Positions 1 through 33,814 of a stretch of 33,814 nt of DNA are shown piece after piece. Where the stretch lies: assembly GCA_017994055.1 (NCBI GenBank), contig JAGOLL010000021.1, forward strand, positions 1 to 33,814. Direction: 5' to 3'. The position numbers were made by a program, and so were the translations under genes. Under the pieces are notes generated by a model. That model saw nothing but the letters and a program-made list of their open reading frames with translations. It was not told the DNA's origin and ran no database searches. Origin of the DNA: Methanothrix sp. (GTDB lineage Archaea > Halobacteriota > Methanosarcinia > Methanotrichales > Methanotrichaceae). Position 1 is the stretch's first letter, and each line of letters begins with the position of its first letter.

Positions 1-3
1 TTC

Positions 4-384
4 ATGAGAGTTCGTGATCTGATGAGCTATCCCATTGCCACGGTGCGCCCGGAGGATTCGGTGCTGACGGCGGTCAAGAGGATGGCCGGGGAGAGAAAAG
101 GGTCTGTGCTGGTTGCCAGGGACTGCCTGCTCAAGGAATGCCTGGGCATTGTTACCACCAGCCAGATATTTCTGAAGGTCTTTGCGGAAGGCCGGGATCC
201 GGCCCAGGTGACTGTCAGCGAGATCATGACTGCTGGCCCTCTGGTCAGCATCGATCTGGACGCATCCACCGCAGAGGCGGCCAGGCTGATGCGGGAGCAC
301 AACATCCGAAGGCTGCCGGTATTGAAGGAGGGTGCTCTGGTGGGCATAATCACCAGCAAGGACCTCCTGGCCTGTGTGAAATGA
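4..384 (+). CDS. Two-CBS-domain protein
   Basis: A 126-residue protein made almost entirely of a tandem CBS pair (Bateman module). The first CBS motif opens with VRDLMSYPIATVRPEDSVLTA near residue 3 and the second with SEIMTAGPLVSIDLDAST near residue 72; each ends with the typical G-I-V/I-T-S strand and helix (GIVTTSQIF, GIITSKDLL). Such modules bind adenine nucleotides or S-adenosylmethionine and act as regulatory sensors; no effector domain is attached, so the partner is unknown. The ATG lies three bases from the window edge, so the ribosome binding site is not visible and an upstream start or an operon partner cannot be excluded. The protein is likely cytoplasmic because no signal or membrane segment is present. 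Confidence 0.85.
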   Translation: MRVRDLMSYPIATVRPEDSVLTAVKRMAGERKGSVLVARDCLLKECLGIVTTSQIFLKVFAEGRDPAQVTVSEIMTAGPLVSIDLDASTAEAARLMREHNIRRLPVLKEGALVGIITSKDLLACVK

Positions 385-443
385 GATTCCAGCTTCTTTG
401 CCCTGCCCCAGGCCCACTCCCGGCAGAAAGCAACAAACGCAGA

Positions 444-452
444 TTATAAATA
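444..452 (+). promoter_or_regulatory. Box A (TATA) promoter of tRNA-Ser
   Basis: TTATAAATA lies about 30 bases before the mature 5' end of the tRNA, the spacing expected for TBP/TFB-directed transcription starting just upstream of the tRNA. Confidence 0.6.
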
Positions 453-478
453 GCCCAAAGGGCAAGTTTATGAGGCAA

Positions 479-563
479 GTCGAGGTTGCCTAGCCTGGTA
501 AGGCGCAGGTTTGCTAAACCTGTTCCCCTCCGGGGATCGTGGGTTCGAATCCCACCCTCGGCG
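479..563 (+). tRNA. tRNA-Ser (GCT anticodon)
   Basis: A class II cloverleaf can be folded by eye. The 7-bp acceptor stem pairs GTCGAGG with CCTCGGC (one G-U pair). The D stem is GCC/GGC with a GG in the loop. The anticodon stem CAGGT/ACCTG encloses TTGCTAA, giving anticodon GCT (serine AGC/AGU codons). A long variable arm (TCCCC-TCC-GGGGA) is typical of serine tRNAs, and the T arm is GTGGG-TTCGAAT-CCCAC. The discriminator is G, the serine identity base. CCA is not encoded (CTT follows), so it would be added by the tRNA nucleotidyltransferase. No intron is present. Confidence 0.97.
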
Positions 564-573
564 CTTAATGTCG

Positions 574-580
574 TTTTTTT
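574..580 (+). terminator. Oligo-T terminator after tRNA-Ser
   Basis: Seven consecutive T residues start 10 bases after the tRNA 3' end, matching the hairpin-independent oligo-T termination usual for archaeal tRNA genes. Confidence 0.55.
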
Positions 581-622
581 GGCTTTAGCTGCCATTGCCA
601 GGTGCATTCTTTTTGGCATAAG

Positions 623-655
623 CTTAAAATAGCCTGCGCATCGAAAGGAGAGAGG
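623..655 (+). promoter_or_regulatory. Promoter and ribosome binding site of purH
   Basis: Box A candidate CTTAAAATA (623-631) is about 30 bases before the ATG at 660, and a strong purine-rich Shine-Dalgarno AAGGAGAGAGG (645-655) sits immediately before it. Together they fix the start of the purH gene. Confidence 0.55.
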
Positions 656-659
656 TTCG

Positions 660-2006
660 ATGAAGATCAAGCAGGTCATCCTCGCCGATCCAGCCACAGT
701 TGCTGGATCTGTTCTTGAGAGCCTAAAGCAGCTTGGCCTGCAGATCAGCGACCGTCTCGGCCAGGGGAGTTGCAGCGATTCTCTTTTGATCTGCCCTCCC
801 GGATATGAGGAAGATACAAAAGGCTCTCTTCTAATCCGCCAGGCACTGGCAGGCGGAGCTGCAATCTCGATCAAGGACTCCGATGCTTGCCCCGTCCTGG
901 AGGAGATAGCCGAGACCGGCGGCCTCAGCCAGGCCACCAGAGACCGCCTAAAGGCATATGCCCTATTTCGATGCCTGCAGAGCGACGCCCGCCGGCTGGA
1001 GGCCCTCCAGGCCGGAATGGAAGGCATGCCCCTCTATGCCGCCGCAGCCTACGAGAAGATGCAGGAGCTGCGCTATGGGGAGAACTGGCACCAGAAGGCG
1101 GCCCTCTATGTGAAGCCTGGGACCCTGGGCCTGCAGATGGCCAAAAAGCTCAACGGCAAGGAGATGTCCTACAACAACATGGTCGATGCCGAGACCGTTC
1201 TGGAGATGCTCATTGATCTCTCGGAGTACGATGGCATTGCCGTGGACCAGCCCCTTTCGGTCATAGTCAAGCATGCTAATCCCTGTGGGGTGGCCTATGC
1301 CCCCAGCCTGGCCCAGGCCTATAAGCTCTCCTTTGCCACCGATCCCAAGTCGGCATTCGGCGGGGTGATCGGTTTCAACCGGCCGGTGGACGCGGACACA
1401 GCCCGAGCTATAGGCGAGAGCTTCGTGGAGGTGCTGCTGGCGCCAGGATACGATCCAGAAGCGCTGAGGATGCTCACGGAGAAAAAGCCCAACCGCAGAA
1501 TCCTGGACATAGGGGACCTGCTATCTCGCCAGGATGAACTCTACCGGGGATTCTATCAGAAGAACATCTTCGGGGGCATGATGCTCCAGGATTACGATAG
1601 AGGGGACATAAAGGAATGGAGGGTGGTGACAGAAAGGCCGCCCACGGAAAGCGAGGCCAAAGCTTTACGATTTGCCTGGAAGGTCTCCAAGTACGTCAAG
1701 TCCAATGCCCTTGTTTACACTACCGACTGCCAGACCATAGGCATCGGGTCCGGCCAGGTGAGCCGGGTGGACTCGGCCCGCTTCGGGGCAGAGAAGGCGG
1801 AGGAGCACGGCCTATCCACCCGGGGGACAGTGGCGGCCACGGACTCATTCTTTCCCTTCCGGGACGGCCTGGACCAGACCTTTCTGGCCGGAGCCAGCGC
1901 AGTGATTCATCCCGGCGGATCGGTGCTGGATGCAGAGGTGATTGATGCCGCCAATGAGCACGGCATGGCCATGGTCTTCACCGGCATGCGCCACTTTAGG
2001 CACTGA
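660..2006 (+). CDS. purH: AICAR formyltransferase, PurH C-terminal domain only
   Basis: A 448-residue purine-biosynthesis enzyme matching the AICAR transformylase half of PurH, which transfers a formyl group to AICAR to make FAICAR. Recognisable blocks are LRYGENWHQ (about 137-145), KEMSYNNMVDAE (about 167-178), the catalytic Lys-His in VKHANPCG (K204-H205), RFAWKVSKYVKSNALVY, the GIGSGQVSRVDSA block, DSFFPFRDG, the PGGSVLDAEVI block and MVFTGMRHFRH at the C terminus. Bifunctional bacterial PurH has about 200 residues before the LRYGEN block; here there are about 136, with no recognisable MGS-like IMP cyclohydrolase motif. It is therefore probably a monofunctional formyltransferase, the cyclisation being done by another enzyme (PurO is the archaeal alternative). 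The downstream NosD-like gene starts 4 bases after the stop, suggesting cotranscription. Confidence 0.92.
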   Translation: MKIKQVILADPATVAGSVLESLKQLGLQISDRLGQGSCSDSLLICPPGYEEDTKGSLLIRQALAGGAAISIKDSDACPVLEEIAETGGLSQATRDRLKAYALFRCLQSDARRLEALQAGMEGMPLYAAAAYEKMQELRYGENWHQKAALYVKPGTLGLQMAKKLNGKEMSYNNMVDAETVLEMLIDLSEYDGIAVDQPLSVIVKHANPCGVAYAPSLAQAYKLSFATDPKSAFGGVIGFNRPVDADTARAIGESFVEVLLAPGYDPEALRMLTEKKPNRRILDIGDLLSRQDELYRGFYQKNIFGGMMLQDYDRGDIKEWRVVTERPPTESEAKALRFAWKVSKYVKSNALVYTTDCQTIGIGSGQVSRVDSARFGAEKAEEHGLSTRGTVAATDSFFPFRDGLDQTFLAGASAVIHPGGSVLDAEVIDAANEHGMAMVFTGMRHFRH

Positions 2007-2010
2007 AGAG

Positions 2011-3498
2011 ATGAAGATGGCTTTGAGACAAAGATACAGGGTCCACTGCAGCCTCCTTGCCTTGCTTGTTTTATTGCTTTTCTATAGCAGCCTGCCCGCC
2101 GCTGCCGATATCATCCAGGCTGGCAGAGATGTGCAGAACGCCATAGACTCGGCGGAGCCGGGGGATTTGGTGCTGGTTAAATCAGGAGAGGTCGATAGCT
2201 TTGTGGTGGACCGGCCCCTGACCATAGAGGGGCAGGACAGTCCTACAGTCTCCGCAGCTATGCAAAAGCCAGCTATCAAGGTGCTGAGCGATGGAGTGAC
2301 GGTATCCGGATTTGCCATCCGGGGGGTGGCAAAGGATACCACTGCCAAGTTCAATTATTATTTGCAAAATCCTGCCGCTGCCGCCAATGCCGGCCTGGAT
2401 GATCCCAACTCGGCCATAGTGGTCATGGGCAATGACGTTGCTGTCAAGAACTGTAGCATCTTCGGGGCTCAGGTGGGCATCTGGGCAGAAAATGTAAGGG
2501 GGCTGGCGCTGCAAAACTCCAGCCTGGAGGGCTGCGATATTGGCGCCTCCATTCTGCAGAGCAGGGAGATCCTGGTATCTGGCTGCCGGCTGGCCGGCTG
2601 CCGGAAATACGGCCTGAGTGTGGAAGGCTCTTTTGGTATAGAGATTGCCGATAATAGCATTGTGGGCAACAGCAACGGGGGCATCCTGCTCAAGGAATCG
2701 GAGGATGCAGTCCTATCCAATAACCGCATCTCCCAGAACACCTTCGGCCTCTCCCTCTGGAATAGCTCCCATTGCCAGGTTTCGGCAAACACCGCGGACC
2801 AGAACCAATACGGCATCCTGGTGACAGACAGCTCCAACTACAATAATATCACAGACAACCTGGCCCAGGACAACAGCTATAGCGACGTTGTAACCGGATT
2901 TGGCATAGGCATCAGCCTGCAGGAGAACAGCAGCTACAATCTCTTGGCCGGGAATAAAGCCATGGGCAATTTCAACGGCCTGGAGCTCTCCCGGGGCTGC
3001 CAGTACAATGCGGTCTACGGCAATAACGCCTCCGACAATAGGCACGGCATAAGGCTCAATGAGAACAGAAACAATCTCATCTTCGGCAACAACTTCTACA
3101 GAAATGAGATCAACGCCTATGAGAACCTCAGCCTCAATATCTGGAATACCAGCAGGGGAAACTACTACAGCGACTATAGAGGCAGGGATGAAAACGGAGA
3201 CGGCATAGGCGAGGAGCCCTACTCCCTTCCCGGTCCCGAGTCCCGGTCCTTTGACCGCATGCCCCTGGTTCGTCCTTTCCAGGGAAACGCGAGCAGCTAT
3301 TCGGCAGCAAGAGAGGAAGTGGCCAGATATGCCCTGTTCCCTCCTGCCGTGGAAAGCATCCCCACCACTGCCGTAACCAATGGCGTGGTGGTTATATCCC
3401 GCCAGGCCCCCAGCTCGCCTCCCAAATGGTCTGACTCCTCCCTTCATGACAGCTTTGATCCCAGTGCGCCGCCCTTCCAGAAGGAGATCAAGCTTTAG
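2011..3498 (+). CDS. NosD-like exported right-handed beta-helix protein
   Basis: About 495 residues from the ATG at 2011; an ATG at 2017 is equally possible, and the in-frame ATG at 1942 would overlap purH by 65 bases and precede the signal peptide by an implausible 23 residues. The N terminus is a signal peptide (RQRYRVHC, then a Leu-rich core, then LPAAA). The opening DIIQAGRDVQNAIDSAEPGD is the standard start of NosD/pectate-lyase-like helices. Next come about ten PbH1 coils with N-x-I/V, NNR, GNN and G-I-x-L signatures, and an Asp-rich NosD ending (GNYYSDYRGRDENGDG, then EEPYSLPG). The C-terminal 60 residues are unrelated to the helix and Pro/Ser-rich. Related proteins are surface or carbohydrate-associated; a copper role is not supported here. 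A paralogue lies at 12636-14087. Confidence 0.85.
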   Translation: MKMALRQRYRVHCSLLALLVLLLFYSSLPAAADIIQAGRDVQNAIDSAEPGDLVLVKSGEVDSFVVDRPLTIEGQDSPTVSAAMQKPAIKVLSDGVTVSGFAIRGVAKDTTAKFNYYLQNPAAAANAGLDDPNSAIVVMGNDVAVKNCSIFGAQVGIWAENVRGLALQNSSLEGCDIGASILQSREILVSGCRLAGCRKYGLSVEGSFGIEIADNSIVGNSNGGILLKESEDAVLSNNRISQNTFGLSLWNSSHCQVSANTADQNQYGILVTDSSNYNNITDNLAQDNSYSDVVTGFGIGISLQENSSYNLLAGNKAMGNFNGLELSRGCQYNAVYGNNASDNRHGIRLNENRNNLIFGNNFYRNEINAYENLSLNIWNTSRGNYYSDYRGRDENGDGIGEEPYSLPGPESRSFDRMPLVRPFQGNASSYSAAREEVARYALFPPAVESIPTTAVTNGVVVISRQAPSSPPKWSDSSLHDSFDPSAPPFQKEIKL

Positions 3499-3600
3499 GC
3501 CACCGCATTTATGGCGTCATTCCATTTGGCCGACTATTCTGATATGGCAGGAGCTATCCCTGCGGCAAGAATTAAATTCTCTTTCGGGCTTTAGACAGAT

Positions 3601-4656
3601 ATGAAGCTGATAACAGAGGGCACTGTAACCTTCGAGACGGAAGGGGCCTTCTACAATCCCAGGATGGCTCTGAACAGAGATATCAATGTGGCCATGACCA
3701 GAAGCCTGGGAATATCCCAATATCTGGATGCCCTGGCCGCCAGCGGCATCCGGGGCATGCGGGTGGCCAAAGAGGCGGAGGTAAAGGAGCTGAGCCTCAA
3801 TGATATCAGCCCAGAGGCCTTCCGGCTGATGGAAAAGAACCTGGCTAGAAACTCCATCTCCGCCACAGTCACCTGCGGCAATGCCAATGTTCTGCTGCAT
3901 CAGAGGCACTTCCAGGCGGTTGATCTGGACCCCTTCGGCTCGCCCTCATCATATCTCTCCGCCGCCAGCCGGTCCGCTCAGGAGTACCTTTTCGTCACCG
4001 CCACCGACACCGCCCCTCTCTGCGGGGCTCACCTCATGAGCGGCATCAGAAAATATCTGGCCAAACCGCTTCGGACTCCCTATCACCGGGAGATGGGGGC
4101 GCGCATTCTTCTGGGCCTGGCGGCGAGAGAGCTGGCCCGCCTGGACAAGAGCATGCAGCCGCTGCTCACCCATGTCACAGATCATTATGTGCGGGTATAT
4201 CTCCGGGTGGACAAAGGAGCAAAGGAGGCGGACAGATGCCTGGAAAAAATGGGATACGTCGAACATTGCTTTGGGTGCGGCAGCTTTACTCTCCTCAATG
4301 AGCCGGGCGCGGCAGGCTTATGCCGCCACTGCTCCGGCAAGACGGGCCTGGCTGGACCGTTATGGCTGGGGCGAGTCCAGGATGGTCCGGCGATCAACAA
4401 AGCCCTGAGCACATCCAATCTCAGCCGCCGGGCAAAGAAGATCCTTACCACATGCGCTGAAGAGATAGACGCTGCCATGTACTACGATCATCATAATATC
4501 TGCGAGCGACTATCGCTGACCCCGGGCAGGATCGATCCAATCCTAGAGCGGTTGAAATCTCGGGGATTTCAGGCTTCACGTACCCATTTTTATGGACTGG
4601 GCATCAAAACCGATGCAAATATGGAAGATGTGGAAGAGGCTATAAGAAAATCTTAA
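3601..4656 (+). CDS. trm1: tRNA (guanine(26)-N2)-dimethyltransferase Trm1
   Basis: A 351-residue SAM-dependent enzyme that makes N2,N2-dimethylguanosine at G26 of tRNAs in the cytoplasm. Family signatures are the N-terminal TEGTVTFETEGAFYNPRM block, the Rossmann segment LDALAASGIRGMR (about 43-55), the catalytic D-P-F-G motif DLDPFGSP (108-115), ATDTAPLCG (about 134-142), PYHREMGARILL, and a zinc-binding C-terminal region with Cys pairs C223/C226 and C241/C244. Length is close to other archaeal Trm1 proteins (about 380). There is no obvious Shine-Dalgarno before the ATG (GGGCTTTAGACAGAT), so a short-leader or leaderless mRNA is possible. Confidence 0.95.
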   Translation: MKLITEGTVTFETEGAFYNPRMALNRDINVAMTRSLGISQYLDALAASGIRGMRVAKEAEVKELSLNDISPEAFRLMEKNLARNSISATVTCGNANVLLHQRHFQAVDLDPFGSPSSYLSAASRSAQEYLFVTATDTAPLCGAHLMSGIRKYLAKPLRTPYHREMGARILLGLAARELARLDKSMQPLLTHVTDHYVRVYLRVDKGAKEADRCLEKMGYVEHCFGCGSFTLLNEPGAAGLCRHCSGKTGLAGPLWLGRVQDGPAINKALSTSNLSRRAKKILTTCAEEIDAAMYYDHHNICERLSLTPGRIDPILERLKSRGFQASRTHFYGLGIKTDANMEDVEEAIRKS

Positions 4657-4736
4657 TTTTATTATCTTTTATAAAATGTTAAATGCGGTTTTCTAACCTA
4701 AAGCTTAATAAAGGAGAAGATACGTAATAGTGATAG

Positions 4737-4760
4737 CTGCATTATGATAGTATAATGCAG
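4737..4760. repeat. Perfect 9-bp inverted repeat (hairpin or operator)
   Basis: CTGCATTAT, a 6-base spacer GATAGT, then ATAATGCAG. It lies 80 bases after trm1 and 95 bases before the next gene in an AT-rich spacer. No T-run follows, so it fits an operator or RNA hairpin better than a classical terminator. Confidence 0.6.
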
Positions 4761-4854
4761 AATCATGCGGCGCGAGGTGACGTTTATTACCCCCTTCATT
4801 GCTACTCCCTTTCGCATCTCGTGCCATCCCTTCTTACATCAGCAGGTTTAAAAA

Positions 4855-5229
4855 ATGCTACCGGCATGGCAGTCGTATCTGGAGAGCTTTGGGCTGCGCC
4901 TGGCAATCTACTTTCTTTTGGGCGGCAGTGTGACCGCTCTTACCGCCTATTTTGCCAGCCAGGGCAGAGGCATTCTCTCCGCCTTTATAACCACCCTGCC
5001 TTTGCTGACCATCTTCAGCTTTCTGGTCATATCCGCGGAGGGAGGAAGCCAGACGGTGCAGGAGTACGCCAAAGGCCTTCTTCTCTTCACCCCGCCCTGG
5101 ATCTGCTATGTTTTTGTGGTGATGCTGGGCACGGAAAGAATGGGTTTGATCAGGAGCCTGGCTCTGGGAGTTATTCTCTTTGTCCTCCTCTCCCTGCTGC
5201 TGCAAAAGACCTTTGAGGGCCAGAGATAG
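4855..5229 (+). CDS. Small four-helix membrane protein (GlpM/DUF3147-like, tentative)
   Basis: A 124-residue hydrophobic protein with four predicted transmembrane helices, near residues 12-32, 41-61, 73-93 and 98-118. The pattern of a first helix, a short polar loop, and then ILSAFITTLPLLTIFSFLVI recalls the GlpM and DUF3147 small membrane proteins, but the assignment rests on pattern only. No catalytic residues are seen. The ATG at 4855 follows GTTTAAAAA without a clear ribosome binding site. The gene is convergent with the TraB-family gene, leaving only five bases between the two stops. Function unknown. Confidence 0.7.
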   Translation: MLPAWQSYLESFGLRLAIYFLLGGSVTALTAYFASQGRGILSAFITTLPLLTIFSFLVISAEGGSQTVQEYAKGLLLFTPPWICYVFVVMLGTERMGLIRSLALGVILFVLLSLLLQKTFEGQR

Positions 5230-5234
5230 CAGAG

Positions 5235-6500
5235 CTAGAAGATTATGGCCATTATCTCGTGGAGCAGTGCCTCGATGTCCAATCCCATGGTCTTCCATAT
5301 GAGATAGATGCCCGCAAACGTCCCGGCCATGGCGCCCAGATTGGAGAGAGCCGCCACCCAGATGACCTTGAAGAGGCGGTTTTCCAGCATCTGAGAGAAG
5401 CTGTCCGCCGAGGCCAGACTCTTGAGATCTGTGACCGTGGGCTTGATCTTCCAGGCCTCCACCATCCCCGCAAACCAGCCCGCGGCCACGAAGGGATTGA
5501 GGGTGGTCATCCAGGCCACCATCAGCGCAGTCAGCGCAGAAAGCGGATGGCCTCTGGCCAGGAGCACTCCCAGAGCAGAAAGCCCCCCCGTGAATACAAA
5601 CCAGATCAAAAGCGCTTCCAGCATACTCTGGCTGGACTGGGCGGTGATAAGAACTAAGGCGACTGTGGCCAGTATGAGCAGGCTGAAGACCACACCCAAT
5701 ACCTTGACCAGGGTGATCTTTCTGCCGGGCTTCTCATTTAGTTCCTGCATCGCCGGGATCTTTTCCGGATGCTCGAGGTGCCTGGTTATGCCCTCGCGAT
5801 GTCCCGCACCCACCACCGCCAGGACCCGGCCCTGCTTGGAGAGCAAAAACAGATTGCGGGCCAGGAAGGCATCGCGCTCGTCCACCAGCACGTTCGCCGC
5901 TCCTGGGGAGATCTTGCGAAATTCGGATATCATCTGGCTGACGATGTCCGCCTGGGTGATGCTATCTATATCGATCTCCTCCTCACCCCGGCCAAAAGCG
6001 GCGGGAAGCAGAGACCAGACCAGCCTGAACTTGTCCAGAAAGCTCATGGCCGACCAGAAGCGCTGAATGGTGATGCTGATATCCCTGTCCACCAGAGCCA
6101 CCCTGGCTCCCACCTTTTTGGCCGCCTCAATTGCCGCCAGCATCTCTGAGCCGGGCTTGACCCCCATCTCCTCGCCCATCTTTCGCTGGATGTAGGCTAA
6201 AAACCACTGTACCAGGAGAAGATAGAGCTTGCCACCACTTAGAAGCTCACTGATCTTGATCTCCCTCTCATCCTCCTGGCCGGTGATGGCCCGGTAGCGT
6301 GCCGGACATAGTTCCACTGCTACTATATCCGGTCGCAGCTCCTCAATCCTGCCCACTACCTCCTGCACGCTTTTCTCCGAGACATGGGCTGTGCCTACGA
6401 TGACGATCTCATGGGACTCGGCGCCCGGCTGCTCCGCCGGCTGGATAAGCTCTACCGCAGGCGTGGCCTCCTCTCTGACCGTTGCCGTTGTGTTCTCCAA
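5235..6500 (-). CDS. TraB/PrgY-family membrane protein
   Basis: 421 residues with an N-terminal TraB domain and a C-terminal multi-helix membrane region. The hallmark VGTAHVSEKSVQEV occurs near residue 35, followed by DIVAVELCPARY and, later, VVGAGHREGI (about 225-235), the pattern shared with TraB, PrgY and the Tiki/GumN metalloprotease-like clan. About five hydrophobic segments occupy residues 265-420. Bacterial PrgY lowers peptide pheromone levels; the archaeal role is not known. The start is TTG at 6500, supported by the purine-rich AAGAGGTAA a few bases upstream. It begins 12 bases after the M50-CBS protease stop, so the two are probably cotranscribed, which hints at joint action in peptide or membrane-protein turnover (inference). 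Confidence 0.85.
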   Translation of the reverse strand: MENTTATVREEATPAVELIQPAEQPGAESHEIVIVGTAHVSEKSVQEVVGRIEELRPDIVAVELCPARYRAITGQEDEREIKISELLSGGKLYLLLVQWFLAYIQRKMGEEMGVKPGSEMLAAIEAAKKVGARVALVDRDISITIQRFWSAMSFLDKFRLVWSLLPAAFGRGEEEIDIDSITQADIVSQMISEFRKISPGAANVLVDERDAFLARNLFLLSKQGRVLAVVGAGHREGITRHLEHPEKIPAMQELNEKPGRKITLVKVLGVVFSLLILATVALVLITAQSSQSMLEALLIWFVFTGGLSALGVLLARGHPLSALTALMVAWMTTLNPFVAAGWFAGMVEAWKIKPTVTDLKSLASADSFSQMLENRLFKVIWVAALSNLGAMAGTFAGIYLIWKTMGLDIEALLHEIMAIIF

Positions 6501-6512
6501 ATCGATTACCTC

Positions 6513-7625
6513 TTAATGCACCCGCTCCCGGCATAGCTCAATGGCTCTCACCAGGTCCTCTCGGGAGAGAATGCCCACCAGCTGTCCACCATCCATCACC
6601 GGTAGACGGCGGATCTGCAGTTCGTTCATGGTCTTCATGGCTGTAGCCGCCTCATCCTCGGGCCCTATCAGATATAACTCTCTTGCCATCACCTCACCGA
6701 CCCGGGTCCCGGCCCGTCTCTCGGGAGCAACCTTCTGCAGATCGGCGATGGTGACTATTCCCTGCAACTTCTCTCCCTCCATCACCGGATAGCCCCGGTG
6801 CTTGTCCCGGAACATCAGCTCCTTCAGCTCCTCCAGAGTCATATCTGGCGAGACGCTCTCTACCCGGGTGGACATGATGTCTTGCACCATTATGCCCTCC
6901 AGGCTGATGCTGATCTCCGTTGCCTTCTCCTCCTCACTGGCTCCCACATAGACGAAGAAGGCCACAAAGAGGAGCATGAAATTGAGGGTGGCCAGCCCCA
7001 GCAGAAACATCAGCGTCGCGAATATCTTTCCTATATCCGAAGCCCTCCTGGTGGCTTTGACATAGGGCATGCCAAATGCAAACCAGGCCCGGAGAAGCCG
7101 TCCGCCGTCCATGGGAAAGGCGGGCAGGAGATTGAAGGCCATGAGAACGAAATTCATCAGCCCCAGGTTGGTGAAGATTATGCTCAGAGGATGGCTGAGG
7201 CCCAGATAAGAGCTGATCTGTGTTCCTGCCAGCCAGAATGCGAGGCCCAATATGCCGCTTACGGCAGGCCCGGCAAAGGCCATCTTCAACTCCAGGCCCG
7301 GATTTCTGGGAATATCCTCCATGGCTGCCACCCCCCCGAAGAAATAGAGAGTTATGCTCTTGATGCCTATGCCATGCTTGAGAGCAATATACGAATGGCC
7401 CAGCTCGTGCAGGGCAACGCAGGCAAAGAGGATCAGAGCTAAAAGGAGAGAGAAGAGCCACCTCACCTCGGCCGGCTCGATGGTGCCGAAGCCATAGATG
7501 ATGCTGCCCGTCGCCTGATGGGTGTTGGCAAAGCTCCAAGCTATAAAAAGGATGATAAAGATTATGGTCCAGTGCATGCGCACAGGTATGCCCATGATTC
7601 TTCCGATCTCCAGAGAAGAACTCAT
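6513..7625 (-). CDS. Site-2-type M50 metalloprotease with C-terminal CBS pair
   Basis: A 370-residue intramembrane zinc protease of the SpoIVFB/rhomboid-unrelated S2P class. Zinc ligands are in the HELGH motif (H73, H77, with E74 catalytic) and D173 of NLLPAFPMDGGR; the FFGGVAAMEDIP segment follows the first motif as in S2P enzymes. Five or six membrane helices span residues 18-225. Two CBS domains follow (about 245-300 and 307-365; VQDIMSTRVESVSPDMT and VGEVMARELYLIGPEDE). CBS-containing S2Ps are known to be adenine-nucleotide responsive in SpoIVFB-like enzymes. Substrate unknown. It is the first gene of the pair with the TraB-family protein. Confidence 0.93.
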   Translation of the reverse strand: MSSSLEIGRIMGIPVRMHWTIIFIILFIAWSFANTHQATGSIIYGFGTIEPAEVRWLFSLLLALILFACVALHELGHSYIALKHGIGIKSITLYFFGGVAAMEDIPRNPGLELKMAFAGPAVSGILGLAFWLAGTQISSYLGLSHPLSIIFTNLGLMNFVLMAFNLLPAFPMDGGRLLRAWFAFGMPYVKATRRASDIGKIFATLMFLLGLATLNFMLLFVAFFVYVGASEEEKATEISISLEGIMVQDIMSTRVESVSPDMTLEELKELMFRDKHRGYPVMEGEKLQGIVTIADLQKVAPERRAGTRVGEVMARELYLIGPEDEAATAMKTMNELQIRRLPVMDGGQLVGILSREDLVRAIELCRERVH

Positions 7626-7723
7626 GGAGCATCTTCAGCCCTGAGCATTAATAGATCTTTTGACAGCGGAAAGGGAGAACGGCCATGCTCCATTGCAGAG
7701 CATATTTGATTAATTTTTTAAGT

Positions 7724-7780
7724 GAGCGGGTAGGAGAGTGGGGGTTCAGTGTGGATTTCAAAAACTAGGATTACCCGCTC
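7724..7780. repeat. 9-bp inverted repeat enclosing 39 bases
   Basis: GAGCGGGTA (7724-7732) and TACCCGCTC (7772-7780) are perfect reverse complements in the 229-base spacer between the M50 and aldolase genes. It could close a small RNA stem or form an operator. No tRNA-like interior is evident. Confidence 0.45.
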
Positions 7781-7842
7781 TATTCAGAGAAGATATGGTG
7801 AAGATATAAATTTTTCCCCCCATTCCTGCCGGAGGGCTGGGA

Positions 7843-7861
7843 CGGATAATTGCATTATCCG
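7843..7861 (-). terminator. Stem-loop at the aldolase stop codon
   Basis: CGGATAAT-TGC-ATTATCCG is an 8-bp perfect stem with a 3-base loop overlapping the stop codon of the minus-strand aldolase. It could mark the 3' end of the minus-strand operon, but a clear U-run in that direction is lacking. Confidence 0.35.
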
Positions 7862-8451
7862 GATTGATCCTTCCTTTTGGCCCCGCTGGAGCAGGATCTC
7901 ACCAGATATCCTATCTGAGCGCTATGCTCCGCCATAGCCGCTGCAGCATAAGCCTCTCTTAAACTCCCTCCGGCGGCAAAGACCCCATGGCCGCGAGCAA
8001 TGCAGGCTTTATGATCCCTCAGAGCGAAAGATACTGCTGCTGCCAGAGCATTGCTTCCCATGCCGCCAAGCACAATAGGCATGGGACCCAGGAAAATCCT
8101 GCCCTCGCTGTCCAGAGGCAAGACCTCCCTAGCTTCCAGAAGAGACGCCGCAACGGCATAAGGGGAATGAGTATGAACGATAGCTTGATGGGATGTACAT
8201 TGGTAGACCGCTCGGTGGACGCAGATCTCGCTGCTGGCTATGGCATCCTCCGGACAGGAGCCTCTCAAATCTACTTTCACCACGCCATCTTCATCCAGCT
8301 CATCCAGCATGCTGCCGGTGCAGGTAATAAGTATCTTATCTCCATCTAACAGGCTGATATTTCCAAATCTGGAGCTGGTAAGGCCAGCCTGGATCAGCTT
8401 TTTGCCCAGGCGGGATATCTCCTGCCAGGGAAAGTGGCCATCTGCAGGCAA
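7855..8451 (-). CDS. Class II aldolase/adducin family protein (fuculose-phosphate aldolase-like)
   Basis: About 198 residues from a TTG at 8451, chosen because GGGGTGAGG lies just before it and the start then falls 7 bases after the subtilase stop; an ATG at 8511 would overlap the subtilase by 53 bases. Features are SRFGNISLLDGDKILIT near the N terminus, SSEICVH with the candidate catalytic Glu75, zinc-ligand histidines in VHTHSPYA (H93, H95) and RGHGVFAAG (H155). These match zinc-dependent class II aldolases that split sugar phosphates into dihydroxyacetone phosphate and an aldehyde. In methanogens such an enzyme has been linked to lactaldehyde supply for coenzyme F420; substrate here is not determinable. 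It is the last gene of the run with the subtilase. Confidence 0.85.
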   Translation of the reverse strand: MPADGHFPWQEISRLGKKLIQAGLTSSRFGNISLLDGDKILITCTGSMLDELDEDGVVKVDLRGSCPEDAIASSEICVHRAVYQCTSHQAIVHTHSPYAVAASLLEAREVLPLDSEGRIFLGPMPIVLGGMGSNALAAAVSFALRDHKACIARGHGVFAAGGSLREAYAAAAMAEHSAQIGYLVRSCSSGAKRKDQSG

Positions 8452-8458
8452 ACCAGCC

Positions 8459-10342
8459 TCACCCCTTGTCCAGCAGCCGGAAAGGGACGGACTTGTGGTC
8501 CAGCTCTCCAAAAGCTCCTAGAAGATCTACCTTTATCTGGTATTCGCCCGCCGTCCAGAAGCTGGTCTCCCAGCGGGCGGAGAATATTCCATTGCCGTCG
8601 AAGTCGTCCATGGGTATCTCCATGTTTCTGTCCGGACCGATGATATTGGCATTTATTGCCCTGACCTCACCCTTGCCCTCCGCTTCGATCATGACTGGCT
8701 CGCCCACCACCGCATCCTCAAGGTTCAACTCGACATCTCCCAGAGCAGGGGAAGAGAGAGTAGATCGATCTCTGTTAAGGCTTTTCAGGCCTGCAGTGAG
8801 ATTGAGAGCCCCATATCCGAAAATGTTGTCCCGCCCCGAGGGCCCCAGGTCGTCGGATGTCTTGAGCAGAATCCTCTTTACATCGGGGGGCGACAGGCTG
8901 CTGTCCGCCTCCAGCAGTATGGCCGCTCCACCAGATACCAGGGGAACGGCCATGGATGTGCCGCTCACCGAGCTTTGATCGCTCTTGGAGCCGGCCAACG
9001 CGGAGACAACATCCACACCCATTGCGACCAGATCGGGCTTGATCTCGCCGCTAGCCGCAGGACCGCGGGAGGACAGCTCGAATATGGCGCCGGAATTGTC
9101 TATAGCTCCCACGGTGATCACATTCTCCGCCTCCCCCGGCACGACAATGGAAGCCTCTGCCGGCCCGGAGTTCCCTGCTGCTACGCACATGACCAGCCCC
9201 TCCCGCACCATCCTGTTGCAGGCCTCATCCAGAAGGGATGAGGCCCCGGAAGGACCTTCACCGCCTACGGAAAAGGATATGATCCGAATGTTGTAGAGAG
9301 CCTTATTCTCCAGACACCACTCCAGAGCCTTGAGCGCATCGGAGGTATAGCAAGCTCCATCCCGGTCCATGACCTTTATCACCACCAGCCCAGCATCCGG
9401 GGCCACTCCCATGCCTCCGCCGCTGCCGATCAGGCTGGCGCAGTGGGTGCCGTGGCCGTTGTCATCATAAGCCTCGCTCTGGTTGTTGACAAAGTCCTTG
9501 AAGGCCAGAATCCTGCCGGACAGCGCCTCATGATCCTTGTCGGCCCCGGTATCGATCAAGGCCACATTGACTCCCTTTCCAGTATAGCCCTTATAGCTTC
9601 TGGGATCATCGATTTGACCCGGAGAGCTTTTAATGGGCTGTTTTCCCGGCTGCGCCAGCACCCTGAGCTTCTGATCCTTGTATACGGCTTTTACGCCCTT
9701 GCTGCCGGCAATCTTCTCCAGCTTGTCTCTGGAGACGGTCAATGCAGATATGGGGAGCAGGCGAAATTGGCTTGATCCGGATTCGAGGCCGCTGGCATTG
9801 CTTTCGTGAAGGACTATAACCCTTTGCTCCCCTACCCCCTGCTCTTCCAGGCTGTCCTCAATGCCATTGCCATTGAGATCATTGGGATCCCTGATGGTAA
9901 GAGCCCTCGATTCATCCTTGGCGGCATTGCCGGATCTGTCCACTGCCACTATGGTCACCTTATAGTGTGCGGGAGGCAGATTGGAGCCGCAATAACCAGT
10001 GAACCTCCCATCTCTATCCAGGTCCAGCATGAGGTTCATGCGACTGCCAACTTCGGCATACACGGTCTCAATTCCGCTCTCATCATGGACATAGGCATTG
10101 ATCTCTGCTCGGGGCGATCCAGTCTTCAAAGATGAAGGGCTGACGCTCACACCCATGATGACCGGAGGGCGGCCATCATCCTGGTTGGAGTTGAAATAGC
10201 TGGTATACTCTTTCTCAAACCAGATGCTGGCCTTGTTCTTCTGCACAGCATCCTGTGCCGGAAAGCCAGCTGCAAAAGCCGCAAGGCTCAGAAGAACTGC
10301 CAGAAGAATAAGATGGGCAATAGATAGGGCTTTCACTTTCAA
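8459..10342 (-). CDS. Secreted subtilisin-like serine protease (S8)
   Basis: 627 residues. A signal peptide covers about residues 1-28. An Ig-like segment follows (about 58-150, ending in a Ca-binding-like DLNGNGIEDSLEE), then an I9-like propeptide region (about 172-230), then the S8 domain. The catalytic triad is Asp264 (ALIDTGAD), His297 (NGHGTHCAS) and Ser463 (SGTSMAVP), with oxyanion Asn391 (AAGNSGP). A C-terminal beta domain of about 110 residues ends without a membrane anchor. The start is TTG at 10342; an in-frame GTG lies 6 bases later. It acts outside the cell, probably on surface proteins (inference). It lies 62 bases after the second rhodanese gene, probably in the same transcription unit. 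The sequence QKNKASIW just after the signal peptide resembles QKNRVGIW in the first rhodanese protein. Confidence 0.95.
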   Translation of the reverse strand: MKVKALSIAHLILLAVLLSLAAFAAGFPAQDAVQKNKASIWFEKEYTSYFNSNQDDGRPPVIMGVSVSPSSLKTGSPRAEINAYVHDESGIETVYAEVGSRMNLMLDLDRDGRFTGYCGSNLPPAHYKVTIVAVDRSGNAAKDESRALTIRDPNDLNGNGIEDSLEEQGVGEQRVIVLHESNASGLESGSSQFRLLPISALTVSRDKLEKIAGSKGVKAVYKDQKLRVLAQPGKQPIKSSPGQIDDPRSYKGYTGKGVNVALIDTGADKDHEALSGRILAFKDFVNNQSEAYDDNGHGTHCASLIGSGGGMGVAPDAGLVVIKVMDRDGACYTSDALKALEWCLENKALYNIRIISFSVGGEGPSGASSLLDEACNRMVREGLVMCVAAGNSGPAEASIVVPGEAENVITVGAIDNSGAIFELSSRGPAASGEIKPDLVAMGVDVVSALAGSKSDQSSVSGTSMAVPLVSGGAAILLEADSSLSPPDVKRILLKTSDDLGPSGRDNIFGYGALNLTAGLKSLNRDRSTLSSPALGDVELNLEDAVVGEPVMIEAEGKGEVRAINANIIGPDRNMEIPMDDFDGNGIFSARWETSFWTAGEYQIKVDLLGAFGELDHKSVPFRLLDKG

Positions 10343-10407
10343 CTCAATTATTAATTCCTATACTCTTATACCTGCCGGTATCAGCCGAACCATTTCCCCA
10401 TATTTCA

Positions 10408-11445
10408 TTAAAAAGAGGTTGAATTGGCCTGCCAATCCCGCCAGGAATATATTGAGGCATTATAGGCCAGGAAGGTCAAAGAAAGCCAGATCATTGATGC
10501 TTTGACCCCGGTATTGGTATAGACCACAACCGGCCTTTTCTTATCCAGGGATGAGAATAGGTGGCCTAAAGCCTCATCATCCTTTATCCTCTTGCCTTCT
10601 AAGACCCGGTCATAGGGGATATTTATACTGGAGGGGATCGAACCCCTCAAAAATTCCTCCGGGCTCCGGGCATCTATGATCTGGGCATCTCCGCTTTTTA
10701 CAAAAGGATATGATGCCAGAAGGCCTTCCTCCATTTTGAACGTATAATTAACCGGTTGAAGATCAAGCGCCCTGGCAGCAGTCGGCTTTCCTGCCTTTAC
10801 CCAGTCGTCTAATCCCCCATCCAACAGGCTCACATTCCTGTGACCGAGATACTTCATGATCCAGTAGACATAGCTGGCCGCTGACGGCCCTCCCCCGCAG
10901 GGCTGGCATTCGCCGTAGATGAGCACTGCGTCATACCGGCTTATGCCGGATTGGCCCAGGACCGCCGCCATCTCCGGTGCAGTCTTGAGAGAGCCATCCG
11001 AGAGAAAATCGGTATAGGGAATACTTATGGCACCGGGTATGAATTCAACTGGCTCAGGACTGATATCGAGAATTATCTTGTAGTTGTAAACATCCTGCAG
11101 CCCAGCCAGCACCTCTTCCCTTCCAGCCCTTTTATTCACCTCTATCTCTACCGATCCATCCTCGGCTGAATCTTTTAGTGGAGACTCATTTAATTGCAGA
11201 GACTGAGTCGAGAAAAGCAGCAGAGTAGGGCGGGAGGTGAGCTCTGGCCTGAAATCGAAAGCCGATCTCTCTGCTGCCTGGCGAGCCGCATGCTCTTCAA
11301 ACAGCAGTCCTGTCCAGGCAGGGAACGGCCCCCCCGTGCCATCCGCTGATGCCGCTCCGCTGAATGATATGGCCGCCGCTAAGAGCAGGAAGATGGAAAC
11401 GGCTTTCACTGTATGAAGCCCGGCTTTAACGGATATGCTCTTCAT
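10408..11445 (-). CDS. Secreted tandem rhodanese-domain protein, second copy
   Basis: 345 residues with a signal peptide (about 1-34) and two rhodanese folds: about 112-215 (DISPEPVEFIPGAISIPY to LLDGGLDDWVKAG) and about 245-340 (IIDARSPEEFLRGSIPSSIN to the end). In ordinary tandem sulfurtransferases the catalytic Cys is in the C-terminal domain; here that loop reads VVYTNTGVKAS (309-313) and has no Cys. The only two cysteines of the protein are C180 and C183 in the N-terminal loop GECQPCGGGP. A CxxC dithiol or metal site is therefore more likely than classical thiosulfate:cyanide transfer, though a persulfide on C180 or C183 is possible. The ATG overlaps the stop of the paralogue upstream by 4 bases, indicating coupled translation. 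Confidence 0.88.
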   Translation of the reverse strand: MKSISVKAGLHTVKAVSIFLLLAAAISFSGAASADGTGGPFPAWTGLLFEEHAARQAAERSAFDFRPELTSRPTLLLFSTQSLQLNESPLKDSAEDGSVEIEVNKRAGREEVLAGLQDVYNYKIILDISPEPVEFIPGAISIPYTDFLSDGSLKTAPEMAAVLGQSGISRYDAVLIYGECQPCGGGPSAASYVYWIMKYLGHRNVSLLDGGLDDWVKAGKPTAARALDLQPVNYTFKMEEGLLASYPFVKSGDAQIIDARSPEEFLRGSIPSSINIPYDRVLEGKRIKDDEALGHLFSSLDKKRPVVVYTNTGVKASMIWLSLTFLAYNASIYSWRDWQANSTSF

Positions 11446-12593
11446 GCTGTGGAGTTTAGAGCGGTTTGCTGGATCTTTTGGTTGACATAGTAGTTCTCAT
11501 AGGAGTAGAGCCGGGCATCATAGCCCAGCAGCTCCAGAGCAAACCAGACCAGAGACGCCTGGATGCCGGTATTGGTGTAGACCACCACCGGCCTGTCTCT
11601 ATCCAGGATGGCGAAGACCCGCTCCAGAGTGGATTCATCCCTGAGCCTGTTGCCTCTGATCACGCTCTCGTAGGGGATATTGATCGCTCCTGGAATGGAG
11701 GAGATTCCGAAATCCACTATGCTTCTGGCATCCACTATCTGGGCCTGGCCGCTCTCCACATAGCCATAGTCTGCGCTGAAATTGGAGTTTATCTCCGGGA
11801 TGTAGGCCTTGGCCGGCAGAACCGAGGCTTCTTGGGAGGTGGGCAGCCCGGCTGCAGCCCAGTCCTCAACCATGCCGTCCAGTACCTTCACATTATCGTG
11901 TCCCAGAGACCTCAGGATCCAGTAGACGAAGGTGGCAGGCGCAGGCCCTCCGCCGCAGGGCATGCACTCTCCATAAACGACGACCTCATCCTGGCGGGAT
12001 ATACCGGCATTGCCCAGGAGGGCCGCCAGCTCGTCCTCTCCTTTAACCACGCTATCGTTCAAAAACCGGTTATAGGGGATGACAACGGAGCCGGATATGT
12101 GCTCTGCAGCTTCCTCACTGATGTCCAGAAAGACGGTCCCGTTTGCTGCCGCTTGCAGGGGTGCGATCATGCTCTGTGCCCTCTCGCTGCGAACTATGGC
12201 CAGCTCATCCTCTGCCACCCTGGGGAGAGAGCTCTTCTCCATAGCCTGGCTCTGGCTGGAATTGTCTTCTGCGTCCATGCTTGGCCCGGATTCATTAGCG
12301 GATTGAACAGCGGAGGTATTAGACTGCTCAAATCCCGATAGGGGCTTATTCCAGATCCCCACCCGGTTCTTCTGAGCCGTGTTCAAGCCGGCCATGACCG
12401 TCTCTGACTCACCGGCATCGGGATTGCCGATCTCATCCAGCTTGGCCATTGGATCCCAGCCGCCGCCGCCCTGGCAGGCCTCGCAATATGCTTCTCCCGC
12501 AGACGCTCCATTTGCCAGCACCAATAGCGCCAATAGGGCTACGCTGACTGCCCCCCAAGACCAGGAGCTCGAATATGATCTCAAATGCTTCAT
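11442..12593 (-). CDS. Secreted tandem rhodanese-domain protein, first copy
   Basis: 383 residues, paralogous to the next gene in the run. After a signal peptide (about 1-32) comes CEACQGGGGWDP (C37, C40), then a Ser/Asn-rich linker, an N-terminal rhodanese fold (about 150-255) with GECMPCGGGP (C210, C213), and a C-terminal fold (about 280-375) whose active loop is VVYTNTGIQAS (339-343) without Cys. The four cysteines form two CxxC pairs. Start ATG at 12593 is preceded by a strong AAAGGGGAG. Gene order suggests cotranscription with the NosD-like protein 42 bases upstream and with the second rhodanese and subtilase downstream. Extracytoplasmic sulfur or thiol chemistry is inferred from fold and location; substrate unknown. 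Confidence 0.88.
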   Translation of the reverse strand: MKHLRSYSSSWSWGAVSVALLALLVLANGASAGEAYCEACQGGGGWDPMAKLDEIGNPDAGESETVMAGLNTAQKNRVGIWNKPLSGFEQSNTSAVQSANESGPSMDAEDNSSQSQAMEKSSLPRVAEDELAIVRSERAQSMIAPLQAAANGTVFLDISEEAAEHISGSVVIPYNRFLNDSVVKGEDELAALLGNAGISRQDEVVVYGECMPCGGGPAPATFVYWILRSLGHDNVKVLDGMVEDWAAAGLPTSQEASVLPAKAYIPEINSNFSADYGYVESGQAQIVDARSIVDFGISSIPGAINIPYESVIRGNRLRDESTLERVFAILDRDRPVVVYTNTGIQASLVWFALELLGYDARLYSYENYYVNQKIQQTALNSTA

Positions 12594-12635
12594 CTTCTCC
12601 CCTTTAATGCCATAAGCTGATAAACATAAACCATG

Positions 12636-14087
12636 CTAAACAGCGCCGCTTCTAGCGGCGACCTTGATCTGTCCCAGACTCTCCTGGAGTTCATTGCCTC
12701 GCTGGTCCTTTGCCAGCAGAACTATATCATATATTCCCGGCAGCAGTAGCGCTGTGGAAAATGAGCCCTGATAAAAGCCGTCGGATATGACCAGCCGGCT
12801 ATAACCCTGGGCCTCCTTTGAATTGGCATAAGCGCGGGCCACAACCTGCAGCAGAGGATGGCGCGACTGCAGATCGACCTTGATGGCAATGCTGTCTCCC
12901 ACCCTCAGCTGGTATGGATGGATCTCTTTGCTCAGGATGGATATTGGCCTGACCTGGCCGCCCATTACCGGATACCTGTCCGCGGAGGTCGAACTGACGG
13001 CATAGGGCTCATCCCCAAACCCGTCCCTTCCGGGCGTATCCTGGCCGGAGCCCTCCATCTCGTCCCGGCCCGTATAATCGCTCCAGAGGTTTCCGCCCAG
13101 AGGGTACTCTCTATTCCAGATGTTGCTACCGCGATCGTCAGCCTGGATGATATTCTCGATAAATCGATTGCCGTAAATGCTATTATGCCCTGATTCCAGG
13201 AATATTCCAGTCTGGCTCTCGGAGATGTTGTTGAATGAAACTGTATTGCCCTCGGAGCGGCTCTGGATCTGCAGGCCGTAGCGGCTATTGTGATTTATCT
13301 CATTTCCGCTGATGTGATTGCCCCCCGAGCCCTCCATCAAGGTGATCCCGGCCACAGCGTTGCCCTCGATGGTGTTGTTTTCTATTAGATTGCCGGTGCA
13401 GTTGAAGCGCAGATCCAGGCCGGAGTTGATGTTCTTCGACAGCTCGTTATTCCGAATGAGATTGCTGCCGCAGTCCCTGAACATATAAAGGCCATACATA
13501 TTCCCCTGAAGCCTGTTTCCTGTGATGGTATTGTTGTTGCAGGAAGGAAAGAGGTTGATGCCGTAGGCTCCATTGCCTATGGCCTCATTGTCGGCGATGA
13601 GGTTATGGTTGGAGTTGGATAGGTATATGCCATACCAGCCCTCCCCCACTATGCCGTTGAAGCTGGCATTGTTGCCGGTTATTATATTGGCATCGGAATA
13701 AAGCAGGGCTATTCCTGGCTGGGCGCAGTGGATGACGGTGTTGTTGCTCACCTTGCAGCCGCGCACCTGCTCCAGCTTGATTCCATAAAATCCGTTTTCA
13801 ACCAGAAATCCGGAGATATTAACTGCATCTGCATTTATGCTCACGCATGCATCCCTGCCTCCGGCCCGAATGACGGCACCTCTTCCAATGAGATTGAGGC
13901 TCTTGTCCACGACAATCTTACTATAGATCCCGGCAGCAACTACCAGGGTGTCGCCGCTGGATGCGGCATCGATTGCAGACTGTAGATCCGAGCCGACCTG
14001 CAGCGTCGCGCCGGACGCAAACGATGATACGACCAAGGCCGCCAATAGGATGCTATAGGCTGTATTTCTCAAGAGATCCACCTTCAC
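12636..14087 (-). CDS. NosD-like exported right-handed beta-helix protein, second
   Basis: 483 residues: signal peptide (about 1-26), then TLQVGSDLQSAIDAASSGD, then about 12 PbH1 coils (for example NLIADNEAIGNGAYGINLF, NTITGNRLQGNMYGLYMF). The helix ends with the NosD signature GGNLWSDYTGRDE and DGFGDEPYAVS. A C-terminal beta-sandwich of about 110 residues (RPISILSKEIHPYQLRVGD onward) follows and may bind a ligand or the envelope. The start is GTG at 14087 or GTG at 14081; neither has a strong Shine-Dalgarno. It heads the minus-strand run into the rhodanese genes and is divergent from the DNRLRE-like gene. Confidence 0.85.
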   Translation of the reverse strand: MKVDLLRNTAYSILLAALVVSSFASGATLQVGSDLQSAIDAASSGDTLVVAAGIYSKIVVDKSLNLIGRGAVIRAGGRDACVSINADAVNISGFLVENGFYGIKLEQVRGCKVSNNTVIHCAQPGIALLYSDANIITGNNASFNGIVGEGWYGIYLSNSNHNLIADNEAIGNGAYGINLFPSCNNNTITGNRLQGNMYGLYMFRDCGSNLIRNNELSKNINSGLDLRFNCTGNLIENNTIEGNAVAGITLMEGSGGNHISGNEINHNSRYGLQIQSRSEGNTVSFNNISESQTGIFLESGHNSIYGNRFIENIIQADDRGSNIWNREYPLGGNLWSDYTGRDEMEGSGQDTPGRDGFGDEPYAVSSTSADRYPVMGGQVRPISILSKEIHPYQLRVGDSIAIKVDLQSRHPLLQVVARAYANSKEAQGYSRLVISDGFYQGSFSTALLLPGIYDIVLLAKDQRGNELQESLGQIKVAARSGAV

Positions 14088-14239
14088 TCAAGCTGCGATG
14101 GGATTAATAAATCTAACGTAGGTGATAAGCAAGATTTTAACCGATCCTTCATCTGTCCCCGGCCTGGCTTACATGGATCACATATGATCGCAAGCCTTTT
14201 TATTTGTTCGATTACATCCAATCTTATGGAGGAATTCAA
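14088..14239. promoter_or_regulatory. Divergent promoter region
   Basis: Between the NosD-like gene (minus) and the DNRLRE-like gene (plus). The plus side has a T-rich CTTTTTATTT box (14194-14203) about 40 bases before the TTG at 14240, and GGAGGA (14228-14233). The minus side has an AT-rich GATTAATAAATC (14102-14113), a possible box A read from the other strand. Confidence 0.45.
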
Positions 14240-14809
14240 TTGAGATACTTGCATTCACTTGTCAGCATCTTCCTGATCCTGGCGGCATCAGCCGCTGCAG
14301 GGAGCTTCACCGCCGAGATGGACGTTGATACTTATGTTGATGCGGAGATGGCGGATCAGAGCTTCTCTGATAGCAATATGCTCTGGACAGTCTCCCAGGG
14401 AGGTGAGCCATCCAAAGAGATATACCTCAGCTTCATCAACATATTGGGATCACAAGGCATATTCGATCCGGAGCAGATCGAATCCGCAACCCTAACCGTA
14501 GACGTTACCCAGGTGGACAAGCCCGGTAAGGTCACTGCTTATTTCCTGCATGGTGCAACACTGAGTACAGCTACCTGGTCCGACAAAGAGGACTATGATA
14601 CCGAATCATCCTCGTCTCCTGTGGAGATAAAAGATGCCGGAAGCTATAATTTTGATGTAACCGGAATCATCAAGAAGGCAGTTGAGACCTGCACCGAGGG
14701 CTGCCCCTACTCCATCGTACTGGTAGCAGAAGATGACGCCTCTATGGCCCTCTCCTCCAGCAAGTCTGAGGGAGATGAACCGAAATTGACGTATATAACA
14801 GCAGAGTAG
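14240..14809 (+). CDS. Secreted DNRLRE/CBM96-like single-domain protein
   Basis: About 189 residues from a TTG at 14240, chosen because GGAGGA (14228-14233) lies 6 bases upstream; the in-frame ATG at 14204 falls at the likely box A and would add a polar leader before the signal peptide. The signal peptide (RYLHSLVSIFLILAASAAAG) is followed by one beta-rich domain: DTYVDAEMADQSFSDSN, FDPEQIESATLTVDV, WSDKEDYDTE, YNFDVTGIIKKAV and a final LSSSKSEGDEPKLTYI. This layout matches DNRLRE-type modules found in surface and carbohydrate-active proteins. Two cysteines (ETCTEGCPY) could form a disulfide. Function beyond a surface role is unknown. Confidence 0.75.
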   Translation: MRYLHSLVSIFLILAASAAAGSFTAEMDVDTYVDAEMADQSFSDSNMLWTVSQGGEPSKEIYLSFINILGSQGIFDPEQIESATLTVDVTQVDKPGKVTAYFLHGATLSTATWSDKEDYDTESSSSPVEIKDAGSYNFDVTGIIKKAVETCTEGCPYSIVLVAEDDASMALSSSKSEGDEPKLTYITAE

Positions 14810-14871
14810 GATTTGTTGGGAAAAGAAGGGCAGGAGATTTAAAATGACTTCAACTGTCCTTTCTGCCTCCC

Positions 14872-14883
14872 AAGAGATCTCTT
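14872..14883. repeat. 12-bp perfect palindrome in the Trx-CcdA leader
   Basis: AAGAGATCTCTT lies 70 bases before the ATG at 14942 and about 30 bases after a possible box A (GATTTAAAATG, near 14836-14846). Its position near the expected transcription start fits an operator. Confidence 0.4.
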
Positions 14884-14903
14884 TTCTGTCCGATAGGAGC
14901 ATC

Positions 14904-14942
14904 ATGGGGATTTTATACTTCTTCAGCATCCTGGTTAACTGA
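14904..14942 (+). CDS. 12-codon minicistron overlapping the Trx-CcdA gene
   Basis: ATG at 14904 encodes MGILYFFSILVN and stops at TGA 14940-14942, overlapping the next gene's ATG by one base (TGATG). A Shine-Dalgarno TAGGAG sits 4 bases before this mini-ORF, whereas the main ATG at 14942 has no ribosome binding site of its own. The arrangement suggests that ribosomes enter at the mini-ORF and restart on the large gene. The peptide is hydrophobic and may have no function of its own. Confidence 0.4.
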   Translation: MGILYFFSILVN

Positions 14943-16081
14943 TGCGAGTCTCAAGCCACATCCTTGCCGCCTGCCTGGTCATCCTACTTCTATATGGCCT
15001 AGCTTTGCCTTACCCGGGTATGGCAGAGGTAAGCGGTGGAGCTGAGGTACTCTTCATAGAATCGCCCGGCTGCACCAAATGCGCTGCAGCAGAGAGAGTC
15101 CTGGAGAAGGTGGGGGAGGATATATCCCTTAACATCAGCAGTTATTATTATTATTCCGATGAGGGGCATCGCATCATCAAGCAGTATGGCTCCAGGGATG
15201 TCCCGTCCATCATCATCGGCAGTGAGGTGATAGACTACCGGGATTATGAGAAGGACGATGCCCTTTTGGAGAGCCTCATACGAAGCGCCCTAACCAACCA
15301 GAGCCCTCCTGTCCCCCCTTCAATCGGCCTTTCCGGCCATGCGGAAAACGATGGCGAGAGAGCGTCATACGGCATATCTGCCTCAGAGATCGATCTAGAG
15401 CAGATCTCCGCTTACAGCATTTCCGCGGTTCTGGGAGCCGGACTGGTGGCAGGATTCAATCCCTGCCTGCTAGGGATACTGGTCTTCCTGGCGGCATCGG
15501 TCCTCTCCACGGCAGGAAGGAGGCGGGATCTGTTGATGATGGTTGCCTTCTTCTCGGCAGGGATATTCACCATGTACTTTCTCTTCGGCCTGGGCATGCA
15601 GAGGCTGCTGGAGACAAAGGCGGTTGCGGATTCCTTTCGCTATATTTTGAGCTTATTTCTCCTTCTGGCCGGCCTCTCCCAGATATGGGACGGATGGCGT
15701 CTGAAGGCAGGCAGGCACTCCATATTCCGCACCGACTGGGCTCTGCCTTACTTCCAGGCTGGAGTGGAGAAGGGACGTTACAGCTCATACTTTTTGATCG
15801 GAGCCCTCTTCTCTCTGGTAAAGGCGCCATGTGTGGGAGCCATCTACCTCGCGATACTTGATCTCTTCTCCGCCAGCAGTTACCTGACGGGTGCGACATA
15901 TCTCCTGTTCTTCAACCTGGGGGTGGTTCTGCCCATCCTCCTTCTGGGGGGAGGCATGGCCCTGGGAATGAGCCCGGAGCAGGTTGACTCCTTCCGCAAG
16001 GATCATCGGGTGGGGATGAGGCTGGCCACCGGCCTGGCCCTGCTGGCCCTGGCTCCCCTGATCTACTGGCAGCTGATCTGA
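14942..16081 (+). CDS. Thioredoxin-like domain fused to CcdA/DsbD-type membrane protein
   Basis: 379 residues. A signal or first membrane segment (about 8-26) is followed by a thioredoxin/glutaredoxin-like domain (about 33-118) with CxxC active site C44-T-K-C47 in ESPGCTKCAAAE and the cis-Pro segment RDVPSIII. A linker leads to six membrane helices of the CcdA type (about 158-379), with the paired intramembrane cysteines C175 (AGFNPCLLG) and C297 (VKAPCVGAIY). Proteins of this design pass reducing equivalents across the membrane to extracytoplasmic thiols, as DsbD/CcdA do for cytochrome c maturation. The main ATG lacks a ribosome binding site and appears coupled to the minicistron at 14904. 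It could reduce secreted CxxC proteins such as the rhodaneses nearby (inference). Confidence 0.88.
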   Translation: MRVSSHILAACLVILLLYGLALPYPGMAEVSGGAEVLFIESPGCTKCAAAERVLEKVGEDISLNISSYYYYSDEGHRIIKQYGSRDVPSIIIGSEVIDYRDYEKDDALLESLIRSALTNQSPPVPPSIGLSGHAENDGERASYGISASEIDLEQISAYSISAVLGAGLVAGFNPCLLGILVFLAASVLSTAGRRRDLLMMVAFFSAGIFTMYFLFGLGMQRLLETKAVADSFRYILSLFLLLAGLSQIWDGWRLKAGRHSIFRTDWALPYFQAGVEKGRYSSYFLIGALFSLVKAPCVGAIYLAILDLFSASSYLTGATYLLFFNLGVVLPILLLGGGMALGMSPEQVDSFRKDHRVGMRLATGLALLALAPLIYWQLI

Positions 16082-16107
16082 TAGACCAGAGACAAAAGGC
16101 AAAAGGA

Positions 16108-16145
16108 TTAAAATAGAGAGATTGCTCAACCTCCCCGAGAGGTGA
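16108..16145 (+). promoter_or_regulatory. Promoter and ribosome binding site of fae-hps
   Basis: Box A TTAAAATA (16108-16115) lies in the 70-base spacer; GAGGTGA (16139-16145) is 6 bases before the TTG start at 16152, which supports that unusual start. Confidence 0.55.
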
Positions 16146-16151
16146 ATCTTT

Positions 16152-17339
16152 TTGTTTTTGGTAGGAGAGGCTCTGATAGGAAAGGAGCCTGAGATTGCTC
16201 ATATAGATCTGATCATAGGAGATAAGGCGGGGCCGGTGGCGACGGCCTTTGCCTCTGGCCTCGCCCAGCTTTCGGCAGGACATACCCCCCTCTTGGGTGT
16301 TATCCGGCCCAACCTGCCCCCCAAGCCGTCCACTCTGATAGTTCCCAAAGTCACAGTCAAGAATATGGAGCAGGCAGCCCAGATATTCGGTCCGGCCCAG
16401 ATGGCTGTGGCCAAGGCGGTAGCCGATGCGGTGGCCGAAGGTCTAATTCCCAAAGAGAAGGCAGAGGAGCTTTTGATTATTGTATCCGTCTTCATCCATC
16501 CTCAGGCCCGGGATTACGATGCCATTTACCGCTACAACTACGGAGCCACCAAGCTGGCCATTGAGAGGGCTATGGCCGGATTCCCGAGTGTGGATCTTAT
16601 GCTCTTTGAGAAGGACCGCTCCACTCATCCCATCATGGGCTTCCGTGTGACAAGATTATGGGATCCGCCCTATCTGCAGGTGGCCTTCGATCTGGTGGAT
16701 GTGGCCGAGGTGCGCCGGGTGCTTGCCGCTCTGCCGGAGAGCGACCATATCCTGATCGAGGTGGGAACCCCCCTGGTCAAGATGCTGGGCATAAATGTGG
16801 TCAAGGAGATCCGGGCCATCCGACCCGGGGCCTTTATCATACTGGATCTCAAGACCCTGGACACGGGCAACCTGGAGGTGCGCCTGGCGGCGGACTCTAC
16901 TGCCGATGCCGTGGTCATATCCGGCCTGGCTCCCAAGAAGACCCTGGAGCTGTCCATCCGGGAGGCCAGGAAGACGGGCATATATTCCATCATCGATATG
17001 CTCAATGTGCCCGATCCGCTTGCTGTTCTGAAAAGCCTGGAGGTGCTGCCCGATGTGGTGGAGCTGCATCGGGCCATAGACATGGAGAAGAGCGCTCACG
17101 CCTGGCAGAACATACCGGCGATAAAGGATCTGGCTAAAGAAGGCCGCAGGCTTCTGGTGGCCGTAGCGGGAGGCATCCGGGTGGATACCGAGGCTGCGGC
17201 TCTGGCCGCAGGCGCGGACATACTGGTGGTAGGCAGGGCCATAACCCGCTCCAAGGATATTCGCGACATGGCCGAGCAGTTCCTGGCGGGCCTGAAGCAG
17301 ACGGAGATCGACCAGTACCGGATCATGACCGACTTCTGA
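16152..17339 (+). CDS. fae-hps: Bifunctional formaldehyde-activating enzyme / 3-hexulose-6-phosphate synthase
   Basis: 395 residues, the length of Methanosarcina Fae-Hps. The Fae half (about 1-160) condenses formaldehyde with tetrahydromethanopterin; its catalytic His17 is in the IAHIDLIIG segment, and LLGVIRPNLPPKPSTLI and FGPAQMAVAKAVADAVAEG are near-identical to the family. The Hps half (about 165-390) interconverts hexulose-6-phosphate with ribulose-5-phosphate plus formaldehyde; ILIEVGTPLVK, DLKTLDTGN, VELHRAIDME and VAGGIRVDTE are its barrel motifs. In methanogens the fused enzyme supplies pentose phosphate and channels the formaldehyde to the C1 carrier. It starts at TTG, supported by GAGGTGA. 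A terminator follows at 17346. Confidence 0.97.
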   Translation: MFLVGEALIGKEPEIAHIDLIIGDKAGPVATAFASGLAQLSAGHTPLLGVIRPNLPPKPSTLIVPKVTVKNMEQAAQIFGPAQMAVAKAVADAVAEGLIPKEKAEELLIIVSVFIHPQARDYDAIYRYNYGATKLAIERAMAGFPSVDLMLFEKDRSTHPIMGFRVTRLWDPPYLQVAFDLVDVAEVRRVLAALPESDHILIEVGTPLVKMLGINVVKEIRAIRPGAFIILDLKTLDTGNLEVRLAADSTADAVVISGLAPKKTLELSIREARKTGIYSIIDMLNVPDPLAVLKSLEVLPDVVELHRAIDMEKSAHAWQNIPAIKDLAKEGRRLLVAVAGGIRVDTEAAALAAGADILVVGRAITRSKDIRDMAEQFLAGLKQTEIDQYRIMTDF

Positions 17340-17641
17340 GCGTTTGAGATCTGTGCTGATCTCCAGTCCTATTTTTTTGCTATTACTAAACCTAGGGCAA
17401 AAAGTCGGTATTTTTGCATGGTCTTGATTTCAGATCCTTGAAACTGGAGTGACCGTGAGATATAAGATTTGGCTCTAGCTTCTTAAGATATTTTTTTGCG
17501 AGTCACTGCTGAATTATCGCGTCATCCTGGTCGAAAAGCAGCCATTTGTCTGTTCTGCAAAATGTACCAAGATTTATCGGCACCGGCACGCAAACTTTAT
17601 TACAGCGGGCATTTAAAACCGAATTTGGGTGTTAGCTATAA
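17340..17641. other. Gene-free spacer after fae-hps
   Basis: 302 bases. It contains the fae-hps terminator (17346-17378), a second T-run near 17488, and near its end a box A-like CATTTAAAACC (about 17608-17618) 24-34 bases before the ATG at 17642. That spacing predicts a leaderless or nearly leaderless mRNA for the DUF3467-like gene. No small ORF or RNA is convincing. Confidence 0.5.
17346..17378 (+). terminator. Hairpin plus T-run terminator of fae-hps
   Basis: GAGATC-TGTGCT-GATCTC forms a 6-bp stem, followed 8 bases later by seven T residues (17372-17378). It starts 7 bases after the stop codon. Confidence 0.65.
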
Positions 17642-17977
17642 ATGACGCAAGAAACTCGGAAAGAAGTATCTGGAGAAATTAAAATAGATTTAAATGACTT
17701 ATATAAAACTGATTTAAGCAATATGACCTTAAATTTGCCAGAATCATTCTATTCCAACCTGGCCATCACAAATGTCTCTAATGCGGATATAAGAATTGAT
17801 TTCTTGCAGGTTCCAGGCCTTAATAAGGATGGCAAATCAGTCATAGAAGCCAGGAGGATATTATTACCACATAGTGTTGCCCAAAAACTCGCAGCTCTAT
17901 TGCTTGGGGCTCTGGAGAAGGCATATAATGAGGGTAAAATCGAACAATATATGCCAACCGATAATTCAGATGAATAA
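17642..17977 (+). CDS. DUF3467-like small protein
   Basis: 111 residues, no signal peptide or membrane segment. The core LPESFYSNLAITNVSNADIRIDFLQVPGL and the C-terminal RRILLPHSVAQKLAALLLGALEKAYNEG match the DUF3467 pattern (a short beta pair with Y-S-N-x-A, an alpha helix rich in Ala/Leu, then an acidic tail). DUF3467 function is unknown. The ATG follows CTATAA directly with no ribosome binding site, and a box A sits 24-34 bases upstream, so a leaderless start is likely. The AT-rich composition differs from the neighbouring fae-hps. It probably forms a unit with the coiled-coil membrane protein 38 bases downstream. Confidence 0.75.
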   Translation: MTQETRKEVSGEIKIDLNDLYKTDLSNMTLNLPESFYSNLAITNVSNADIRIDFLQVPGLNKDGKSVIEARRILLPHSVAQKLAALLLGALEKAYNEGKIEQYMPTDNSDE

Positions 17978-18015
17978 TCGTAGCATCCTCTGATTGCGTT
18001 ATTGAGGTATTTGCA

Positions 18016-18510
18016 TTGATAGATGGTGGTAATAACCCGGCAGATGATGCGGATAAAATAAAGGAGTTTATAGACAAAACCGTTGGCCCGACAGGGCCTT
18101 CGAATCAGGACGCCACGGATTATAGGCAAGGCTCTATTGGCGCTACTGGACCGGCATATATTCCTTCTATCGAGCAATCATCAACTACAGAGCAGATAGA
18201 TTATTTAAGAAAGTCATTAGAAAAGGCACAATCCAAGGCAATTAACAGGGAACGAAAGCTTTCGAATAAAATTGTGGATTTAACCGCAGAGAACGCCCGA
18301 AAAGATATTCGATTAAATTATTACAAAGACAATAGATTTAACAATAATATTGTGAGTCTTATAAATATAATATTGACAAGTATTGGAGCTAGTTTAGTTG
18401 GAGCCGATCTTAAGAGCACGTTTGGCTGGATTTTGATAGTCGTAGGGGCTTTGCTCTATATACTAACTATCAGGGATCTAATCCCGCCGAAAAGAGAGCC
18501 CTCACCCTGA
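18016..18510 (+). CDS. Coiled-coil protein with two C-terminal membrane helices
   Basis: 164 residues, starting at TTG 18016 with GAGGT about 8 bases upstream; no in-frame ATG occurs near the N terminus, so the start is tentative. An acidic N terminus leads to short Gly-Pro-Thr and Gly-Ala-Thr-Gly-Pro collagen-like stretches (VGPTGPS, GSIGATGPAYIPS; about 23-55). A charged helical segment (about 60-105) of heptad-like character follows. Two hydrophobic helices come last (about 110-128 and 133-150), then a basic tail IRDLIPPKREPSP. It resembles a small membrane-anchored scaffold. I do not recognise the family. Pairing with the DUF3467-like gene is inferred from the 38-base spacing and shared AT-rich base use. 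Confidence 0.65.
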   Translation: MIDGGNNPADDADKIKEFIDKTVGPTGPSNQDATDYRQGSIGATGPAYIPSIEQSSTTEQIDYLRKSLEKAQSKAINRERKLSNKIVDLTAENARKDIRLNYYKDNRFNNNIVSLINIILTSIGASLVGADLKSTFGWILIVVGALLYILTIRDLIPPKREPSP

Positions 18511-18603
18511 AATTTTTTATGGTACGCATGAAAATATAGCAAATTTTCTAACTTCTTAAATTTTTAGCAATATTCATATGGGAAAAGAGCTTGATATGAG
18601 TTA

Positions 18604-19980
18604 TTGCACCCTAGAAAAGCCGAAAGGTACCGGGAATGTAAACCAAATCATAAAGACACAAAGAGATCCTGGATGACCCTTTTTCCATTTTTGATGATAT
18701 TGCTTTTGCTGACCAATGAATGCCCGGCTCTGGATGTTGAGATGGATCGGGCGGATGAGCCCACCGGAGCCGTCCTGCTGGTGGTGGATGGCCTCGGCTC
18801 ATCATATGTGTATCCGGAGCACCGGGCTTACGCCCTGGACGGCTCGCTGCTGCAGAGCGCGCTGCTCTTCAACCTTACCGGCAGCGGGGCGAGGATTCTG
18901 GACGTCCGGGTTCCTATTCCTGAAACCACCCCCAGCCACAGCGTTCTTGTCACCGGCAGGGCCGATGTCAAAGCGCAGCAGCCAGCAAGGACGCTATTTG
19001 ATGCCGCCCGAGAGGAGGGCTATCTCTGCCTGGGGCTGCTGCAGAGGGGAGACGCCATGCCTGTCTTGCAGGAGATGGACGCAGTACTTTATCTGGATGA
19101 TAACTCCCTGAAAGGAGCCGAGCCCATTCCTGGATTCCGGGCAGGAGCGGCGGGCAATATCTCGACCCTCTTTCAAAAATGGCGGGACAGTTTTGGCCGA
19201 TATGCAGACGGATCGGGGATCGCCGCCTATATCGAGTACAACGCCTGGGCCCTGGATGGGGCAAGGGAGATAGTCCGCAATCTCTCCGGTCAAAAATTTG
19301 TCCTGCTGGTCAATGCCGGCGGCGTCGACAGCGCCGGGCATGAGCTGGGTGCAGAGGGCTACCGGGAGGTCATAGCAGCCCTGGACGGACCGCTGGGAAG
19401 GCTGGCTGAAGAATGCCGGAGAAACGATCTCCTTCTGGTGGTGACTGCCGACCACGGCATGGTCTTTCCCGGTAGAGAGGGCAAAGGCGGCCACTCGGCA
19501 GAGAAATATGCCGATCGTCTGGAGGCCCGCAGGGTGCCCCTGGTCTTTCTGGGGCAGGGGATTGAGGAGATGAATTTGGGGGGGCGCTGGACCCAGATGG
19601 ACATTGCTCCCACCCTGCTCTCTCTCCTGAACATCTCTGCCGGGCTGGTAGGAGAGGGAGAAAGCATCCCCGTGGCGGATAGCTTCAGTCTTCAGGTCAA
19701 AGGCGCGCCGGAAGGCCTGGAGATCTGGCAGGGTGAAGAGATGCTGGCCGAGGGCAGCAGCGGAAAATGCTCCTTCTGGGGCCTCTCCAGGGGGGTTTAT
19801 TCGCTGCGAGCCGGGAAGAAGGAGTGGCCGGTGACTGTGAACGGGGATATGTTGCTGGATCTGGGAAGTAAGGCGTGGCTAGGGGAAGGGTGGAAGAGGA
19901 TTGTGGGAGTTGTTCTCATACTGGTCATCAATCTGGTGGGGATGGTGGCGATTGTGAGGATATGGAGAAGAGATGTCTGA
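18604..19980 (+). CDS. Membrane-anchored alkaline-phosphatase-superfamily protein
   Basis: 458 residues from TTG 18604; an ATG at 18673 would give 435 and start directly at the hydrophobic segment, so the longer form with a basic lead (HKDTKRSW) is equally plausible. A signal or anchor segment (about 24-40) is followed by a phosphatase/sulfatase-fold domain with the metal and nucleophile set expected of the superfamily: Asp62 (LLVVDGLGSS), Thr108/109 (PETTPSHS), Asp242 and His246 (DSAGHELG), Asp283-His284 (VTADHGM) and His297 (GGHSAE). A C-terminal helix (about 432-452) anchors it, with a short basic tail. It probably hydrolyses phosphate or sulfate mono- or diesters outside the cell. The G+C-rich coding sequence contrasts with the AT-rich flanks. 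Confidence 0.85.
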   Translation: MHPRKAERYRECKPNHKDTKRSWMTLFPFLMILLLLTNECPALDVEMDRADEPTGAVLLVVDGLGSSYVYPEHRAYALDGSLLQSALLFNLTGSGARILDVRVPIPETTPSHSVLVTGRADVKAQQPARTLFDAAREEGYLCLGLLQRGDAMPVLQEMDAVLYLDDNSLKGAEPIPGFRAGAAGNISTLFQKWRDSFGRYADGSGIAAYIEYNAWALDGAREIVRNLSGQKFVLLVNAGGVDSAGHELGAEGYREVIAALDGPLGRLAEECRRNDLLLVVTADHGMVFPGREGKGGHSAEKYADRLEARRVPLVFLGQGIEEMNLGGRWTQMDIAPTLLSLLNISAGLVGEGESIPVADSFSLQVKGAPEGLEIWQGEEMLAEGSSGKCSFWGLSRGVYSLRAGKKEWPVTVNGDMLLDLGSKAWLGEGWKRIVGVVLILVINLVGMVAIVRIWRRDV

Positions 19981-20012
19981 TGGGCCGCCTCAAAGCAAAA
20001 TTCGCCAATACA

Positions 20013-20046
20013 GTCTGATCATAAACTTTTTCATAGGTCTGATCAT
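20013..20046 (+). repeat. 10-bp direct repeats before the HEPN-like gene
   Basis: GTCTGATCAT occurs at 20013-20022 and 20037-20046, 24 bases apart (just over two helical turns), ending 12 bases before the ATG at 20059. Each contains the palindrome TGATCA. The AT-rich segment between them holds a possible box A (ATAAACTTTTT). Confidence 0.5.
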
Positions 20047-20058
20047 GAGATAAATCAT

Positions 20059-20829
20059 ATGAGTGCTACAGTGGTTTTGGAGTGGAAATTCTCGCCGCCA
20101 GACTATTTTGAATCGCAAATCGAGATAGAGAAGAATGACTATACAATGACCATCAGCAATGGTAAGGCAGAAGCAAGAATTGATTCTATGGTTTATGATG
20201 CAAATCCTTTAATGCGTGACTCTTTGCACAGAGCCCTAATAGCCCGATTCCAGAGCGTCCTGCTTTGCAGCCATGAGCCATACAAATTGGAAAGACCGAC
20301 TATGACCCATCGTGTATATGATGATGGTCGCAAAGATTATGTCCTAGAGGTCGAACCGATGAAAATCGAGATAAAATTTGGCAAAGTAGATATCTCGATA
20401 ACTACTAAGGATGGAATAATTATAGATGACAAGCGAGATAGAATCGAGAAGAAGAAGGCCATCGCAGATTTAGTCAGCAAACATGATTCGGATGGTTTTC
20501 TCCTTGCTCTACTTCAAAGTTACGAAAATTCGGTACGCGATCCTGATAACGAATTTTTCTTTCTATATGAGATCCGCGATGCTCTTTATACGAAGTTCGG
20601 GAACAAGGACAAAGCAATATCTAAATTGGATATCCCTAAAGATAAATGGAATGACTTTGGAAAGCTATGCAACGAAGAGCCAGTGAAGCAGTCACGCCAT
20701 CGTGGCAAACATGAAGCACCAAGAAATGCCACTGAAATAGAGTTGTCAGAGGTGCGTGAGACTGCAAAAACCATGATCGAAGCCTACCTTCGGCACCTGG
20801 ATAAAAATACCGCTTCTGTTGATTTATAA
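20059..20829 (+). CDS. Putative HEPN-like domain protein
   Basis: 256 residues, cytoplasmic. The N-terminal half (1-120) is a beta-rich region of unknown type (VVLEWKFSPPDYFE, then EVEPMKIEIKFGKVDISI). The C-terminal half (about 130-256) is helical and contains FLLALLQSYENSVRDPDNEFFFLYEIRDALYTKFG, a linker, then R213-x4-H218 in SRHRGKHEAP, followed by TEIELSEVRETAKTMIEAYL. That arrangement (N-terminal helices, an R-x4-6-H motif, then a long final helix) is the HEPN ribonuclease/scaffold signature and recalls the Apea-like HEPN pattern. The family has many RNases in toxin-antitoxin and defence loci. No antitoxin partner is adjacent. The AT-rich codon use suggests recent acquisition. Assignment is by pattern only. 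Confidence 0.55.
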   Translation: MSATVVLEWKFSPPDYFESQIEIEKNDYTMTISNGKAEARIDSMVYDANPLMRDSLHRALIARFQSVLLCSHEPYKLERPTMTHRVYDDGRKDYVLEVEPMKIEIKFGKVDISITTKDGIIIDDKRDRIEKKKAIADLVSKHDSDGFLLALLQSYENSVRDPDNEFFFLYEIRDALYTKFGNKDKAISKLDIPKDKWNDFGKLCNEEPVKQSRHRGKHEAPRNATEIELSEVRETAKTMIEAYLRHLDKNTASVDL

Positions 20830-21299
20830 CAGATCTGGAGAAAAGGTTGATAGAAGGACAAAGATGCTTCGCATTTGCTTTTCACAGAATAGTCTTCTGG
20901 GACCTGGATAAAATCAGCCTGTCTCTCGGGATCATCGGGAGCTTGACAGACTTCAGACTGCACCAGAACCTCATGCTGGCTACCTGGCCCCCTGTTCCGC
21001 CTGGGGCCTCATGCTCCTGGCAGCGGTCTCCTACCACAGGGAGTAGACGAACAGGCATAAATGCTTCTTTTTTCCAGGGCACATGCAGAGTGCCTGCTCC
21101 GCCCACCACTCTTTTCATTTCAAAAATCTATAATTCTATTTGAATTCGTCTTAAGTAAAATTTAATATTGCCATATATAAGAGCCAAGACTCCTTTCTAA
21201 TGAGTCTTATAGATATCATTTTAAGAATTTAATGGTAATTCCCAAAATTAATTACACAAGAAAAATTCTTATACCAGAAAGACCGTATTAGCTATTGCT
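20830..21299. other. Gene-poor spacer before the response regulator
   Basis: 470 bases. The first 15 bases hold CTGGAGAAAAGG, a possible Shine-Dalgarno for a 98-codon TTG ORF (20847-21143), but its Pro/Arg/Ser-rich translation does not resemble a protein. The middle is GC-rich, the end strongly AT-rich, with a 7-bp hairpin AAGACTC/GAGTCTT (21186-21208) and T/A-rich box A candidates near 21270. I see no supported gene. Confidence 0.45.
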
Positions 21300-21725
21300 A
21301 TGCTGCCCGGATCAAATCCAAGCATCCTCCTGGCCGAGGACAACCCCGTAAATCAGAAGATGGCTCTGATTATGCTCAGGAAGCTGGGCCTGCAGGCCGA
21401 AACGGCAGCCAGCGGCCTGCAGGTCCTCTCCGCCCTGGAGGAGCGGCCCTACGATCTGGTGCTCATGGACATAGAGATGCCGGAGATGGACGGGATAGAG
21501 GCCACCAAGTTGATTCGCGAGCGCTGGTCTCTGGGCCCGAAGATCATAATGCTCACATCCCTCGATCCGGACCTCTGCCGCGAGCTCTGTTACGACGCCG
21601 GAGCGGACGATTTTCTCAACAAACCGGTCCGGATGGAGGAGCTCGATGCGGCCATAACACGCAGCCTATCCGGCCAGTCCATAGCCATAGCTCAGAGCCT
21701 GCCCCAGGTCGCCTCTCTGGTCTAA
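21300..21725 (+). CDS. Stand-alone response regulator receiver domain
   Basis: 141 residues of CheY-like fold. Acidic pocket E13-D14 (LLAEDNPVNQK), phosphoacceptor Asp57 (LVLMDIEMPEMDG), Thr86 (IIMLTSLD) and Lys108 (FLNKPV) are all present, so it should be phosphorylatable. The receiver sequence, with its NPVNQK and MDIEMPEMDG segments, is close to those in hybrid histidine kinases. The 20-residue tail after the receiver has no output domain. No histidine kinase is in the window, so the partner is unknown. The ATG has no ribosome binding site. Its stop is 6 bases from the convergent polymerase-like gene. Confidence 0.93.
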   Translation: MLPGSNPSILLAEDNPVNQKMALIMLRKLGLQAETAASGLQVLSALEERPYDLVLMDIEMPEMDGIEATKLIRERWSLGPKIIMLTSLDPDLCRELCYDAGADDFLNKPVRMEELDAAITRSLSGQSIAIAQSLPQVASLV

Positions 21726-21730
21726 AGCCG

Positions 21731-23755
21731 TCACCCCCCGGCACCAGAGGCCTCCCAGGGCTGGAATACATAAGACGCCTCCCGCCAGGCCTTGTCCAGC
21801 AGCCCGGCGTAATGTCGGACATCAAAATGCTTTGCATCCTCCTCCGCCTCCACCAACCAGCCGCCTGCATCTGCCACCACATATCCCATCTCCATTCCCG
21901 GCTGCAAGCTCAGCCCCAGCCTCTCGTGGGCCTTCATCGCCGAGGCCTCGGCGCAGCGGCGGGAATAGCTGGCACGCCCCACCCGGCGGCGTATGACCAT
22001 ATCCCGCGGCTCAGCCTCGGGCAGAGCTTCACGATACCTCTCCCATATCCGGCGGGCTCCAGGCTCAGCCTGCTGCAGCTCCTCCCGGCTGGATGCAGCC
22101 GCCAGCAGCTCGAAGATGTCCTTCTGCATCCTGGCCACATAGGCGGGGGTGTCGCCGCGCCGGGCCATGACCCCCCGCACCTTTATCCGGCCGGATGTGA
22201 GCCGCCCGAAGTAGCGGTTGTAGGCTCCGCTTCCATCCGCCAGGGGCAGAAAGACTATCCAGTCGTAGTCCTCAACCTCGGTCAGAATGCCGGTCTGCCT
22301 CTCCACCGCCTGCTTGAAGCTATCCGTCTCCTCCCTGCCACCAGATCCCTTGACCCAGAGGCAGTCCACAATGCCGTGCAGAACCTCCAGGCCCATCCCC
22401 TCCGCCAGCTCCTTGATCTGCATGAGCAGCTCCCGGGAGATGGCAGTGATCCTCTCGTGCACCTCAATCTGCCCGAACTTGGCATTCCTGTAACCGGTAT
22501 AGCCGAAGCAGGTGACCAGCATCCACTTCAATATGGAATCCTCTCCGGCGTAAGAGCAGTCCACCTTCTTCCGCCGCTTCATCTCGATGCGCAGCTCCAG
22601 CAACGGGGAGATGATGCCGCTCAAAAATCCCCTCCTCTCCGGATGGTGCAGCGTCTCGGGAGAGAGGTTGTACTTGACGATTATGGAGGGGTAGAGTGAG
22701 GTGAAATCTATCTGGCTCACCCTCTCATAGAGCCTGGGCTGGGGCTGCAAGATCATGCCTCCCCGGTCGGATTGCTTGAGATCGGACATCACCCGAATGC
22801 TCTCCGCATCCCTCTTTCGAAAGGGAACCGCCAGTCCCCGGCGCAGGGCCTCGTATACCTCATAGGAGGAGATGAGGGTGCCGGGGGTATAGCGCGCTGC
22901 CAGGTTGGGTGGCAGGCCGGAGAGGCGGGACGCGAGCAGTATGCCCCGCAGCCCCCCCTCCCGGTAGGCAAAGCTGGATGTTGTGTCTATCAGTATCCTG
23001 CCCTCGGGAATGAGGGCCATGTCCCTGTGATTGGCCCGGCCGTAGCTCCAGTAGGACCTGGCTGCCATTCTCCGGAAGCTGCCGCTTCTGCTGATGGCCT
23101 CTTCCAGGCCCAGCCTGGATGCCTTCGCTGCCAAAAGGGGCATCCACAGGTCGCCTCTCTCTACCAGAAGCACATCAGGATCGCGAAGGCGGACCAGCTC
23201 CATGAGATCGGATATGATGTCCCTCTCCCCCCCCTCCAGCCGCCTCAGCCTGCCCTCTTTGCATCCATCCTCAGACTCCACCCCACCCAATGCCTCCCCC
23301 CAGGCCAGATCGACTCCGGATATCTCCCTCCGGCGCAGCGGATCTCCGGAGAAATAAAGCCGCATCACTTTCAGGGGCGAGACGAAGTCGGGAGAAAAGC
23401 GGGACTCATCCTCGTTGCCGCAGGGGAAGAGATCCCTCTCTGCCAGGTACTGCTGGTCCCTTCTTACATCAACATTGTATAACTGTGCCCCGTAGCGGGT
23501 CTGTATCTCGATCTTCTCTGCCACGCTCCGGTCGGCATAGATTCGGTATCCCTCCTGCCGGCCGTAGATGGTGCAAAAGGATGTCTCCTCCAGACGATAG
23601 AGGCTCTCCAGAGCCTCGAGCATTCCCCGGTGGTCGGCTGGGTCGGGTAGGTGGAGATAAAAGGAGGGAGGCTGTACAGCGACAGTTCTGACCAGCCCCC
23701 TCTCCCTGGCCCAGAGGTGGACCGCCCCCTTGTAGTAGCTGTCGAAGATCCACAT
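21731..23755 (-). CDS. B-family DNA polymerase-like protein with degraded active sites
   Basis: About 674 residues from ATG 23755, preferred because AAGGAG lies about 7 bases upstream and MWIFDSYY then opens the usual PolB N-terminal strand; a TTG at 23806 would add 17 residues. Motif A is intact (DFTSLYPSI, D350). Motif B is altered: K410-W-M-L-V-T-C-F-G lacks the conserved Asn and Tyr of KxxxNSxYG. Motif C, normally YGDTDS, reads HGIVDC (460-465), so the first catalytic Asp is Ile and only D464 remains. Exonuclease motifs are also lost: Exo I (usually DIET) is replaced by MRLYFSGDP and Exo II (NxxxFD) by VERGDLW. Archaea are known to keep inactivated PolB (PolB2-like) proteins of this kind. 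A structural or DNA-binding role is more likely than synthesis. Confidence 0.85.
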   Translation of the reverse strand: MWIFDSYYKGAVHLWARERGLVRTVAVQPPSFYLHLPDPADHRGMLEALESLYRLEETSFCTIYGRQEGYRIYADRSVAEKIEIQTRYGAQLYNVDVRRDQQYLAERDLFPCGNEDESRFSPDFVSPLKVMRLYFSGDPLRRREISGVDLAWGEALGGVESEDGCKEGRLRRLEGGERDIISDLMELVRLRDPDVLLVERGDLWMPLLAAKASRLGLEEAISRSGSFRRMAARSYWSYGRANHRDMALIPEGRILIDTTSSFAYREGGLRGILLASRLSGLPPNLAARYTPGTLISSYEVYEALRRGLAVPFRKRDAESIRVMSDLKQSDRGGMILQPQPRLYERVSQIDFTSLYPSIIVKYNLSPETLHHPERRGFLSGIISPLLELRIEMKRRKKVDCSYAGEDSILKWMLVTCFGYTGYRNAKFGQIEVHERITAISRELLMQIKELAEGMGLEVLHGIVDCLWVKGSGGREETDSFKQAVERQTGILTEVEDYDWIVFLPLADGSGAYNRYFGRLTSGRIKVRGVMARRGDTPAYVARMQKDIFELLAAASSREELQQAEPGARRIWERYREALPEAEPRDMVIRRRVGRASYSRRCAEASAMKAHERLGLSLQPGMEMGYVVADAGGWLVEAEEDAKHFDVRHYAGLLDKAWREASYVFQPWEASGAGG

Positions 23756-23844
23756 CGCCTCTCTCCTTGAGATCACCCGGATTATAGCCAGATCGGGATT
23801 ATTCAACGGGCATAAATGGCTGAGGCGGGCGCGGAGAGAAAGTG

Positions 23845-23979
23845 ATGGACATGCCAGCTAAAGAGCAGCAAAAATATAGATATAAAATAGCAGAAGATAT
23901 ATTCAACTTAGGAGGAAATAGTGATAAAAATGAAGGTCGGATGAGAGAGCATAAGCTCAGCCTTTATCGGTCTGGCTGA
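23845..23979 (+). CDS. Small ORF, 44 residues, divergent from the polymerase-like gene
   Basis: ATG at 23845 opens a 44-codon frame (MDMPAKEQQKYRYKIAED, then IFNLGGNSDKNEG, then RMREHKLSLYRSG) with GGAGAG 6-7 bases upstream and a box A-like GCATAAATG (23810-23818) about 30 bases upstream, a standard archaeal layout. The peptide is hydrophilic and charged, with no membrane segment. It is not a recognised family; the reading frame is short, so chance is not excluded. Confidence 0.4.
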   Translation: MDMPAKEQQKYRYKIAEDIFNLGGNSDKNEGRMREHKLSLYRSG

Positions 23980-24011
23980 AATCGTGCTGCTCAAACGATG
24001 CTCTACGGATC

Positions 24012-24245
24012 CTAACCGGTCTCCGTCAGCATCGGCCTGATCTCATAGACATCCAGCTGCCGCTGGATGGTGAACCGATCATAGCCCTTCTGGCGACTGG
24101 CCAAGAGGGAGTTGCCCACGTCCTTGGGAAGATAGAACTCCTCATTGTCCAGCTTGACCCGGAAAAACTTCTTGCTCCTGCCCAGCTCCATATCCCTGTA
24201 TCTGCCGGAGACCTTCTCGCCCACCTTCAGTATCCTGGGTTCCAT
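24012..24245 (-). CDS. Small basic protein of unknown function
   Basis: 77 residues from ATG 24245. An in-frame ATG at 24287 would add 14 residues, but its codons overlap a strong TATA-like AT stretch (24269-24280) that is correctly placed, about 25 bases upstream, to direct transcription for the shorter form; GAGGTGA also lies 5 bases before the ATG at 24245. The protein is basic and mixed alpha/beta (VGEKVSGRYRDMELGRSKKF, then FRVKLDNEEFYLPKDVG, then YDRFTIQRQLDVYEIRPML). It has no signal peptide, membrane helix or cysteines. I do not recognise the family; the EF-YLPK pattern may form a small beta barrel. It has its own promoter in the spacer after the DUF11 gene. Confidence 0.65.
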   Translation of the reverse strand: MEPRILKVGEKVSGRYRDMELGRSKKFFRVKLDNEEFYLPKDVGNSLLASRQKGYDRFTIQRQLDVYEIRPMLTETG

Positions 24246-24323
24246 GATGCTTTTCACCTCATTATTGGTTATATTTATATCCTGCATCTACTTCTAACTT
24301 CCGCCTGAATTTTGGATGAGACT

Positions 24324-26366
24324 TCAGCACCTTCGCGAAGTGATGTCCTCCTCCAGGGCTCGGGCGCTCAGGGCGCAATAGCCGTCTTTTCCATCCTCGC
24401 CGTCCATCTGCATCTCAATCTGTGAGGGATCTAAAAAGTCGCTCTGATTGACTTCCTGCAACGCCGGACAGGCGCTGCTGATATTGCTGGCCTGGCAGGA
24501 TATGCCGCCCCTTCCCGGCCCGGACCAGGAGCCGAGGGGATTGGCCTCCAGTACAGAGATATTCCGAGCTGTCACCGATCCGCTGCTGTAGCTTCCCACG
24601 GCTGCAGCCCGGTTGATGATATCGCTCTGGCAGCTCTCTACATCCAGATTGAGGCCTATGCTCAAGGAGGCCCCTATGGCCAGGTGCAGTATTGTCCAGT
24701 TGGAGCTATTGCCGTCCAGGCGGCTGGGCTGCAATGTGGAGTTGATGAATCTGGCACCCGGCGGAAAGAGGTCCTGCAGGAATATGGGGCCCAGGGCCGC
24801 GTTTCCATCATTGCATAGGGTGATGGTATATCTGGCCACATCCTCGACCTTCCAGCCGTCCTTGCGGAGGTAAAGATGGGGGTGATCATATCGGGCTGCT
24901 CCGGAGAGGATGATCTTCCGCTTGACCAGATAGTCACCCATGAGAATCTCCTCTGCCGCCAGCTCAAGGCTACGATTGCCACTGGAGCTTCCCAGGTATG
25001 CTACCTGCAGCCTGGATCGGCCGGAAAAGGACGACTCGCTCTCCCGCTCTCTGGGGCTGGATGATACGGCACTCATATTCAGCCGGCTGGCGTGGGAGTG
25101 CTCCTCGGAGATGAGGCTGCTCTCGGTGCGGGAGATCATGCCCTCAAACCATTTTTGAGATATATTCAGGTCAGTATATGCGCTTAAGGGCAGGCTCAAA
25201 TTCTGAAAAGATGCCTCAAGCTCCTTTGTCGATGAGCCGGAGACGCTGTCCATACTCTCATTGGATCGATATTCACCGCTACCCCACTCGTAGCTCCTCT
25301 GGGGGCCAATTGCAGCATCCCTGGCCACATAGCCCCGCCCAGAGGAGCTTCGCTCCATCATTACCCCCTGGCCCAGGTCACCAATGCTCTCGTGGATATG
25401 AAATGATCCGGCATAGTCCTCTTGGGAAATTGAGGGCTTGCCACTCCCGCTTCTGTCCTCTGGAAGCTTGAGCATCCCCAGATGGGCCAAGCCCTCCAGG
25501 CAGGAATTAATCTTCATCAGGGACTGGTTTTCGTCCAGGTTGAACAGGCTCTCATCCTGCAATGAGGAGGAATATCGATACAACTCCCGGACGGTAGTGT
25601 TAGTGATGCCGTTTTTGGCCCTCACCTCCTCATGCCAGGGAGAAGAGATGCTTTTGTCGATCTCAGGCGGAGAGCTGTTCTTCGGATGGCTCTCTGCCCT
25701 TATGCTTCTCTCCAGACGGATGGACTTGTTGGCGGTAAGAAAGTCCAGCTCCTGCTGGCACTCATATTCTCCGCTGCCGTGCTCGCGCAAAGATAGCTCC
25801 GTTCCCGCCTCGGCCAGTATCTGTACACTGGCGGAGGTGGAGAGCTGCATCTGATCGGATGTAACGTGGACCCGGTTGATCAGGGACGCAGCTGGCCGGG
25901 AGGTGCTGTAGTCGTGAAAAGAGCGCATGAAGCCATGGCCGGTGACAGTCTGGCTGCTATGGTATTCGACATCGATTCTGGGCACCCGGATCTTGAGATC
26001 TATCTCCAAGCACTCTCCGGGCGCGAGATAAGGAAAATGCCAGGCTCCATCCTCTGCCATCTCCGGCCAGACCGAGAGCAGCTCTACCGGCATGTCGAAG
26101 ACATCCCGCACGGTGATGTTTGTGGCCGGCTGGCCGCCCTTATTGCAGACGGTGATGATATAGTCCACCTCCTCGCCACGCCGGACCGCCGCATGCAGTG
26201 GCTTCTTGGTCACCACCAGGCGGGTCTCATTGAGAACCGGGGTATAGATGCAGATGGGAGATCTTCTCCCCAGCTCATCGCAGCTGATGGCAAAGCAGTT
26301 CTTCAACAGGGCACCATCGGGAAGATTCATTGACCAGCACCTGAAGGGCGATGCTTTGGCTTTCAC
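24324..26366 (-). CDS. DUF11-repeat surface protein, C-terminal part of a split gene
   Basis: 680 residues if started at GTG 26366 (ATG alternative at 26330); neither has a ribosome binding site. It begins in the middle of a DUF11 domain: LPDGALLKNCFAISCDELG is the domain's usual ending and continues the interrupted domain of the gene upstream. A complete DUF11 unit follows (about 45-130, LVVTKKPLHAAVRRGEEVDY to LEIDLKIRV), then a low-complexity Ser-rich stretch (about 195-470), and a second DUF11 unit (about 500-620, VARYTITLCNDGNAALGP to LEANPLGSW). No signal peptide and no C-terminal anchor is seen. It is probably the 3' part of one approximately 1,490-residue exported protein rather than an independent gene. 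Confidence 0.7.
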   Translation of the reverse strand: MKAKASPFRCWSMNLPDGALLKNCFAISCDELGRRSPICIYTPVLNETRLVVTKKPLHAAVRRGEEVDYIITVCNKGGQPATNITVRDVFDMPVELLSVWPEMAEDGAWHFPYLAPGECLEIDLKIRVPRIDVEYHSSQTVTGHGFMRSFHDYSTSRPAASLINRVHVTSDQMQLSTSASVQILAEAGTELSLREHGSGEYECQQELDFLTANKSIRLERSIRAESHPKNSSPPEIDKSISSPWHEEVRAKNGITNTTVRELYRYSSSLQDESLFNLDENQSLMKINSCLEGLAHLGMLKLPEDRSGSGKPSISQEDYAGSFHIHESIGDLGQGVMMERSSSGRGYVARDAAIGPQRSYEWGSGEYRSNESMDSVSGSSTKELEASFQNLSLPLSAYTDLNISQKWFEGMISRTESSLISEEHSHASRLNMSAVSSSPRERESESSFSGRSRLQVAYLGSSSGNRSLELAAEEILMGDYLVKRKIILSGAARYDHPHLYLRKDGWKVEDVARYTITLCNDGNAALGPIFLQDLFPPGARFINSTLQPSRLDGNSSNWTILHLAIGASLSIGLNLDVESCQSDIINRAAAVGSYSSGSVTARNISVLEANPLGSWSGPGRGGISCQASNISSACPALQEVNQSDFLDPSQIEMQMDGEDGKDGYCALSARALEEDITSRRC

Positions 26367-28728
26367 CCGGGTCGAGATGCGGGCAGGTCCAGAAGAGAGT
26401 ATGACTGCTATTCCAGGTAGGAGAAGGATCAGCAGAGATGAAGGTTACGCCAGTGTCCAGCTCATCGGTGATATTCACATTATTGGCTTCGCTGCCTCCC
26501 AGATTCTCATAGGTCAGAGTGTAGGTGAGAAGCTCTCCCACCGCAGCAGGGTTGGGATCGGCGGTCTTGTTGATGTACAGGTCCATGACATCCACTATCG
26601 CTGATTGATTCCTGTTGTAGTTGTTCAGTCTTGGCACCCCGCTTCCCGTGCGCTCCTCCTGCCACCCTCCCGGCTGGCTGGTCCAGCTGAGATGGGCCGG
26701 GACGACAAAACTATCCCCTGGCTGGCCCTGGCAAATGGCACTGAAACGGATGACCGAGCTCTCACCGATCATATAGTCCAGGGAGTCGATCTTCCAGCTG
26801 AGGTCCTGCTCATGGAATGATGATGCTGCAGCGCCGGTTAGGACCTCCGCGGATCCCGGCATATAAGCGAGGCCGGCGGGAAGGAGAGCCTGCAGCTCTA
26901 GGTCGAAGGCTGAAGCCTCGCTATATGCGGTGTGAGATAAATTGAGCAAGAAAGAGACGCTATCGCCTGGAGCGACAAAAGCGTGAGCCGGCCAGATCTC
27001 CAGATGCAGATCCGGCTCGATTATGGCGATGGGACCGGATGCATCTGCATCTATCTTTCTGGCCCCGCCTTCCAGCCAGGTCATGGTAGCATTTGTTCCT
27101 GCGAGATGAGATCCATTCTGGTTGCCGGCAATATTTGGCAGAAGGCAGTCATATCTGAGTTCGATCTGCTGAGCAGCCCCAATATCACCGAAAAACCAGC
27201 AGATCTGCTGGCTGCCGTCCAGGTTGTCCTTCCGAGCTACCTGCAGGGGATCTCGACCCTGCCAGGAGAGGCTACTTTCGTTATAGATCAGGCCGCCTGG
27301 AATGGTATCATTGATCCACAGGCGGCTGGCGCCACGGGGCAAGTCGGCAAAAATAGTAAAGGGCACGGATTGGCCTATGGTCAGGCTGCGACTCTGATCC
27401 GGCTCCTTGGCGATTGCAGTTCTGGGGCTGAGGATAATGGTCTGCTCTGTCTCCTGACAGGGAGCGGGGCCCCAGGCCAGGGAAAAGATGCATGAATAGC
27501 TGCTTTTTGTGGCCACTGCTCTGGCCTTGATCTCGATCTCTTCTCTTCCTCCCGGCGGGAGAGGAGAGAGACTCCTGCGGGAGAGGCTGGAACTCGTGCC
27601 TGAAAATTGCAGTCCATCGGAGAGGGAAGCATTGAGAATGACATCATGGGCTGTTCCATTCCCATGGTTTTCCAGAATGACTGCCCAGGTTACAGTATCG
27701 CCCTTGGCGATATCGAAGCGATCCGGCTGGGCGGAGAGGCTCAGATTTGCTCTGCCGATGGTCATCCTCCTGGGCAGCGAGCTGAAGCTGCCGGAAGCTG
27801 TATCCATCTCGGCATAGAGCTGGACGAGACCAGGCGCGCTGCATCCGGCGCTGAGGTTTAACTTAAGACTGAGGGATTCTCCGGCATAAATTTCACAGGG
27901 CTTCCCACCATTGCAGAGGCCTGGCGTAGCTTTCTGGAATTTCCAGTCTGAATCGCTGTCAATATCCCTGCCGTCGGAGAGGCGAGCCCAGCAGAGATCA
28001 TCGTTCTTGCTGTCCTTCGCCGCATTGGTGCGATCCACCTCTTGCCCTGTCGAGTCTAGAAGAGATATGCTGCAGGAGTAGGAGTTGATCAGGCTGCCAT
28101 TGGTCCAGTTGATGGTCAGATATCCACCCGGCTCGATGACGGTATCAGTGGGGATTGATACCGTTTTATTATAGTAGCTGTCCAGAACAATCCAGTTGCC
28201 TACCTTCACACTGGCGGCAGTGGGATTGTAGATCTCTATCCATTCCATGTTGGTGTCGGAGCCGGGTGGATTCGCCTCCCATTCGTTGATAACCAAATGC
28301 CGGAAAGATTTCACTGCCTCGGTCAGATCGCATCGCAGCCATCCTCCTACCAAAGAGGGCTCGACCTCTCGCAGTTTGCCCGACATCTCCATCCTGGCAT
28401 TTCCGACATATTGCAGACCATTGGGAATCAGGAGGCCTGCAGACAGACCGCCGGCATCCTCGTGGCAGGCGAATAATACCTCAAAGGCATCCTGGCCGGA
28501 GACATCCATAAACTCTGGCGCGGTGAGATTAAACGAACTGGATGCAGCCAGAGGGCTGATGATGAGGACGATAAGGAGACTGATCAGCAGGAAGGGACTG
28601 AAATAGCGGATCGGCCTATCCCAAATAGAGATTACATTAAGAATTAATTCATTATAAGTTTTCAACATATCAAAAGTATATTTTTGAGTTTTTTGATTGC
28701 ATATCATTGAATTTAGAAATATCAACAT
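26275..28728 (-). CDS. Lamin-tail/DUF11 surface protein, N-terminal part of a split gene
   Basis: 817 residues. A charged lead and hydrophobic segment (about 40-62, PFLLISLLIVLIISPL) form a signal or anchor. A lamin-tail domain follows (about 146-265; LVINEWEANPPGSDTNMEWI, IEIYNPTAASVKVGNWIVLD, DWKFQKATPGLCNGG), then at least three DUF11/conserved-repeat modules (about 330-430, 480-600, 710-800). Start ATG 28728 has GGAGATG 6-7 bases upstream; internal ATGs exist but lack this site. The last module is cut short: after VLVNES the frame reads RWCPVEELLCHQLR and stops, while the normal continuation LPDGALL lies one base out of frame. The gene therefore appears broken or frameshifted at about 26320-26330. 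Confidence 0.75.
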   Translation of the reverse strand: MLIFLNSMICNQKTQKYTFDMLKTYNELILNVISIWDRPIRYFSPFLLISLLIVLIISPLAASSSFNLTAPEFMDVSGQDAFEVLFACHEDAGGLSAGLLIPNGLQYVGNARMEMSGKLREVEPSLVGGWLRCDLTEAVKSFRHLVINEWEANPPGSDTNMEWIEIYNPTAASVKVGNWIVLDSYYNKTVSIPTDTVIEPGGYLTINWTNGSLINSYSCSISLLDSTGQEVDRTNAAKDSKNDDLCWARLSDGRDIDSDSDWKFQKATPGLCNGGKPCEIYAGESLSLKLNLSAGCSAPGLVQLYAEMDTASGSFSSLPRRMTIGRANLSLSAQPDRFDIAKGDTVTWAVILENHGNGTAHDVILNASLSDGLQFSGTSSSLSRRSLSPLPPGGREEIEIKARAVATKSSYSCIFSLAWGPAPCQETEQTIILSPRTAIAKEPDQSRSLTIGQSVPFTIFADLPRGASRLWINDTIPGGLIYNESSLSWQGRDPLQVARKDNLDGSQQICWFFGDIGAAQQIELRYDCLLPNIAGNQNGSHLAGTNATMTWLEGGARKIDADASGPIAIIEPDLHLEIWPAHAFVAPGDSVSFLLNLSHTAYSEASAFDLELQALLPAGLAYMPGSAEVLTGAAASSFHEQDLSWKIDSLDYMIGESSVIRFSAICQGQPGDSFVVPAHLSWTSQPGGWQEERTGSGVPRLNNYNRNQSAIVDVMDLYINKTADPNPAAVGELLTYTLTYENLGGSEANNVNITDELDTGVTFISADPSPTWNSSHTLFWTCPHLDPGESQSIALQVLVNESSRWCPVEELLCHQLR

Positions 28729-29106
28729 AAATTCATCTCCAATGATTTTGTATCTAATTTTTGCTGCAAGTACAATGCAGCAAATGTTATTTAATTTTTT
28801 CTATTAGTTAGGCTAAAATAGCAGATTTATCTTTTTATTTTATATAAATTAGATTGGTTGCTGCAAAATCAGTTTGTCTGCTGGCTAGAGCGGGAGGCAT
28901 GCCATTGCAGGGAATCCACCTCTTATCCCTGCATCTGAGTGCTGCACTCCTGCTATGCGCTCGCTCTTCGCGAAGTGCCCCTTATATGAAGCTTGTGAGC
29001 CATTTATAAGCGATTTAAATAGCCATTTATAAGCCTCAATCAACGCTTAAATACCCATACTATATATACCCCCAGTTTATAAGAGTTAATCCGGAGATAC
29101 TTGAGT
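28729..29106. other. Divergent spacer before tbp
   Basis: 378 bases between the LTD/DUF11 gene and tbp. It holds an AT-rich half next to the DUF11 gene, an 8-bp hairpin TGCAGGGA/TCCCTGCA (28906-28933), a palindrome CTTCGCGAAG (28966-28975), and the TATA-like array described separately. No coding frame is supported. Confidence 0.5.
29003..29083 (+). promoter_or_regulatory. Array of TATA-like elements upstream of tbp
   Basis: At least five AT-rich box A-like elements are present: TTTATAAG (29003), TTTAAATA (29014), TTTATAAG (29026), TTAAATAC (29047), a TATATATA run (29061) and TTTATAAG (29076). The first three are spaced 11-12 bases apart and two are embedded in an exact 13-bp repeat GCCATTTATAAGC (28999-29011 and 29022-29034). 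The most proximal elements have the right spacing to direct the start near 29107. Confidence 0.6.
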
Positions 29107-29658
29107 ATGGAGTCCACAATTAATATCGAGAACGTGGTGGCATCCACCAAGCTGGCGGAGGAGTTTGACCTGCACAAGATCGAGGCCGAGCTGGAGGGAG
29201 CTGAGTACAACAAGGAGAAGTTCCCCGGACTGGTCTACAGGGTCAAAGCTCCACGGGCCGCCTTTCTCATCTTCACCTCGGGAAAGGTGGTATGCACCGG
29301 AGCCAAGAATGTGGAGGACGTCCGCACGGTCATAACCAATATGGCCAAGACGCTCAAGTCCATTGGATTTGAGAAGATCGACCTGGAGCCGGAGATCCAC
29401 GTTCAGAATATTGTGGCCTCAGCGGACCTGAAGACAGATCTGAACCTCAATGCCATTGCCCTCGGCCTGGGCCTGGAGAACATCGAGTATGAGCCTGAGC
29501 AGTTCCCCGGTCTGGTCTATCGCATCAAGCAACCAAAGGTAGTGGTGCTCATATTCAGCTCTGGCAAACTGGTGGTCACCGGCGGCAAGAGCCCTGAGGA
29601 GTGCGAAGAGGGTGTGCACATCGTCAGGATGCAGCTGGAGAATATGGGGCTGCTTTAA
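29107..29658 (+). CDS. tbp: TATA-binding protein (TBP)
   Basis: 183 residues from ATG 29107; a TTG at 29101 in frame would add two residues and has better spacing to GGAG (29093-29096), but Methanosarcina TBPs start with the same MESTI sequence. Two direct repeats of the saddle fold are visible: about 1-92 ([46 protein letters not shown]) and about 93-183 ([45 protein letters not shown]). It binds box A and recruits TFB and RNA polymerase. The gene lies behind an unusual array of TATA-like elements, so its own product may regulate it (inference). Confidence 0.97.
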
Positions 29659-30034
29659 ACCTTTTTTCCAGGTCAGGCCGGTGCCGCAGTTGCCCTGGTT
29701 GGATTTAAATATATATTAATACATATTTAATTGATGAAATGTGTATATAAACCGTTTGCATCCGCGTTGGTGCATCTGATTCCAACCTCATGAAATCCAT
29801 AAGCCAAAAAATTTATATCGGATTGGGCAAATGAGAGTCATCGGAGTGTGGGAATCGATTGCGAATACAGGAAACTGATAGAGATCAAATTCAAAGTGGC
29901 TTTGGCATAAGCATTGCCTAATCGTTTCCATTTGAATGTCGTCCGCATTCAATATAATAATCTGAAATCCAGATGCCAGAGCGAACAGCGTAGTGTAATG
30001 GCGTTAAAAAAGAATATTAAAAACTGGACCGCCT
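29659..30034. other. Spacer between tbp and the pentapeptide gene
   Basis: 376 bases. A T-run just after the tbp stop (29663-29669) may be its terminator. An AT-rich stretch (about 29705-29755) has several box A candidates. Short frames of 14-19 codons are present but without support. Immediately upstream of the ATG at 30035, TTAAAAAAGAATATTAAAAAC (two overlapping A/T blocks from 30005) is likely the box A, giving a very short leader. Confidence 0.4.
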
Positions 30035-31456
30035 ATGCAGATATCGGCAATACTTATCATCCTGGGACTGGCATTGCTTCTTGCCTCACCTCATACGGCT
30101 CTTGGCGAATTGCCATCAGTAGTCCCGGCTGACGAGATTATGGTCAAGATCAGGCTGGGATTGCCTGTAGAATACGATAAGGTTGCTATAAACGGCAACC
30201 TGACATCAGAGCGGCTGGGCTTGACCGCCAAGCAGATCCTTCGCATACCCTTTGAGGTGAAGATGCCGGCATCAGATGAGCCGATGCAGGCCAATTCTTC
30301 CATTGTGATCAAAAATTCCATCGTATACGGGAGAGTCGACTTCGGCAACACCCTATTTCATAAGCCAGTGGTATTCGAAAATACGTTCTTTATGGAAAAT
30401 GCATCTTTCGAAAATTCCATATTTGAAGAGGATACAGGATTTGTCCATTCCATGTTCTTGAAGAATGCTAGTTTTGCCGATTCAAGTTTTAATGCAAAAG
30501 CAAATTTCTCCCAGACTTATTTCAAAGGATCTGCATCTTTTTATGGCACTCAATTCGGCGGCATTGCCGATTTCAGCCTGGCTCGATTCTACACCGATGC
30601 ACAATTAGCCTCCAGCCAATTTAATTCAAATGTGGCATTTGCCAAGACGGATTTTAGAGGAAAAAACAACTTCAAGGAAGCAATATTCGGCCAGGAAGCT
30701 CAATTCAATAAGACCAAATTCGGAAAAGAAAGTACTTTCGAGAGGACAATTTTCGCTGGCTCGGTTCAGTTTTCAGGACCGGTCTTCAACAGCACGGCAG
30801 ATTTTATTTCTTCTCAGTTTACCAAAGATGCCCGCTTTAATGAGGCTCAGTTTATGGGCCCGGCACTCTTCGCAGGAGCCAGATTCAGCGATCTGGCTGA
30901 ATTTAAAGACTGCCATTTCCCCGCTGGCGTAGACTTCACCGGATCCGATTTCGGGATTGATGCCACATTCTGTAATACATCTTTTGGCCAAAGAGCCGAC
31001 TTCACAGCCAGCGATTTCCTCGGATTTGCAGACTTCTGCGGCTCAAATTTTGCATGCGATGCAGATTTCAGCAATTGCAGCTTCAGGGGTCCAGCGGACT
31101 TCAGCAGATCCGCATTTAGTGAAAAGATGAATCTGTATGATGCCCAATTCAGAAGGAATGTGCACTTCGAAAGCAGCAAGATTAATAAAATCAATCTGAC
31201 TCAGGCCAGGTACGAATGGCTCTTTCTAAAATGGGACTCCATAAACCATCTTGAGTTCGATGACAACGCATATCAAATGCTCATCAATAACTACAAAAAA
31301 CTGCAATGGTATGGAGATTCATCGGATTGCAACTCCACTTACATGGGGACGGCAGCACAGGAAGCGCCCAACCAAAGTCATCTGTGGATCATAGATGGAA
31401 TAAGATCCATTGTCCTGGGCGGCAATTCCAGCCACCTCCCAGACCTTATCTTTTAA
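30035..31456 (+). CDS. Secreted pentapeptide-repeat protein
   Basis: 473 residues: signal peptide (about 1-23, ISAILIILGLALLLASPHTALG), a short N-terminal domain (about 25-85), then roughly 55 consecutive pentapeptide units with Phe at the central position and small residues at flanking positions (for example FENTF-FMENA-SFENS, SFADS-SFNAK-ANFSQ). These fold into a square right-handed helix. The last 65 residues (YEWLFLKWDSINHLEFDDNA onward) resemble the linker that in related methanogen proteins leads into an ion-channel domain; here that domain is absent and the ending NSSHLPDLIF is soluble. Whether this is a natural short form or a truncation is not decidable. Function unknown; it probably acts at the surface. 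Confidence 0.85.
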   Translation: MQISAILIILGLALLLASPHTALGELPSVVPADEIMVKIRLGLPVEYDKVAINGNLTSERLGLTAKQILRIPFEVKMPASDEPMQANSSIVIKNSIVYGRVDFGNTLFHKPVVFENTFFMENASFENSIFEEDTGFVHSMFLKNASFADSSFNAKANFSQTYFKGSASFYGTQFGGIADFSLARFYTDAQLASSQFNSNVAFAKTDFRGKNNFKEAIFGQEAQFNKTKFGKESTFERTIFAGSVQFSGPVFNSTADFISSQFTKDARFNEAQFMGPALFAGARFSDLAEFKDCHFPAGVDFTGSDFGIDATFCNTSFGQRADFTASDFLGFADFCGSNFACDADFSNCSFRGPADFSRSAFSEKMNLYDAQFRRNVHFESSKINKINLTQARYEWLFLKWDSINHLEFDDNAYQMLINNYKKLQWYGDSSDCNSTYMGTAAQEAPNQSHLWIIDGIRSIVLGGNSSHLPDLIF

Positions 31457-31809
31457 TGCTCGAATCCCGGAACAGAGTAGAGACCCCGTTAAATTTCACC
31501 AATAAATATATGGATACTTCGGCCGCTTAATTTTGCCTGCTCTGGGTGGGATTTATGGCTCTGCCCAAATCCGCGATCCTACTCTTCTAAAGCCATTACC
31601 CAGAGAATGGATCCAAGCCTTAATCTGATCGCTTAGTACCGGCAGAGGATCGTCGCGAAGTCGGCAGCGATTCATAATAATAATAATAATATATATTATT
31701 TTCATTTAGATAACTAACGATTAGCTGAACAGCTGCAATCTTTCTTATATCCAGCAATATTGTCTTATCGAAAGGATTTTAATTTAGCACAGCAAGGCAG
31801 ATTAATGAA

Positions 31810-31900
31810 TTTGCATCATATAATTCGGAGAGTGCTAAGGCCAAAAGAGAATGCTTTCAAGAGCATTGGCTCAGCTTGCTTCTCTTTCATATGATGCAAA
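31810..31900 (+). repeat. 12-bp inverted repeat enclosing nested hairpins
   Basis: TTTGCATCATAT (31810-31821) and ATATGATGCAAA (31889-31900) are perfect reverse complements. The 67-base interior has a smaller hairpin AATGCT-TTCAAG-AGCATT and an alternative pairing between AAAGAGAA and TTCTCTTT. As RNA it would form a large stem in the 5' leader of the CnaB-domain gene; as DNA it could be a very small inverted-repeat element. Confidence 0.5.
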
Positions 31901-31922
31901 ATCAGTGAGAGGATGACCGCCA

Positions 31923-31997
31923 ATGAAAGCGAATAATTCTTTCAAATCTTTAGTTGCAGCAGTTGAAATGCTGCTCATTCTGAGGGAGATGAGCTGA
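31923..31997 (+). CDS. 24-codon mini-ORF coupled to the CnaB-domain gene
   Basis: ATG 31923 encodes 24 residues (MKANNSFKSLVAAV, then EMLLILREMS) and stops at TGA 31995-31997, one base before the ATG of the large gene at 31999. A GAGAGGA lies 9 bases before this ORF, and the large gene's own GAGGGAGA (31982-31989) is inside it. It is in a different frame from the large gene, so it is not a longer signal peptide. Confidence 0.35.
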   Translation: MKANNSFKSLVAAVEMLLILREMS

Positions 31998-31998
31998 A

Positions 31999-33594
31999 AT
32001 GAGATTATGCAAACCATTAATGGTATTGATTTTCGTCATGGCAATCCTGATTACATCATCCATGGCCGTCCAAACTGTGACTTATACCTCTGAACTGCCC
32101 CCAGAGACTGTCGGAACCTGGACCAAGTATCACACCCTGCCTTATTTCGATCAGAATCTGGGGAATCTGATCGCTGTGGATTTCACTGCATCGCTAAATG
32201 CCACTGTTGATGGAGCGGCGGAGAATAAGGCCCCATCGCCGGTGAATGGTGCCTATATTGCTGCTGATGCCGATATGTACGTTGATATGATCAATGGGGA
32301 CAGACTTTCTTTGGTGGTGAACCTGGAAACTGCCCCAACAGATCTCACTGCATATGATGGCTCCGTTGATTATCAGGGAACTTCTGCTTTTAGCGCAAGT
32401 GATGCTGATGACACGCAGGGCGCCATATCTTATACTGATCCTATAACGGTGGCCGACTATATAGGCATAGGGACATTCGATCTCGAAGCAGTTGCCACTG
32501 CCGCTTCATATGTAGTAGGTGGCGGAAACTTTGCTTCAATGATCACCACATATGCCTGGTCCAACGCCAGCATCACTTATACCTATGACGATTTGCACTG
32601 CCTCTCCGGCTACAAGATAGACAACTGCACCGGGCAGCCACTCTCCGGCTGGACCATCACAGTAAACAACTCCACAGATACCTGGTCCAACGATACCGAT
32701 GCCGATGGCTTCTGGGAGATCTGTAATCTGGAGGATGGCACCTATACCGTTTGCGAGGTTCTGAAGCCCGGCTGGACCCAGATCGCGCCTGATAGCTGCC
32801 ATACCGCGACCCTGGACGGAGCCAATATAACCGATATCAACTTCACCAATCAAGCGCTCTACTGCATCAGCGGCTACAAGATCAACAGCAGCTCTGGAGC
32901 AGGCCTGCACGGCTGGAATATCACCCTCACCAACGCCAGCGGCTCAGTGATGAAGCAAACAGGCCCTGATGGCAGATACGAGTTCTGCAATTTGCTGCCT
33001 GGAGGCTATTCCGTCTGCGAGGAGCTGAAGGATGGCTGGAAAAACATCACTCCGACCTGCATCTCTGTTCCTCTGGGCTGCAACGACTCGAATGACAACA
33101 ACTTCACGAATGTTCCTGGAAGAGAAAAGGCCTGCAATACATTTTGGGCAAACTGGAATGGCGAGGGAACCTGCTTAATTCCTGACTGTTCAAGCAATTG
33201 GGGATGGTATCTGAAGCCCTCAATCGCTGATCTCAAGGCAGGAATCAGCAGCGACATATGGGCTGGAGCCGCCGATTGCAGCCTGAAGAAGGGCTACAAT
33301 GTGGGCACAGTGACTGTAAGACTTGACAGTACCGGAAGGATCGTCATCTTGCACCTTGATATAACAGGCGTCAATGACGACTGCGATATGGATGGATGGC
33401 ATCTTTGGATCAGCGATAGCTCATTATGCCCGCACAAGGGATTCAGCAAATGGATCAAAGGAACCGCCGAGGATATTCAAATAGATCTTAAAAAGGAATT
33501 GAAAGATCAGAATGGAGATGGCAGCGTATTTCTCGCCGTCCATGGGGTTGCATGCTGCGATAAATGCGGGACCGAAGAGTGCACATTTCATTGA
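31999..33594 (+). CDS. Exported choice-of-anchor/SdrD-CnaB surface protein
   Basis: 531 residues. A signal peptide (about 1-23, LMVLIFVMAILITSSMA) leads to a choice-of-anchor-like beta domain (about 24-195; TVTYTSELPPETVGTWTKYH, LPYFDQNLGNLIAVDFTASL, YAWSNASITYTYDD). Two CnaB/SdrD-type beta-sandwich repeats follow (about 199-290 and 291-375), each with CLSGYKI or CISGYKI, a GW-x-ITV/ITL strand, DADGFWEICNL or GPDGRYEFCNL, and the YTVCEVLKPGW or YSVCEELKDGW motif. The C-terminal 155 residues are Cys-rich (ACNTFWANWNGEGTC, then CCDKCGTEEC) and of unknown type. The protein has no visible C-terminal anchor. It probably sits at the cell surface, with disulfides that the thiol-exchange gene elsewhere in the window might serve (inference). 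Confidence 0.85.
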   Translation: MRLCKPLMVLIFVMAILITSSMAVQTVTYTSELPPETVGTWTKYHTLPYFDQNLGNLIAVDFTASLNATVDGAAENKAPSPVNGAYIAADADMYVDMINGDRLSLVVNLETAPTDLTAYDGSVDYQGTSAFSASDADDTQGAISYTDPITVADYIGIGTFDLEAVATAASYVVGGGNFASMITTYAWSNASITYTYDDLHCLSGYKIDNCTGQPLSGWTITVNNSTDTWSNDTDADGFWEICNLEDGTYTVCEVLKPGWTQIAPDSCHTATLDGANITDINFTNQALYCISGYKINSSSGAGLHGWNITLTNASGSVMKQTGPDGRYEFCNLLPGGYSVCEELKDGWKNITPTCISVPLGCNDSNDNNFTNVPGREKACNTFWANWNGEGTCLIPDCSSNWGWYLKPSIADLKAGISSDIWAGAADCSLKKGYNVGTVTVRLDSTGRIVILHLDITGVNDDCDMDGWHLWISDSSLCPHKGFSKWIKGTAEDIQIDLKKELKDQNGDGSVFLAVHGVACCDKCGTEECTFH

Positions 33595-33617
33595 GCCGAC
33601 GCCCCGAAATCTGGCCG

Positions 33618-33651
33618 TCCTCCCGCAGTGGGAGGATGACAATCCATTTTT
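33618..33651 (+). terminator. Hairpin terminator after the CnaB-domain gene
   Basis: TCCTCCC-GCAGT-GGGAGGA forms a 7-bp stem (33618-33636), followed about 10 bases later by a five-T run. It lies 24 bases after the stop codon. Confidence 0.6.
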
Positions 33652-33814
33652 CTATTTAAGGACATTGATCTGGCAGTTCATCCATTAAGCGATCCAAGTT
33701 TCTATTAAAATAGATATTCCTCAATCACAAATTCTCACAATTTTTAGAATTATCTATGAATTGCTTAAAATCAGCAATTTTCCTAAACGAAAGAAATTTA
33801 AGCTAAACAGAATG

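Follow-up and report, generated by a model that had tools for sequence, protein, structure and literature searches.

The window, that is, the whole stretch of Methanothrix sp. DNA analysed here (33,814 nucleotides), displayed two neighbouring genes for secreted tandem rhodaneses, P0001 and P0002, whose open reading frames overlapped by four bp (ATGA) on the minus strand. The features considered were:

8459..10342, minus strand: secreted subtilase (PF00082) with a thiol-type HGTHC motif, last gene of the apparent operon and a conserved neighbour
10408..11445, minus strand: P0001, secreted tandem rhodanese of 345 aa (open reading frame, PF00581 twice, AlphaFold2 model)
10516..10518, minus strand: Thr310 codon of P0001, at the site of the canonical catalytic cysteine (YTNTG)
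10885..10914, minus strand: GECQPCGGGP, N-domain active loop of P0001, residues 178-187
11442..12593, minus strand: P0002, secreted tandem rhodanese of 383 aa (open reading frame, PF00581 twice)
11943..11972, minus strand: GECMPCGGGP, N-domain active loop of P0002
12474..12485, minus strand: CEAC motif of P0002, behind the signal peptide
12636..14087, minus strand: secreted NosD-like beta-helix protein, encoded by the first gene of the apparent operon; a conserved neighbour (profile and neighbourhood comparison)
14204..14809, plus strand: secreted DNRLRE/CBM96 protein with an invariant CxxxC (C163/C167), divergently oriented and adjoining the Trx-CcdA gene
14942..16081, plus strand: P0003 (Trx-CcdA), with a signal peptide, a thioredoxin-like CTKC domain and a CcdA/DsbD transmembrane domain; cysteines at 44, 47, 175 and 297

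Because of their order and spacing, the NosD-like, P0002, P0001 and subtilase genes appeared to form one operon, which agreed with the original prediction that the rhodanese pair is made together with a subtilase and a beta-helix protein. Secretion of both paralogues, also predicted, was supported by the N-terminus of each, a hydrophobic, signal-like segment that ends in AxA fashion. The two rhodanese folds ascribed to each protein were recovered as well: profile PF00581 matched two stretches in both (78.4 and 76.9 bits against a cut-off of 22.2; E values of 6e-22 and 1.9e-21), and a Foldseek search with the P0001 model retrieved tandem sulfurtransferases with a probability of 1.0. By profile, number of domains and fold, the pair belongs to the PF00581 rhodanese superfamily. 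Solved relatives in the PDB were thiosulfate and 3-mercaptopyruvate sulfurtransferases. Two large neighbouring secreted-looking proteins (680 and 817 aa) with DUF11-like repeats were encoded at positions 24324-28728 of the window, and a secreted protein with pentapeptide-like repeats (F.N..F...ASF) at 30035-31456; members of the latter's cluster (cluster 28) also lay near related rhodaneses elsewhere.

P0001 contained exactly two cysteines, C180 and C183, both in the N-domain active loop, while P0002 contained exactly four, C37/C40 (CEAC) and C210/C213 in the loop. The original reading of GEC(Q/M)PCGGGP loops, of a CxxC made of the only cysteines of the smaller protein and of an additional CEAC behind the signal peptide of the larger one was thus correct. 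So was that of a cysteine-free C-terminal loop: in an ungapped alignment of equal length, YTNTGVKAS faced YCRIGERSS of Mycobacterium tuberculosis CysA3 (3aax), the catalytic cysteine being replaced by threonine (Thr310 in P0001, Thr340 in P0002) and the arginine by lysine. An AlphaFold2 model of P0001, computed from a 57-sequence alignment, displayed pLDDT values above 90 nearly throughout both domains and of 86 for the block that contains the loop. In it, C180 and C183 lay in the loop that joins strand 174-177 to helix 188-199, the strand-loop-helix position of the N-domain active loop; the original prediction, for which a position far from that loop would have been fatal, withstood the modelling. 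Both residues were conserved to at least 90 % in the 57 homologues, at a mean column identity of 27 %, and are therefore not there by chance.

The N-domain loop was about five residues longer than its canonical counterpart (YGDN-----ANWFAAY against YGECQPCGGGPSAASY), so that the CxxC occupies an expanded loop, while the C-domain loop lost its cysteine. Hence the proposal that the catalytic cysteine had moved to an N-terminal CxxC held for the loss at one site and the CxxC at the other, though not for a simple move. In fold, domain order and overall architecture the two proteins resembled tandem sulfurtransferases of types TST, MPST, SseA and CysA2/CysA3, which also display PF00581 twice; they differed by the missing C-loop cysteine (0/68 relatives, see below), the expanded N-loop CxxC, the signal peptide and extra CxxC arms. 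They fall outside TST/MPST because the defining C-loop cysteine is absent, and the 3-mercaptopyruvate sulfurtransferase equivalog model NF008557 returned 74.5 bits against a cut-off of 250.

Homologues were found in all 50 Methanotrichaceae genomes searched (11 genera), with two to ten matches each, numbers that include paralogues devoid of the motif and perhaps some canonical rhodaneses. The motif pattern itself was present in 35 of these 50 genomes and in none of the 188 other genomes of the same class. Across the phylum it was restricted to Methanotrichaceae apart from one isolated match, which lay about 120 kb from the rhodaneses of its genome (G326) and was taken as chance. When 84,980 species genomes of bacteria and archaea were scanned for CxxC-loop peptides, 50 loci emerged, all with titles of Methanotrichaceae, Methanosarcinales or uncultured archaea save one contig of a 'Candidatus Methanosuratincola' MAG (L122, JACIVP010000034.1). 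The flanking genes of this contig were syntenic with, and 87-93 % identical at the protein level to, those of a Methanothrix soehngenii-like genome; it was considered a Methanothrix contaminant and not a case of spread outside Methanotrichaceae. The search for GECxPCGGGP beyond the window, suggested with the original prediction, therefore led to Methanotrichaceae only. CxxC-loop rhodaneses are a multi-copy protein family specific to Methanotrichaceae, and what had been described as a paralogue pair in one genome is a real pair but no oddity of that genome. A literature search of incomplete coverage returned no description of this cysteine arrangement.

A tree was built from 68 members of the family, to which five canonical tandem rhodaneses from the same phylum were added. 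The N-loop CxxC was displayed by 64 of the 68 members, four homologues being devoid of it, and the C-loop cysteine by none; the five canonical relatives showed the reverse pattern, with a C-loop cysteine and no N-loop CxxC. Three changes on the tree accounted for this distribution. The loop sequence varied around a constant CxxC (GECxPCGGGP, DYNCPTCLGGP, GDCFSCGD and GNCPNCGG).

In most family members the signal peptide was followed by a second CxxC or a similar cysteine pair. This N-terminal CxxC was absent from P0001 and its close relatives, a small clade (genomes G000, G021 and G040) that also lacked a C-terminal domain. Long members (445-604 aa) carried an added C-terminal domain, usually with GCATC, which brought most of them to three CxxC motifs. 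The domain was modelled as a seven-stranded, Ig-like beta-sandwich, in which residues 37-94 formed a disordered insertion that holds the CATC; structure searches with the domain gave weak, generic Ig-like matches. One homologue from the genome of the window (L163:2998-4341; G000:C36, TGA at 9360) displayed a TGA exactly at the second loop cysteine (GECMP-TGA-GGGP) of an otherwise open frame of 444 codons. Selenocysteine was considered and rejected: neither tRNA-Sec nor SelD was found above cut-off in this genome (a MAG, 86 % complete), nor was an RNA element found for this homologue. With 40 codons of the frame one step away from TGA, the codon is probably a nonsense mutation or a consensus error.

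Close to the rhodanese pair, P0003, which the original prediction had passed over, matched the DsbD_TM profile with 35.7 bits (cut-off 27.1). Its CTKC and both CcdA transmembrane cysteines were invariant (22/22, and 19/19 where aligned), C175 and C297 being found in 22/22 sequences. By profile and by its two conserved membrane cysteines, P0003 belongs to the CcdA/DsbD transmembrane family. Trx-CcdA homologues were present in all 50 Methanotrichaceae genomes, and at least 42 out of 65 loci, in 10 of the 11 genera, lay within 8 kb of a family rhodanese, where chance would give about 3 % per locus. This count is a lower bound, as it considered rhodaneses among the matches listed and many contigs were short; most unlinked loci were on contigs without a rhodanese among those matches, and the one in genome G038, counted as unlinked, was in fact linked. 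In the genus of M. thermoacetophila, Trx-CcdA was unlinked to a rhodanese and was instead accompanied by an ArsP-type permease and an ArsR regulator. In several genomes the Trx-CcdA and rhodanese genes were consecutive and on the same strand.

The NosD-like, subtilase, divergent DNRLRE and Trx-CcdA genes were conserved neighbours. At loci of the window's type, the NosD-like, subtilase and M50-like peptidase genes were maintained with others as a block. Conserved cysteines were also encountered in the neighbours, numbering six in the NosD-like protein and four or five in the subtilase. The DNRLRE protein displayed its CxxxC in 20 out of 20 homologues and nearly always adjoined Trx-CcdA; the DNRLRE/CBM96 protein of the window (14204-14809) is a possible redox partner. 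In another genome (G044), secreted curlin-like repeat proteins (Q.N.A.I.G..N), possibly amyloid surface proteins, were encoded downstream of a family rhodanese (L065:9525-11140).

The neighbouring membrane redox gene makes extracellular thiol chemistry, involving disulfides or sulfur, probable for the family. It also bears on a structural explanation, according to which the loop CxxC would be a permanent disulfide stiffening a non-catalytic rhodanese pair that serves as a binding or cell-wall module. In its favour, the C-domain is clearly not that of a sulfurtransferase, pseudo-enzymes are common among rhodanese domains, and long members end in an Ig-like domain, which suggests a surface module. 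A static disulfide would nevertheless have no need of Trx-CcdA, CxxC disulfides are seldom purely structural, and the cysteine pair persisted while the rest of the loop changed; this explanation is very improbable.

A persulfide carrier or sulfurtransferase was also considered, in which sulfane sulfur donated by thiosulfate, polysulfide or a protein would be accepted by one loop cysteine; the second would resolve the persulfide and release sulfide, and Trx-CcdA would re-reduce the pair. The rhodanese fold with its active loop in place and the nature of the solved relatives are consistent with it, the loop could just as well carry a persulfide, and CcdA/thioredoxin partners are also employed in sulfur pathways, as in the case of SoxV/SoxW. 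It is rather unlikely, considering that the C-loop cysteine and arginine were replaced by threonine and lysine and that no sulfur-oxidation genes were recognised among the recurrent neighbours; we also know of no rhodanese that uses an N-domain loop CxxC for persulfide transfer.

Among known systems, rhodanese and DsbD chemistry are found together in TsoB, a rhodanese/DsbD fusion-like selenoprotein (NCBIfam NF045694; PMC13188914) apparently associated with an ArsR/SmtB-type regulator (TsoR). Here, in contrast, rhodanese and CcdA were encoded by separate genes and used cysteine instead of selenocysteine; model NF045694 returned 15.2 bits against a cut-off of 805 and no fusion was seen, which sets the proteins apart from TsoB. 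With its CcdA-type membrane domain and thioredoxin-like CTKC, P0003 resembled the DsbD/CcdA proteins that work with DsbC, DsbG or CcmG/ResA. Extracytoplasmic dithiol proteins usually draw their reductant from proteins of the DsbD/CcdA type. The proposed acceptor differs from DsbC, DsbG and CcmG/ResA in having a rhodanese instead of a thioredoxin fold, and for the same reason P0001 is no member of the thioredoxin-fold disulfide isomerases (DsbC/PDI).

Several loci displayed, on one strand and in this order, genes for an ArsP-type permease, a DNRLRE protein, Trx-CcdA and a rhodanese. The permease (ArsP_1, PF03773) was encountered beside or near Trx-CcdA in L066, L068, L074, L081, L087 and L160-L162; several of these loci also contained ArsR-type regulators and DGC-domain proteins and resembled an export module for metal(loid)s or thiol compounds. 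Since ArsR/ArsP genes accompany rhodaneses at such paralogous loci, the family might consist of extracytoplasmic metal(loid) thiol proteins whose CxxC would bind arsenic, copper or mercury, or help to reduce it, and either hand it to efflux by an ArsP-type permease or protect against it. The ArsR and ArsP genes beside Trx-CcdA in the genus of M. thermoacetophila and the NosD-like protein in the operon of the window would fit such a role. It is nonetheless unlikely: the window locus contained neither permease nor ArsR, the permease stayed below cut-off with the NCBIfam models of SaoE and of the SO_0444 Cu/Zn exporter, and beta-helix proteins of the NosD type are frequent among the surface proteins here, copper binding being no more than a family name.

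The original prediction had offered a redox or metal-binding dithiol protein or a persulfide carrier. A redox-cycled dithiol is favoured among these because of the conserved Trx-CcdA neighbour, and sequence separates the options no further. Judging from the sequences, we tentatively propose, at somewhat less than even confidence, that P0001 and P0002 are extracytoplasmic dithiol/disulfide redox proteins built on a rhodanese fold and recharged by Trx-CcdA. The C-domain, having lost its sulfurtransferase cysteine, would serve as a scaffold, and the CxxC of the N-domain loop would be the working site, cycling between dithiol and disulfide. Electrons from the cytoplasm would flow through the CcdA-type membrane domain and the thioredoxin-like CTKC of P0003, or of a paralogue, to the loop CxxC. 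The flexible CxxC arms of long members, one following the signal peptide and the other in the Ig-like domain insertion, might hand reducing equivalents to substrates. The likeliest of these are disulfides in secreted proteins of the envelope, among them products of the same gene block. Several points weigh against the dithiol redox proposal. The loop of a rhodanese is made for binding an oxyanion or keeping a persulfide stable, and we know of no disulfide isomerase with a rhodanese fold. Trx-CcdA was unlinked in the genus of M. thermoacetophila, four homologues lacked the CxxC, and the permease and ArsR genes that accompany rhodaneses at paralogous loci point towards metal(loid) chemistry.

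Methanothrix is a major aceticlastic methane producer. Its sheath has hoop-linking disulfides and is partly held together by disulfide bonds (PMC6242892, PMC11576556). In a 2024 survey, genomic context gave no sheath assembly factors and only DsbB and DsbD were noted; MspA is regarded as a secondary sheath component (PMC11576556). A family member with GECRPCGG was present in G046 (G046:C1:1157841-1158677; L076:7842-8678) and, by gene order after the equivalents of Mthe_1069 (mspA) and Mthe_1070, fits Mthe_1071 (sseA) of M. thermoacetophila. The latter figures only as a qPCR target in PMC10470525, where it is annotated plainly as a rhodanese and its cysteine arrangement is not described. In G046, the mspA-fitting gene, the gene at the position of Mthe_1070 and the family rhodanese followed each other with gaps below 40 bp (L076:4522-8678). 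A general linkage with sheath genes was considered and rejected, leaving a lead only: MspA homologues were detected in two of the 50 Methanotrichaceae genomes, the syntenic locus of G043 displayed a small ORF in place of the rhodanese, and MspA is secondary. The idea of a sheath function was therefore not based on adjacency to mspA, which is not conserved. Sheath proteins were also present in lineages where the CxxC-loop motif was not found, and a sheath role of the family is put forward as a hypothesis only.

The family occurs in Methanotrichaceae only and in several copies; as it is also secreted, contains many CxxC motifs and is linked to Trx-CcdA, it is a concrete candidate for the missing extracytoplasmic thiol system. 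In its widest form, which is rather unlikely as a whole, the proposal would be a class of extracytoplasmic disulfide/persulfide catalysts on the rhodanese fold, with a switch from the C-domain to the N-domain CxxC, arms acting as shuttles and recharge by Trx-CcdA, dedicated to the disulfide-linked envelope (S-layer/sheath) of Methanothrix. The family would be a clear case of a rhodanese shifting its active site between domains.
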